Notes under the pieces: generated by a model
Seen by the model: only the letters and a program-made list of their open reading frames with translations
What the model was told of the DNA's origin: nothing
The model's database searches: none
Origin: Nitrospirota bacterium
GTDB lineage: Bacteria > Nitrospirota > Nitrospiria > JACQBW01
Assembly (NCBI GenBank): GCA_016178585.1
Contig: JACOTA010000032.1
Location: 1 to 53,180, forward strand
Length of the DNA stretch: 53,180 nucleotides
Reading direction: 5' to 3'
In this document: positions 1 through 53,180 of the stretch, in pieces
How positions within the stretch are numbered: position 1 is the stretch's first letter
Layout: each line of letters starts with the position of its first letter
Position numbers and translations under genes: made by a program

Positions 1-111
1 CTGCTGCCAGATCAGCGGCCGGTGGGAGGAGTTTTGGGGAAATCGGGCGACTGGGTGAGAAGCTTACCCATAAATTTGTCTCACACCCTGATCTCCCAAG
101 ATCAGCGATAG
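1..111 (+). CDS. C-terminal fragment of an unidentified protein cut by the window edge
   Basis: Frame 1 is open from the first base to a TAG at 109-111, giving about 36 residues. I do not recognise the product. The last residues (SQDQR) and the stop lie inside the terminal inverted repeat of the MITE that starts at 95, so the native C-terminus, if this is a gene, has been replaced. It converges on the minus-strand ppx gene. The open frame is short and could be chance; the resemblance to the other MITE-terminated genes here is the main argument for it. Confidence 0.3.
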   Translation: MLPDQRPVGGVLGKSGDWVRSLPINLSHTLISQDQR

Positions 112-234
112 ACTTCGCACCCACTTATTAATCATGTCATTGCGAGCACCGAAGGGTGCGTGGCAATCTTATCGTAAAGTCTTGAGATTGCTTCACTTTG
201 TTCGCAATGACAGCTTTCTAACTCTGTTCTTGGG
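95..234 (+). mobile_element. MITE-like repeat, copy 1 (140 bp, TSD GATCT)
   Basis: Full-length copy. The left end is CCCAAGATCAGCGATAG and the right end CTAACTCTGTTCTTGGG, imperfect inverted repeats. Inside, TGTCATTGCGA near 136 pairs with TCGCAATGACA near 212, so the single strand folds into a long hairpin. It is bounded by GATCT at 90-94 and 235-239, a 5 bp target duplication. No transposase is encoded. Near-identical copies start at 24892, 26617, 27423, 28675 and 52586. Confidence 0.85.
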
Positions 235-239
235 GATCT

Positions 240-367
240 CCCAAGAGATAGACTTCGCACCTGCTTATTGTTCATGTCATTGCGAACACCGAAGGGTGCG
301 TGGCAATCTTACCGTAAAGTCTTGAGATTGCTTCACTTTGTTCGCGATGACAACTTTCTGTTCTTGG
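240..367 (+). mobile_element. MITE-like repeat, copy 2, adjacent and more diverged
   Basis: It starts (CCCAAGAGATAG) directly after the right-hand GATCT of copy 1 and ends TGTTCTTGG. It is 128 bp and carries more substitutions than the other copies, so it is probably the older insertion. Left flank GATCT and right flank AATCT (369-373) may be a decayed target duplication, with copy 1 later inserted into the left one. Its right end runs into the 3' end of ppx and forms the last ten codons of that gene. Confidence 0.8.
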
Positions 368-1298
368 AAATCTGGTCAATCATATTCAGAATGATCCCTT
401 CGCGCAATCCGTAATCACTCACAACCATCCTGTTAAAATTAAAAAACATCATCATCTCTAAAACAATAAACGCTCCAGCGACAATAATATCTTCCCGCCC
501 TGCCTCTAAACCTTTTATTTTTTTTCTTTCATCTTTAGTTTTAGAAATCAGGGCCTGAAAAAGACCCGAAACCGTTTCTTGAGTGAGCTCGAAACGATGG
601 ACTTTCTCAAATGAATACGCTTCAAGACCTTGCGCCATCGCCGCCAAAGTGGTGACCGTTCCTGCCGTTCCGACCCAGGTTACCGAAGGATTTTTTTCAA
701 GAACCTCCTTAAACTCTCCTTTAACTTCCGCGAAATATTCCCGAACTTTTTTTTTCATCTGAATGAGTTCGAAAGAAGAAGGGGGGTCAGAGAAAAAATA
801 CTTTTCGGTAAGAAACACAACCCCGAACGGGGTGCTTTTTTTAGATAAAAGGGTCCGATGATGTCCAAGAATCCATTCGGTGCTCCCGCCGCCAATGTCG
901 ACCATCATCTGGTAATCGTTTGAAACGGGTAGGCCATAACGGATTCCCAAATAGGTTAACCGCGCCTCCTCTTCACCGGAAATGACTTCAATATCCAGAT
1001 CAAGTTCTTCTTTGACGCGTTCGATAAAATCTTTTTTATTTTCGGCTTCACGAACCGCACTCGTTGCGACCCATAAAATATGATCGCATGAAAATTGGCG
1101 AAGGGATTGCCGAAAGGATATTAAAGCGCTTAACGTTCTTTCAACGGCTGAAAGGGTTAGCGTCCGACTTTTTAAAAATCCTTCGCCCAGACGGGTCACC
1201 TGACGATCGGAAAAAAGCTCTTTCCATTTTTGATCACGGTATTCAACAACCAGAAGCCTTAAGGTGTTTGTCCCAATATCGATGCTGGCTAAAATCAT
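333..1298 (-). CDS. ppx: Ppx/GppA family exopolyphosphatase
   Basis: A 321-residue member of the Ppx/GppA phosphatase family, which hydrolyses polyphosphate and/or the pppGpp alarmone and belongs to the actin/hsp70 sugar-kinase fold. The N-terminal phosphate-binding motif SIDIGTNTLRLLV and the second motif VDIGGGSTEW near residue 136 are both present. The length matches the short two-domain class without the C-terminal HD domain. I start at the ATG at 1298 because it places SIDIGTNT at the N-terminus; an in-frame TTG at 1334 adds 12 unlikely residues. The last ten residues (KNRKLSSRTK) and the stop come from MITE copy 2, so the natural C-terminus was lost. Choosing between Ppx and GppA is not possible from sequence alone. 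Confidence 0.9.
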   Translation of the reverse strand: MILASIDIGTNTLRLLVVEYRDQKWKELFSDRQVTRLGEGFLKSRTLTLSAVERTLSALISFRQSLRQFSCDHILWVATSAVREAENKKDFIERVKEELDLDIEVISGEEEARLTYLGIRYGLPVSNDYQMMVDIGGGSTEWILGHHRTLLSKKSTPFGVVFLTEKYFFSDPPSSFELIQMKKKVREYFAEVKGEFKEVLEKNPSVTWVGTAGTVTTLAAMAQGLEAYSFEKVHRFELTQETVSGLFQALISKTKDERKKIKGLEAGREDIIVAGAFIVLEMMMFFNFNRMVVSDYGLREGIILNMIDQISKNRKLSSRTK

Positions 1299-1307
1299 TC
1301 GCTCTCG

Positions 1308-1385
1308 TAATGTGTCATTGTGAGCCGAAGGCAAAGCAATCCGACCTGAAAGGTCGTTGTGAGGATGATAAACTCTATCTCTTGA
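1308..1385 (-). mobile_element. Decayed MITE remnant between ppx and the lipoprotein gene
   Basis: On the minus strand it begins CAAGAGATAG, like the MITE terminus, and ends with GGCTCACAATGACAC, like the internal arm. The middle is a different short hairpin (CGACCTTTCAGGTCG). It supplies the last codons and the TAG stop of the lipoprotein gene at 1375. No target duplication is visible. Confidence 0.5.
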
Positions 1386-2118
1386 CGATGAAATAAAAAT
1401 CCTCGGCAGCCTGGTTGATTTCCAAATGAAGTTTCAGCGTGCCCTCCGTAGGAACAACTTTCCGGAAATAAACAAAGCCTCTGACGGTTGCCCCCGGCAG
1501 GATATCACCCTCATGAAGCGCAAGGAGAGAGATATCGGATACCGGAGGAGGCGAAGGATAAAATGGAAAATTAAAGGCGAACCCGAAGAAGGAAGAGTAG
1601 CCGCCCGAACCGATTCCGATGTGAGCTGACGAAGAAACCGGATACCCTCGATCAATAAAGGTCCTTTCAACTTCTACAGGCGGAACAGGTTGAAATTGAT
1701 TGCCTCCGCTATCAAGAAGGTTCAAAAATTTTTGCGCAAATTCTAATTTATTTTCGGTTCCGTTTTTAATCAACAAAAGAAGGGGTGTATAGTACTGCTC
1801 CAGGTCGCCCGGATAAAATTGCCATTCCTGAGTTTGAACAGAAACAGCGGCCCCTCCGACCTTTTTGGTAATAATGTTGGAATGAAGGTCAACTTCGCCC
1901 GTCTGGTCAGGTTTGGGAACTATGGCAACACCGCACCCCCCCACGAATAGAGTCAATACTAGAGCGAAAATCAAGCTTTGCTTGTTTGAGCGAGGGGAAT
2001 GGGGGCATCGGAGGAGTTCACGAAGTGAAACCGCACGGGCCACCATGTTAAATCGACCGAAAATCAAGCTTTGCTTGTTTGAGCGAGGGGAATGGGGGTA
2101 TTTTATCATCATGTTCAT
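1375..2118 (-). CDS. Outer-membrane-type lipoprotein of unknown function
   Basis: A 247-residue ORF from the ATG at 2118. A hydrophobic segment ends in the lipobox FVGGC, so the mature protein begins at that Cys and is about 185 residues; no Asp follows, which favours outer-membrane sorting. The mature part contains a Gly/Ser/Phe-rich stretch and a Pro-rich linker (PSPPP); I recognise no family. The N-terminal region is odd: PHSPRSNKQSLIF occurs twice, 31 residues apart, from a 41 bp direct repeat at DNA level. The original signal peptide may have been MNMMIKYPHSPRSNKQSLIF joined directly to ALVLTLFVGGC, with a later 93 bp in-frame insertion. A second possible start is the ATG at 2046. The last residues (IVKR) and the stop fall in a MITE remnant. 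Confidence 0.75.
   Translation of the reverse strand: MNMMIKYPHSPRSNKQSLIFGRFNMVARAVSLRELLRCPHSPRSNKQSLIFALVLTLFVGGCGVAIVPKPDQTGEVDLHSNIITKKVGGAAVSVQTQEWQFYPGDLEQYYTPLLLLIKNGTENKLEFAQKFLNLLDSGGNQFQPVPPVEVERTFIDRGYPVSSSAHIGIGSGGYSSFFGFAFNFPFYPSPPPVSDISLLALHEGDILPGATVRGFVYFRKVVPTEGTLKLHLEINQAAEDFYFIVKR
1965..2098. repeat. 41 bp direct repeat, 93 bp period, in a lipoprotein signal region
   Basis: The same 41 bases occur at 1965-2005 and 2058-2098, beginning CGAAAATCAAGCTTTGCTTG. The offset is 93 bp (31 codons), so the coding frame is kept. Confidence 0.9.
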
Positions 2119-2119
2119 C

Positions 2120-2434
2120 CTATGTTTGAGAGGGATTAAGACGTTCGGTCAGCTCATTTTTCAAGAGATCTTGCTCTTCTTTCATTTGAACCGCTTTCGA
2201 AAACAAAGCCGTAAGTTCGGTCTCTTCAATACAGGTTTCCCCTTTTTGAAGTTTTTCAAATAAAACTTTCCCTGCTTGAAGCATCAGTTCATCAATTTCT
2301 TTTTCTAATTTTCTGATTTCCAGACGGACCTTAATGGCATCGATCTCTTCAACCGACCGGTGGATAAGATTTTGGAGCCTGTTTTTGACAATCTGAACAC
2401 CCAGTTCACTGTCTTCTTTAATTTTTTTAAACAT
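2120..2434 (-). CDS. Small coiled-coil protein, unknown
   Basis: A 104-residue, charged, helix-rich protein with heptad-like Leu/Ile spacing (residues about 35-65, RLEIRKLEKEIDELML) and no signal peptide or membrane segment. I recognise no family; it resembles small cytosolic coiled-coil proteins in general. The start is the ATG at 2434 (MFKKIKED), just after a MITE copy. The frame remains open upstream through the whole MITE to 2605, but those residues are repeat-derived and not credible. The stop is two bases from the start of the lipoprotein gene, so the two are probably cotranscribed. Confidence 0.65.
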   Translation of the reverse strand: MFKKIKEDSELGVQIVKNRLQNLIHRSVEEIDAIKVRLEIRKLEKEIDELMLQAGKVLFEKLQKGETCIEETELTALFSKAVQMKEEQDLLKNELTERLNPSQT

Positions 2435-2444
2435 GTTTTTATCC

Positions 2445-2584
2445 CCCAAGAACAGAGATAGAAAGTTGTCATTGCGAGCGAAGCGAAGCAATCTCGCCAT
2501 CGTGAACCGAGATCGCCACGCACCCTGCGGGCGCTCGCGATGACAGGCAAAACAAGGAGTTGCAAATCCTATCTCTGTTCCTGG
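2445..2584 (-). mobile_element. MITE-like repeat, divergent subtype between recG and the coiled-coil gene
   Basis: The left end CCAAGAACAGAGATAG and right end CTATCTCTGTTCCTGG match as inverted repeats at 15 of 16 positions. The internal hairpin arms TTGTCATTGCGAGCG and CGCTCGCGATGACA are present, but the middle differs from the main subtype. No clear target duplication. The right end encodes the last residues (QEQR) and TAG stop of recG. Confidence 0.75.
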
Positions 2585-4686
2585 AGGTCCAATCTGGCAT
2601 TCCATCTTCGAAGCAAGGTTTCCTTCAATCCCCCGTGATCCGGGTGAACCAACAAGGGGTCCTTCTGTAACAGATCCATCGCTTCCCTCCGAGCTTCCTC
2701 CAGCATCTTTCCATCCCGAAGAAGATTGGCCACCCGCAATTCAGGGAGGCCGGACTGGCGGGTCCCGAAAAATTCACCCGGCCCCCGGATGGCAAGGTCC
2801 TCTTCGGCCAGTTTAAACCCGTCTGTGGTGTTCACCATAGCCTTTAATCGTTTTTTCGCGTCTTCAGAAACCGGAGTGTTGGCAACCAAAAGGCAATAGG
2901 ATTGATAGGGTCCCCGGCCGACCCTCCCGCGAAGCTGGTGTAACTGGGCCAGGCCAAATCGCTCGGCATGTTCAACCACCATCAGGGAGGCGTTTGAGAC
3001 GTCGATCCCGACTTCGATTACCGTTGTCGATACCAAAATATGGATTTCCTGATTTTTAAACTGTTTCATCACCCGTTCTTTTTCCCCCGATTTCATCCGG
3101 CCGTGCAGGAGGCCTATTTTAAATTGGGGGAAAACGGTCTCTTCCAGGGTTTTGAACATCGTTACAGCGGCGTTTAAATCAAGTTTTTCGGATTCTTCCA
3201 CCAATGGATAGACAATATAGGCTTGCCTCCCTCCGTTGACCTCTTTTTCGATCATTGAATAAACCGATTTTCTCTGGCTTTCATAAAACAAACGGGTTTG
3301 AATCGGCTTTCTCCCTGGCGGAAGTTCATCGAGAACGGAAAGGTCCAAATCGCCGTAAACCGTCAGGGCAAGGGTCCTCGGAATCGGCGTTGCGGTCATG
3401 ATCAAAATATCGGGAGAATCCCCCTTCTTCTTGAGTTCCATCCTCTGCATAACGCCGAATTTATGCTGTTCATCGACCACGGCGATCCCAAGCCTCTTAA
3501 ACTGGACCTTTTCCTGAATAAGGCTATGGGTTCCAATGACCAGATCTGTTTTCCCTTCGGCCGCGCTTTCCAAAACCTTGGTCTGCTCCTTCTTTCCCAT
3601 TCCGTGGGTTAATAATCCCGCGGCTATATTTAACCGCAAAAGGAGGGGAGTCAGATTGAAATAATGCTGTTCGGCCAAAAGCTCGGTGGGAACCATCAGA
3701 CAAGCCTGAAATCCGTTTTCGATAGCAATCAGCATCGCAATTAAAGCAACAACGGTTTTTCCAGACCCGACGTCTCCCTGCAAAAGACGGTTCATGGGAT
3801 AAAGGCTCTGCATATCTTTTTTGATTTCTCCCAAAACACGGCCTTGCGCGGGAGTCAGTTTAAAAGAAAGATGTCTCAAGAGCTCGCCTTCCATTCCTCC
3901 GTCTATCTTAAAGGAGAAGCCTTTGTTTTCCCGCGAAATTTTATTTTTCCTCAGAGCCAGCCCCATTTCCAACAAGAAAAAATCCTCAAAAACAAGCCTG
4001 CGGTGAAAAAGGCTTTTTTCCAGGGACGATTGAAAAAACGTTTCCGGTCCCGAAGGAAAGTGTACTTCTTTTAAGGCCTCCCCCAATGAAGGAAAAGCAT
4101 ATTTCCGGACAAGGGCTAAAGGAAGCTTTTCCCGGGCCAAGAGGAGATTCTCTTCCAGCAATGACTTGATCAGAGAGCGCATTTGGTTCGACGTCATTCC
4201 CGGCGTTTCATGATAAACGGGAACAATTTTTCCATGATGGGTCAAATTCTCTTCGTCACCTGTCACGAGTTCATAACTTACGGGATTCATTTCAAGCCTG
4301 AAATGCTCAAATCGGTTAGGGCTCACTTTTCCGGTCAAGATAACTTTTTGCCCGGTTTTGAAGACTTTTTCCAAATAGGGCTGATTAAACCATTTACAGC
4401 TTAAAACCCCCGTTTCATCTCCGAGGATTAATTCGAAAATCTTTAAATGTTTTCGGGGGGTGATTTGAGTTCTGACGGCTTTAACTTCTCCGAAAACCAT
4501 CTGATTTTCGTTAGGGGATAGTCGGGATATTTTTTGTATTTTCGTCCGGTCTTCATAACGGTAGGGAAGATTAAAAAGAACATCTTCGACCGTAACCAGC
4601 CCCAGCTTCTTTAACAGGACGGCTTTATAGGGGCCGATGCCTTTGACGAATTGAACAGGGGTTTCCCACCGTAGTGTGGAATTCAT
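2569..4686 (-). CDS. recG: ATP-dependent DNA helicase RecG
   Basis: RecG regresses stalled replication forks and branch-migrates Holliday junctions. The 705 residues match the family length. The N-terminal wedge/OB region (residues about 1-160) is followed by the superfamily 2 helicase core with Walker A GDVGSGKT near residue 305, the DEQH box (VVDEQHKFGV) near 405, motif III TATPIPRT, and motif VI QLRGRVGRG near 590. The start is the ATG at 4686. The four terminal residues and the stop are contributed by a MITE, which should not touch the catalytic core. The gene is divergent from rpmB. Confidence 0.96.
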   Translation of the reverse strand: MNSTLRWETPVQFVKGIGPYKAVLLKKLGLVTVEDVLFNLPYRYEDRTKIQKISRLSPNENQMVFGEVKAVRTQITPRKHLKIFELILGDETGVLSCKWFNQPYLEKVFKTGQKVILTGKVSPNRFEHFRLEMNPVSYELVTGDEENLTHHGKIVPVYHETPGMTSNQMRSLIKSLLEENLLLAREKLPLALVRKYAFPSLGEALKEVHFPSGPETFFQSSLEKSLFHRRLVFEDFFLLEMGLALRKNKISRENKGFSFKIDGGMEGELLRHLSFKLTPAQGRVLGEIKKDMQSLYPMNRLLQGDVGSGKTVVALIAMLIAIENGFQACLMVPTELLAEQHYFNLTPLLLRLNIAAGLLTHGMGKKEQTKVLESAAEGKTDLVIGTHSLIQEKVQFKRLGIAVVDEQHKFGVMQRMELKKKGDSPDILIMTATPIPRTLALTVYGDLDLSVLDELPPGRKPIQTRLFYESQRKSVYSMIEKEVNGGRQAYIVYPLVEESEKLDLNAAVTMFKTLEETVFPQFKIGLLHGRMKSGEKERVMKQFKNQEIHILVSTTVIEVGIDVSNASLMVVEHAERFGLAQLHQLRGRVGRGPYQSYCLLVANTPVSEDAKKRLKAMVNTTDGFKLAEEDLAIRGPGEFFGTRQSGLPELRVANLLRDGKMLEEARREAMDLLQKDPLLVHPDHGGLKETLLRRWNARLDLQEQR

Positions 4687-4835
4687 TTTGCCTTTGCATT
4701 AATTAATGCCATATGGTATTCTTACGAACTTTTAGTTACCTAACTTAAATTTTTATCTGGGAATTCCAGATTGTAAAAGAAAAAGCCTGGCTTCGCTGCG
4801 GATGCGCTCGCGAGCAAGCTTAGTGGGAGGCAAAA

Positions 4836-5027
4836 ATGGCAAGTCATTGTGAACTCTGCAATAAAACCAAAGCGGTCGGCAACAATGTCAGTCACGCAAG
4901 CAACAAAACCAAGAGAACCTTTCGCCCGAATTTACAGAGGGTTCGTGCCATCGTGAATGGCACGCCAAAAAGAATCCGGGTCTGTACCGTATGTATCAAG
5001 TCGGGCAAAGTCCAAAAAGCCGTCTAG
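4836..5027 (+). CDS. rpmB: 50S ribosomal protein L28
   Basis: 63 residues, typical of the short bacterial bL28. It keeps both CxxC pairs (CELC at residues 5-8, CTVC at 50-53), so this is the zinc-binding C+ form. The central [19 protein letters not shown] segment is the family signature. A good ribosome binding site (GGGAGG) lies seven bases before the ATG. The gene is divergent from recG and is followed at once by two variable-arm hairpins. Confidence 0.97.
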
Positions 5028-5145
5028 ACTGATGAAAAAACTCATCTGCGGCGTTCTCGCCTTTCGGTCTCCTCGACGTACTAACTCTGTACGTCTGTGT
5101 CGCCCCTCAAGGCTGCGGCCTTGCAGCTGATGTTTTTTGATCAGT
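5028..5145. repeat. Variable-arm hairpin, family 3, copy 1 (after rpmB)
   Basis: It starts one base after the rpmB stop. Outer arms ACTGATGAAAAAACTCATC and GATGTTTTTTGATCAGT are largely complementary. The core GTTCTCGCCTTTCGG...GTACGTC...CCTCAAGGCTGCG is shared with the copy at 50846. Probably acts as, or has grown out of, the rpmB transcription terminator. Confidence 0.6.
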
Positions 5146-5164
5146 CTCCTTCATGCTGAAAAGT

Positions 5165-5279
5165 TGTTCAAAAAGCTCCATAGGCTTCGTTCTCGGTTCC
5201 TCGGAGTCCTCATGTCCTCACTTTGTACACTCCGGTCTCCCTCAGCCCCTGCGGCCTCGCCTCTGGAGCTTTTTGAACA
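5165..5279. repeat. Variable-arm hairpin, family 3, copy 2
   Basis: Arms TGTTCAAAAAGCTCCA (5165-5180) and TGGAGCTTTTTGAACA (5264-5279) are perfectly complementary over 16 bp and unrelated to the arms of the other copies. The inside (CTTCGTTCTCGG...TGTACAC...GCGGCCTCGCC) resembles the core of copy 1. It lies between the convergent rpmB and hemE genes, where a bidirectional terminator is expected. Confidence 0.6.
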
Positions 5280-5341
5280 GCCTGAACAGGCATACCGTTT
5301 ATCTAAAATTGACTTCTTCAACCCTTCTGGCTCAAAGCTCT

Positions 5342-6394
5342 CTATTTATGGTAGATGACGCTCTCTTCATGGACGGCTCGGATCATTTCTTTGGCGTTCT
5401 CAAAAGGGGTATCCGGCAAAATCCCATGCCCTAAATTGAAAATATGGCCTGATCCCTTCCCATATTTCTCCAGGATACCTTTTACCCGGGTCCGAATGGT
5501 TTTCGCGTCTGCATACAAAACGCAGGGATCGAGGTTTCCCTGAAGAGCCACCCGCTCTCCAATCTTTTCTCTGACTTTCCGAATATCCGACCGCCAATCC
5601 AAACTAATCACATCTGCCCCTGTGGCCACCATATCGTCGAGCAGAAGTCCCCCGCCGTTTATGTAAAGGATCGCCGGCACACCTGTCTTTCTGATCTGGT
5701 CAATAACCTGCCGGGTATAGGGAAAAGAAAATGTTTCATATTCATCGCCTGCCAAAGCGCCGGCCCAGGTATCAAAGATCTGGATGGCCTCCGCGCCGGA
5801 TTCAACCTGTGCATTGACATACGCAATAACGGTTTTGGTAACTTTTTCAAGAAGCTGATGGAGAAGCGCGGGAGACCGGTACATCCATTTTTTAATGGAA
5901 TTAAAGTTACGCGAGGTCTCTCCTTCTATCATGTAGGTCGCCAGCGTGTAAGGGGCTCCCGAAAAACCAATTAAGGGTATTCTCTGGCTGAGTTCTTTGC
6001 GAAGCATGCGAATCGCTTCAAAAACAAAAGCGGTTTTTTCCTCAACAGCAGGAACCCATAGCCCTTTGATATCGTCCTCTCCCCGGATCGGTTTTGGAAA
6101 AAGAGGCCCCTTATGTTCGGTAAATACCACTTCCATTCCCATGGCTTCAACCGGGATCAGGATATCAGAAAAAAGAATGGCGGCATCCACTTCCAGCAGA
6201 TCAACCGGCAAAAGAGTCGCTTGCGTCGCCAGTTCAGGGGTCTTGCACAAAGTTAGAAAGTCCACCTTTGCCCGGATCGCCTGATACTCCTTCATATATC
6301 TTCCGGCCTGGCGCATGATCCAAACCGGCGTATAGGAAACAGGTTCTTTTCGACAGGCTTTTAAAAAAGTTTCATTTTTCACCGGCTTATTCAA
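5342..6394 (-). CDS. hemE: Uroporphyrinogen decarboxylase
   Basis: HemE removes four carboxyl groups from uroporphyrinogen III to give coproporphyrinogen III in haem synthesis. 350 residues, the usual length. The N-terminal signature TPVWIMRQAGRYMKEYQ (residues about 22-38) and the second signature GFSGAPYTLATYMIEG (about 143-158) are both present, as is the NLGHGILPDTP segment near the C-terminus. The start is taken as TTG at 6394, after AAAGGAG, overlapping the upstream gene by 8 bp; a GTG four codons later is the alternative. It is translationally coupled to the unknown 178-residue protein. Confidence 0.95.
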   Translation of the reverse strand: MNKPVKNETFLKACRKEPVSYTPVWIMRQAGRYMKEYQAIRAKVDFLTLCKTPELATQATLLPVDLLEVDAAILFSDILIPVEAMGMEVVFTEHKGPLFPKPIRGEDDIKGLWVPAVEEKTAFVFEAIRMLRKELSQRIPLIGFSGAPYTLATYMIEGETSRNFNSIKKWMYRSPALLHQLLEKVTKTVIAYVNAQVESGAEAIQIFDTWAGALAGDEYETFSFPYTRQVIDQIRKTGVPAILYINGGGLLLDDMVATGADVISLDWRSDIRKVREKIGERVALQGNLDPCVLYADAKTIRTRVKGILEKYGKGSGHIFNLGHGILPDTPFENAKEMIRAVHEESVIYHK

Positions 6395-6923
6395 ATGGTT
6401 TAAGCTCCTTTAAAAGCCGATCGCATTGGTTTTTAACATCTTTATTCCTCATCATCTCAAGAGGGTAAAGAGCCTCAAAGAGAGTGATGATTCCTTTTTT
6501 AGGCGTCACCGAGATAAAAGAAGACAGGTCGATCGAACCCACTTTAGCGTTGCCCCATTCAATCGTTCGTCCCGTGGCACAGGTATCATTTTTTAACAAA
6601 TCCCTCAATCTTCTTCTTTTTAAAGAGGGCCCGCTGATTAAACATTCGACAACCCCTTTAAAAGTAATTAAAAACCGGGCAATCAGGCTGATCAGATCAA
6701 CCGAATCACTCAACAAGGGATCGGGATAAAAGGTTAGATTCCCGTAGCTTGAGGCCCGCTTAAACAATTTTTTATGGACAAATCCCTGGGAAATCGCAAT
6801 GAAAAGCTCTTTCTTCCTGTCCTCCTGGAGCCGGATGATCGTCCCATTTTCCAGCTGGACCAACACGCTTAACCGAAGGGATAGATCCTCGACGCCGGGT
6901 TCTGTAACTTTTTCCTCTTTCAT
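6387..6923 (-). CDS. Unknown protein upstream of and coupled to hemE
   Basis: 178 residues, soluble, no signal peptide or convincing membrane helix (a moderately hydrophobic stretch VDLISLIARFLITF lies near residue 75). I recognise no domain. The N-terminal half (LSVLVQLENGTIIRLQEDRKKELFIAI) could be a small beta-rich domain. The overlap with hemE indicates an operon. The ATG at 6923 follows AAAGAG. Confidence 0.7.
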   Translation of the reverse strand: MKEEKVTEPGVEDLSLRLSVLVQLENGTIIRLQEDRKKELFIAISQGFVHKKLFKRASSYGNLTFYPDPLLSDSVDLISLIARFLITFKGVVECLISGPSLKRRRLRDLLKNDTCATGRTIEWGNAKVGSIDLSSFISVTPKKGIITLFEALYPLEMMRNKDVKNQCDRLLKELKPFE

Positions 6924-7019
6924 CTCTTTCTTTGATCCGCGCAGAAGGGATCACATGTCCCCAAAACCAAAGGTTTCAGTATATTATCTCGACTCTTCCT
7001 TATGAGTCAAATCCTTATT

Positions 7020-8360
7020 TCATTTCGTATCTTGATCGGTCAAAGGGTAGGTCTTTAGAATCCAGGCAGAAGCCTCTTCACGGGTTTTGATCTTTCCTTC
7101 TAACTGATTGTCTTCCAGGTCATGTAAAATCCGTTTAAACAGAGGACCGGGGAAGTACCCCATCTCGATAAGCACATTTCCTGAAATCACAGGAAGAGGA
7201 AAGAGGTCGTCTTGACTGAACTCTTTTAATTTCTTAACACAGAGATCCCAAAGATCCAGTTTTCGACCCAGGGCCAGAGAATCCGCCCGATAGAGCTCCA
7301 GGAGCTCCTCAAAACAGGGTAGACGCAAAAATCGTTTAAACCTCGCTTGATTCATGGCGGGAATTTCCTGAAAAACCGGATGGTCCCGAACCAGCGTTGC
7401 CACTTTTTCGGTTTGATCATTGGAAAGCTTTAACCGGCGGCAGACCGCTGCGGCTTTTTTCCCCTCGAGTTCATGAAAAAGAATGGCCATCGCCAGCTCA
7501 AAGCTTCGAATGGAGATAAATTTAAACAGCTTAAGGGTGTGATTAAAAACACTTTCATCCCTCCCCTCCTTTTGGATTTCTTTCAATTGAGAAATTTCAG
7601 GAAAAATAACTTTCATCATCCCGGTTTCATCCAAAAGGGTCAGCCCTCTGACAGGATCGTCGCCGATTAATATTTTTTCCAACTCATCCCTGATTCGTTC
7701 CGCGCTGACCTTTTGAATTAATCCTCCCATCTTCTGAATGGTTTCATAGGTTTTCTGTTCGATCTGAAAAGAAAACTGGGCGGAAAAACGAACGGCCCGG
7801 AGGAGCCGCAGATAATCTTCTTTAAACCGCTGTTCAGGGTCTCCAATCGTCCGGAGAATTTTTTTTTCTAAATCTTCTCTCCCGCCGACATAATCGATCA
7901 CCCTGTTTTCGATCGGATCAAAAAACATCCCGTTAATGGTGAAGTCTCTTCGAAAGGCATCCTCTTTTTCATCGGAAAAGGTTACGGTCTGAGGATGCCG
8001 TCCATCCAGATAAACCCCATCGGAGCGAAAAGTCGCTATTTCAATTTTCTCCTTAACCCCTCCCTCTTCATCTTTTCCAAAGGGGACAAGAACAACGCCA
8101 AACGCTGCCCCTACCGGAATCGCCTGAGGAAACAAAGACAGGAGCTCGTTCGGTTTGGCGGAGGTAACAATGTCAAAATCTTTTGGGACAACCCCTCTCA
8201 TTTGATCGCGCACGGCGCCCCCCGCCAGGTAGGCTTGAAAACCTGCTTTCCGGAGTTTTTCGATCAGGGAAACTGCCCGGTCAAACAGGGGGCCTTTTTT
8301 ATCCAGAGCCGTCGCCTGATTGTTTGCATTTTTATCATTTGACAAGTTTTGATTCTCCAT
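7020..8360 (-). CDS. cca: CCA tRNA nucleotidyltransferase / poly(A) polymerase family
   Basis: Class II nucleotidyltransferase that adds or repairs the 3' CCA of tRNAs, or polyadenylates RNA. 446 residues. The head domain has AGGAVRDQMRG (about 43-53), the catalytic DFDIV pair of aspartates (about 60-64) and RRDFTINGMFFDP. The neck has the ATP-recognition motif EDYLRLLRAVRFSAQF. The C-terminal half lacks a canonical HD metal site; FHELEG remains at the equivalent place. The first ~20 residues are a polar extension. No clear Shine-Dalgarno precedes the ATG, but TATAAT lies about 15 bases upstream, in the region shared with the divergent gene at 8403. Confidence 0.88.
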   Translation of the reverse strand: MENQNLSNDKNANNQATALDKKGPLFDRAVSLIEKLRKAGFQAYLAGGAVRDQMRGVVPKDFDIVTSAKPNELLSLFPQAIPVGAAFGVVLVPFGKDEEGGVKEKIEIATFRSDGVYLDGRHPQTVTFSDEKEDAFRRDFTINGMFFDPIENRVIDYVGGREDLEKKILRTIGDPEQRFKEDYLRLLRAVRFSAQFSFQIEQKTYETIQKMGGLIQKVSAERIRDELEKILIGDDPVRGLTLLDETGMMKVIFPEISQLKEIQKEGRDESVFNHTLKLFKFISIRSFELAMAILFHELEGKKAAAVCRRLKLSNDQTEKVATLVRDHPVFQEIPAMNQARFKRFLRLPCFEELLELYRADSLALGRKLDLWDLCVKKLKEFSQDDLFPLPVISGNVLIEMGYFPGPLFKRILHDLEDNQLEGKIKTREEASAWILKTYPLTDQDTK

Positions 8361-8402
8361 CTATATTGCTATATTGATTATATCATTTTGGAGTGATGAT
8401 CA

Positions 8403-8693
8403 ATGAAAAAAGCCCAGCCCGCCGCCGCTGCCAAGAAAAAAAGTAAAACCATTGACAAGCCCCTCGCCAAAAAAATCTCTGCCAAACAGCCTCCTGTTTT
8501 AAAAGCAAAAGACGAGGATGTTAAACAACTCATCCAGCAAATAAAAGGAGAACTGCTGGACAAAATCGATCTTAAAATTAATGCGCTGGTCCATCGCCTC
8601 GACCGGGTCGAAAACGGAATTGGCGAAATCCTGGATGAGTTAAGAGAAACTGAAGCCATGATCGAAAACGAACCTTATGAAGGCCAGGCATAA
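8403..8693 (+). CDS. Basic-tailed coiled-coil protein, unknown
   Basis: 96 residues. The first third is Lys/Ala/Pro-rich (KKAQPAAAAKKKSKT), like disordered nucleic-acid-binding tails. The remainder (about 38-90) is a predicted coiled coil with regular hydrophobic spacing (IKGELLDKIDLKINALVHRLDR). GGAG lies nine bases before the ATG. The stop codon shares a base with the ATG of the DUF4321 gene, so the two are coupled. No known family recognised. Confidence 0.7.
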   Translation: MKKAQPAAAAKKKSKTIDKPLAKKISAKQPPVLKAKDEDVKQLIQQIKGELLDKIDLKINALVHRLDRVENGIGEILDELRETEAMIENEPYEGQA

Positions 8694-8962
8694 TGGCGCT
8701 GGTTAAAAAAACGCCATGGATGCTTATCTTTTTCATTTTCATCGGAGGGTTTTTTGGCACGCTCATGGGAGAGATTTTAAGAGCCATCTCTCCGGATGGC
8801 ACCGTCAGGGATCTTTTTTTAAAAAGTTTAAGTTTTGGAATTTCTCCCCCCTTTATCCTGGATCTAAGGCTCTTTACAGCCACGATCGGATTTACCATCA
8901 GAATTAATATTCTGGGGTTTATCGGGATATTTTTAGGACTCTACATCTACAAACAAGCGTAA
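8693..8962 (+). CDS. DUF4321 membrane protein
   Basis: 89 residues with two hydrophobic segments: residues about 9-30 (WMLIFFIFIGGFFGTLMGEIL) and about 66-86 (TIRINILGFIGIFLGLYIY). The layout and the GFTIRIN-to-LYIYK end match the small DUF4321 inner-membrane family as I remember it. Function is unknown. The start overlaps the preceding stop by one base. Confidence 0.75.
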   Translation: MALVKKTPWMLIFFIFIGGFFGTLMGEILRAISPDGTVRDLFLKSLSFGISPPFILDLRLFTATIGFTIRINILGFIGIFLGLYIYKQA

Positions 8963-8985
8963 TTTCTACTCTTCTCTAACCCGTT

Positions 8986-10977
8986 TTATAAACTGAGAGC
9001 GGCTTCCTTAAGCGCTTTAATTTTATTCCTGATTTCGGCGGCCTTTTCGAAATTCAAATCTTTAGATGCCGACCTCATCTCTTTTTCCAGACTTTGAATG
9101 ATGGGACCCAGTTCTTCCTGCGGGATATAAGGAACGGCCGCTTCCGCGGCCAGAGGAAGGGTAAAGTAATCCGATTCGGATACCTCGTACAGGGCCTGGG
9201 GAATTCCCCGTTTGACCGAAACGGGAACAATATGATTTTCTTCATTGTGCTTCATCTGAATTTCCCGACGCCGGTTGGTTTCTTGAATCGCAGACTGCAT
9301 TGAATCTGTTATCCGATCAGCATACATAAAGACTTCTCCGCTGATATGTCTTGCCGCTCTGCCGGTGGTCTGGATTAACGAACGATGGGATCTTAAAAAA
9401 CCTTCCTTATCCGCATCTAAAATCGCCACCAGAGACACTTCCGGCAAATCCAAACCTTCTCTTAAAAGATTAATTCCAACCAGAACATCAAATTTCCCTA
9501 ATCGGAGGTCCCGAAGAATTTCCGTCCGTTCGAGTGTTTGAATTTCGGAATGCAGATACCGGACTTTAATTCCCAGCTCTTGATAATATTCGGTGAGGTC
9601 CTCTGCCATCCTTTTGGTCAGGGTCGTAACCAGAACTCTTTCGTTTTTGGAAACCCGCTGATGAATGGCCTCCAGCAGATCGTCCACCTGTCCTTTGGCC
9701 GGTTTGACTGTTATTTTAGGGTCGATCAGCCCGGTCGGCCGGATAATCTGCTCGACGACTTTGTGATGACATTTGTCCAGTTCATAAGATCCCGGCGTGG
9801 CAGAGACAAAGATGGCCTGGTTCAATAATTTTTCGAATTCATCGAACTTCAACGGACGGTTATCAAAGGCTGACGGAAGCCTGAACCCATACTCCACCAG
9901 GTTCTTTTTTCTTGAAAAATCTCCTTCAAACATCCCCCTGACCTGTGGAATCGTTGCATGACTTTCATCCGCCATTAACAAAAAATCGTCCGGGAAATAA
10001 TCAATCAAGGTCGGAGGGGGTTCTCCCGGCTTTCTTCCGGAAAAGTGTCTGGAATAATTTTCAATCCCCTGACAAAAACCCATTTCTTTGATCATTTCGA
10101 GATCAAACCTCGTACGCTGTTCAATTCTCTGAGCTTCAACAAGCTTTTTCTCTTTCTCAAAATGAAAAATTCTCTCTTCCAGCTCCTGTTCGATTCCCTG
10201 CAAAGCCGTTTGAAGCCTTTCGGGAGGAATGACGTAGTGGCTCCCGGGATAAATTGCGATTTTAGGAAGTTTTTTAATCACCTCCCCCCTGAGCGGATCA
10301 ATTTCCTCAATCGCTTCCACTTCATCTCCAAACAGGGAAATGCGGACGCAATTCGTATCCGAGGAGGCCGGAAATACTTCAATCACATCTCCCCGGACCC
10401 GGAAGGTCCCTCGATAAAAATCAATATCGTTTCGGTCATACTGGATTTCAACCAGCTTTTTTAAAATCTCTTCCCGGTCGATCCGGCTCCCAACCTCCAG
10501 AAACAATAACATTCCATGATAAGCTTCGGGAGAACCCAAACCATAAATACAGGAAACCGAAGACACGATAATGACGTCATCCCGTTCAAAAAGGGAGGAG
10601 GTCGCCATATGGCGCATCTGATCGATCGTCTCGTTTATTGCACTGTCCTTCTCGATAAAAGTATCGGTGGTCGGAAGATAGGCTTCGGGTTGATAATAGT
10701 CGTAATAACTTACAAAATAGCCAACCCCATTTTCAGGAAAAAAGGTTTTAAATTCATGGCAAAGCTGGGCCGCCAGGGTTTTATTATGAACCATAACCAG
10801 AGTAGGTTTTTCAATCTTTTCAATGACTTTTGCCATTGTAAAGGTTTTTCCGGAACCCGTCACCCCCAAAAGGGTTTGAAATTTCTTTTGGCTCTTAAGG
10901 CCGGAAACCAACCGGTCGATGGCCTGTTGTTGATCCCCTTTTGGCGTGAATTCAGAAGAGAGTTTAAAAATACCCAT
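8986..10977 (-). CDS. uvrB: Excinuclease ABC subunit B
   Basis: UvrB is the damage-verifying helicase-like subunit of UvrABC nucleotide excision repair. 663 residues, full length. Walker [14 protein letters not shown] is near residue 40, the beta-hairpin with [10 protein letters not shown] near 90-100, the DESH box ([12 protein letters not shown]) near 338, helicase motif VI (QTTGRAARH) near 540, and the C-terminal UVR domain for UvrC binding at about 625-660. The ATG at 10977 starts [16 protein letters not shown], as usual. It is divergent from the GGDEF gene. Confidence 0.97.
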
Positions 10978-11079
10978 TTTTATGACCTAAATGCCTTGAC
11001 TTTATGGGCCAAAGAACTTTAAAATCAAGGTTCAATCCTTAAGTTTAAAGTTAATCCCCCACCAGACAAGGTTTCCCCC

Positions 11080-13092
11080 ATGTCCCATTATGACATTGTA
11101 GCTTGGAAAGCTATCCAAGACCAGCTTGCAAAGCTAACCGGCTGTTCTCTTTTTACTTACGATACCGCAAAAGACCCCAGGCTTTTCTGTGAAGGCAGCC
11201 AGGAAAACCCTCTTTGTGAACTTATTCACAAAAATCCTGAATTGAAAAAATTATGTGAAGTCGAGCGTGAAATTCAGATCCAGCAGGCTGAAAAATCAGA
11301 ACAATCAAAATATTTCAAATGTTACGCCAATCTCAACCTGTTTGCAATCCCTCTCCAGACAGACTCTTCTGACCGGAAGGTCCTTGTGGGCGGACAGGTT
11401 TATTTTTCCTACCAGGAACTGGAAGACTTTAAGAAAAAAACCGCCGGTCTAAAATTTACTCCGCATTTCATAACCGAAAAAGCGGATGAAATAAAAATCA
11501 TCGACAAAGAGGCGTTTTTCAGCGCGAACCAGCTTATCGAATCTGTCGCTCTCCCTTTTTTTAAAAATCTCTCGGTCAAAAAAACATCGGACAACCGGTT
11601 GAACAAGTTAAATACCCTCTTCAATCTCTGTCAGGAACTGGACCAAAACCTGGGGGAAAGAGATTTTTACGGATTATTTCTCAATGCGCTGGGTATCCTG
11701 TTTAACGGAGAGACCGTCGCTGTTTTAAAACCCGATCCTGTCACAAAAGAATACAAAACTTTTGAAGCCTTCGGAAATAAAATTTATGAAATCGCAAAAT
11801 TCACGGGAAAAAAAGATAACGCCCTTTTTAAAAAGGTCCTTGAAAATCGCCGGCCCTACGCGACCCGGGATATTCTTGAAATTGTAAAGGGGGGATTTCC
11901 GGAAGAGACGGGTTCGCTCCATTTATTTCCGGTTGGAAAACCTGAAAAAACTCCGGCGCTTTTAGTTTTCCTCGATACAAACCTTTCAGAGGAAGACATA
12001 AAACTCATTGCCCAATTCACCCATCAAACTTCGGTCATTCTCGAAAATCAATTTTTATTCGAGGCCCTCAGAAATTATCGGAAGGACTCAAAAACCCTGA
12101 CCGAATTTTCCCATCTCCTCGTTTCCACTCTTGACTCGGAAGAACTTTTTAAAACGATTATTGACCAGGCGACGTCGATGCTTCATGCTGAACAAGGCTC
12201 CCTGATGCTCGTCGAAGAAGACACGGGCGACCTGAAAATAAAAGTGATAAAGGGCATCAATCAAAAAATTGTGGAAGGCCGCCGGATACAGGCGGGTGAA
12301 GGCGTCGCGGGAAAAGTGCTTCAGGAGGGCGTGCCGCTATTGGTTCAAGATATGGAAAACGACCCCAGAGTTTTGCTCCCCAAACGGTCGCGTTATAAAA
12401 CCACTTCTTTCATCTCCGTTCCGATCACTCTCGATCATCGGCCTATCGGGATTCTCAATGTGGCAGACAAATTCAACGAACCTTTTTTTACTGAAAAGGA
12501 CCTGCAGATTGCCTTAACCATCAGCGGGTATGCGTCGATGGCCATCGAGCGGTCAGAGTTTTACCGCCGGTCGGAGGAACTCCGTCAGATTTCGATTACA
12601 GATCCTTTAAGCGGATTGCTCAATCGGAGATATTTTCAAGAACGTCTGGCGGAAGAGATGGAAAGGTCAAAACGCCATAAACTTCCTTTGTCTTTGATTA
12701 TTATGGATATCGACAATTTTAAGCAATTTAACGACCTGCACGGTCATCTGGCCGGAGATGAAGCCATTCGAATCGTCGGAAGATGCCTTCGGAATAATAT
12801 CAGAACCATTGACGTTGCCGCACGGTATGGCGGCGAAGAGTTTACGGTGATTCTTCCCCAGACCGGCAAAGTCGACGCCACACAAATCGCCCAAAGGATC
12901 TGCCTGGAAATTGAAAAGACCGAGTTTATCACCGAGGACCTTCATAAAGGGCCAGGCATCACGGTCAGCCTTGGGTTGGCCACGTTCCCTGAAGATGCGG
13001 AATCTATCGAGGACTTATTTAAACACTCCGACCGGGCGCTTTATATGGCAAAGGCGGCGGGGAAGAATCGCGTCGTCGTCTACGCCCCCTGA
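11080..13092 (+). CDS. PocR-GAF-GAF-GGDEF diguanylate cyclase
   Basis: A 670-residue sensor that probably makes cyclic di-GMP. Residues about 5-160 form a PocR-like ligand-binding domain with conserved Cys residues (ENPLCELIH, KKLCEVE, KYFKCYANL), a family known to bind small hydrocarbon or metabolite ligands in other proteins. Two GAF domains follow (about 190-330 and 350-495; the second has the typical GEGVAGKVLQEG). The GGDEF domain (about 505-668) keeps the active GGEEF motif and an RTID inhibitory I-site exactly five residues upstream, so catalysis with product inhibition is expected. No transmembrane segment, so cytosolic. It stands alone. Confidence 0.9.
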   Translation: MSHYDIVAWKAIQDQLAKLTGCSLFTYDTAKDPRLFCEGSQENPLCELIHKNPELKKLCEVEREIQIQQAEKSEQSKYFKCYANLNLFAIPLQTDSSDRKVLVGGQVYFSYQELEDFKKKTAGLKFTPHFITEKADEIKIIDKEAFFSANQLIESVALPFFKNLSVKKTSDNRLNKLNTLFNLCQELDQNLGERDFYGLFLNALGILFNGETVAVLKPDPVTKEYKTFEAFGNKIYEIAKFTGKKDNALFKKVLENRRPYATRDILEIVKGGFPEETGSLHLFPVGKPEKTPALLVFLDTNLSEEDIKLIAQFTHQTSVILENQFLFEALRNYRKDSKTLTEFSHLLVSTLDSEELFKTIIDQATSMLHAEQGSLMLVEEDTGDLKIKVIKGINQKIVEGRRIQAGEGVAGKVLQEGVPLLVQDMENDPRVLLPKRSRYKTTSFISVPITLDHRPIGILNVADKFNEPFFTEKDLQIALTISGYASMAIERSEFYRRSEELRQISITDPLSGLLNRRYFQERLAEEMERSKRHKLPLSLIIMDIDNFKQFNDLHGHLAGDEAIRIVGRCLRNNIRTIDVAARYGGEEFTVILPQTGKVDATQIAQRICLEIEKTEFITEDLHKGPGITVSLGLATFPEDAESIEDLFKHSDRALYMAKAAGKNRVVVYAP

Positions 13093-13133
13093 GCAATCGC
13101 TGAAAAAGAAACACCTTACCCTTCTACTATATC

Positions 13134-14060
13134 CTAATCAGAAAAAAGGGCGTCGATGAACGCATCGGCTTCAAACGCCTCAAAATCGTCTAATTTCTCT
13201 CCCAAGCCCAACCATTGAATGGGGATGTTCAAGTCGCTCCAGATCGGAATGACGATCCCCCCGCGCGCGGTGCTGTCGAGTTTGGTTAAAATAATCCCGG
13301 TGACCCCAATCGCTTCATGAAACATTTTGGCCTGGCTTAAGGCATTTTGCCCCTGGGTCGCGTCCAGAACCAGAAGCACTTCATGGGGGGAGGAAGGATC
13401 TCCCTTACCCAGGGTTTTTTTTATTTTCTTGAGTTCTTCCATTAAATTCGATTTGGTATGAAGACGGCCGGCGGTATCCACGATGAGGACATCCACCTTT
13501 CTTGCCTTTGCGGCGGCATAGGCGTCAAAAGCCACGGCGGAAGGATCAGCGCCATGTTTTTGGGCAATCACATCGATTTTATTCCTGTCGCCCCAGACCA
13601 CGAGTTGCTCAATCGCCGCGGCCCGAAAGGTATCCCCCGCAGCCAATAGAACGGATTTGCCTTCTTTTACAAAATAATGAGCCAGCTTCCCGATGGAAGT
13701 CGTTTTTCCTACGCCGTTTACCCCGATCATCAAAATAACCCGCGGAAACCCTGTGAAAGGCGCCTTGAAAACCTCTGCGTGCTCCTTTCGGCTGGAAAGA
13801 AGGCTCTTCATCTCCCCTTTAAGCGCTGATTTTAATTGGGTTAAGTCCTTTAACTCTTTTTTTTGAATTTTGGGCCGAAGGGATTCCATCAACCGGTCTG
13901 CGGTTTTAGCTCCCATGTCGGACATGATAAGGATTTCTTCCAGGTGATGAAGCGTCTCCTGGTCAACCGGTTTTTCCTCAAGGAAAATCTCGCCGAAAGT
14001 CTGCAAAAACTGATTTCGAGTCTTTGCCAATCCCTTTTTTAAATGATCAAATAATCCCAT
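13134..14060 (-). CDS. ftsY: Signal recognition particle receptor FtsY
   Basis: The SRP receptor GTPase that docks ribosome-nascent-chain complexes at the inner membrane. 308 residues: a short N domain (about 1-95) without the long acidic A domain of enterobacteria, then the NG GTPase with G1 GVNGVGKTTSIGKLA (about 113-127), DTFRAAA, G3 DTAGR, and G4 TKLD. The ATG follows AAGGACT. It lies downstream of phoH and ybeY, separated by the hairpin element at 14096. Confidence 0.96.
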   Translation of the reverse strand: MGLFDHLKKGLAKTRNQFLQTFGEIFLEEKPVDQETLHHLEEILIMSDMGAKTADRLMESLRPKIQKKELKDLTQLKSALKGEMKSLLSSRKEHAEVFKAPFTGFPRVILMIGVNGVGKTTSIGKLAHYFVKEGKSVLLAAGDTFRAAAIEQLVVWGDRNKIDVIAQKHGADPSAVAFDAYAAAKARKVDVLIVDTAGRLHTKSNLMEELKKIKKTLGKGDPSSPHEVLLVLDATQGQNALSQAKMFHEAIGVTGIILTKLDSTARGGIVIPIWSDLNIPIQWLGLGEKLDDFEAFEADAFIDALFSD

Positions 14061-14095
14061 TGAGTCCTTAAATAAGATAAATATTCGCTATGGGG

Positions 14096-14227
14096 GCGTT
14101 GTGGGGCAGGGAGAACCCTCACTACTCCGGCTCCGAAGTTTATCCTCATCTCTGGATTTTTACATAATGGTGGGATAACCAAAACTTCGAAGAGGTCGCT
14201 GTGAAGGCTCCCCCTGCCCCACAACGC
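14096..14227. repeat. Variable-arm hairpin, family 2, copy A (ybeY-ftsY gap)
   Basis: Outer arms GCGTTGTGGGGCAGGG (14096-14111) and CCCTGCCCCACAACGC (14212-14227) are perfectly complementary. Further pairs follow inwards (ACC/GGC region, TCAC/GTGA), then the inner stem CGAAGTTT/AAACTTCG and TATCC/GGGATA around a loop with TCATCTCTGGATTTTTAC. The core CTCCGAAGTTTATCCTCATC...CTTCGAAGAGGTCGCTG is shared with copies C and D; the arms are not. I recognise no named family. Confidence 0.8.
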
Positions 14228-14265
14228 ACGTTTACCACTGACCCGCCAGGGCAACCTAATATCGT

Positions 14266-14712
14266 TTATTTTTCAATCATTGCTAATAGGTCTCTCTGTT
14301 TTTTATACATTTTCTTGGCTTCCTGGGCAGAGCGCTCATGATCCCACCCTAAAAGATGCAAAACCCCATGAATCAAGAGAAAGACCACCTCCCGTTTTAA
14401 AGAATGTCCCAGACTTTCCGCCTGTCTTTGAGCGGTTTCAAGTGAAATGACAATGTCGCCCAGGATATTCGCTCCCGGATGAACCCGTGAAACTCCCATC
14501 GGAAAAGACAAAACGTCGGTGGGTTTGTTGATCTTTCGAAATTGCTGGTTGAATTTTTGAATGGCCCTGTCATTGACAAAAAGAAGACTTAACGCTGCTT
14601 TCTCTTTTCCCAGGATCTCTAAAATTAAACGGGCGGTACTTTTGGCGCTTGCGACGTTTAATTTAAATTTTCTTTGACGATTCTCTATCCATATTTGGGG
14701 GCCGCCCCTCAC
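14266..14712 (-). CDS. ybeY: Endoribonuclease YbeY (16S rRNA maturation)
   Basis: A zinc-dependent single-strand endoribonuclease needed for 16S rRNA 3' processing and ribosome quality control. 148 residues. The metal-binding motif HGVLHLLGWDH is intact near residue 114 and PTDVLSFP is present near residue 65. The GTG start at 14712 overlaps the phoH stop (GTGA), a classic coupled phoH-ybeY pair. Confidence 0.95.
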   Translation of the reverse strand: MRGGPQIWIENRQRKFKLNVASAKSTARLILEILGKEKAALSLLFVNDRAIQKFNQQFRKINKPTDVLSFPMGVSRVHPGANILGDIVISLETAQRQAESLGHSLKREVVFLLIHGVLHLLGWDHERSAQEAKKMYKKQRDLLAMIEK

Positions 14713-15722
14713 CCCTCACCTCTTACGGGATTTTTCGCTTTTCCGCTCTTTTTCACTTCGTGTTTTTCATACGCCTGGATAATTTCCGACACCAAGCGAT
14801 GGCGTACGACATCTTTCTGGGTAAAATAAAAAAGGTCAATACCTGAAATTCCGGTCAAAATGGGTTGAATTTGAATCAATCCCGATACCTTTTGGCCCGA
14901 CAGGTCAACCTGGGTAATATCTCCGGTGACCACCATTTTTGAATTAAACCCCAGACGGGTTAAAAACATTTTCATCTGTTCGGCTGTGGCATTCTGAGCT
15001 TCATCGAGAATGATAAACGCGTCATTTAAAGTCCGGCCGCGCATATAGGCCAGGGGCGCAATTTCAATTTCCCCCCGTTCGATCAAACCATTCGCCTTTT
15101 CGATATCCATCATTTCAAAAAGAGCGTCATACAACGGCCGAAGGTAAGGATTCATTTTGGCATACAGATCCCCGGGGAGAAAACCAAGCTGTTCCCCTGC
15201 CTCCACGGCCGGGCGGGCCAAAATAATCCGGCTGACCTGCCTGCGGGAGAATGCCAGAACCGCCATCGCCATGGCAAGATAAGTCTTGCCGGTCCCGGCG
15301 GGGCCGATCCCGATGACAATTTCATTTTTTAGAATCGAATCGATATACGCCTGCTGTCGGGCCGTCTTCGGCATGATCTGTTTTTTAGACGGGAGCGGGA
15401 TTAAGGAAAATTGAGATTTTTTTTGACCGGAATCGGAACGGATGGAGGCGCCCGCCACCGCTTCATTGACATCTTCCAGTTTGAGAGGGTGCCCTTTTTG
15501 AACTGACGTTTGAAGATTCGTCAACACTCTCCCGGCTTCTTTTACCTTTTCAGGCGCCCCTTCAATCCGGATATCCTCCCCGCGGGCCATGATTTTGACC
15601 TGGAGGAGACTTTCAATCCGCTTTAAGTGGGAATCGAAACTGCCATATAAATTAAGAGTGTCAAACCCTTTGGGAAGTTTAATGGAAAGGGAGCCGGAAG
15701 AAGGAGGAGATGGCTTTTTCAA
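14709..15722 (-). CDS. phoH: PhoH-like ATPase
   Basis: A 337-residue PhoH/PhoL family P-loop ATPase. An N-terminal KH-like region (about 20-95, with GAPEKVKEAGRVL) precedes the ATPase, with Walker A GPAGTGKTYLAMA near residue 138 and Walker B IILDEAQNATAEQ near 235. The partner is YbeY, suggesting a role in RNA metabolism. The start is taken as TTG at 15722 with AAAAAGGACC about nine bases upstream; no better ATG precedes the KH region. Confidence 0.93.
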   Translation of the reverse strand: MKKPSPPSSGSLSIKLPKGFDTLNLYGSFDSHLKRIESLLQVKIMARGEDIRIEGAPEKVKEAGRVLTNLQTSVQKGHPLKLEDVNEAVAGASIRSDSGQKKSQFSLIPLPSKKQIMPKTARQQAYIDSILKNEIVIGIGPAGTGKTYLAMAMAVLAFSRRQVSRIILARPAVEAGEQLGFLPGDLYAKMNPYLRPLYDALFEMMDIEKANGLIERGEIEIAPLAYMRGRTLNDAFIILDEAQNATAEQMKMFLTRLGFNSKMVVTGDITQVDLSGQKVSGLIQIQPILTGISGIDLFYFTQKDVVRHRLVSEIIQAYEKHEVKKSGKAKNPVRGEG

Positions 15723-16278
15723 ATTGTTAAAGGTCCTTTTTAAGGGCTATACGATATTCATTTGAACAGGACTATTATAACCATGAGGGCCAAAAAAAGA
15801 CAACCGGTAAAAACCTGATCCCTTGGTAAAGGAGGGAGGCCTGGTCCATTTTGCTTGGGAACAGCCTAAGGAATCGTCTATCAAACTCTGGTTTTGTCGC
15901 CCTCGCCATGGGATTCTGTCGTCAATCTGAAGTCGGGCAACCCGGTTCTTCTCTTTTCTCGTCTTTACATTGGCCGTTTCCGCTTATGGAACGCGGAAAC
16001 CGGCACCTTATTTTTGTGATCGAAGGATTAATTCCGCGCAGATATCCTCCGCCACCCCATGCCTCCGGGCTCCCCTACCAGCCGAATTCCTTTTACTGTC
16101 TAGTAGGGTTCTTGACTTTATATGTAGTGGTCTTGTCATGAGAAAATAAAATACTAAGGAAAAGTAAAGTCAAGAACTGACCCTCTATTTTTTATATGTT
16201 CTTGGGTTCCTTCCGGGAACAAGGATGACAACAAAATGGGCGACCCCCCTCATAGAGACGGAACGGAAAATAGATGAT
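15723..16278. other. 556 bp intergenic region between phoH and pilX
   Basis: No convincing gene. One plus-strand ORF of 96 codons (15851-16141) has a low-complexity, Pro/Ser-rich translation and no ribosome binding site, so I reject it. A hairpin at 15972-16005 (GCCGTTTCCGC/GCGGAAACCGGC) and the 80 bp inverted-repeat element at 16105 are the only structures seen. Confidence 0.6.
16105..16184. repeat. 80 bp imperfect inverted repeat (TTCTTGACTTTA/TAAAGTCAAGAA)
   Basis: TTCTTGACTTTA at 16109-16120 is the exact reverse complement of TAAAGTCAAGAA at 16165-16176. The outer AGGGT and ACCCT also match, with a 4-base offset. It looks like a miniature or REP-type element. I recall similar AAAGTCAAGA...GACCC ends near REP-associated tyrosine transposases, but no transposase is here. 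Confidence 0.55.
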
Positions 16279-17697
16279 CTATTGAAGCTGATTCCAGTTC
16301 CAGTTGTTCCATCCTGTGACTGTTCCTGTTCCGGTGGATTGAGTGGGGTCATAATAGACGCCGCCGGCCGTTCCATCTCCCCCCATTTCCAAAGAATTGG
16401 CGGTCAATGCCCCAAAAATTTTTCCGCCGCTCTCGACTTCTGCCTCCGCTGACGGCGCATAGACTGCTCCAAATAAGGTTGCGCCCGACTTTACCTCGAC
16501 TTCTGTCGCCGTCGGCAAACCTTTAATTTGAAGCGGCGTAGTCCCCTGGGTTGTCCCTAAAATGGTATTACTCCCGCTTAATTCAAGTTCGTTTGTGAAA
16601 TAGAGGGTCGCTCCAGGTGGAAAATAAATTTGAGTATTTTGCTGGATATCCCATTTTGGGATGATATAACAATTGCCGGCAGCCGTATCAACCGTAAACG
16701 TACCCGCAACCAGTTTACCCCCCCCAGTCGTCGCAAAAGCCGCACCACCATGAGTCGGTGTGGCACAGGTTCCGGGATAGTTGACGGGAGGAAAGTTGAT
16801 ATTCGCCGAAGCAGGGCCTTTCGTTCCTTGAATATTAGGAGTAGAACCCCCAGAAACTGAAATCACACTCGACGTTCCCCCAACCCCGTAGTTCAGGTTC
16901 CCGCAAATATTATTGGCAGCGCCGCTTATGCTGATAGAGCCCGCCCCGGTGGTATTCGACTGAACACCCCCCATTGCAGAATTCACGCATGCATTTGGAT
17001 TAGGAGCTGTCGTCGGGGGACCACCAACGGTCGTAGAGGTGTAGGTTCCTGTCGTGGCATTCCCATTCATCTCAAGTCCGCCTACCAGCGAAACCGCCCT
17101 GTTGTTTAAGGCATTGACAATGGGAAATATTTCATTCCGAACCATCTTATAGGTCCCGTTCGCATTGACTAAAGCCGTGACCTGCTCGATGGGACGGAGG
17201 CCAGCGACACAGGGCACATCCGAGGGAGGATTCGTATCCGGCTGATAGCACCGCATCGTTCCCGTGGAGTCTTTTTTATGCTGGATTTTTACCCATTGCC
17301 ATTGGGATTGATTTTGGACGCTGGCATAAATATTATTCGACCCGTTGGCATTGAACGTTACATCATAATAGGGAGAAGCTGCGGAATTAAACTGAACGGT
17401 GGTGGCGGCGGAGGAGGTGGTAAGATAATCCACCCAGTTGATGTTAAAACCATTAAATGGATCTACTGCCAATTGGGCTACGGAACTATCCACCATCCTC
17501 ACTTTTACCTCTTCAATCCCTGCTTCCGCCTGAAAGAGGGAATTCGAGGAGTTTTTCACATTTTTCGCAATATTGATATCGGTGGTTGAGGTCATGATCG
17601 CCGCAATGCCGATCAGGGTCATCATGATGAGCATCATCATGGCGATAAGCAAAGCAACCCCTTTTTCATTGTTGACTTGACTGATACAGTTTTTCAT
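16279..17697 (-). CDS. pilX: PilX-like minor pilin with a large C-terminal beta-rich domain
   Basis: A 472-residue type IV pilus assembly protein. The prepilin site is NNEKG|VALLIAMMMLIMM, with a hydrophobic helix and no Glu at +5, as in PilX/PilK-class minor pilins. The first ~70 residues carry the PilX signature (AEAGIEE). The C-terminal ~270 residues are Gly/Thr/Ser/Asn-rich, with repeated short beta strands (GATLYFTNELELSGS, VKSGATLFGAVYAP), resembling right-handed beta-helix or polymer-forming surface domains. PilX proteins are typically under 200 residues, so this one is greatly enlarged. The last residues are Trp/Asn-rich. It is the last gene of the operon, with AGGGA before the ATG. 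Confidence 0.82.
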   Translation of the reverse strand: MKNCISQVNNEKGVALLIAMMMLIMMTLIGIAAIMTSTTDINIAKNVKNSSNSLFQAEAGIEEVKVRMVDSSVAQLAVDPFNGFNINWVDYLTTSSAATTVQFNSAASPYYDVTFNANGSNNIYASVQNQSQWQWVKIQHKKDSTGTMRCYQPDTNPPSDVPCVAGLRPIEQVTALVNANGTYKMVRNEIFPIVNALNNRAVSLVGGLEMNGNATTGTYTSTTVGGPPTTAPNPNACVNSAMGGVQSNTTGAGSISISGAANNICGNLNYGVGGTSSVISVSGGSTPNIQGTKGPASANINFPPVNYPGTCATPTHGGAAFATTGGGKLVAGTFTVDTAAGNCYIIPKWDIQQNTQIYFPPGATLYFTNELELSGSNTILGTTQGTTPLQIKGLPTATEVEVKSGATLFGAVYAPSAEAEVESGGKIFGALTANSLEMGGDGTAGGVYYDPTQSTGTGTVTGWNNWNWNQLQ

Positions 17698-17722
17698 AAG
17701 TCCCTGCCTTTCTTTTTAGATA

Positions 17723-20700
17723 CTAAGGACAAATCAATGTCGCCGACGATTCATTTCCGGGTAAATCTCCAGTGCAGTTTTTCGTCACAAAGCCCGCCAT
17801 CGTCAAGGTCAGTGTCACGATCACATCGTTCGTTCCGGTAAAAACTTTCCCAGATGTATAGTTGGATAAGGGTAAGGTCGTCGTAAATGGGTAAGAGGAG
17901 CAGCCCACAGCGCACACTTCCTGAAATGTTCCGCTCACAGCCGCCCCGGAGGTAGTTGCGGTGCTCCCTAAAGCATCCGGGACAGACCCGGAAATCACCA
18001 CTGATTTCTTTCCGGGTCCCGAGCCATTATTGGACCAGGTGAGAGTCAAGCCGGGAACAAAACCATCATACTGGTCATAGGTATAAGCATTGAAAGTTCC
18101 ATTAGAATAAACCGGTTCCGACGAAATATTTCCCAGATTATCCGTTACCTGCAGATAATACCAGACTCTGTAGGGACTCCCATTTTCCAAAATCACCTTA
18201 CCGGCAGTTTTAGTTGCTGACCAATCAATGTTTGCTGATCCATCCGTTAGATTGGGAGTCAGGGTCATCGATAAAGGTGAAAGTGACGGTTGAGAAGTCG
18301 TCCAGCAGGCACTGTTTTGAGGAGGAGGGGTTGAGGTCATTACACTCCACGATTGTTTGCAATAATAGACCTTTGCGGAGGAAATCATACTTCCCGGGGT
18401 TCCTGCCGTGAAAACAGTGCCGGTTGAGAAATAAGTCGATACCGTATACGGAGGGAGGGTATAGGTCCCTGCAGAGGTAACTCCATAAACAAGAGGGGTG
18501 ATCGCTGTCTGCATTTGAAGCGATTTGATTTTAATCACCGGACCCTCGCTGACTATTATAGAAGAAGACCCCGTGCTCCAGGAGCAGGTGTTGTTAAAGG
18601 TTGAACCACCGTCGGTAGACGTTCCATAGGTCATGGAAATCCCGATACTTTCTCCGGTCATATCCACGGAGAGCGCACTTCCGCCGTTATTGACAAAGAG
18701 AAGTTCCATCGGAATCCCTTTTTGCAGAGCCGATAAATTCACAGTCGAAGAGAAAGTCACGTTGGTGCCGGAGGTGACTGCAGACCCACTCCAAACAGTC
18801 GTCGTCCCAATCTTAATGGTTTTTAACAAGGCCGTCGCCCCAAAATGATCCAGGCCTGCCCCATTTGTCGGATAAGACCAGGTAATGGCCGCGGTATCGA
18901 TCCCTGATCTGATCTGGATAGGTCCTGTGCTGGTGTTCTTGACAAAAAACTTCACGTCATCATGAGCCTGCGGCGCATCGGGCGCATCGGTGGTGGTCGC
19001 AATCAACGCCCGGTCAATTTCATAATTGTCATTACCCGGCGCAGAGGTAAAGGGATAACCTGCTGTCAATGTGCTCGCCGTATTGGATCCTACCGGCCGG
19101 GCCTGGCCTGAATCCACCCCGCTTTTCATCACCAAAGATCCATTTGGAAAGACATTTACCCCCCAATTTTTAGTCGTATCTTTAAGAACCGTCGTTGAAT
19201 TAAACCCTGTAGAGGTTCCCTGGTCGTAATAGACATCCTGCGTTAATCCTCCGGGAAACACGCTGACCGTCGTGGAAGCCACGCTTTCATGACGGGGGGA
19301 AGCGCAATCGAGAGCGGTGACAGCGTAATAGTACCCGACGCCGACCTGGGCCGTCGTATCGCTCCAGCTTCCTGTCCACCCCCCTGCCTGTGTAACCGGG
19401 ATTGGGGTACTATTTAATAAAGTGCCACCCAGTCCCGGACCGCAAGGGGAGGAGGAGCAACGATAAACATTAAATCCAACCACATCCCCGGGCATGATGG
19501 AAAAAGCCGTGCCGTCTCCGTTTATTGTCGGGGAATTCCAATTCAGGACCACTGGAAGAGCACAGGAAGAACCGGCTACATTGAGTGGCGGGCCAGGTCT
19601 TCCAGGATAGGTCAAATCACCGCAGGGCATCGCCGAAACGAGAGAAGTTTGTCCGGCGCTGAAATTCCCGCACTTGTCAAAAGCGTAGAAAGTATAGGTA
19701 TAAATCGTATTATTAATCAACCCGTTATCCATAAAGGTCATGGATTGTTGGGGGGTTAAAAGTGACGTCGGAGGGAAAGGAGAAGGATAAACCAACCTCC
19801 CGGTGGTAGGGGTTTGGGGATAGTCTGAAGGAACCCCTCTATTCCCGAAATTGGTAATCAATGGACTTAAACTATTGTCATTTGAAAGAATTTTCACTCC
19901 AAAAAGATCCGGAACATTCGGATTGGTCCATCCTAAGTAAACCTGATTCACCCCGGCGCTTCCGATGACCCCAGTCGGATCAGCCGGAGCAATATTATCG
20001 GTCGGATAGGTGTTTATTGACCCTGCCGAGCCATGTACAATGGAAGGAGCGGCCGCGCTAACATTCCCGCCGCAATCTACTGACTGCATTTTATACCAAT
20101 ACGGTTGCGGGGTTTGGTAAGTCAGCGGGCAATTCCAGGAACTGTCGGGAAAACTATCGGTGTAAGAAGCGGCTGTCGTGGCGATAGGTGTGCCGCCATT
20201 GAGCAGTTGCCAGGTTGACCCGGCATTGTTGCTCCGGTAAAGATTAAACCCGTTGATACCCGTCAGTGAAGAGGGATCGGTCCAGTTCAAAATCACAAAA
20301 GGTTTGGCAGGATTGGCCACACCGCCAACTAAAGCTTGCGCACTGGCCGTTGCGGTATTAATGGTCGGAGCGGCCGGTTGGAACGATGACGTATTGACAT
20401 TGGGCTGGGTATCTACCGAAACACCATCGCTGGCCGTATTCGCCTGAGAGAGATAGGGCAGACCGTTGTTCAGAACATTGCTCCCAAAACTGCTCATGTT
20501 CGCCGAGGTATCATACGCCTTGAGGGCCACATAATAAACCGTTCCATTATTTAATCCGTTAAGAGTATAGGTCGTGACTTTTCCCAAATTAATCGCGGTA
20601 TAATTCCCAGGGCTGGTTCCGTAATAAAGCATATATCCGGCCAGATCGGTTTCGGTGTTGGCATTCCAGGAGACATATAACGAACCACAAGGATTCCCGC

Positions 20701-21418
20701 TATCCACCACTTTTAATCCGGTGGGGGGGGCCGGAGGGGTCGCATCGGCATTGCCCAGACCAATCCCCATATTCCTGATCCGGATATCCGCCTCCACTTG
20801 AACCTGTTTGTAAATCGTCCCGCCGATCTTAACCCCGACTTTATCGGGAGCCGGCTTATTTCCCTTAGCCGTTAAACTAATCTGCACCCGGGTAATCTTG
20901 GCAAGATCGGTTGCCGATAACGGGAGTGAAGTTAATTGAAGATTGTTCTTATCATAATAGGTAAAGGTCAGCGCTGAAATATTTGAAGCAACAACCGCTT
21001 TGGGGGTAATGCTATTTCCCGAATTGTTGGAAGCATAGGTTGTGGTATATTGTTCTATCCCGCGCTGAAGGTCTGTTCCGACCAATTGATATTCTATTTT
21101 AAAATTTTTAGCCGGAACGGACGTATCAGCCTCTTCAAAAACAAAATCCGAAGCATTCGCAATATAGATACCAATACCATTACCATTACCGGGTGGCGAC
21201 TTTATTGGCTGGTAAGCGGCCAGTCTGATCTCCTTGATCATCTGCTCGATCCCGGCTCTCGCGTTTTGCTCAACATCGGAAAGTTGATTTTGCCCCAAAT
21301 AATTGTTATAAACCGAGTTGTATAGCCCGTATATCCCCGCCAAAAGTATCCCCAGAATGGCGACCGCCACCATAATTTCAATCAATGTAAACCCTTTGGA
21401 TCGCTTAATGATCTTCAT
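17723..21418 (-). CDS. pilW: Giant PilW-like minor pilin with fibronectin-III-type domains
   Basis: 1231 residues. The N-terminus is a classic class III prepilin signal (RSKG|FTLIEIMVAVAILGILLAG, Glu at +5), then a PilW-like region to about residue 215 (NARAGIEQMIKEIRLAAYQP). After a DATPPAPPTGL linker come several fibronectin-III-like domains: about 225-320 (LYVSWN...YYVALKAYD), 345-465 (VILNWTDP...YWYKMQSVD), 475-595 and 600-725 (VVLNWNSP...YYYAVTALD). The remaining ~500 residues are Ser/Thr/Gly-rich beta structure with scattered Cys pairs. Ordinary PilW is about 200-350 residues, so the extension would project from a pilus tip, suggesting adhesion or carbohydrate binding (inference). GAGGAG precedes the ATG. 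Confidence 0.85.
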   Translation of the reverse strand: MKIIKRSKGFTLIEIMVAVAILGILLAGIYGLYNSVYNNYLGQNQLSDVEQNARAGIEQMIKEIRLAAYQPIKSPPGNGNGIGIYIANASDFVFEEADTSVPAKNFKIEYQLVGTDLQRGIEQYTTTYASNNSGNSITPKAVVASNISALTFTYYDKNNLQLTSLPLSATDLAKITRVQISLTAKGNKPAPDKVGVKIGGTIYKQVQVEADIRIRNMGIGLGNADATPPAPPTGLKVVDSGNPCGSLYVSWNANTETDLAGYMLYYGTSPGNYTAINLGKVTTYTLNGLNNGTVYYVALKAYDTSANMSSFGSNVLNNGLPYLSQANTASDGVSVDTQPNVNTSSFQPAAPTINTATASAQALVGGVANPAKPFVILNWTDPSSLTGINGFNLYRSNNAGSTWQLLNGGTPIATTAASYTDSFPDSSWNCPLTYQTPQPYWYKMQSVDCGGNVSAAAPSIVHGSAGSINTYPTDNIAPADPTGVIGSAGVNQVYLGWTNPNVPDLFGVKILSNDNSLSPLITNFGNRGVPSDYPQTPTTGRLVYPSPFPPTSLLTPQQSMTFMDNGLINNTIYTYTFYAFDKCGNFSAGQTSLVSAMPCGDLTYPGRPGPPLNVAGSSCALPVVLNWNSPTINGDGTAFSIMPGDVVGFNVYRCSSSPCGPGLGGTLLNSTPIPVTQAGGWTGSWSDTTAQVGVGYYYAVTALDCASPRHESVASTTVSVFPGGLTQDVYYDQGTSTGFNSTTVLKDTTKNWGVNVFPNGSLVMKSGVDSGQARPVGSNTASTLTAGYPFTSAPGNDNYEIDRALIATTTDAPDAPQAHDDVKFFVKNTSTGPIQIRSGIDTAAITWSYPTNGAGLDHFGATALLKTIKIGTTTVWSGSAVTSGTNVTFSSTVNLSALQKGIPMELLFVNNGGSALSVDMTGESIGISMTYGTSTDGGSTFNNTCSWSTGSSSIIVSEGPVIKIKSLQMQTAITPLVYGVTSAGTYTLPPYTVSTYFSTGTVFTAGTPGSMISSAKVYYCKQSWSVMTSTPPPQNSACWTTSQPSLSPLSMTLTPNLTDGSANIDWSATKTAGKVILENGSPYRVWYYLQVTDNLGNISSEPVYSNGTFNAYTYDQYDGFVPGLTLTWSNNGSGPGKKSVVISGSVPDALGSTATTSGAAVSGTFQEVCAVGCSSYPFTTTLPLSNYTSGKVFTGTNDVIVTLTLTMAGFVTKNCTGDLPGNESSATLICP

Positions 21419-21442
21419 TTTCTCCTCGCGGTGACTTTAAAC

Positions 21443-21943
21443 TCATTTGCTCAACATCGTATTTAAGGTGACGCTATGAACATTTTGCGCCGTATCTCTC
21501 CAGAAAACCTGAACCGTTAAATTGGCCACTCCCACATTGTTGATTCCAATTTGCGGCAGGGTAATTCTGGACACTCTCTGAAACGGAACGAATCTCTGAT
21601 CCGCCGCCCGGGGACAAACACCGATGGGAACTGTATTGGTAATGGTTCCATAAGCTTCGGTTACGGTGGCATCGGTAGCCGACCCGGTCCCCACCGGGAT
21701 ACAGTTATCCTGATCGGCCAACATATTGGTGGCCGATGGCATAAACAAAACGGTTAAATTCCGGTATTTTTCAATCCGCTCTTCCGCAAGCCACTTGGCA
21801 GTACTCATCTTTCGGGCAAAACTGTTCGCGTTAATGGCCGTGATCATCATATTGGCAATTCCAAGGAGGCCAACCGATAAAATAGCCCCTGCAACCAGGA
21901 CTTCCAACAACGTAAATCCTTTTTTATTTTTTAATATTTTCAT
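21443..21943 (-). CDS. pilV: PilV/GspI-type minor pilin
   Basis: 166 residues. The prepilin site KNKKG|FTLLEVLVAGAILSVGLLG has Glu at +5 and matches PilV. The frame is open upstream to 22054, but those residues overlap fimT and precede the leader peptide. I choose the ATG at 21943 (MKILKNKKG), matching the sister pilins; an ATG at 21952 is also possible. It lies 2 bp from the fimT stop, so it is translationally coupled. Two Cys pairs occur in the C-terminal part (DNCIP, GVCPRA). Confidence 0.88.
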   Translation of the reverse strand: MKILKNKKGFTLLEVLVAGAILSVGLLGIANMMITAINANSFARKMSTAKWLAEERIEKYRNLTVLFMPSATNMLADQDNCIPVGTGSATDATVTEAYGTITNTVPIGVCPRAADQRFVPFQRVSRITLPQIGINNVGVANLTVQVFWRDTAQNVHSVTLNTMLSK

Positions 21944-21945
21944 AT

Positions 21946-22455
21946 TCACCATCCCGGCGTAGTAATAGTGGGAAAAGCTGTTGGAGCTGAAATAGTAATG
22001 AGCGGCCTTTCCCCGCCGCCATTCATACAATCGATACCCGTAACGATGGAACATATAAAAACAGATAAATTATTAGTCATGGACCCGTCAGGGTTAAATG
22101 TCTCTGTAAACACCCCATTGTTATTGGCGGTTACACCCAGATAGGCTATGTTCACCCCTGCAGGAAGTGTGATGGTTGACGCTATCTGGGTTCCGTTATC
22201 CAAAATAGTAAAGCTGTCTGGATTAGGATAAACGGCCAGGTTAAATTGCAACGTAATCACTCGTCCCTTAACGGCGGCTTGAGCTCTTGCCGTTCTCATG
22301 TATGAAAAAATATCCCGTGCCGATGAATTTAGTCTCAAATGAGGCAAATAGCTCAGATAAGTCGGCACTGCTAGAGCGGCCAATACACCGACAATTGCAA
22401 CCACCACCATCAGCTCAGTCAGGGTATACCCTTTTTGATTTCTTAAAATTTTCAT
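21946..22455 (-). CDS. fimT: FimT/GspH-type minor pseudopilin
   Basis: 169 residues. The prepilin site RNQKG|YTLTELMVVVAIVGVLAALA has Glu at +5. The following segment (LNSSARDIFSYMRTARAQAAVKGRVITLQF) is the GspH/FimT signature. It is the first gene of the pilin operon, downstream of a sigma-54 type promoter. Together with pilV, pilW and pilX it would form a tip-priming complex; no major pilin, PilY1 or assembly ATPase is in the window. Confidence 0.9.
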   Translation of the reverse strand: MKILRNQKGYTLTELMVVVAIVGVLAALAVPTYLSYLPHLRLNSSARDIFSYMRTARAQAAVKGRVITLQFNLAVYPNPDSFTILDNGTQIASTITLPAGVNIAYLGVTANNNGVFTETFNPDGSMTNNLSVFICSIVTGIDCMNGGGERPLITISAPTAFPTITTPGW

Positions 22456-22525
22456 TAAACCCTTTTATATAACAAATAGGATAGGAGCCTTTTTTATGAC
22501 TTTATTCGTAATACGATAGTTAAAT

Positions 22526-22541
22526 TGCAACTCACATGCCA
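22526..22541 (-). promoter_or_regulatory. Sigma-54 promoter of the minor pilin operon
   Basis: The minus strand reads TGGCATGTGAGTTGCA. It matches the -24/-12 consensus TGGCAC-N5-TTGCW except for one base (T for C), with correct GG-to-GC spacing. It lies about 70 bp upstream of the fimT start. The sigma-54 activator gene at 23398-24768 is less than 1 kb away and is the obvious candidate regulator. Confidence 0.75.
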
Positions 22542-22684
22542 GGGCATTTATTATTTATTACTCATATAAATCAATACGTTAGAATAATTTAAGTAAAGAG
22601 TGGGTGAGATTTTTACGGAAGGAAGGGTAAGGGTGCGATACCTGGAGCCTCTTGCGCGACAAAATAACAATCAATAAAATAATG

Positions 22685-22713
22685 TTGACACATTGTTTAT
22701 ACTTTATTATTCT
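22685..22713 (+). promoter_or_regulatory. Probable sigma-70 promoter of mazEF
   Basis: TTGACA at 22685-22690 and TATTCT at 22708-22713 are separated by 17 bp, about 50 bp before the mazE start. The AT-rich stretch with palindrome ATGATCAT at 22718-22725 just downstream is a plausible autoregulation site. Confidence 0.55.
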
Positions 22714-22765
22714 ATATTATGATCATGACTTAAGTAAAACAACCTGTTGTAAGGAGATTTTCAAT

Positions 22766-23005
22766 ATGAGAGCCAAGGCCCAAAAATGGGGAAACAGTCT
22801 GGCTGTACGAATTCCAAAAGTTATTGCAGACGAGGCCAGCATCCATGAAAATGACGAACTGAACATTGATGTGGTTGATCGTCAAATTAGAATTATTCCT
22901 TGCCAACGTCCGTATGACCTGAACAAACTCCTGGCTGGAATTTCTGAAGAGAATTTGCATAAAGAAATTGATCTTGGGACCCCCGCGGGTCAGGAAATCT
23001 TATGA
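22766..23005 (+). CDS. mazE: MazE-type antitoxin (AbrB fold)
   Basis: 79 residues, acidic C-terminus. The N-terminal SpoVT/AbrB DNA-binding motif (KAQKWGNSLAVRIPKVIADEA) fits MazE/PemI/ChpR. The start is the ATG at 22766, ten bases after AAGGAG; an upstream in-frame TTG at 22652 has no ribosome binding site. It overlaps mazF by 4 bp (ATGA). It should bind and neutralise MazF and repress its own promoter. Confidence 0.9.
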   Translation: MRAKAQKWGNSLAVRIPKVIADEASIHENDELNIDVVDRQIRIIPCQRPYDLNKLLAGISEENLHKEIDLGTPAGQEIL

Positions 23006-23349
23006 AAAAGAAGCCGGCTTATGTTCCTGAACGGGGAGACATCGTATGGGTCAACTTTACACCTCAGGCAGGCCATGAACAGGCGGGGCAACGTCCTGCG
23101 CTGGTACTCTCTCCTGTGCAATACAATGCCCGGACAGGCTTAATGTTATGCTGTCCGATAACCAGTCAAATAAAGGATTACCCTTTTGAAGTGGCAGTTG
23201 GAGATCAACAAAATGTTCATGGAGTGATTCTGGCAGATCAAGTGAAAAGAGTTGATTGGATCACGCGAAAAGCTCAAAAAAAAGGGGCAGCAGCCGGCCA
23301 GGTTGTTTCGGATACCCTGGCAAAAATTCATGCTTTGCTTCAATTTTAG
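23002..23349 (+). CDS. mazF: MazF/PemK-type endoribonuclease toxin
   Basis: 115 residues. The N-terminal PERGDIVWVNFTPQAGHEQAGQRPALVLSP contains the conserved RGDI(V)W and GHEQ..RPAL(V) motifs, and PITSQIKDYPFEV follows. MazF/ChpB toxins cleave mRNA at short specific sequences. Full length with intact core motifs, so probably active. It forms a two-gene operon with mazE, between the pilin operon and the sigma-54 activator. Confidence 0.92.
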   Translation: MKKKPAYVPERGDIVWVNFTPQAGHEQAGQRPALVLSPVQYNARTGLMLCCPITSQIKDYPFEVAVGDQQNVHGVILADQVKRVDWITRKAQKKGAAAGQVVSDTLAKIHALLQF

Positions 23350-23397
23350 GTTTCTTCCTCAAACAGGGAGCTATCGTAAATATTTCGGAATTAAAGG

Positions 23398-24768
23398 TTA
23401 CTCCAGGCCGTACTCTTTAACTTTAAGGTGCAGAGTTTTAAAGCTGACTTTGAGAATTTCAGCCGCTTTGGTTTTGTTCCCGTCGGTCTGTTCAAGAACT
23501 TTTTTGATCATCTGCGACTCCACCAATTTTCCTGCTTTTGAGCTTGCTTCCATAAGGCCGCCGTCCGGAGGAAATTCCTGGGCCAGTTCAACAAGCCCAT
23601 TGACTTCTAACGAACTTAAGCCGAGATGATGCGGAAGAATCTGGTGGTCAGAGAGAATAACCGCCCGCTCGATACAATTTTGTAATTCACGGATATTTCC
23701 AAGCCAGGGATGCTCAGACATTTTATTTTTAGCTTCAGTTGAAAGAACCTTGGGCCCCTTTTTCATCTCTTTACAGTAATAATCGATAAAATACTCTGCC
23801 AGGGGGAGAATATCTTCTTTCCGTTCGCGGAGCGGAGGAATGACAATGGGGAAAACATTAAGTCTGAAATAGAGGTCTTCTCGAAATGTTTTCCTGGCAA
23901 TCTCCCCTTTTAAATCTTTGTTCGTTGCCGCGATCACCCGGACATCGATGATGACCCGATTGACCCCTCCGACCCTGGTTAAAGCATGTTCTTCGAGGAC
24001 CCGGAGAAGCTTGCCTTGAAGCCCCAGGTCCATATCGCCAATTTCATCGAGAAAAAGAGTCCCCCTGTCAGCCAGTTCAAATTTTCCTAACTTTTTTTCC
24101 GTCGCTCCCGTAAAAGAACCCCGTTCGTGCCCAAAAAGCTCTGATTCAAGGAGATCCCGTGGAATCGCCGCGCAATTAATCGCGATAAAAGGGTCTTCTT
24201 TTCTAGGGCTGAGGAGGTGAAGCGCCCGGGCAATCAGCTCTTTGCCGGTTCCGCTTTCTCCCCCGAGAAGAACCGTCGTCTTATTTTGGGAGACTTTCTT
24301 AACAATTTCAAGCATTTCCATTAGTTTTTGGCTTTTACCGATAATTTTAGGAAATTGTAAATTTTCCGAGTATTCTTCTTTTAAGATCATGTTTTCAGTT
24401 AATAATTTCTGGTTTTCAAGCGCCTTTTTTATCAACAACAAGAGATGATCCGGTTCAAACGGCTTGGTGATAAAATCAAACGCCCCCTCTTTTACCGCTT
24501 TTACAGCGGTTTCAACACTCCCAAAGGCCGTCATTAAAATCACCGGCACCATCGGATGGGTTTCCTTAACCTTGGAAAGGATCTCCAGGCCGGAATAAAA
24601 AGGGAGCTTGAGATCGCTGACAACCAGGTCAAAACGTCTTTCCTTAAACCGGGTCATCCCCTCTTTTCCATTGGAGGCCCAGACCACCTCGTAACCCTCT
24701 GACCGAACCGCTGTCATGATCATCCGGGCCATGCTTTCTTTGTCTTCAACCAATAAAATGGAAAACAA
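23398..24768 (-). CDS. NtrC/PilR-type sigma-54 response regulator
   Basis: 456 residues: a receiver domain (about 1-120) with the acidic pocket ED near residue 8 and phospho-acceptor Asp in VVSDLKLP (about 52), an AAA+ domain (about 140-375) with Walker A GESGTGKE and Walker B LDEIGDM, and a Fis-type HTH (about 410-456, GNKTKAAEILKVSFKTLHLKVKEYGL). The sigma-54 contact loop reads GSFTGA rather than the commonest GAFTGA, a variant known in other active members. The TTG start at 24768 has AGGAG five bases upstream. No histidine kinase lies next to it. Proximity to the sigma-54 promoter of the pilins makes a PilR-like role likely. Confidence 0.92.
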   Translation of the reverse strand: MFSILLVEDKESMARMIMTAVRSEGYEVVWASNGKEGMTRFKERRFDLVVSDLKLPFYSGLEILSKVKETHPMVPVILMTAFGSVETAVKAVKEGAFDFITKPFEPDHLLLLIKKALENQKLLTENMILKEEYSENLQFPKIIGKSQKLMEMLEIVKKVSQNKTTVLLGGESGTGKELIARALHLLSPRKEDPFIAINCAAIPRDLLESELFGHERGSFTGATEKKLGKFELADRGTLFLDEIGDMDLGLQGKLLRVLEEHALTRVGGVNRVIIDVRVIAATNKDLKGEIARKTFREDLYFRLNVFPIVIPPLRERKEDILPLAEYFIDYYCKEMKKGPKVLSTEAKNKMSEHPWLGNIRELQNCIERAVILSDHQILPHHLGLSSLEVNGLVELAQEFPPDGGLMEASSKAGKLVESQMIKKVLEQTDGNKTKAAEILKVSFKTLHLKVKEYGLE

Positions 24769-24891
24769 TCAGACTCCTGTTTTTTGAGGGCGCCCGCCGG
24801 CTTGCCTTTACGAACCCATGGTGTGATTTGATAAGATCCTGATTCTAATAATCTTACCATATTTAAAATTTTCCGCATTTCCGGGGACTCA

Positions 24892-25031
24892 ACCCAAGAC
24901 CAGCGATAGACTTCGCACCCACTTATTAATCATGTCATTGCGAGCACCGAAGGGTGCGTGGCAATCTTATCGTAAAGTCTTGAGATTGCTTCACTTTGTT
25001 CGCAATGACAGCTTTCTAACTCTGTTCTTAG
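24892..25031 (+). mobile_element. MITE-like repeat, TSD ACTCA
   Basis: A 140 bp copy of the main subtype. ACTCA at 24887-24891 and 25032-25036 is the target duplication. The right terminus reads TTCTTAG instead of TTCTTGGG. It sits in the gap between the sigma-54 regulator and the FGE-like gene, interrupting no gene. Confidence 0.85.
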
Positions 25032-25150
25032 ACTCAGAAGGATAGGACAAATATCAACGGGCGCCTGATAAAACAATTTCTTTCTCAAAATGGCATCCTT
25101 TCCCCTCTGGGGACGTTCCAGTGAAACTCCGCGTCCGCGCTTCAAAAACA

Positions 25151-25180
25151 TTGTTTTTTTGATGTCACGGATGCTACTAT
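25151..25180 (+). promoter_or_regulatory. Possible promoter of the 18-residue microprotein gene
   Basis: TTGTTT (25151-25156) and TACTAT (25175-25180), spacer 18 bp, about 50 bp upstream of the small ORF. Confidence 0.35.
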
Positions 25181-25231
25181 GACACCGTTGGCGCAGGACT
25201 CACATTGAACAGAAAAAGGAGGGGTAATCGA

Positions 25232-25288
25232 ATGGGCGAGAAAACGATTCGCAAAGAAAAAAAGAAACCCAAAAAGAAAAAGGCTTAG
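25232..25288 (+). CDS. 18-residue lysine-rich microprotein
   Basis: The ORF encodes MGEKTIRKEKKKPKKKKA: ten Lys and one Arg in 18 residues. It has a strong ribosome binding site (AAGGAGGGG, about seven bases before the ATG) and a possible promoter upstream. It stands alone in a 300 bp gap. I recall very short basic proteins of this form (xxKxIRKEKKKPKK) in other Gram-negative genomes, usually unannotated; function unknown, possibly ribosome- or nucleic-acid-associated (inference from charge). Confidence 0.6.
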   Translation: MGEKTIRKEKKKPKKKKA

Positions 25289-25347
25289 CACGCGATTTTA
25301 TACATACACTAACGTAACAGGCTGACAGGGAAGAGCTTTATAAAGAC

Positions 25348-26259
25348 TTACCGCTCAGTCAAGGGAAGCGCCAGACGGAATCCAACCGTATTGCTCCGGT
25401 AACCCGGTTCTTTCTTTTGGCGGGCGGACAAACGAATTTTCACCGGTTCATCCGCCCAGGACCCGCCGCGAATCACCCGGAACCTTCCCGTTGAAGGCCC
25501 CGCGGGATTTGTTTTGGGACCTTCTTTATAGACATCTTCCCCGTACCTGTCCTGGATCCATTCATTCACATTCCCATCGATGTCATACAAACCCTGTTCA
25601 GCGGGTCTGAAACTCCCTGCCGGCGAGGTAAAAACATAACCGTCATTATAACCGATCCAGATTTTCATATCGGGGAACGTCCGTTTAAACGATTCATCTG
25701 CTGTGTTTTCAGATGGCATTTCATTTAACCCGGGATATTGAATCAGTTTTCCCCTTTCTCTTGCGGCGAATTCCCACTCTGCCTCCGTCGGAAGCCTGTA
25801 CTCCATGGCTTTTTTTGGACTTTTCTTCTTCATCCATCCGATATATTGACTGGCATCATTCCAGGAAACACAGACCACGGGATCTCTTTCAGTTTGAGCA
25901 AAACCAGGATTCCGCCAATTCTTTTTCCGGTCTCTCATAAAATCCCCGCCGGCCCGAATCTCGCATCCATCCGATCTTTCGGCTTCAGTTTGATACCCTG
26001 TCTCCTGCGCGAATTGGCGGAATTCTCCCGTGGTAACCTCATATTTTCCCAGATAAAATGGATCCACGCAGACTGCATGGACAGGGCGTTCATCTTCGCC
26101 CCCCTTGCCGAAGTGATCTCCCATCTCATAGCAGCCTCCCTGGATGACAACCATTCCTGCCGACCTTAACTGTTGATTCTGCTCCCGGACCTCTTTTACA
26201 CTGTACAAAACAACCCAAACAAAAAACAAAATGATGAAAACCACCATCCATTTTGGCAA
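25348..26259 (-). CDS. Membrane-anchored FGE/SUMF1-like domain protein
   Basis: 303 residues. An N-terminal membrane segment (about 4-20, WMVVFIILFFVWVVLYSV) anchors a periplasmic formylglycine-generating-enzyme-like domain: VIQGGCYEMGD, PFYLGKYEVTTGEFRQF, RLPTEAEWEFAAR, DIDGNVNEW and FRVIRGGSWADEP. True FGEs have a Cys pair in the final motif (RGGS..C....C); both are absent, so this is probably a non-catalytic FGE-sulfatase-family protein, not a sulfatase activator. I start at TTG 26259, which has AGGAGG exactly six bases upstream (26266-26271). The longer frame to 26313 lacks any such signal. Confidence 0.85.
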   Translation of the reverse strand: MPKWMVVFIILFFVWVVLYSVKEVREQNQQLRSAGMVVIQGGCYEMGDHFGKGGEDERPVHAVCVDPFYLGKYEVTTGEFRQFAQETGYQTEAERSDGCEIRAGGDFMRDRKKNWRNPGFAQTERDPVVCVSWNDASQYIGWMKKKSPKKAMEYRLPTEAEWEFAARERGKLIQYPGLNEMPSENTADESFKRTFPDMKIWIGYNDGYVFTSPAGSFRPAEQGLYDIDGNVNEWIQDRYGEDVYKEGPKTNPAGPSTGRFRVIRGGSWADEPVKIRLSARQKKEPGYRSNTVGFRLALPLTER

Positions 26260-26391
26260 TCGGCGCCTCCTCTGTTTATGAACGAAGCCAACCTCATTAA
26301 AAAAATTTCCCAATGGGCTGGAGACATATTAACCTTATTTTACCCTTTAACCAAACTACAAAAGTAATCGTTCAGTCAACGGTTCTCAAGC

Positions 26392-26540
26392 GCCTGGAAC
26401 GCCATTCCTTCCGACGCCGATGAATTTATCCTCATCTCTAGATGACGACATTAAGGTTGGATAAGCAAAATTCATCGAAGTCTCCATCCATGGCATACCA
26501 GGCACTTTCGTCAATGCCCACCCTTCACTGAAGGGTTACC
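26392..26540. repeat. Variable-arm hairpin, family 2, copy B
   Basis: Outer arms GCCTGGAACGCCAT (26392-26405) and ATGGCATACCAGGC (26490-26503) pair at 12 of 14 positions. The inner stem CGATGAATTT/AAATTCATCG differs in sequence from CGAAGTTT/AAACTTCG of copies A, C and D but keeps pairing. The conserved loop TATCCTCATCTCTAGATG and GGATAA is present. A second short hairpin, CCCTTCACTGAAGGG, follows (26521-26535) and is shared with copy E. Confidence 0.8.
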
Positions 26541-26616
26541 TACAAAAGAAGCTTTACCTTAAATCCAGGCCTTATGATAGACTAAACTTATTTGATTTTT
26601 ATTTGAAGCGCTCCGA

Positions 26617-26756
26617 ACCCAAGACCAGCGATAGACTTCGCACCCACTTATTAATCATGTCATTGCGAGCACCGAAGGGTGCGTGGCAATCTTATCGTAA
26701 AGTCTTGAGATTGCTTCACTTTGTTCGCAATGACAGCTTTCTAACTCTGTTCTTGG
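26617..26756 (+). mobile_element. MITE-like repeat just upstream of the hydrolase gene
   Basis: A full-length copy of the main subtype ending TTCTTGG. No matching target duplication is seen. Its internal ATG at 26657 is in frame with the downstream hydrolase, without any stop in between. Confidence 0.85.
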
Positions 26757-26779
26757 CGATAAAAGAAGAAATTCGAGAG

Positions 26780-27439
26780 GTGTTGATTTCCCTGGAGGAT
26801 GTTACCCTGGAAGGAGCAGTGGCTATCCCCTCCGGGGCGCAAGGGGTGGTTATATTTGCCCATGGAAGCGGCAGCAGCCGGCATAGTCCCAGAAATAATT
26901 TTGTGGCAAAAGTCCTGCGTAAAGAAGGGCTCGCCACCTTGTTGCTGGACCTCTTGACCGGCGAAGAAGACCAAAACTATGAAACACGCTTTAATATTCA
27001 CCTTTTGACCACAAGGCTGATGGGAGCCACCCAATGGTTAGCCGATTACCTGAAACCGAAAAGACCGGCGCCTTCCCGATCCCGGAGCCGGGAATATGCG
27101 ACAGGCTATTTCGGCGCAAGCACAGGAGCGGCGGCGGCCCTTGACGCGGCCGCAAAATTGGGAACAAAAATAGGGGCGGTGGTTTCACGGGGCGGACGGC
27201 CTGATCTGGCAAGAGAATCTTTGCCTCATGTAAAAGCCCCGACTCTTTTAATCGTGGGAGGAGATGATTTACCGGTCATCGGTTTTAACCGGATGGCGTT
27301 TGATCTGCTTAAAGGAGAAAAAGAACTGGTCATGATTCCCGGCGCGACACACCTGTTTGAAGAACCGGGAACACTGGAAAAGGCGGCGGAACTGGCGGCG
27401 GAGTGGTTCTGCAGGTATCTGACCCAAGACCAGCGATAG
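26780..27439 (+). CDS. Dienelactone-hydrolase-like alpha/beta hydrolase
   Basis: 219 residues from the GTG at 26780. Alpha/beta-hydrolase core: oxyanion strand GVVIFAHGSGSSRHSPRN, nucleophile elbow GYFGASTGAAAAL (GxSxG, Ser), Asp loop APTLLIVGGDDLPV and catalytic His in IPGATHLFEEPG. This matches the small DLH-like family often fused to or near phosphoribosyltransferases. The frame is open back to 26603 through the MITE; those residues are repeat-derived, so the real start is uncertain. The C-terminus TQDQR and stop come from the MITE at 27423. Removing that element with one TSD copy restores an ending ...RYLKPAGR, ten codons from RYL to a TAA at 27579. Confidence 0.85.
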   Translation: MLISLEDVTLEGAVAIPSGAQGVVIFAHGSGSSRHSPRNNFVAKVLRKEGLATLLLDLLTGEEDQNYETRFNIHLLTTRLMGATQWLADYLKPKRPAPSRSRSREYATGYFGASTGAAAALDAAAKLGTKIGAVVSRGGRPDLARESLPHVKAPTLLIVGGDDLPVIGFNRMAFDLLKGEKELVMIPGATHLFEEPGTLEKAAELAAEWFCRYLTQDQR

Positions 27440-27558
27440 ACTTCGCACCCACTTATTAATCATGTCATTGCGAGCACCGAAGGGTGCGTGGCAATCTTTA
27501 AAGTCTTGAGATTGCTTCACTTTGTTCGCAATGACAGCTTTCTAACTCTGTTCTTGGG
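27423..27558 (+). mobile_element. MITE-like repeat inserted in the 3' end of the hydrolase gene, TSD TCTGA
   Basis: 136 bp copy with a 4-base internal deletion. TCTGA at 27418-27422 and 27559-27563 is a clear target duplication. It lies within the last codons of the hydrolase and provides a new in-frame TAG. Confidence 0.9.
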
Positions 27559-27599
27559 TCTGAAACCTGCCGGGCGTTAATCATCCGGTTTTTCTGAGT

Positions 27600-28589
27600 T
27601 CAGAAGGCGGGGTCATTGTTTAAAAAGGCAAATTGCGCGGCCCCTGCAAGAGGAGCTTTTTCGTTTAAAATCACTCCGACCGGAATCCGGCGCATTAAAG
27701 CGGAGAACCGTCCCTTGTCTTGAAAAGCTTTGATAAAGGTTCCGTCCATCAGTTTGGGCAGAATCTTAGATGCCATTCCTCCGGCAATATAAAGGCCGCC
27801 CGTCGCCATGCTCTTTAGAACAAGATTTCCTCCTTCGGCGCCGTAAATCGACACAAACAGATCAAGAGCCCTGATACAGAGGGGGTCGTCTCCCTTGAGC
27901 GCAATCTCTGAAATCACCGCGGCAGGGTCTTCTTTTTCCATCCGCTGGCTTATCCGGGACGGCTCCCCGCCATCACCTGACTCCTTTAAAAAAGCATAGA
28001 GATTCAAAAGACCGGGACCGGAAAGAACCCGCTCATAACTGGCATGCCCGAAACGGTTCCATAAATATTCCAGCAGTTTGATTTCAAGGGAGGTTCGCGG
28101 CGCAAAATCGCAATGCCCTCCTTCCGAAGCCATGGTCCGGAAGTTCGCGCCCTTCCGGTAGAGAGTCGACTCTCCCAGACCGGTTCCGGCGGCAATAATG
28201 GCTCTGTTGCCGTATGGGTCAGGCTCCCCGGACTGGAGCCATTTAATTTCTTCCTCCTTCAGAAGGAGAGCGCCGTAGGCGGCCGCCTCCAGATCATTTA
28301 GCAGGAAAACGGAAGGAATTCCAAACTGCCGGCTGACTTGAGACGCGTCGATCAACCAGGGAAGATTGGTCGTTTCACACCGGCCACTGAATACGGGCCC
28401 GGCCACCCCAAAAGCCGCCCGGTCCACTTTCACGGTTTTGTCTTGAAGAAACGCCTTTAAAACGGTTTCAAAACTGGAATAGCGCCGGCTTGAAAAAGTT
28501 TGTTCTTCCTTGAGTAAAATCCCGGCCCGTTGAGACTCAAAAATTCCAAGCGTGGTTTTGGTTCCTCCTACGTCCCCTGCCAGAATCAT
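27600..28589 (-). CDS. glk: Glucokinase
   Basis: 329 residues, bacterial Glk family (Pfam Glucokinase): phosphorylates glucose with ATP. The N-terminal phosphate motif LAGDVGGTKTTLGIF, the sugar-site segment LLNDLEAAAYG (about 97-107), the IIAAGTGLGES loop (about 131-141) and GLYIAGGMASKILP near 278 are present. The ATG at 28589 follows GAAGGAA. It is divergent from glgB and supplies glucose-6-phosphate beside the glycogen genes. Confidence 0.93.
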   Translation of the reverse strand: MILAGDVGGTKTTLGIFESQRAGILLKEEQTFSSRRYSSFETVLKAFLQDKTVKVDRAAFGVAGPVFSGRCETTNLPWLIDASQVSRQFGIPSVFLLNDLEAAAYGALLLKEEEIKWLQSGEPDPYGNRAIIAAGTGLGESTLYRKGANFRTMASEGGHCDFAPRTSLEIKLLEYLWNRFGHASYERVLSGPGLLNLYAFLKESGDGGEPSRISQRMEKEDPAAVISEIALKGDDPLCIRALDLFVSIYGAEGGNLVLKSMATGGLYIAGGMASKILPKLMDGTFIKAFQDKGRFSALMRRIPVGVILNEKAPLAGAAQFAFLNNDPAF

Positions 28590-28674
28590 TGAAGTTCCTT
28601 CGTCTTTTAAGATGGATAGAGAAGGTTTAAAATATACTCCTGAACCCGCGCTTTTTCAATAACGGCGAAAAAGA

Positions 28675-28814
28675 CCCAAGACCAGCGATAGACTTCGCAC
28701 CCACTTATTAATCATGTCATTGCAAGCACCGAAGGGTGCGTGGCAATCTTATCGTAAAGTCTTGAGATTGCTTCACTTTGTTCGCAATGACAGCTTTCTA
28801 ACTCTGTTCTTGGG
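28675..28814 (+). mobile_element. MITE-like repeat between glk and glgB
   Basis: Full 140 bp copy with one base change in the otherwise conserved GCGAGCACC segment (GCAAGCACC). No clear target duplication. It occupies the place where the promoter and start of glgB would be, and its internal ATG at 28714 is in frame with glgB. Confidence 0.85.
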
Positions 28815-28854
28815 TGACCAACCGCTCTTGCCCATTCAAAATATCCTTTATTCT

Positions 28855-30786
28855 GTGAGCCTTTTAACGGAATACGATATCTACCTTTTTAAACAAGGAA
28901 ATCACTTTCATCTTTACGAAAAACTGGGTGCGCACCTCATGACGGTTGAGGGTCTAAAAGGAACCCTCTTTGCCGTTTGGGCCCCTAATGCGGAAGAGGT
29001 TTCGGTCATCGGCGACTTTAATCAATGGAATTCCAGCTCACATCCCCTCCGGGTGAGAAAAGACGGGTCGGGCGTCTGGGAAGGCTTCGTTCCGGGTGTA
29101 GGAGAGGGGGCGCTCTACAAATATCGCCTTATCTCCAGACATAACCGTTACACGGTTCAGAAAGGGGATCCTTTTGCCTTCTTTTGGGAACCCCCTCCCA
29201 AGACGGCTTCGGTGGTCTGGGACCTCAGCTATGACTGGCAGGATCAGGCATGGATGAAGACAAGGTCCCGTGCCAATGCTCTCACAGCCCCTTTAGCCAT
29301 CTATGAAGTCCATCTTGGCTCCTGGAAACAACACCCTGAAGAGGCTCGCCGGTTTTTGACCTATCGGGAACTCGCCCATGGTCTTGCCGGGTATATCAGG
29401 GAAACGGACTTTACCCATGTCCAGTTGCTGCCGGTGATGGAACACCCCTTTTACGGTTCATGGGGGTATCAGACTGTCGGATATTTTGCTCCCACTTGCC
29501 GTTATGGAACGCCTCAGGATTTCATGTACTTTGTAGATTTTCTCCATCAACAGGGAATTGGCGTGATCCTGGACTGGGTCCCTTCTCATTTCCCTTCGGA
29601 CGAGCATGGGCTCTACTATTTTGACGGGACACACCTTTACGAGCATGCGGATGTTCGAAAAGGATTCCATCCTGACTGGAAAAGCTCTATCTTTAACTAT
29701 GGCCGCCTGGAAGTGCGTTCTTTTCTGATCAGCAGCGGTATTTTTTGGCTAAAGAAATATCATTCCGACGGCCTCCGGGCAGACGCGGTGGCTTCCATGC
29801 TCTACCTGGACTACTCCAGAAAGAAAGGGGAATGGATTCCCAATGAACATGGGGGGCGGGAAAACCTGGAGGCCATTGCCTTTTTGAGGCGGTTGAATGA
29901 AACGGTGTACGGAGAAATCCCGGATGCCCAAACCGTTGCGGAGGAATCCACCGCCTGGCCCATGGTCTCGAAACCCACTTATCTCGGCGGCCTTGGCTTT
30001 GGAATGAAGTGGAACATGGGTTGGATGCACGATACCCTGAAGTATTTTTCAATAGATCCCCTCTATCGAAAATACCACCATGACCTCCTCACGTTCATCC
30101 TCTGGTACGCCTTTTCGGAAAACTTTGTTCTCCCCCTCTCTCATGACGAGGTGGTGCACGGAAAAGGCTCGCTCATTCGGAAAATGCCGGGAGATGAATG
30201 GCAGCGTTTTGCCAATTTAAGACTGTTATATGGCTACATGTATGGCCAGCCCGGGAAGAAGCTTCTGTTTATGGGTGGAGAATTCGGCCAGATGAAGGAG
30301 TGGAACCATGAAGAAAGCCTTGAATGGCATCTCCTCCGCCAACCCTATCACCGGGAAATCTCGCGCTGGGTTAAAGACCTCAACCGTCTCTACAGATCAG
30401 AGCCGGCCCTGTACGAGCTGGACTCCGACCCGGCGGGATTTGAATGGATAGATTTTCAGGACTGGGAACAGGGCGTTCTCAGTTTTATCCGAAAGGGCAG
30501 AACGACAAAGGATATCCTCCTTGTGGTGTGCAATTTTACACCCGTTGCCCGGAACCGTTACCGGATTGGCATCCCCCGGGGTGGTTTCTGGAGGGAGATC
30601 CTCAACAGTGATGCTTCAATCTATGGCGGAAGCGGCGGCGGAAATTTTGGAGGAGTGGAGGCCGCTTCCACTCCGGCCCACGGGCGACCCTGCTCCCTCT
30701 TACTGACTTTACCCCCGCTGGGTATTCTTTTTTTCACCAGCAAAGAATCGATCCCATCCCTCATGGTCACTGATGAAAATGAATAG
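28855..30786 (+). CDS. glgB: 1,4-alpha-glucan branching enzyme GlgB
   Basis: GH13 enzyme that introduces alpha-1,6 branches into glycogen. About 643 residues: CBM48 (about 30-120, [21 protein letters not shown]), then the barrel with [11 protein letters not shown], nucleophile region [12 protein letters not shown], acid/base Glu in VAEESTAWP and [14 protein letters not shown]. The short N-terminus ([25 protein letters not shown]) is typical of the N1-less class. Start choice is a problem: the frame is open to an ATG at 28714 inside the MITE, which would add 47 repeat-encoded residues. I prefer GTG 28855, where family homology should begin, though it has no ribosome binding site. First gene of glgB-GH57-malQ. 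Confidence 0.92.
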
Positions 30787-33208
30787 CGATAACAGATATA
30801 TCTGCATCCACGGACATTTTTACCAGCCTCCGCGGGAGAATCCCTGGCTTGAAGAAGTAGAACTCCAGGACTCGGCCTATCCTTATCATGACTGGAATGA
30901 AAGGATCACCGCAGAGTGCTACGCCCCTAATACGGCCTCCCGTATCCTTGGCTCAGAGGGCAAGATTATCGATATCGTGAATAACTATGCCAGGATCAAC
31001 TTTAACTTCGGGCCCACCCTGTTATCCTGGCTGGAGCGGCATCAACCCGAGGTGTATCAGGCTATTTTAGAAGCGGACAAAATCAGCATCAAGCGATTCT
31101 CGGGACATGGATCGGCAATGGCCCAGGTGTATAACCACATGATTATGCCCCTGGCCGGCAAAAGGGACAAAACGACGCAGGTTCTCTGGGGAATACGGGA
31201 CTTTGCCAGGCGGTTTGGCCGGCACCCCGAAGGCCTCTGGCTCCCGGAAACCGCCGTTGATCTTGAAACCCTTGAGATCCTTGCCGATTCAGGCATCCGG
31301 TTTACCGTCCTGGCTCCCCATCAGGTCCGGAGGGTCAAGAAAATTTCGGGAGAAAAATGGCAGGAGGTCGAGGGGGGAAGGTTTGATCCCACCATGGCTT
31401 ATCTCTGCCCGCTCCCCTCCGGAAAAGCGATCCATATTTTTGTGTACGATGGGCCCATCTCGCGGGATGTCGCCTTTGGAGGATTATTGAGCAATGGAGA
31501 GGCCTTTGCCAGGAGGCTTCTGGGGGCCTTTCATGAAGACCGGGACTGGCCCCAGTTGGTCCATATCGCCACGGACGGGGAAACCTACGGACACCATCAC
31601 CGCTACGGCGATATGGCGCTCTCCACCTGCCTCGATTCCATCGAGTCGGAAAAGATGACCGAATTAACCAATTACGGGGAATATCTTGAAAAACATCCCC
31701 CCACCCATATGATTGAGATCGGCGAAAAAACCTCCTGGAGTTGTGTTCACGGCATTGAGCGGTGGCGGGACAATTGCGGATGTAATTCAGGAATGCAACC
31801 GGAATGGACGCAGACGTGGAGGAAACCCTTGCGCGAGGCCATGGATTGGCTGAGAGACCGTGCCTCGGCAATCTATGAAGAAAGCGCCGCTGGTTATCTC
31901 CGGGACCCGTGGCGGGCAAGGGATGAGTATATCGAAGTGATCTCGAACCGGTCCAGAACTCATGTCGAGCAATTTTTAAGGCGTCATGAGGCCAAACCCC
32001 TGAGCCAGAATGAACGGTCCCGGATGTTAAAACTTCTGGAAATGCAGCGGCATGCCATGCTGATGTATACCAGCTGCGGCTGGTTCTTCGATGACATCTC
32101 GGGGATAGAGACCGTTCAGGTGATGCAGTATGCCGCCAGAGTCATACAGCTTGCGGAAGAGACACAGGGAGCCTCCCTCGAGCCGGAGTATATGAGAATC
32201 CTTCAGGAGGCTCCCGGTAACCGGCATGAAGATGGCGCCGTAGTCTATGAGAATTTTGTCAAACCAGCACAGGTCAATCTGCTGCGGGCAGGGGCTCACC
32301 ATGCGATGATGTCACTTTTTGATTCCTGTCCCGATTGTGTCAAGATTTATTGCTACACCATCTACAATGAAGGGCACGAACGACTGACAACCGGGAAACT
32401 GAAACTGGTCATAGGGAAAAGCCGGGTCGCCTCCGACATCACCTGGGACGAGAGTCTCCTCAGTTTTGCCGTTTTGCACCTGGGAGATCACAATATCAAG
32501 GGGGGGGCCTGTCCGTTCCAGGGTGAGGAGATCTTTTCCACCCTGCAGGAGGAGATCCGGCCCGCTTTTGAGAAAGGCGATGTTCCCGAGGTGATCCGCC
32601 TGCTGGACAAACATTTTGGAGAACATAGTTTTTCGGTTTCAGACCTGTTTAAAGATGAACAGCGTCAGGTTCTGAAACAGATCTTAAAGCTTACTTATAA
32701 AGAGATTGCCGCCGCATATGGTCAGATTCATGAAAACCACTATACTCTGATGAATTTCTTCCAGAGTCTTCAAATCCCCATCCCCAAACCGCTGTTGCTT
32801 GCAACGGATTTTGTGATCAACGCCAACCTGCAGGACACTCTTCAGCAAAAGGAGATAGACCTGGTCCGTTTGGAAAAGCTTATCAGGGAGGTCAAGCGAT
32901 GGTCTGTGAGACTGGACACCGCCACCATTGGATTTTTGGCCAGCGCTCAAATCGAAGCGCTTTTGAAACGGTCCTCCCTCCACCCGGAAGACGTTGCCCT
33001 GATGGCGTCCGTTAAAAATATTCTTGAAATTCTGACCCCTCTTCAAATTGAGCTGAACCTGTGGAAGTCGCAAAACCTCTACTTTTCGATCGGAAAGAGT
33101 TTTTACACAAAAATGGATGAACAGACAAAGGAGGGAAACCGGCACGCTAAACAGTGGACGGACACTTTCCTCCAGTTGGGACAATATCTCCACATCAAGG
33201 TCTCCTGA
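30773..33208 (+). CDS. GH57 / DUF3536 glycoside hydrolase-like protein
   Basis: 811 residues. The N-terminal GH57 deacetylase-like barrel has [17 protein letters not shown], the catalytic-Glu motif [10 protein letters not shown] (about 158-167) and [16 protein letters not shown] with the candidate acid/base Asp near 270. The rest is the helical DUF3536 region. GH57 members act on alpha-glucans (amylase, branching, pullulan-type activity); which activity applies is unclear. The start overlaps glgB by 14 bp, and malQ starts at its stop (ATGA), so the three are translationally coupled. Likely intracellular glycogen or maltodextrin processing. Confidence 0.88.
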
Positions 33209-34773
33209 TGAAAGAACAAGGTTTTTTGACGGATCAGAGGACAACAGGGTTGTACCGGAGGGGAAGCGGACTCCTGCTTCATGTCAGCTCGCTCCCCTCT
33301 CCCTTTGGTATTGGGGATCTGGGACCCTCGGCTTACCGGTTTGCGGATCTTCTTTTTGAAGCCCGGCAAAGCTACTGGCAGGTTCTCCCCATCAACCCCA
33401 CGTCCACGTTCATGGGCAACTCTCCCTACAATAGCGACTCTGCCTTTGCAGGAAATCCTCTGCTGATCAGCCCTGAACTGCTTGAAAAAGAAGGCCTCCT
33501 TTCGAGATCCGACCTCGACGCCTTTCCTTCGCTCCCGGCCCGGAGGGTCGATTATGAAGCCGCCACTCTGTTTAAGAAAAAAATCCTGCATCGGGCGTAT
33601 GAAAGCTATCAATCCTCCCTGGAAAAAGATCCTGAATTCGCCGCTTTTTGTAAAGAAAACGCGCCCTGGCTGGAGGATTATGCTCTTTTAAAAGTCTTAA
33701 AAGAGCATTTTAACGGGGTGTCCTGGAACCACTTCCCGGCAGGACTGATGAATCGGGATAAAAACATCCTTGACCGGTACCGGGAGGCGTTCAAAAACCA
33801 AATCTTGTCAGAACAATTTCTGCAGTTTATTTTTTTCAAACAATGGTTCTCGTTGAAAAACTATTGTAACCGCAAAAATATCCGGGTCATCGGGGATATC
33901 CCGATCTACGTGCAGTATAACAGCGCGGACGTCTGGACCCATCCCGGCCTCTTTCACCTGGACCCGGAAGGAAGACCCTGGATTGTGGCAGGGGTTCCTC
34001 CAGATTATTTCAGCAATATCGGCCAGCTCTGGGGTAATCCCCTTTACAACTGGGAGGCCCTTAAAACAACCCGTTATGCCTGGTGGATTGAGCGGTTGTC
34101 CCATAATTTAAAGTTATTTGACCTGGTCAGGCTCGATCATTTCAGGGGATTCGCAGGCTACTGGCAGGTCCCCGCAGGGGAGACGACCGCAGAGCATGGC
34201 ACCTGGGCGCCGGCGCCGGCGGAAGATTTTTTCAAGACCCTCTTTAGCCATAACCCGGATCTTCCTGTCATTGCTGAAGACCTGGGCGTCATCACGCCCG
34301 ATGTCGTCGAAATCATGAACCGGTTCAGGATTCCGGGAATGAAGCTTCTTGTTTTCGCCTTTGGAGACAATCTGCCTGTCCATCCCTACGCCCCCCATAA
34401 TTACGCCGGGAATTGTCTGGTCTATACCGGCACCCATGACACGAATACGGCGCGGGGATGGTTCACGAAAGAGGCCAGCCCCGGAGACAGGGAACGGCTT
34501 TCTGCCTATCTGGGAAAGGAAGTGAATGAGGAATCGATTCCTTTGGAACTCATCCGGCTGGCGATGATGTCTGTGGCGAATACAGTCATTATCCCGGTTC
34601 AGGATCTTCTGGGGCTCGGGGAAGAGGCCCGGATGAATTTACCAGGGACGACGCATGGGAACTGGGAGTGGCGGCTTCTCCCCGATCAGCTTACCCCGTT
34701 ATTGACGGCCCGGCTGGCTCAAATGACCCTCATTTATGGGAGAACCGGGAACGAAAGGATACCCGGTCATTAG
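33208..34773 (+). CDS. malQ: 4-alpha-glucanotransferase (amylomaltase) MalQ
   Basis: GH77 enzyme that disproportionates maltodextrins. 521 residues: GLLLHVSSLPSPFGIGDLG at the N-terminus, DIPIYVQYNSADVW, nucleophile region VRLDHFRGFAGYW, acid/base VIAEDLGVITPDV and YTGTHDTNTARGW, all in the family order. I start at ATG 33208, which overlaps the GH57 stop by one base; the frame is open upstream but has no reason to be used. It converges on glgC with only 9 bp between stops. Confidence 0.95.
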   Translation: MKEQGFLTDQRTTGLYRRGSGLLLHVSSLPSPFGIGDLGPSAYRFADLLFEARQSYWQVLPINPTSTFMGNSPYNSDSAFAGNPLLISPELLEKEGLLSRSDLDAFPSLPARRVDYEAATLFKKKILHRAYESYQSSLEKDPEFAAFCKENAPWLEDYALLKVLKEHFNGVSWNHFPAGLMNRDKNILDRYREAFKNQILSEQFLQFIFFKQWFSLKNYCNRKNIRVIGDIPIYVQYNSADVWTHPGLFHLDPEGRPWIVAGVPPDYFSNIGQLWGNPLYNWEALKTTRYAWWIERLSHNLKLFDLVRLDHFRGFAGYWQVPAGETTAEHGTWAPAPAEDFFKTLFSHNPDLPVIAEDLGVITPDVVEIMNRFRIPGMKLLVFAFGDNLPVHPYAPHNYAGNCLVYTGTHDTNTARGWFTKEASPGDRERLSAYLGKEVNEESIPLELIRLAMMSVANTVIIPVQDLLGLGEEARMNLPGTTHGNWEWRLLPDQLTPLLTARLAQMTLIYGRTGNERIPGH

Positions 34774-34782
34774 AAAATCCAC

Positions 34783-36009
34783 CTACTCAAACCGGTAGCC
34801 TTTAGGCACCACAACGACCCCGTCTTCAGAAACAGTAAACCGGGCGCGGTCACGTTCGAGATCCCATCCGATCGACTCTTTCTCCGGAACCTGAACGTCT
34901 TTATCAATGATGCAATGCCGTAAACGGGCGCCGGAGCCTACCCGCACTCTTTCAAACAGGATCGAATCTTCGACTAACGCGCCTGAACGAACCCAGACAT
35001 CGGGAGAAAGGATGGAACGATTAATCCGGGCTCCGATGATCACGTCTCCGGCGGCCAACATGGCATTCGTAACCGAGCCATCCTCCCCTGATTCAGACGG
35101 AACCATCCGGGCCGATGGATATTGGCCGTGATAGGTGCGGATCAGCCAGTCTTTTTGGTAAAGATTAAGAGGGGGAACCGGCTTCAGCAGATCCATGTTG
35201 GTTTCATAATAAGAATCTACCGTTCCAACATCGCGCCAATACCCATCCTGGGTTACCCGTCCCTCAACCCCGCCGAAGCGATAGGCTCTTACCGTATGGG
35301 TCCCGATGATTTTGGGAAGAATGTTTTTTCCAAAGTCATGTCCGGAAGCCTTGTCTTCATGATCTTGATGGAGGATTTCAAGTAGGAGGGGGAGGTCAAA
35401 AACATAAATCCCCATCGACACAAGAGCTTTATCGGAAACGCCCTCCCTGGGCGGAAGAGCTTGGGGCTTCTCGATAAATTTTCGGACTCGAAGATCGTCG
35501 TCGATCTCTATTACCCCAAAGAATCTGGCCTCGGACCGGGGAACCGAAACACAGGCCACGGTCACCTCGCATTTGCGGCGCTCATGCTCCTCCAACATCC
35601 GGGCATAATCCATACGATAAATATGGTCCCCGGCAAGAACGAGAACACGTTTGGCCTTGCTCCGTTCAAGAAGAAACCGATTCTGAAAAATCGCATCGGC
35701 TGTTCCCGCGTACCACCCCTCTCCCTCCCGCATCTGAGCCGGAACCGTTGTAATATACTCCCCGATTTCCGGATTGAAGATCGACCAGCCATCTCTCAGG
35801 TGCTTCTGAAGAGAGTGTGACTTATACTGCGTCAGGACCAAAATCTGGCGAAAACCTGAATTCAGGCAGTTGGAAAGGGTAAAGTCAATAATCCGGTAAA
35901 TTCCCCCGAAAGGAACCGCTGGTTTGGCCCGATTCGCGGTCAAGGGATGAAGGCGTGTCCCTGTCCCTCCGGCCATGATAATGGTTAAGGTATTTTCAAC
36001 AATCAACAC
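34783..36009 (-). CDS. glgC: Glucose-1-phosphate adenylyltransferase GlgC
   Basis: Makes ADP-glucose, the committed step of glycogen synthesis. 408 residues: nucleotidyltransferase motif AGGTGTRLHPLTANRAKPAV, YRIIDFTLSNCLNSG, GWYAGTADAIFQN, and the sugar-phosphate motif FIEKPQ, followed by the left-handed beta-helix C-terminal domain (VIIGARINRSILSPDV). The GTG start at 36009 follows GAGG six bases away. It lies 9 bp after glgP, one operon. Allosteric control by sugar phosphates is usual in the family. Confidence 0.96.
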   Translation of the reverse strand: MLIVENTLTIIMAGGTGTRLHPLTANRAKPAVPFGGIYRIIDFTLSNCLNSGFRQILVLTQYKSHSLQKHLRDGWSIFNPEIGEYITTVPAQMREGEGWYAGTADAIFQNRFLLERSKAKRVLVLAGDHIYRMDYARMLEEHERRKCEVTVACVSVPRSEARFFGVIEIDDDLRVRKFIEKPQALPPREGVSDKALVSMGIYVFDLPLLLEILHQDHEDKASGHDFGKNILPKIIGTHTVRAYRFGGVEGRVTQDGYWRDVGTVDSYYETNMDLLKPVPPLNLYQKDWLIRTYHGQYPSARMVPSESGEDGSVTNAMLAAGDVIIGARINRSILSPDVWVRSGALVEDSILFERVRVGSGARLRHCIIDKDVQVPEKESIGWDLERDRARFTVSEDGVVVVPKGYRFE

Positions 36010-36018
36010 GGTGAACCT

Positions 36019-38517
36019 CTACCGTTTCTGCAGGCTGGGTAAAACAGGACGGACGTTCCATATCTTTTCGGCATATTCCCGAACCACGCGGTCACTTGAA
36101 AATTTCCCCATGTTTGCCACATTTAAAATGGCCCGACGCGTCCATTCGGGCTTATTTTTGTAAAGGGCTTCCACTCGTTCCTGACAGGCCACAAAAGAAT
36201 CATAATCGGCCAGCAAAAAATACCGGTCTCCCCCGCCGGTCAGGGAATCTATAATCGGCCGGAATCGGCCGGGTGAATCCGGAGAAAAGAACCCGGAAGC
36301 GATCATATCCAGGACCTGTCTGAGTTCCGAGTTGGCCGAGTAGTAATCGTTTGGATCATACCCTTCCTGTCGTAATTTTGCAACTTTCTCCGCATTCAGT
36401 CCAAAAATAAAGATGTTTTCTTCCCCAACCTGCTCTTGAATCTCAATGTTCGCGCCATCCAGGGTTCCGATGATCAATCCGCCGTTGAGCGCCATCTTCA
36501 TATTCCCTGTGCCGGACGCTTCAGTCCCGGCTGTGGAGATCTGCTCGGAAAGCTCGCATGCCGGGATAATATCCTCGGCGGTGGAAACATTGTAATTGGG
36601 AATGAACACCACCTTCAGGCGGTCCCCGATCATCGGATCGTTGTTCACCCTGTCTGCAACGTCATGAATCAATTTGATGATGATCTTGGCCTGAACATAA
36701 TCTGGCGCGGCTTTTCCGGCAAAGATCACGGTGCGGGGGATCCGTTGGGCGCCGGGATTGGAGCGAAGGCGGTTATAGAGAGTAATGACATGAAGCACAT
36801 TCAATAACTGTCGTTTATATTCATGAATACGCTTCACCTGAACATCAAAGAGGGAACTCACATTCACCTCAATCCCGAGATGCTTTTTGATTAACCCTGC
36901 CAGACGCTCTTTATTGGCCCGCTTCACCTCATAGAATTTATTGCGAAAATCCTCGTCCTCCGCGAGTGGAATGAGTTCTGTAAGATGGTCCAAATCAGAG
37001 ACCCATTTTTGTCCGATCCGGGAAGAGATCAGGCTGGCCAATCGAGGGTTGGCCTGATTTAGCCACCTGCGGGGAGTGATCCCGTTTGTGATGCTGAGGA
37101 AACGGTCCGGATAAAAACGATTAAAACCTGCAAAGATGGTCTCCCTCATCAACTGGGTGTGAAGTCTGGCCACTCCATTGACCTTATGGCTCCCGACCAC
37201 GGCCAAATGGGCCATACGAATTCGTCGTTCTCCCTCCTCCTGTATGATCGACAGCCGCTTAACGAGATCCATGTCGCCCGGATAACGCTGGGTCAGTTCT
37301 TTAAGAAAACGTTTATTGATTTCATAAATGATCTGAAGGTGTCTGGGGAGCATCGCCTCAAACAGACTGACAGGCCAGGTCTCTAACGCTTCAGGAAGCA
37401 GCGTGTGGTTCGTATAGGCAAAGGTACGAAGGGTAATCGACCATGCCCGATCCCAATCGAGGTGATGGATGTCCAGGAGAATCCGCATGAGCTCGGGGAT
37501 GGCAATGGAGGGGTGGGTGTCGTTGAGCTGGATCGCCACTTTATCAGGAAGGAGCTCCAATGAACCATGATCTTGAATAAAACGACGGAGGATATCCTGC
37601 AGGGAGGCGCAAACGAAAAAATATTGCTGTTTTAATCGAAGCTCACGCCCGGAAACGGTCGAATCGCTGGGATAGAGCACCTTGGAAATAATCTCCGATG
37701 CCACTTTGTCCTTAACCGCCTCGATATAGTTGCCCTTGTTAAAATATCTGAGATCAAAATCCCGGGTCGCCTTCGCGGACCAGAGCCGCAAGATGTTCAC
37801 CGAATTGGTATTTGTTCCGTAACCGGGAATGGGGATGTCATAGGCCATCGCCATCACCTCGTCCCCTCCCACCCAGCGGTAGACAGGGTCGCCGTTTTCC
37901 ACATGATCCTTCTCGACCCGGCCATAGAATCTGACCGGGTAGAGCATTTCAGGACGTGGAAACTCCCAGGGGTTTCCAAGTCGAAGCCAGTTTTCAGGGT
38001 GTTCGACCTGGTAGCCTTCCTCAATTTTTTGCTGGAACATCCCGTATTCATACCGAATTCCATACCCATAACCTGGCAGATGGAGGGTCGCCATGGAGTC
38101 CAGAATGCAGGAAGCGAGTCTTCCCAGTCCCCCGTTTCCCAAAGCCGCTTCCACCTCAATCTCACAGAGTTTTTCCAAATCCTGGCCCATCTCATACAGA
38201 ACCTGATGAGAAACATCTTTTAAACCCATATTGAGCAGACCATTGGTCAAAGACCTCCCGATCAAAAACTCTAAAGATAAATAATAAACACTCTTGGCGT
38301 CTTTTAAATGATTCTGAGGTTTAGTTTCCATCCGGCGTTGAATCAGCCGGTCCCGCACCATATAGGCCGTTCCGGTAAGCCAGTCACGTTCTGTCGCCAT
38401 ACCGGGATCTTTGCCCATGGAATAGAGGAGCCGCTTGCCCAATGAACGCTTGATAGAGGCGGGATCCATTCCGATTTTTTCATATAAAAAAGGTTTTTCG
38501 TTTGATTCTGAAGCCAA
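36019..38517 (-). CDS. glgP: Glycogen phosphorylase
   Basis: GT35 enzyme that releases glucose-1-phosphate from glycogen. 832 residues, family length. Substrate and PLP motifs are intact: EAALGNGGLGRLASC (about 130-145), QLNDTHPSIAIPELMR, and the PLP-lysine segment EASGTGNMKMALNGGLIIGTLDG near residue 672. The start is a TTG (38515-38517) with a strong GGAGGAG seven bases upstream (38525-38531); no ATG competes near it. It is transcribed with glgC and divergent from glgA. Confidence 0.96.
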   Translation of the reverse strand: MASESNEKPFLYEKIGMDPASIKRSLGKRLLYSMGKDPGMATERDWLTGTAYMVRDRLIQRRMETKPQNHLKDAKSVYYLSLEFLIGRSLTNGLLNMGLKDVSHQVLYEMGQDLEKLCEIEVEAALGNGGLGRLASCILDSMATLHLPGYGYGIRYEYGMFQQKIEEGYQVEHPENWLRLGNPWEFPRPEMLYPVRFYGRVEKDHVENGDPVYRWVGGDEVMAMAYDIPIPGYGTNTNSVNILRLWSAKATRDFDLRYFNKGNYIEAVKDKVASEIISKVLYPSDSTVSGRELRLKQQYFFVCASLQDILRRFIQDHGSLELLPDKVAIQLNDTHPSIAIPELMRILLDIHHLDWDRAWSITLRTFAYTNHTLLPEALETWPVSLFEAMLPRHLQIIYEINKRFLKELTQRYPGDMDLVKRLSIIQEEGERRIRMAHLAVVGSHKVNGVARLHTQLMRETIFAGFNRFYPDRFLSITNGITPRRWLNQANPRLASLISSRIGQKWVSDLDHLTELIPLAEDEDFRNKFYEVKRANKERLAGLIKKHLGIEVNVSSLFDVQVKRIHEYKRQLLNVLHVITLYNRLRSNPGAQRIPRTVIFAGKAAPDYVQAKIIIKLIHDVADRVNNDPMIGDRLKVVFIPNYNVSTAEDIIPACELSEQISTAGTEASGTGNMKMALNGGLIIGTLDGANIEIQEQVGEENIFIFGLNAEKVAKLRQEGYDPNDYYSANSELRQVLDMIASGFFSPDSPGRFRPIIDSLTGGGDRYFLLADYDSFVACQERVEALYKNKPEWTRRAILNVANMGKFSSDRVVREYAEKIWNVRPVLPSLQKR

Positions 38518-38697
38518 AGCTTAACTCCTCCGGTTACATTTTTTCGGCAATTGACGCTTGAGAAAGATCGTAGAAAGTATGAACCTTTGACACATTAATT
38601 TCAAGTGGCGGAAATGAGAGAGTAAAAATTACTCCTTGCAATTTTTTAGATTTCCATGAAAATATACAAGAGACTTTATTTTTTCAGGTTCGATTCT

Positions 38698-40158
38698 ATG
38701 CGTATTCTGTATGCCTCGTCAGAAGTTTTCCCTTTCGCCAAAACAGGGGGATTGGCGGATGTAGGCGGATCCTTTCCGTCTGCCCTCGAACGGCTGGGGC
38801 ATGAAGTGAAGGTCATCATGCCAAAGTACGCCGTCATTCCGGGGGATCAATGGGAATTTAAAAAGGTGAAAGATTTTACCCTCAGGATCGGGAAGAAAGA
38901 CCATTTCCTCACCCTTTGGAAGAGTCACCTTCCCCGCACTTCAGTTGAGTTTTTATTTCTATCCAGCCCTCTTTTCTTCAACCATAACGGCCTGTACAGC
39001 GAAAACGGGAAGGATAATCCTGATAATCTGGAAGGATTTTCAGTTTTCAGCCGCGCCGTACTGGAAGTGCCAAAACTCTTAAACTGGAAGCCTGACATTC
39101 TCCACGCCAATGACTGGCAAACAGGGCTGATCTTTGCTTATTTAAAGACCCGCCTCCGGGGAGAACCCTTATACCAAAAAACGGGAACCCTTTTTACCAT
39201 TCATAATATGGCTTATCAGGGACTGTTTCCCGGTTCGGATTTTCCAAAACTTGACCTCCCCAGGGACGCCTTTACTCCCGACACTTTGGAATTTTACGGA
39301 CAAATTAACTTTCTCAAAGGCGGCCTGGTTTTTGCCGATATCCTGAATACAGTCAGCCCTACCTACAGTCAGGAAATTCTAACTCCTGAATATGGCTGCG
39401 GGTTGGAGGGAATCCTTCAAAAACGACGGGGCGACCTTTTTGGAATTATCAACGGAGCCGATTACCAGAAGTGGGATCCTGCCCGCGATCCCTATCTTCC
39501 CCGTTGCTACAACGCCAAATCTTTGGAAGGAAAATCGATCTGTAAAAAGACGCTCCAGGGAAGATGCAAATTCCCTCAAAAGGATGTTCCACTGGTCGGA
39601 ATCATTTCCCGTTTAACAGCCCAGAAGGGAATCGACCTCGTCCTCGGAATCCTGGAAGAGTTGATGTGTCTTGATCTTCAGGTTGTCATTCTCGGCCTTG
39701 GGGAGCCGGATCTCGAGAAAAAGCTGCTGAGAGAGGCTCGCAGGTTCAATGACAGGCTTTCGGTTCACCTGACCTTTGATGAATCGTTTGCCCACCGCGT
39801 TGAAGCAGGGGCGGATTTATTTCTCATGCCGTCGAGATACGAACCTTGCGGCCTGAGTCAAATCTACAGCCTCCGATATGGAACCATTCCCGTGGTCAGA
39901 AAGACAGGCGGGTTGGCCGACACGATCATCGATGCGACCCCTTCAAATATTTTATCCGGCCATGCCACCGGGTTCATGTTTGAAACGGCGAGTCCTCTCG
40001 CACTTTTGACGACCCTTCGGTTCGCCCTATGCCTGTTTAAGGACCGTCCTGTCTGGAATAAAATGGTTCAAGCCGCCATGGCGGTTGATTTTTCCTGGGA
40101 CCATTCCGCACGGGAATATGTGAAGCTCTATGAAAGAGCTTTAAAAAACGTAAAATGA
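38698..40158 (+). CDS. glgA: Glycogen synthase (ADP-glucose) GlgA
   Basis: GT5 enzyme adding glucose from ADP-glucose to glycogen. 486 residues: RILYASSEVFPFAKTGGLADV (ADP-glucose-binding KTGGL), HANDWQTGLI, FTIHNMAYQG, and C-terminal MPSRYEPCGLSQIYSLRYGTIPVVRKTGGLADTI. I start at ATG 38698, which places MRILYASSEV at the N-terminus as in the family; an upstream ATG at 38656 would add 14 residues. Divergent from glgP, with about 180 bp between them and no clear terminator or operator seen. Confidence 0.95.
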   Translation: MRILYASSEVFPFAKTGGLADVGGSFPSALERLGHEVKVIMPKYAVIPGDQWEFKKVKDFTLRIGKKDHFLTLWKSHLPRTSVEFLFLSSPLFFNHNGLYSENGKDNPDNLEGFSVFSRAVLEVPKLLNWKPDILHANDWQTGLIFAYLKTRLRGEPLYQKTGTLFTIHNMAYQGLFPGSDFPKLDLPRDAFTPDTLEFYGQINFLKGGLVFADILNTVSPTYSQEILTPEYGCGLEGILQKRRGDLFGIINGADYQKWDPARDPYLPRCYNAKSLEGKSICKKTLQGRCKFPQKDVPLVGIISRLTAQKGIDLVLGILEELMCLDLQVVILGLGEPDLEKKLLREARRFNDRLSVHLTFDESFAHRVEAGADLFLMPSRYEPCGLSQIYSLRYGTIPVVRKTGGLADTIIDATPSNILSGHATGFMFETASPLALLTTLRFALCLFKDRPVWNKMVQAAMAVDFSWDHSAREYVKLYERALKNVK

Positions 40159-40195
40159 TAGCCCCCTGACCACTACCGGCCCTTCATAAAGAATC

Positions 40196-40226
40196 TTGAC
40201 AAGGGGGGTTGTCCATCCCATACTTT
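40196..40226 (+). promoter_or_regulatory. Possible putA promoter (leaderless arrangement)
   Basis: TTGACA at 40196-40201 and TACTTT at 40221-40226 (spacer 19) lie only 4 bp before the putA ATG at 40231. No Shine-Dalgarno is present there, so the transcript could be leaderless, or the start codon is further downstream. Confidence 0.35.
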
Positions 40227-40230
40227 ATAC

Positions 40231-43170
40231 ATGAAGACGATTTCTCCCGCTGATTTAGAAAAAAAAATAAAAGAACTTGGCGCGGAAATCATCAACCGGT
40301 TAAACAGTAAACCCTCTTTTTTGTCCGCAGCCGCTCCTAAAGGGTGGAGCGATTCGCTGATCTCTCTCTCCCTCAAAAACTCCCGGGTTAAAACCGGCCT
40401 TTTTCAGTTGATCGACGTGCTCCCCTCGATCAAAACAGATACGGAAGTTGCTGAAATTTTTTCCGAATATCTCGGCGGCGCAATCAAAGAACTTCCCTTG
40501 CCTTTTAGGCAGGCGTTTCAACAGGTTGAGAAAGGGAAGTGGCTGGGACCTTTGGCTGCAAAGTCGATCCGTTCCGCGGTCAAATCTTTGTCCTCCCATT
40601 TTATTCTTGGGAACACCGTCGACCAGGCCAAACCGGCGATTGAACACCTAAAAAAAACCAACCGGAAAGTCAGCCTCGATCTTTTGGGAGAGCTGACCGT
40701 TTGCCCTTCTGAAGGGATTCATTATCAAACCCGTTATTTAAACCTGCTGGATGACCTCGTTTCACTCAAGGAAGAAGGAGAGTCCCAAATCTCCGTCAAG
40801 GTCTCCTCCCTTTACCACCGGCTCGATCCTCTCGATTGGGAAAATTCAATCGAGATGTCATTAAAAATGCTTCGGCCTGTTTTTAGAAAAGCCAAACAGC
40901 TCAACACCGGGATCATTCTCGATATGGAGTCTTTTTACTATAAAGACCTGATTTTAAAAATCTTTACGACGCTATTGGAGGAGGAAGAGTTCCGGGAAAA
41001 GCCGGCGGCGGGAATTGCCGTTCAAGCTTATTTAAAAGAGTTCCTTAAAGACCTTAACAGGCTGATTTCGTGGGCCAGGTCGATTAACCGGCCCATTTTG
41101 GTCCGCCTGGTGAAAGGGGCTTATTGGGACACAGAAACAGCTTTCGCCCTTCAAAGGGGGTGGCCTATTCCTGTTCTCGCTCAAAAAGCTGAAACGGACC
41201 TTCAGTTTGAAGAAGGTTTAAAACTTTTAATTGAAAATAATCGGGTCATTCAACCGGTCATCGCGAGTCATAATATCAGGAACATGACCTTTGCCATGGC
41301 ATTGAATGACATTCTGGGGTTTCCAAAAGAGCATCTTGAATTTCAAATGCTTTACGGAATGGCCGAACCGCTTCAGAAGGCGGTTGCCGGTATGGGATAT
41401 TCGCTTCGGGTTTACGCGCCTATCGGGGATTTGCTTCCGGGGATGGCGTATCTCATCAGACGTTTGATGGAAAATAGCGCCAACACCTCTATCCTCCACC
41501 AAACTTTTTCTGATAAGCCCGCGTCAATGGATTTGTTAAACCCGCCTCAATTAAATGCAAAATCTGAAATTCTGAAAACAGATCCTCCGGCCGGATTCAA
41601 AAACGAACCGCCACTCGATTTTTCAATTCAGGAAAACCGTGATCAGGTTCAAAATGGGTTAAAAAAAATGGTTTCCAGGCTTCAGCATGAAGTCCCGCTT
41701 TACCCGCTTCTCCTCAATGGAAAAAAAGTTTCAACCGGAAAGACATTCAATGCCGTAAACCCGTCATTGAATGCCCAGGTTTTAGGAAGGGTCTCCCAGG
41801 CATCCCTTGAGCAGGGGAAACAGGCGGTTGAAGCGGCCCTTCGGGCATTTTCCGCCTGGAAACAGACCCTTCCTTCTTTCCGGACGGCGCTCCTTTTAAG
41901 GGTCGCGCGGCATTTTCAACAGATCCGCCATGAATTGATTGCGATGGAAATTCTGGAGATTGGAAAAACCTGGAAGGAAGCCGATGGAGATGTTTGCGAA
42001 GCAATTGATTTTTTGACGTTTTATGCCAATGAAATGATCCGGCTCGACGCCTTTTCGAAATCTGGAAAGGCGGCTTTCTCGTTCCCGGGGGAGGAAAACA
42101 GCCTCTCTTTACACCCTTACGGCGTGATGGCCGCCATCCCTCCCTGGAATTTTCCCCTTGCCCTTGCTGCCGGAATGGTGGCTGCGGGACTGGTCACTGG
42201 AAATTGCGTGATTTTTAAACCCTCTTCATTAAGCCAGATTCTGGGAGCAAAGATCGTCGAGGCCTTTCTTGCCGAAGGCGTGCCTCCCGGCGTTTTACAG
42301 TTTTTGCCCGGGGAAGGGAAAGAGATCGGGGAGTTTCTGGCGGGGCATCCCGATATTCCCTTAATCACGTTTACCGGCTCCAACGAAGTTGGGCGGCGCA
42401 TCCTCGAAGTTTCCTCTCGTCTTCAGACCGGACAAAAACAATTTAAAAAGGTGATTGCGGAAATGGGCGGGAAAAATGCCATTATTATTGACGAAAGCGC
42501 TAACCTTGACGAAGCTGTTTTAGGGGTGATTGAATCGGCCTTTGGGTTTCAAGGGCAGAAATGCTCAGCCTGTTCCAGGCTGATTGTCCATCAGGCCGTT
42601 TACGATCACTTTGTCAAACGGCTGGTGGAAGCAACAGACGGCCTGGTCAGAGGAGATCCTCAATCCCCCTCGACTTTTTTGGGACCGGTCATCGATGAAA
42701 AGGCAAAGGTCAAAATCCAATCTTACATTAATATCGGCTTGAAGGAAGCCACGGTCTTATACCATCGGAAGGAAGAATCTCCCGGTTACTTCATCGGGCC
42801 GGTCATTTTCGAGGATGTACGCCCTGATTCTGTCCTGGCAACCGAGGAAATATTTGGACCTGTCCTCTCCATTTTTAAGGCAGAAAATTTCGACCGGGCG
42901 CTCACACTTGCAAACCATTCAAACTTTGCTTTAACGGGCGGCGTCTACTCAAGAAAACCTTCCCACCTCGCCAGGGCCAAATCTGATTTTCATGTCGGTA
43001 ATCTTTATCTTAACCGGAAGATAACCGGCGCCCTCGTCGGAAGGCAACCTTTCGGGGGATTTCAACTTTCGGGCGTTGGAATGAAAGCCGGTGGACCGGA
43101 TTATCTTCTGCAGTTCATGCAGGTCAAGTCTATTGGCGAAAACACCGCGCGAAAAGGCTATATTCCCTAA
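40231..43170 (+). CDS. putA: Bifunctional proline dehydrogenase / P5C dehydrogenase PutA
   Basis: Oxidises proline to glutamate in two steps. 979 residues, the short type without the N-terminal DNA-binding domain. The FAD-dependent proline dehydrogenase barrel spans about 130-440 (ISVKVSSLYHRLDP, DMESFYYKDL, VRLVKGAYWDTE, EFQMLYGMAEPLQ). The aldehyde dehydrogenase domain spans about 490-965, with IPPWNFPLALAAGM, FTGSNEVGRRI, EMGGKNAIIID and catalytic Cys in FGFQGQKCSACSR. Substrate channelling between the two sites is known for the family. Single gene, downstream of glgA, with the hairpin copy C 21 bp after its stop. Confidence 0.95.
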   Translation: MKTISPADLEKKIKELGAEIINRLNSKPSFLSAAAPKGWSDSLISLSLKNSRVKTGLFQLIDVLPSIKTDTEVAEIFSEYLGGAIKELPLPFRQAFQQVEKGKWLGPLAAKSIRSAVKSLSSHFILGNTVDQAKPAIEHLKKTNRKVSLDLLGELTVCPSEGIHYQTRYLNLLDDLVSLKEEGESQISVKVSSLYHRLDPLDWENSIEMSLKMLRPVFRKAKQLNTGIILDMESFYYKDLILKIFTTLLEEEEFREKPAAGIAVQAYLKEFLKDLNRLISWARSINRPILVRLVKGAYWDTETAFALQRGWPIPVLAQKAETDLQFEEGLKLLIENNRVIQPVIASHNIRNMTFAMALNDILGFPKEHLEFQMLYGMAEPLQKAVAGMGYSLRVYAPIGDLLPGMAYLIRRLMENSANTSILHQTFSDKPASMDLLNPPQLNAKSEILKTDPPAGFKNEPPLDFSIQENRDQVQNGLKKMVSRLQHEVPLYPLLLNGKKVSTGKTFNAVNPSLNAQVLGRVSQASLEQGKQAVEAALRAFSAWKQTLPSFRTALLLRVARHFQQIRHELIAMEILEIGKTWKEADGDVCEAIDFLTFYANEMIRLDAFSKSGKAAFSFPGEENSLSLHPYGVMAAIPPWNFPLALAAGMVAAGLVTGNCVIFKPSSLSQILGAKIVEAFLAEGVPPGVLQFLPGEGKEIGEFLAGHPDIPLITFTGSNEVGRRILEVSSRLQTGQKQFKKVIAEMGGKNAIIIDESANLDEAVLGVIESAFGFQGQKCSACSRLIVHQAVYDHFVKRLVEATDGLVRGDPQSPSTFLGPVIDEKAKVKIQSYINIGLKEATVLYHRKEESPGYFIGPVIFEDVRPDSVLATEEIFGPVLSIFKAENFDRALTLANHSNFALTGGVYSRKPSHLARAKSDFHVGNLYLNRKITGALVGRQPFGGFQLSGVGMKAGGPDYLLQFMQVKSIGENTARKGYIP

Positions 43171-43191
43171 GAGTCACGCTCAGAGTTTGTC

Positions 43192-43310
43192 ATTCAATGG
43201 GGTGCAGCCTTCTCTGCTCGGGCTCCGAAGTTTACCGGCTATTTTTACGATACTAAGGAAGGGTGACCAAACTTCGAAGAGGTCGCTGTTCAGGCTACAC
43301 CCCATTGAAT
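43192..43310 (+). repeat. Variable-arm hairpin, family 2, copy C (after putA)
   Basis: Arms ATTCAATGGGGTGCAGCCT (43192-43210) and AGGCTACACCCCATTGAAT (43292-43310) pair at 18 of 19 positions. The inner stem CGAAGTTT...AAACTTCG and the CTTCGAAGAGGTCGCTGTTCAGGCT flank match copy D, while the loop (GGCTATTTTTACGATACTAAGGAAG) has diverged. It probably also terminates putA transcription. Confidence 0.8.
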
Positions 43311-43360
43311 TACTTTAGATGATCCAGGGCTTCTCTATCGTTGCCAAAGACCAATATCTG
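43310..43360 (-). pseudogene. Possible 3' remnant of a TPR-type gene
   Basis: The minus strand encodes QILVFGNDREALDHLK and a stop, with an in-frame stop just upstream. The end matches EALERLK of the TPR lipoprotein at 45231 in protein, and 24 of 28 bases agree around the two stop codons (GAATTACTTTA...TCCAGGGCTTCT). It may be the cut end of a paralogue. Very short, so tentative. Confidence 0.25.
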
Positions 43361-43375
43361 CTACGAAAGCTTCCA

Positions 43376-43404
43376 TTGACTTAACGTTCATAATAATATA
43401 TCTT
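43376..43404 (+). promoter_or_regulatory. Probable hipBA promoter
   Basis: TTGACT (43376-43381) and TATCTT (43399-43404) with a 17 bp spacer, in an AT-rich stretch immediately before the GC-rich hipBA genes. Confidence 0.5.
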
Positions 43405-43418
43405 ATAATACTTAATGA

Positions 43419-43430
43419 CCATAATTATGG
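43419..43430. promoter_or_regulatory. Palindromic candidate operator of hipBA
   Basis: CCATAATTATGG is a perfect 12 bp palindrome ten bases before the hipB ATG and just downstream of the promoter. HipB-type repressors bind palindromes at this place in characterised systems. Confidence 0.5.
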
Positions 43431-43439
43431 ACGCTAAAT

Positions 43440-43763
43440 ATGAGAACGAGTCGATCATCGGTGATACTGCCCATCCCGGTCAGGCGTGCGCTACGCAAGC
43501 TGGGCCACGACATACGTGACGCCCGGCGGCGGCGGCGTATCCCTGTGGCTATCGCGGCTCAGCGCGCCTCCATCAGCAGGACAACGCTGGTCAAGATTGA
43601 AAAGGGCGATCCCGGCGTTGCGATCGGAATCTATGCTACGGTCCTCTTTGTGATGGGCATGGTCGAGCGCCTCGCCGACCTCGCCGATCCGAAAAACGAC
43701 ACCGTGGGCCTTCAGCTTGTAGAGGAGCAACTGCCGCAACGAATTCGCGGAGCGCGGAAGTAG
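43440..43763 (+). CDS. hipB: HipB-like XRE-family antitoxin/repressor
   Basis: 107 residues, Arg-rich N-terminus, Cro/C1-type HTH at about 28-70 (RRRRIPVAIAAQRASISRTTLVKIEKGDPGVAIG). In HipBA systems this protein binds the promoter and sequesters the HipA kinase. Codons are strongly GC-rich, unlike neighbouring genes, suggesting recent transfer. No clear ribosome binding site before the ATG; the candidate operator overlaps the leader. It is separated from hipA by 17 bp. Confidence 0.85.
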   Translation: MRTSRSSVILPIPVRRALRKLGHDIRDARRRRRIPVAIAAQRASISRTTLVKIEKGDPGVAIGIYATVLFVMGMVERLADLADPKNDTVGLQLVEEQLPQRIRGARK

Positions 43764-43780
43764 AAGCGGACCAGAGGAGA

Positions 43781-45040
43781 GTGATGGACAAAGAGGCTCT
43801 TGTGTACGTGGATCTGGATGGCGTTCCCCGCCTCGTGGGGCGACTGTGGTCCCGCGTGCGCAAGCGGAAGGAAAGCGCCACCTTCGAATACGACCAGGCC
43901 TGGCTTGAACATCCTGAGCGGTTCTCTCTGGAACCGGCCCTCAAGCTTGGTCCCGGCCCATTTCACACGCCGACCGATACACCGATGTTCGGCGCTATCG
44001 GCGACTCGGCGCCGGACCGCTGGGGACGGGCGCTGATGCGCCGCATGGAACGCAGGCGCGCGGAACGGGAGGGAGGAGCCCCGCGCACGCTCCAGGAAAT
44101 CGACTACCTGCTGCTGGTGGACGATGAGGCGCGTCAAGGCGCGCTCCGCTTTGCCGAACGTGAAGGCGGACCGTTCCTGAGGGAGGAGGGCGTCAAACGC
44201 ATACCGCCGCTGGTCGAACTGCCGAAACTGCTTTCGGCGGCGGAACACGTCGTGGAGGAGAAGGATACCGACGAAGATCTGCGCCTGCTGTTTGCGCCGG
44301 GGTCGTCGCTTGGCGGCGCACGGCCAAAGGCATCGGTCAGGGAGAAGGACGGACATCTCGCGATTGCGAAGTTTCCGCGCCGGGATGATGAAATCAACAC
44401 AGTGATGTGGGAAGCGGTGGCTCTCACACTGGCAAAAAAAGCCGGCATCGCGGTGCCTGAGAGACGCGTCGAAAACGTGGGGAACAAACCTGTGCTTCTG
44501 CTCCGGCGTTTTGACCGGGATGGCGCACGGCGCATCCCCTTTCTCTCGGCCATGAGCATGCTGGGGTCGAAAGACAACGAAACACGAAGCTATCTGGAAA
44601 TCGTGGACGCGCTTCGCCAGCACGGAGCTGCGCCGAAAGCGGACATGGAGGCGCTTTGGCGGCGGATGGTTTTCAATATTCTGATCTCCAATACCGACGA
44701 CCACCTGCGCAATCACGGGTTTCTCTATGAAGGTCCGGATGGCTGGCGCCTTTCACCGGCCTACGACCTCAACCCTCAGCCGACCGACATCAAGCCGCGA
44801 ATCCTCACCACAGCGGTCAACGAGGATGACAACACGGCCTCCCTCGCTTTGGCGATGGAAGTTGCCGGGTATTTCGAACTCGACGCCACCAAAGCCCGCG
44901 AAATAGCGGCACAGGTAGGGAATGCCGTCTCGAAATGGCGCGACGAAGCCGCCCGGTATGGTCTCACGAAAGGGGAGATCAACCGCATGGCGTCAGCATT
45001 TGAACATCAGGATCTGAAGGCGGCGCTCGATGGGCAGTGA
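43781..45040 (+). CDS. hipA: HipA-like serine/threonine kinase toxin
   Basis: 419 residues. The N-subdomain (about 1-110, VYVDLDGVPRLVGRLW...IGDSAPDRWGR) is followed by the HipA_C kinase. The phosphate loop SLGGARPKA (about 185), the ATP-site lysine region HLAIAKFPRRDDE, the catalytic motif NTDDHLRNHGFL (about 307) and the metal motif SPAYDLNP (about 327) are all intact. HipA kinases inactivate aminoacyl-tRNA synthetases such as GltX; the target here is unknown. AGGAG precedes the ATG. The pair is flanked by hairpin copies C and D in opposite orientation. Confidence 0.9.
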   Translation: MMDKEALVYVDLDGVPRLVGRLWSRVRKRKESATFEYDQAWLEHPERFSLEPALKLGPGPFHTPTDTPMFGAIGDSAPDRWGRALMRRMERRRAEREGGAPRTLQEIDYLLLVDDEARQGALRFAEREGGPFLREEGVKRIPPLVELPKLLSAAEHVVEEKDTDEDLRLLFAPGSSLGGARPKASVREKDGHLAIAKFPRRDDEINTVMWEAVALTLAKKAGIAVPERRVENVGNKPVLLLRRFDRDGARRIPFLSAMSMLGSKDNETRSYLEIVDALRQHGAAPKADMEALWRRMVFNILISNTDDHLRNHGFLYEGPDGWRLSPAYDLNPQPTDIKPRILTTAVNEDDNTASLALAMEVAGYFELDATKAREIAAQVGNAVSKWRDEAARYGLTKGEINRMASAFEHQDLKAALDGQ

Positions 45041-45102
45041 ACTATGCAGATAAAGGGGATCATCATTATCGCTTAGTGGAATAATTTGGCGCGCCAGAGG
45101 TC

Positions 45103-45234
45103 GTAATTCGGAGAAGGGGGAGCCTGAACAGCGACCTCTTCGAAGTTTTGATTATCCCACCATAATGTAAAATTCTAGAGATGAGGATAAACTTCGGAGC
45201 CCGAGCAGAGAAGACTCCCCCTTCTCTGAATTAC
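45103..45234 (-). repeat. Variable-arm hairpin, family 2, copy D (3' end of the TPR lipoprotein gene)
   Basis: Arms GTAATTCGGAGAAGGGGGAG (45103-45122) and CTCCCCCTTCTCTGAATTAC (45215-45234) pair with one mismatch. The minus-strand core (CTCCGAAGTTTATCCTCATCTCTAGAATTTTAC...GGATAATCAAAACTTCGAAGAGGTCGCTG) matches copy A closely. The distal arm includes the TAA stop codon of the lipoprotein gene, so the element is fused to the gene end. Confidence 0.8.
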
Positions 45235-45749
45235 TTTAAGCGCTCCAGGGCTTCTGGTTGAGACGGGTCAATGGCAAGAACTTTTTGATATTTTTTTACC
45301 GCTTCCCTCTTATTCCCCAACGCTTCCCAATTTTTTCCTTGAAGGAGATAGACTTTCACCAGCCAATCGGGTTGTTGATTCAACATCTGCTCGGCCCGGT
45401 CCAACAGCGTGAGAGATTGATAATGCTCCTTCTGTTTAAACCTTGCCTCTGCGAAGAAATAATAGGCGGCCGAATTCTGAGCGTCCAATCCAATCGCTTT
45501 TTCAAAACGGTCCATCGCTTTTTTCAAATCGCCATGTTCCAGTTCACTCTTTCCTTTTTCAGTTAAATGAAGCGATGCCATCCGCCGGGGCGTCTCAGAT
45601 TCACTCCCCCCTTCCTCCCCTGAAAGGGGAGGTGCCGGAGGGGGGAAGGAAAGCGGCGGAGAAGGCGTTTCGTGCCGAAGAGGAGCGCACCCTGAGTACA
45701 GAAAAACACTCGCGGCCAATATCAGCACCGCCAATTGTATTTTCTTCAT
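45231..45749 (-). CDS. TPR-repeat lipoprotein
   Basis: 172 residues. The signal peptide MKKIQLAVLILAASVFLYSGC ends in a lipobox (LYSGC), followed by a Pro-rich linker and about three TPR motifs (about 65-172, LEHGDLKKAMDRFEKAIGLDAQNSAAYY, WEALGNKREAVKKYQKVLAIDPSQPEALERLK). It probably serves as a protein-interaction lipoprotein near PBP1b. The start at 45749 has GGGAAG eight bases upstream; a start at 45764 would lack one. It overlaps the end of the PBP gene by zero to a few bases and is coupled to it. The linker is encoded by a GC-rich nested palindrome. Confidence 0.85.
   Translation of the reverse strand: MKKIQLAVLILAASVFLYSGCAPLRHETPSPPLSFPPPAPPLSGEEGGSESETPRRMASLHLTEKGKSELEHGDLKKAMDRFEKAIGLDAQNSAAYYFFAEARFKQKEHYQSLTLLDRAEQMLNQQPDWLVKVYLLQGKNWEALGNKREAVKKYQKVLAIDPSQPEALERLK
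45606..45645. repeat. GC-rich nested palindrome inside the TPR lipoprotein gene
   Basis: CCTCCCC/GGGGAGG around TGAAA (45614-45632) is nested within CCCCCCTTCC/GGAGGGGGG (45606-45645). In the coding strand it encodes the linker PPPAPPLSGEEGG. It looks like a REP-type palindrome accommodated in frame. Confidence 0.65.
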
Positions 45750-45750
45750 T

Positions 45751-48024
45751 TTATTTCTTCCCATCGTTCAGGCAAGATTGGAGCGGTTCCGTTCCCTCAA
45801 AAAAAGCCTCCTCAATGACTTCCGGGCCGCATTCGGGCGCCCATTTAAGTCCCGTCGAGGGGACGATTTTTTCAAAACGAATCTTTGACGGGAGAGTAAA
45901 ATCAGAATAGGGAAACTCCTCCAGCGCCTCTTTCATAAAATCGACCCAAATCGGAAGCGCTGCGGAGGCCCCCGTTAAATTCAACTTCTCACCCTGGTCA
46001 AACCCTACCCATACCAGGGTCAACAAATCAGGGGTGTAACCCACAAACCACGCGTCGTTATAATCGTTTGTTGTCCCCGTTTTTCCCGCTGCCGGGCGTT
46101 GGAACCCTGATTCCCTGATTTTTTTGGCCGTTCCATTTTCAACAACACCTTTCAATAAATAAGTTACCAAAAAGGCCGCTTGAGGGGAAACCGCCGCTGT
46201 CACCTCCAGGTTTTTTCCTTCCAGAATCTTTCCATTTGAATCGGTCACCATTTTAATGGTTTGCAGCTCCGTTTTCATCCCCTGATTGGCGAGAACGGTG
46301 TAAGCGGAAATTATTTCGAAAGGGGTCACTTCATAAGATCCTAAAGCAAGGGACGGATTTGGCCTTAAAAGACTTTCTATACCGAGGCTTCTCGCCGTTT
46401 GAATGATGGCGTCGAGGCCAATCGTTAAAGCAAGTTTAACCGTGGGAACATTCATGGAATTCTCGAGAGCTTTTCTCACCGTTACCAGGCCGTGAAACGT
46501 CTGGTCGTAGTTTTGAGGGGACCAGCTTTTGTCGTCCAGTGTCAGGGTAACCGGAGAGTCGTCCAAAAGTGTGGCCGGCGTTATACTATTCGGAGATGGA
46601 CCTTTTTTAACCGTCTGCTCAAAGGCAGTTAAATAGACAAGGGGTTTGAAGATAGATCCGGGCTGGCGATGGGCCTGGGTGGCCCGATTAAACTGGTTGA
46701 TCTGATAGTTCTTTCCTCCCACCAGGGCAACGACATGACCCGTATGCGGAGAAACGGCGATCAGGCATCCCTCCAGATCTCGTGAAGGATCGGAATGTTT
46801 GAGGTGCGGATAAGTTTTCTCCAGAAAATTCAAATTTTTTTTCAGCGTTTCGTCAGCCATTTTTTGCATTTCGACATCCAGAGTCGTGTAAATTCTTAAG
46901 CCATCGGTATTTAAAACGGACGAGGAATAATTAGAGGACAACTGCTGGCGGACAAGATCCGCGAAAAACGGCGCGGAATGGCCTCCTTCAGGAGATTCCC
47001 GAACCTGAATCTTTTCATTCACGGCTTTTCGGTAATCGTCCCCTGAAATGAGGCGGAGGTCCAGCATTTTTTTCAAGACCACGTTTTTTCGTTCAACCGC
47101 TTTTTTAAAGTTTTTATGGGGGTCCAGGTGATTTGGGGCGCGGATAATTCCGGCCAGAAGAGCCGATTCTCCAAGCGTCAGATCTTTAACGTCCCTGGCA
47201 AAGTAGAACTGCGCCGCTTTTCCGATTCCAAAGATTCCGACGGAACCCTTTTGACCCCAGTAAATTTCATTCAGATAGGTCTCCAGAATCTGCTTCTTGG
47301 AATATTGGGCCTCGAGAATCAGAGCCATGAGGGCTTCGTTGATTTTTCTCGTCAGGGTTCTCTTCTGGTTCAGAAAAAAATTTTTAACCAACTGCTGGGT
47401 CAGGGTACTGCCCCCCTGGACAATTTGATTCGATCGGATATTCGTTAAAAACGCGCGAAGAATACTTTTTACGTCGATTCCATGATGCTGATAGAACCGT
47501 TCATCTTCGATGGCAATGACCGCCTGGACCAGCGAGGGAGGAATCTCGTCAAGCTTTATGAGCATACGCTCCTCCCAGGAATTTTCAAAAAATCCGGCAA
47601 TCAACTCCGGTTCCATCTCCTGGAAATAGATATCTTCCAGGTTATCAGAACGAGAAATCCGGGAAATTTTTCCCCGGTCGACCTCTAATCGCAAAACATA
47701 CCCTTGAAAGGGTTCCTCCGGATAAGGAAAATCATGGAGATAAATGATGATCTGGTCTCCTTGAACGGAATAATCGCCTTTAACGCTTATTTTCCCGGAA
47801 CTCAAATGATAACCCAGACGTTCCAGCCTGGGGAAAATATGGCTCCCCTCAATCGTTTGTCCCGGATAAAGGCCAAAAGGGGCGGAATAAACTTTCGAAG
47901 GTAAGTTCCATTTTTTACCTTCAATCCTGGTCGTAATCATTATTTTTAAATAGAAAATATAGGTTAGAAATGATAAACTAACCGCTAAATAAATTAAAAT
48001 ATATTTTTTAACTTTTTTCCGCAT
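45751..48024 (-). CDS. mrcB: Bifunctional penicillin-binding protein 1b-type
   Basis: 757 residues: glycosyltransferase plus transpeptidase for peptidoglycan synthesis. One N-terminal membrane helix (about 8-28), a UB2H-like domain (about 45-140), GT51 (about 160-340; catalytic Glu in IEDERFYQHHG, then GGSTLTQQLVKN), and the transpeptidase with SIFK (GSIFKP near 456), SMN (ENSMNVP near 518) and KTGT (AGKTGTTND near 653). Complete active sites. UB2H marks the PBP1b class, which pairs with outer-membrane lipoprotein activators; the following lipoprotein gene may be such a partner (inference). Confidence 0.94.
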   Translation of the reverse strand: MRKKVKKYILIYLAVSLSFLTYIFYLKIMITTRIEGKKWNLPSKVYSAPFGLYPGQTIEGSHIFPRLERLGYHLSSGKISVKGDYSVQGDQIIIYLHDFPYPEEPFQGYVLRLEVDRGKISRISRSDNLEDIYFQEMEPELIAGFFENSWEERMLIKLDEIPPSLVQAVIAIEDERFYQHHGIDVKSILRAFLTNIRSNQIVQGGSTLTQQLVKNFFLNQKRTLTRKINEALMALILEAQYSKKQILETYLNEIYWGQKGSVGIFGIGKAAQFYFARDVKDLTLGESALLAGIIRAPNHLDPHKNFKKAVERKNVVLKKMLDLRLISGDDYRKAVNEKIQVRESPEGGHSAPFFADLVRQQLSSNYSSSVLNTDGLRIYTTLDVEMQKMADETLKKNLNFLEKTYPHLKHSDPSRDLEGCLIAVSPHTGHVVALVGGKNYQINQFNRATQAHRQPGSIFKPLVYLTAFEQTVKKGPSPNSITPATLLDDSPVTLTLDDKSWSPQNYDQTFHGLVTVRKALENSMNVPTVKLALTIGLDAIIQTARSLGIESLLRPNPSLALGSYEVTPFEIISAYTVLANQGMKTELQTIKMVTDSNGKILEGKNLEVTAAVSPQAAFLVTYLLKGVVENGTAKKIRESGFQRPAAGKTGTTNDYNDAWFVGYTPDLLTLVWVGFDQGEKLNLTGASAALPIWVDFMKEALEEFPYSDFTLPSKIRFEKIVPSTGLKWAPECGPEVIEEAFFEGTEPLQSCLNDGKK

Positions 48025-48113
48025 CCGGCGACCCCTTTTTAAGATTAAACGATTTGGAGATCGGCAATCTTCTGAACCGCTTTATTTTAAGATCCCTTTA
48101 AGAAAGGTAGATT

Positions 48114-49184
48114 GTGTCCAGGCCCTCTTTTCAAGATGTCCCGCGAATTTTAATCGTAGATGATGAAGAACCTATTCGTGAAATTCTAACAAGTATTGTC
48201 AACAGCTTCGGCTATCCCTACAAATCGGTTAAAAACGGGTTTGATGCAATAACGCTGCTGAATCAGGAACCGTTTGATGTCGTTTTGTGCGATGTCAGAA
48301 TGCCGATGTTAGACGGTTATCAGCTCATCAAATCGGTTTTGCCCTGTCAGCCGCATCTTGCCTTTGTGATGATTACAGCCTCGGCCGACGCAAAAACAGC
48401 CACCAAAATGTTCCAGGCTGGCGCGACAGATTATATCACCAAACCCTTCCATGCCCAAGAGATACGAGAAACTCTTTTCAAAACGATCGAGACGCAAAGA
48501 AAAAAAAACGAAGAACGGATTTACCTCCGGACGATTGAGAAGGCGATTCAAACCCAGTCTGCCATGCTCACCGATGCTTTAAAGGTGGTTGATATTTCCC
48601 ATAAGGGAACCCTTGAAGCTCTGGTCAACGCACTCGATGCTCGCGAGCACGAGACCCAATGTCATTCAAAACGGGTGAGGGATTACACCCTCCATCTTGC
48701 CCAAAAGGCAGGCCTGGATAGTCGTTTAATGCCTCTCATCGGGGACGGGGCGTTGCTCCACGACATCGGTAAAATCGGGGTTTCAGATGCCATTCTGTTA
48801 AAACCCGCAAAATTGACCGCTGAGGAATGGGTGGAAATGAAAAAACATCCTCAAATTGGCTACACCATGTTGAAAGAAATTTCTTTTCTTAAAGAGGGTG
48901 CCGATATTGTTCTTTCTCACCAGGAACGTTTTGACGGAACCGGCTACCCCAGAGGGTTGAAAAAAGAGGAAATTCCCATAGGCGCCAGGCTTTTCTCGAT
49001 TTGTGACACATTTGACTGCATGACTTCAAACCGGCCTTACCGAAAAGCCCTCTCCATGGAAAGAGCCCTGGAAGAAATTAAAACATATTCGGGAACCCAA
49101 TTTGATCCCGAAATGGCCTCTGTTTTTTTAAAGACCCCTTTGGAAGATTGGATAAAAATAAAAGAACAAGCTAATTTAACCTGA
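48114..49184 (+). CDS. HD-GYP domain response regulator (c-di-GMP phosphodiesterase)
   Basis: 356 residues. Receiver domain (about 10-130): acidic DDEE near 17, phospho-Asp in VVLCDVRMP near 60, and KPF near 110. A linker helix follows, then HD-GYP (about 165-345) with LLHDIGKIGVSDAIL, the second His region, SHQERFDGTGYPRGL (the GYP motif) and CDTFDCMTSNRPYR. All metal ligands appear present, so hydrolysis of cyclic di-GMP is likely. The GTG start has AAAGG upstream. It would oppose the GGDEF protein at 11080. Confidence 0.92.
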   Translation: MSRPSFQDVPRILIVDDEEPIREILTSIVNSFGYPYKSVKNGFDAITLLNQEPFDVVLCDVRMPMLDGYQLIKSVLPCQPHLAFVMITASADAKTATKMFQAGATDYITKPFHAQEIRETLFKTIETQRKKNEERIYLRTIEKAIQTQSAMLTDALKVVDISHKGTLEALVNALDAREHETQCHSKRVRDYTLHLAQKAGLDSRLMPLIGDGALLHDIGKIGVSDAILLKPAKLTAEEWVEMKKHPQIGYTMLKEISFLKEGADIVLSHQERFDGTGYPRGLKKEEIPIGARLFSICDTFDCMTSNRPYRKALSMERALEEIKTYSGTQFDPEMASVFLKTPLEDWIKIKEQANLT

Positions 49185-49213
49185 AACCTTTGAATTGAAA
49201 GTAGATTTAAAAT

Positions 49214-50293
49214 ATGTCCAACCCGTCTGAACAATCGATTCCTTCACAGGGAACAGTGACGTCGTATTACAGCAACCCATTGAAAGAACATCAAGCGGTT
49301 CGAAACGGGGCGGGTTTTTTTAATTTCAATTCCTATGGAAAAATTGAAATTAAAGGGAACGACAGAGTGAAGTTCCTTCAGGGACTTACGACCAATGACG
49401 TCAAAGGACTTTCTGAAGGAAAAGGGCTTTATACCGTTATTCCGACGGTAAAGGGGAAAGTTGCTTCAGAAGCCATCGTCTTTTATTTTCCCGAACACCT
49501 TCTGCTGGTGGTCCAACCGGCGCTAAGAGAAAAAACAGCCCAAATTTTGAACCGTTATAAAATTGGGACAGATGCTCAGGTTGGAGATGCGACCGAAAAA
49601 ACAGGACTTTTATCAGTGCAAGGCCCAAAAACCGAGAGTCTTCTTAGATCCCTCGTTCAAGATTCTTTTCCCCTTCTCCCCCCCTATCATTTTTTTTCCA
49701 CAAAAATAGGGGATGTTCCAGTTCAAATTATTCATCATGAATGGTCCGGAGAAAAAGGGTTTGACATCCTTACGTCATTCCAAAATTTTGAAACAGTGTG
49801 GGAGACCCTTTTAAAGACGGGAGAACCCTATGGAATCGTCCCGGTTGGAATGGAAGCCTATGAAACGCTTCGAATCGAAGCCGGTCTTCCCCTTTACGGA
49901 AAAGAACTTTCAGAAGAGATTCTTCCTCAGGAGGCGGGTTTAGAAGCCAAAGCCCTTAGTTACACAAAGGGGTGTTATATCGGCCAGGAAACGATTGCAC
50001 GGCTTCATTATTTAGGACATACCAACCGGTCTCTCGTCGGGCTGTTTGTTAATCACCCTGACATTCCGCAAAAAGATGATAAAATAATATCAGGTGAAAA
50101 GATTTTGGGAGCGGTAACGAGCGCCGTCTTTTCTCCTTCGCTTCAAAAGGTCATCGCCATGGCCTATGTACAGCGGCAGTTTATCCAAACGGGGACTCCG
50201 GTGGAAATTGATCATGAAGATAAAAAGCTACCCGCCGTCGTCACGGAACTCCCGTTTTACCAAAATGACAGGAAAGAAAAAAATAAAGGGTGA
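49214..50293 (+). CDS. ygfZ: YgfZ-type folate-binding Fe-S assembly protein
   Basis: 359 residues of the GcvT/COG0354 family, which uses tetrahydrofolate to support repair of certain Fe-S enzymes. The signature KGCYIGQETIARLHYLGH (about 253-270) with the conserved Cys is intact. The N-terminal GcvT fold (KFLQGLTTNDVKGL) supports YgfZ rather than the glycine cleavage T protein. Its end overlaps the longest frame of the HNH gene by 4 bp. Confidence 0.92.
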   Translation: MSNPSEQSIPSQGTVTSYYSNPLKEHQAVRNGAGFFNFNSYGKIEIKGNDRVKFLQGLTTNDVKGLSEGKGLYTVIPTVKGKVASEAIVFYFPEHLLLVVQPALREKTAQILNRYKIGTDAQVGDATEKTGLLSVQGPKTESLLRSLVQDSFPLLPPYHFFSTKIGDVPVQIIHHEWSGEKGFDILTSFQNFETVWETLLKTGEPYGIVPVGMEAYETLRIEAGLPLYGKELSEEILPQEAGLEAKALSYTKGCYIGQETIARLHYLGHTNRSLVGLFVNHPDIPQKDDKIISGEKILGAVTSAVFSPSLQKVIAMAYVQRQFIQTGTPVEIDHEDKKLPAVVTELPFYQNDRKEKNKG

Positions 50294-50313
50294 ACTCACT
50301 TAGTTCAATCAGG

Positions 50314-50844
50314 ATGGAACACACACTTCTTCTCAACGCGACCTATGAACCTCTGCGGGTCGTTTCATGGAAAAAAGCCCTGGTCCTCTTTTTTCAAGGT
50401 AAAGTAGAAGTTCTTGAAGAATACAATAGGGAGGTCCATTCCTTTTCCCTGACCATAAAACTTCCCTCCGTCGTTCGCCTTCTTTACCGGATTCATCCCA
50501 ACCATAAACACCGGGTCGTTAAATTTTCACGAGTTAATATTTTTACCCGTGACAAACATTCGTGCCAGTATTGCGCTAAAAAATGCAGGTCAGACGAATT
50601 AACGTTTGATCATGTTATCCCGATCGCGAAAGACGGCCGCAAAACATGGGAAAATATCGTCACGGCCTGCATAAGGTGCAACCATATTAAAAGCGGGCGG
50701 ACTCCGGAGGAGGCGGGAATGAAACTCATTAAGAAACCTCAGCGGCCGAGGTGGAGTCCTTCTCTGACCATTACCATCGGAATAAAACATACGCCGGAGT
50801 CGTGGAGGGATTATCTCTACTGGAACATGGAATTGGAACTCTGA
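50314..50844 (+). CDS. HNH endonuclease family protein
   Basis: 176 residues. The N-terminal LLLNATYEPLRVVSWKKALVLFFQGKVEVLEEY is the typical opening of the chromosomal stand-alone HNH family. The nuclease part (about 85-140) has the zinc Cys pairs CQYCAKKC and CIRCNH and the HNH core TFDHVIPIAKDGRKTWENIVTAC. I use ATG 50314 because homology should begin there; a GTG at 50290, overlapping the ygfZ stop, gives eight more residues. Cellular role unknown; it is common in genomes and not phage-linked here. Confidence 0.88.
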   Translation: MEHTLLLNATYEPLRVVSWKKALVLFFQGKVEVLEEYNREVHSFSLTIKLPSVVRLLYRIHPNHKHRVVKFSRVNIFTRDKHSCQYCAKKCRSDELTFDHVIPIAKDGRKTWENIVTACIRCNHIKSGRTPEEAGMKLIKKPQRPRWSPSLTITIGIKHTPESWRDYLYWNMELEL

Positions 50845-50845
50845 T

Positions 50846-50957
50846 TTGTTGATAAAGAGTCCTCTGCTGCGTTCTCGCCTTTCGGCCTCTTTCAACGTAC
50901 CTACTATGTACGCCTCAGTCGTCCTCAAGGCTGCGGCTTGCGACCCACCTTCAACAA
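50846..50957. repeat. Variable-arm hairpin, family 3, copy 3 (after the HNH gene)
   Basis: It starts two bases after the HNH stop codon. Outer arms TTGTTGA (50846-50852) and TCAACAA (50951-50957) pair. The core TGCTGCGTTCTCGCCTTTCGGCC...TATGTACG...CCTCAAGGCTGCG is shared with the element after rpmB. Confidence 0.55.
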
Positions 50958-51013
50958 TACCATGCTGGAAGTCCCGTGCGGGGCATATGACCCATTCTCA
51001 ACAGATCAAAAAT

Positions 51014-51340
51014 CTACTCTTCGTCGGGGTCTTCGTCAGGCAGGTCGAGAAAAATCGTTTCCTCTTCTATTTTAACCGGATAGGTTTCAACCCGATAGGC
51101 AGGCTGATTCGAGGACTTTCCCGTCACGACGTTAAATTTCCAAAAATGAAGCGGGCAAAGAAGCGTCTGGCCAAACAACATCCCCTCTCCAAGCGAACCT
51201 CCATTATGCGGGCAGATGTTTGAAATCGCATAAACCTGATTCAAAATGTTGAAAAGCGCAATTTCCAGTCCGTTAATTTCAATGATTTTTTTACCGCCGG
51301 GGGGAAGATTAGACGTTTTTAGGACTTTAACAAAAGGCAT
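51014..51340 (-). CDS. Rieske [2Fe-2S] ferredoxin (NirD-like)
   Basis: 108 residues. Cluster motifs CPHNGG (Cys-x-His) and CPLHFW (Cys-x-x-His) are separated by about 16 residues, as in small soluble Rieske proteins such as NirD or dioxygenase ferredoxins. No signal peptide. Acidic C-terminus (DLPDEDPDEE). No oxygenase or nitrite reductase gene is adjacent, so the electron partner is unknown. A terminator separates it from the ferredoxin gene. Confidence 0.9.
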   Translation of the reverse strand: MPFVKVLKTSNLPPGGKKIIEINGLEIALFNILNQVYAISNICPHNGGSLGEGMLFGQTLLCPLHFWKFNVVTGKSSNQPAYRVETYPVKIEEETIFLDLPDEDPDEE

Positions 51341-51390
51341 TCTGAAGATTCTGCAGGGATAATCCGGAAGACCCCCTTAAAACCCAAATA

Positions 51391-51418
51391 AAAAAGGAGG
51401 AGTTTTCTCCTCCTTTTT
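51391..51418 (-). terminator. Intrinsic bidirectional terminator
   Basis: AAAAAGGAGGAG (51391-51402), a TTTT loop and CTCCTCCTTTTT (51407-51418) form a perfect 12 bp stem with A and T tracts on both sides. It lies 27 bp after the ferredoxin gene. Confidence 0.9.
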
Positions 51419-51444
51419 TATCCTAAAGGATGTTTTAAAATACT

Positions 51445-51762
51445 TTAATGAGCGGCTTCTTCGGGATGGAGCCGATCTTTTTTTGCTAAAAGGTCTTCTT
51501 TGCTTTCCGGATGCGCGGGATCCAAAATGCAGCAATTGTCAATCGGACAAACTTCCGCACATTTGGGCTGGTCATGAAATCCAACGCACTCCGTACACAG
51601 CTCATGTGAAATTACATAAATATCACCATTTTCTCCATGTCCGGGAGTTACCGGATGTCCTTTGGCTTCCGACTCAGCGCGATTTTCAAAAATTGCCTCA
51701 TTAGGACATTCAGGCAAACAGGCTGAACAGGAAATACACTCATCGGTAATATATAAAGCCAT
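51445..51762 (-). CDS. 2[4Fe-4S] ferredoxin, YfhL/Alvin type
   Basis: 105 residues. First cluster CISCSACLPECP; the second, CTECVGFHDQPKCAEVCP, has the six-residue insertion between the second and third Cys seen in Allochromatium-type ferredoxins. The helical C-terminal tail (ESKEDLLAKKDRLHP) also fits. A central His/Gly-rich stretch (KGHPVTPGHGENGD) is unusual. GGAGG-like bases precede the ATG. Low-potential electron carrier; partners not in the window. Confidence 0.93.
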   Translation of the reverse strand: MALYITDECISCSACLPECPNEAIFENRAESEAKGHPVTPGHGENGDIYVISHELCTECVGFHDQPKCAEVCPIDNCCILDPAHPESKEDLLAKKDRLHPEEAAH

Positions 51763-51890
51763 CTTTCTGATCCTCCATTTACTAAACGACGATAACTTAA
51801 TTTCAAGGGGTCACTCTTCTTTTTAGGAAAATAAAGAAGAATATGAAGTCATTATAATGTGGGATTATGATTGAAATCAATACAAAAAAA

Positions 51891-52397
51891 TTAATTTTTT
51901 TGGGCAATAATTCTGGCCGTAATTTTGTCCCCTTCCCCTTTACCTTCTTCGTAGAAATGAACCCTGAAATCTCTAAAAAAATTTAATAATTCATTATGCC
52001 CCAAACAAAATTCTACGCGCCGGGGAGAACCATGCTGGAGATGCTGGTCAATCAGAAAAGTTTCATAAACCACAAACCCGTTTTTTTTCAATGCCGCCTT
52101 GATTTGCGGGAATAAATCTCTTTGTAAATAAAAAAAACAGATCACCAGATCATAGGTATTTTCAGGAAGTGCCGTCTTTTCGAGGTCGGCTTCGATTATT
52201 TTAACGGGTAAATGGGTTATTTCAATTTTTCTTTGACACTCGGCAATGGATTCTTTGGAAAGTTCAATCCCGTCGATTTCGTAGCCATTCTGGGCTAAAA
52301 AAAATGAATTTCTTCCCCTGCCCATGGCGAGATCAAGAACCTTTCCATTTTTTTGAAAGGTTAGAATTTTTTTAAGAAATAACGAAGGAGCTTCCAT
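51891..52397 (-). CDS. Class I SAM-dependent methyltransferase (TehB-like)
   Basis: 168 residues with motif I LDLAMGRGRNSFFLA (about 21-35), motif II VDG.E-type GYEIDGIELSKE and DLVICFFYLQRD near 103. The order and short size resemble TehB/UbiE-like methyltransferases; the substrate is unknown. It starts 4 bp after the small SirB1-like fragment, with which it would be cotranscribed. AAGGAGC lies six bases before the ATG. Confidence 0.85.
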   Translation of the reverse strand: MEAPSLFLKKILTFQKNGKVLDLAMGRGRNSFFLAQNGYEIDGIELSKESIAECQRKIEITHLPVKIIEADLEKTALPENTYDLVICFFYLQRDLFPQIKAALKKNGFVVYETFLIDQHLQHGSPRRVEFCLGHNELLNFFRDFRVHFYEEGKGEGDKITARIIAQKN

Positions 52398-52400
52398 TGA

Positions 52401-52586
52401 TCAGGGCCGGTGAAGGATTTCAATGAGTTCGGTCATAAAAGAAACGGCAGATGACTGATTGTTGCGGGAGTAAACGGCTATCAGATTTTGGAGCATTCTT
52501 TCTAAAATCGCCCGGGTACCGGTTTTATGCAGATATTCCTCCTGATCACCATAACCTGAATGAGTTAAAAAATCAATACATTCCAC
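52401..52586 (-). pseudogene. C-terminal fragment of a SirB1/transglutaminase-TPR-like gene, cut by a MITE
   Basis: About 61 codons remain. The segment TRAILERMLQNLIAVYSRNN followed by a helix pair resembles the C-terminus of SirB1-like proteins (RxILxRMLxNLKxIYxxxxxxxRAL), a pattern recalled from memory, not searched. The only start, a GTG at 52586, lies exactly at the MITE boundary and has no ribosome binding site, so the 5' portion of the gene appears to have been removed or displaced. Confidence 0.5.
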
Positions 52587-52721
52587 CCAAGACCAGCGAT
52601 AGACTTCGCACCCACTTATTAATCATGTCATTGCGAGCACCGAAGGGTGCGTGGCAATCTTATCGTAAAGTCTTGAGATTGCTTCACTTTGTTCGCAATG
52701 ACAGCTTTCTAACTCTGTTCT
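52586..52721 (+). mobile_element. MITE-like repeat fused to hairpin copy E
   Basis: Main subtype. The left end is complete; the right end stops at CTCTGTTCT, missing the last TGGG, and joins directly to the family 2 hairpin at 52722. No target duplication. Confidence 0.8.
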
Positions 52722-52850
52722 CCGACGCCGATGAATTTATCCTCATCTCTAGATGATGACATTAAGGTTGATAAGCAAAATTCATCGAAGTCTCCATCCA
52801 TGGCATACCAGGCACTTTCGTCAATGCCCACCCTTCACTGAAGGGTTACC
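52722..52850. repeat. Variable-arm hairpin, family 2, copy E (left arm lost)
   Basis: Nearly identical to copy B from CCGACGCCGATGAATTT to CCCTTCACTGAAGGGTTACC, with two differences. The left outer arm present in copy B (GCCTGGAACGCCATTCCTT) is missing; the MITE right end occupies its place. Confidence 0.8.
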
Positions 52851-52941
52851 ATTCCTGCGGAAAATTAAGACTTGAATTTGATCGTTAAGCATCTCTTATT
52901 TGTAATCAGCAAGAAAATTTTTTTGTAACTACTCAGGAGTG

Positions 52942-53180
52942 TCAGGGAGGAAAAAGCATTTCAGGCAAGTACGGTTGACCTGTCATGGACTGGGAAATGG
53001 ATTGCAAGAGGTTCCAGCCGTTTTTACGAGCTGTGGATAGGTAGCTTCTGATGCGGGCAAAGTTTTTTGCGCCTTGTAAGGTTCGGAAGCATCCGGATAT
53101 TTTCTGACGCACCTTGATCATTCGGATATCTTGCTCTGACTGGTTATTGGTGAAGGGGACGCGCAGGTCGTGAAAGAAGG
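52942..53180 (-). CDS. IS66-family transposase, C-terminal part (runs off the window)
   Basis: The minus strand from the window edge encodes 78 residues ending at TGA 52942-52944. The sequence FTNNQSEQDIRMIKVRQKIS, then GCFRTLQGAKNFARIRSYLSTARKNGWNLLQ, is the conserved C-terminal end of IS66 (TnpC) DDE transposases, including the catalytic Glu in NNQSEQD. The remainder lies beyond 53180. The element's end is probably near 52922-52936 (minus strand TGAGTAGTTACAAAA), but no inverted repeat partner can be seen. Confidence 0.85.
   Translation of the reverse strand, partial: FFHDLRVPFTNNQSEQDIRMIKVRQKISGCFRTLQGAKNFARIRSYLSTARKNGWNLLQSISQSMTGQPYLPEMLFPP

Follow-up and report, generated by a model that had tools for sequence, protein, structure and literature searches.

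We have identified in the phylum Nitrospirota a giant PilW-type minor pilin of 1231 amino acids, which probably (we put the probability at roughly 0.6) bears a built-in tip adhesin that replaces PilY1 on a retractile type IVa pilus. The window examined here is an entire contig of 53,180 nucleotides from a 2.45-Mb draft genome in 82 contigs. What the sequence itself provides is the prepilin motif, the operon, the architecture of the protein and its conservation, together with the absence of PilY1 and the presence of PilT.

The giant pilW gene in a conserved minor-pilin operon

The open reading frame (17723-21418, minus strand) begins with ATG and has no internal stops; its start context is gcgaggagaaaATG, in which gcgaggaga precedes the ATG. 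It is the third gene of a minor-pilin operon with the order FimT-PilV-PilW-PilX (22455-16279, minus strand), starting ~25 bp past pilV and followed by pilX after another ~25 bp. The first gene encodes a FimT/GspH-type minor prepilin (21946..22455; PF12019 above the cut-off and N_methyl at 1e-8), and the second a PilV-type minor prepilin (21443..21949; N_methyl at 4e-7, with TIGR02523 PilV at E=9e-10 but below its cut-off), whose likely start at 21949 gives a 4-nt overlap with fimT. The fourth encodes a long PilX-type minor pilin of 472 aa (16279..17697), in which PilX_N and a C-terminal DUF7305 are both matched above the cut-off; the DUF7305 C-terminus looks beta-helix-like by eye. This PilX has no Glu5 after its leader (G-VALLI). 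Tip complexes typically contain a PilX without Glu5 (PMC7541494, PMC10191384), and PilX proteins of M. xanthus, P. aeruginosa, and N. gonorrhoeae also lack this residue (PMC7541494).

The operon is flanked by a PilR-like regulator on one side and by phoH-ybeY-ftsY on the other, an order common to relatives including the loci L052 and L093. The PilR-like gene, which encodes a sigma-54 response regulator, lies upstream of the operon (23398..24768, minus strand), and a similar neighbor is present in L052, L093, L126, and L130. A MazE/MazF (PemK) toxin-antitoxin pair (22652-23349, plus strand) sits between this gene and the operon and was not found at the equivalent spot in the relatives inspected (L052, L126, and L130). 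Elsewhere in the window, we noticed a PocR-GAF-GGDEF diguanylate cyclase (11080-13092, plus strand), which adjoins ftsY and is not far from the pilus operon, and a HipA-like kinase (43781-45040, plus strand; HipA_C at 1e-51) with a 107-aa ORF just upstream (43440-43763). No Rfam RNA was detected in the window.

The leader and pilin module of the giant protein occupy residues 1-218 (20765..21418, minus strand). Pfam N_methyl matches residues 4-29 with E=7e-10, and the class III signal reads SKGFTLIE, with cleavage after KG leaving FTLIE and hence Glu5. The protein is encoded alongside FimT/PilV/PilX minor pilins in an arrangement kept in relatives. While no PilW-named model of Pfam or NCBIfam matched the module, its residues 1-214 are similar to other PilW modules (profile A2); together with the position in the operon, this is the basis on which we call the protein “PilW-type”, a designation that stops short of firm membership in PilW. 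A sequence-only reading of this DNA had proposed that a PilW-type prepilin leader is fused to FN3 domains, and the N_methyl motif, the operon, the PilW-module profile, and the FN3-like domains described below bear this out.

The retraction ATPase PilT was found in all of the 14 giant-containing genomes tested, including that of the window (G000), and the pili are therefore probably retractile. In principle, the giant protein might instead be a subunit of another type IV filament, namely of a type II secretion system (T2SS) pseudopilus, given weak GspH- and GspK-like matches; this we regard as very unlikely, because PilX_N is matched above the cut-off, a PilR-like gene is the neighbor, PilT is present, and contig C41 of the genome carries a separate T2SS-like cluster (L092) that includes pseudopilins of its own. 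Identity as a T2SS pseudopilin was rejected on the ground of this separate cluster, which was recognized by reading of ORFs and not by a family search.

Four FN3-like domains and a conserved distal module

Following the pilin module, four FN3-like domains are supported, with good model confidence for the first alone. Domain 1 (residues 224-312; 20483..20749, minus strand) is matched by Pfam fn3 at 5e-5 and, in a profile search, by fn3 chains of the PDB at E-values down to 6e-7, and its AlphaFold2 pLDDT is ~80. In the window protein, the Pfam fn3 match covers residues 230-303 (E=2e-4) with 21.8-23.8 bits against a curated cut-off of 25; the same model matches 6 of the 9 family members at E<=0.01, the best at 8e-11. 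HMMs built from the family’s own domains cross-detect one another and point to three further FN3-like domains, reaching approximately residue 716. Domain 2 (~residues 366-477; 19988..20323, minus strand) is supported by these cross-matches and by Foldseek similarity to multi-FN3 fragments, with low pLDDT, and domain 3 (~residues 477-586; 19661..19990, minus strand) by the FN3_1 HMM and Foldseek; FN3_1 detects the domain-3 equivalent in homologues with iE of 9e-7 to 1e-3. Domain 4 (~residues 617-716; 19271..19570, minus strand) is delineated by the alignment of homologues and the own-family HMMs, and its counterpart in homologues of the families f5 and f8 is divergent and longer. As a whole, the AlphaFold2 model aligns with four-FN3 fibronectin fragments at 1e-11 in Foldseek, a strong match of fold, with low global TM-scores because the relative placement of the domains is unreliable in the model. 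The mean pLDDT is 46 for residues 216-1231 and 56 for residues 814-1119, so the domain borders beyond the first FN3-like domain are approximate.

The distal module comprises two conserved regions in the alignment of homologues (A7). One is a beta-sandwich-like domain at residues 814-935 (18614..18979, minus strand) with the motif FFVKNTS...ITWS...LLKTIKI...VDMTG, which is predicted with fair confidence (pLDDT mostly 58-91); the other, at residues 936-1119 (18062..18613, minus strand), ends in RVWYYLQVTDNLGN...YTYDQ and is modeled with low confidence. The remaining tail (residues 1120-1231; 17726..18061, minus strand) is variable and absent from the homologue in G350. The sequence-only reading described several FN3-like domains followed by ~500 further beta-rich residues; own-family HMMs, AlphaFold, and Foldseek support four such domains, and the further stretch amounts to about 400-500 residues, predicted with low confidence as strand and coil. 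In the distal module, Foldseek and a sequence search of the PDB gave nothing below E=0.001, and weak matches to, for example, CBM35, the phage lambda gpJ tail fibre, and CfaB fimbriae were set aside; no ligand-binding domain was recognized in giant PilW. Across the 396 genomes of the phylum sample, the distal module occurs in 13, on pilins with one exception in G221. This exception is a 2442-aa non-pilin that looks secreted, with a signal-like N-terminus (L148, 1278-8606).

Collinear giants in other Nitrospirota

Searching for the same architecture yielded collinear FN3-type homologues with the same operon order and position in 14 further Nitrospirota genomes, which are 1046-1802 aa long where complete and are spread over several other families. 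The FN3-type giants are those of G000, G015, G025, G028, G031, G204, G213, G221, G229, G242, G279, G291, G296, G350, and G354, of which the G221 protein has 1802 aa; in G015, a run of N and contig ends with overlapping sequence interrupt the gene. That the window gene is a product of misassembly or a frameshift, which would have joined a pilin gene to a separate FN3 gene, had been raised as the case that would undo the sequence-only reading. Although the source is a draft genome of 82 contigs, we reject this possibility with near certainty, because collinear homologues recur across independent genomes and families.

Three more genomes (G003, G211, and G227) encode giants of another type, with a longer pilin module and an invasin-type Big_1 stalk (L054 5923-9327 in G003, L129 3406-6759 in G227, and L127 from ~2140 in G211). 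The L054 protein has four copies of Big_1 (E=4e-31), and the G003 and G227 giants end in a C-terminal domain that, by eye, looks related. Among the other PilW-module matches listed from 98 genomes of the class, the frames are ~170-580 aa. In a tree built from the pilin modules, the giants are not resolved as a single clade; the idea of a single origin was set aside, and giants may have arisen once or several times. No plasmid-borne relative of note was found. We also observed in several Nitrospirota a second minor-pilin cluster with a short PilW (~235-256 aa), a long PilX, and no PilY1 of its own, which adjoins the PilY1 cluster or the giant cluster (L052 11792-14806, L053 12911-15762, and L093 5059-8003).

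No PilY1 in the 18 genomes found to have giant PilW

In model diderm type IVa pili, PilY1 is described as belonging to the tip/priming complex. It was detected with PF05567 in 207 of the 396 phylum genomes, and this model had no match in the genome of the window, in the class-sample giants, or in any giant of the phylum sample. A profile made from the C-terminal part of Nitrospirota PilY1 (A6) likewise found none in all 18 giant genomes, while the controls were positive (G029 with E=0, G041 2e-222, G222 7e-203, G309 8e-115, G368 2e-95, G433 2e-58, and G308 4e-23; the incomplete G022 yielded weak fragments) and included three genomes of the family f32. These absence calls concern draft genomes, mostly >90% complete, and giants related to that of the window. 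The proposal that a long adhesin is displayed without PilY1 accordingly holds insofar as no PilY1 was found in the genome of the window or in any of the 18 genomes with giant PilW. Under independence, 18 of 18 genomes without PilY1 would occur by chance with a probability of ~1e-5 when counted by genome and ~5e-5 by genus, figures that are optimistic because shared ancestry is uncorrected.

More telling than these figures are contrasts within families. In f5, the genus g7 has PilY1 and PilW frames of <500 aa, whereas g14 has giants without PilY1. In f8, g10 and g13 contrast with g20 (giants, no PilY1), G038 of g13 being without a PilY1 match; in f32, g108 and g146 with PilY1 contrast with g88, g93, and g96 with giants, the PilW length of the PilY1 genomes lying outside this comparison. 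In f5, furthermore, the exchange can be seen at a single slot with the same neighbors on both sides: L087 has PilW (349 aa), PilX (187 aa), a 123-aa protein, and PilY1 (1330 aa), while L053 has PilW (1224 aa) and PilX (528 aa). PilX is also of different size in the two settings, namely ~190-200 aa beside PilY1 in relatives (187 aa in L087) and 399-612 aa beside giant PilW, and may have co-evolved with the loss of PilY1.

A PilY1 domain hidden in the extension was considered and rejected: there is no match to the C-terminal beta-propeller PF05567, and profile comparison of the extension with PilY1 shows no similarity (hhalign probability 0.1%). The giant is therefore not a simple fusion with PilY1.

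These patterns bear on another explanation, in which giant PilW serves as an additional adhesive subunit of the tip or the shaft and the loss of PilY1 is a coincidence of lineage, not a substitution. Genomes with neither PilY1 nor a giant are indeed common (e.g., in the family f12), from which it follows that loss of PilY1 does not require a giant; G004, in the window’s own family, also has only a short PilW, but it is not decisive because its operon runs off the contig. Also, an ordinary second minor-pilin cluster is retained in G025 and G031 and might be sufficient to prime the pilus, and the sample is not phylogenetically independent. We nonetheless consider this explanation rather unlikely, though the most serious of the alternatives, in view of the 18 of 18 giants without PilY1, the contrasts within f5, f8, and f32, and the replacement at the same chromosomal slot.

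Discussion

From these observations we infer that giant PilW enters the pilus tip and acts there as stalk and adhesin, binding a ligand and substituting functionally for PilY1; we regard both its display at the tip and its role as an adhesin as plausible. PilW would join the FimT-PilV-PilW-PilX priming/tip complex through its N-terminal helix, and the FN3 (or Big_1) stalk would carry the distal module outward with the first pilus subunits. The distal beta-rich module would then contact the target surface as the adhesive part while retraction pulls the cell, occupying in these lineages the role of PilY1, the separate tip adhesin. Some points count against this arrangement. No ligand-binding domain is recognized, and the distal module has no confident match in the PDB. 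In the tip complex as ordered by a published AlphaFold model, PilX/PilY1 and not PilW is at the top; PilX engages PilY1 there through strand complementation, with the N-terminus of PilY1 as the ultimate tip (PMC13190605), and a stalk on PilW would therefore project from just beneath the tip. Experimental precedent for modular pilins as adhesins is provided by PilB and PilC of Streptococcus sanguinis (PMC8179133, PMC9934059).

FN3 and Big_1 domains, when repeated, typically serve as spacers, which would also suit a structural spacer or plug in the periplasm or secretin that, for example, stops retraction and has no adhesive role. Such a cork has in fact been proposed for the complex of PilY1 and minor pilins (PMC7541494). 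We find this unlikely for giant PilW; both the length (1046 to 1802 aa) and the type of the stalk vary while the FN3-type giants retain the distal module, so that display fits better than a plug of fixed size, albeit not decisively.

The sequence-only reading had also supposed that FN3 domains have few examples on type IV pilins. We take the entry IPR003961 to be fibronectin type III. Among the 264 architectures in which more than 1,200 modular pilins have been listed, this entry is one of the 15 commonest (Raynaud et al. 2021, PMC8179133), so the supposition does not hold in general and a pilin carrying FN3 is no novelty. Giant PilW shares with modular pilins the class III signal, the pilin module, and a C-terminal graft not specific to pilus biology (here recognized by fn3 and Foldseek), and tip exposure and adhesion have been proposed for them as well (PMC8179133). 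The modular pilins characterized in S. sanguinis, however, have one vWA or lectin module, in contrast to the four FN3-like domains and distal module here, and giant PilW further differs in being a 1231-aa PilW in a FimT-PilV-PilW-PilX operon and in its tie to the absence of PilY1. Among large minor pilins presenting extra domains, S. sanguinis PilB (a shown adhesin) and PilC and CofB of ETEC are comparable, but they have other domains and belong to monoderm or T4b systems, and CofB trimerizes and serves as an adapter for the secreted CofJ (PMC8179133). Like giant PilW, PilC/PilY1 (PF05567) is large, is encoded with FimT/FimU-PilV-PilW-PilX, and has variable effector modules, and pilins have been noted to use the same modules as PilY1 (PMC8179133); giant PilW differs in lacking the PF05567 beta-propeller and in having its effector part covalently within the pilin. 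The Big_1-like stalks of the giants in G003, G211, and G227 resemble invasin-type adhesins but are mounted on a pilin module instead of an outer-membrane barrel. In the open-licence PMC papers searched, we found no description of giant FN3 PilW or of its mutual exclusion with PilY1, and a giant PilW replacing PilY1 appears to be undescribed there.

It is quite possible, though we would stop a little short of calling it likely, that in several lineages of Nitrospirota the otherwise common PilY1 has given way to a giant modular PilW, with a covalent pilin-adhesin tip replacing a pilin with a separate adhesin. If so, PilY1 would be dispensable for priming and retraction in a diderm type IVa pilus. 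Genomes with the retraction ATPase, without PilY1, and with a giant pilin in its chromosomal place offer a direct test of the need for PilY1, by which its roles in priming, capping, and adhesion become testable, and they add candidates for large modular adhesins on a pilin carrier.
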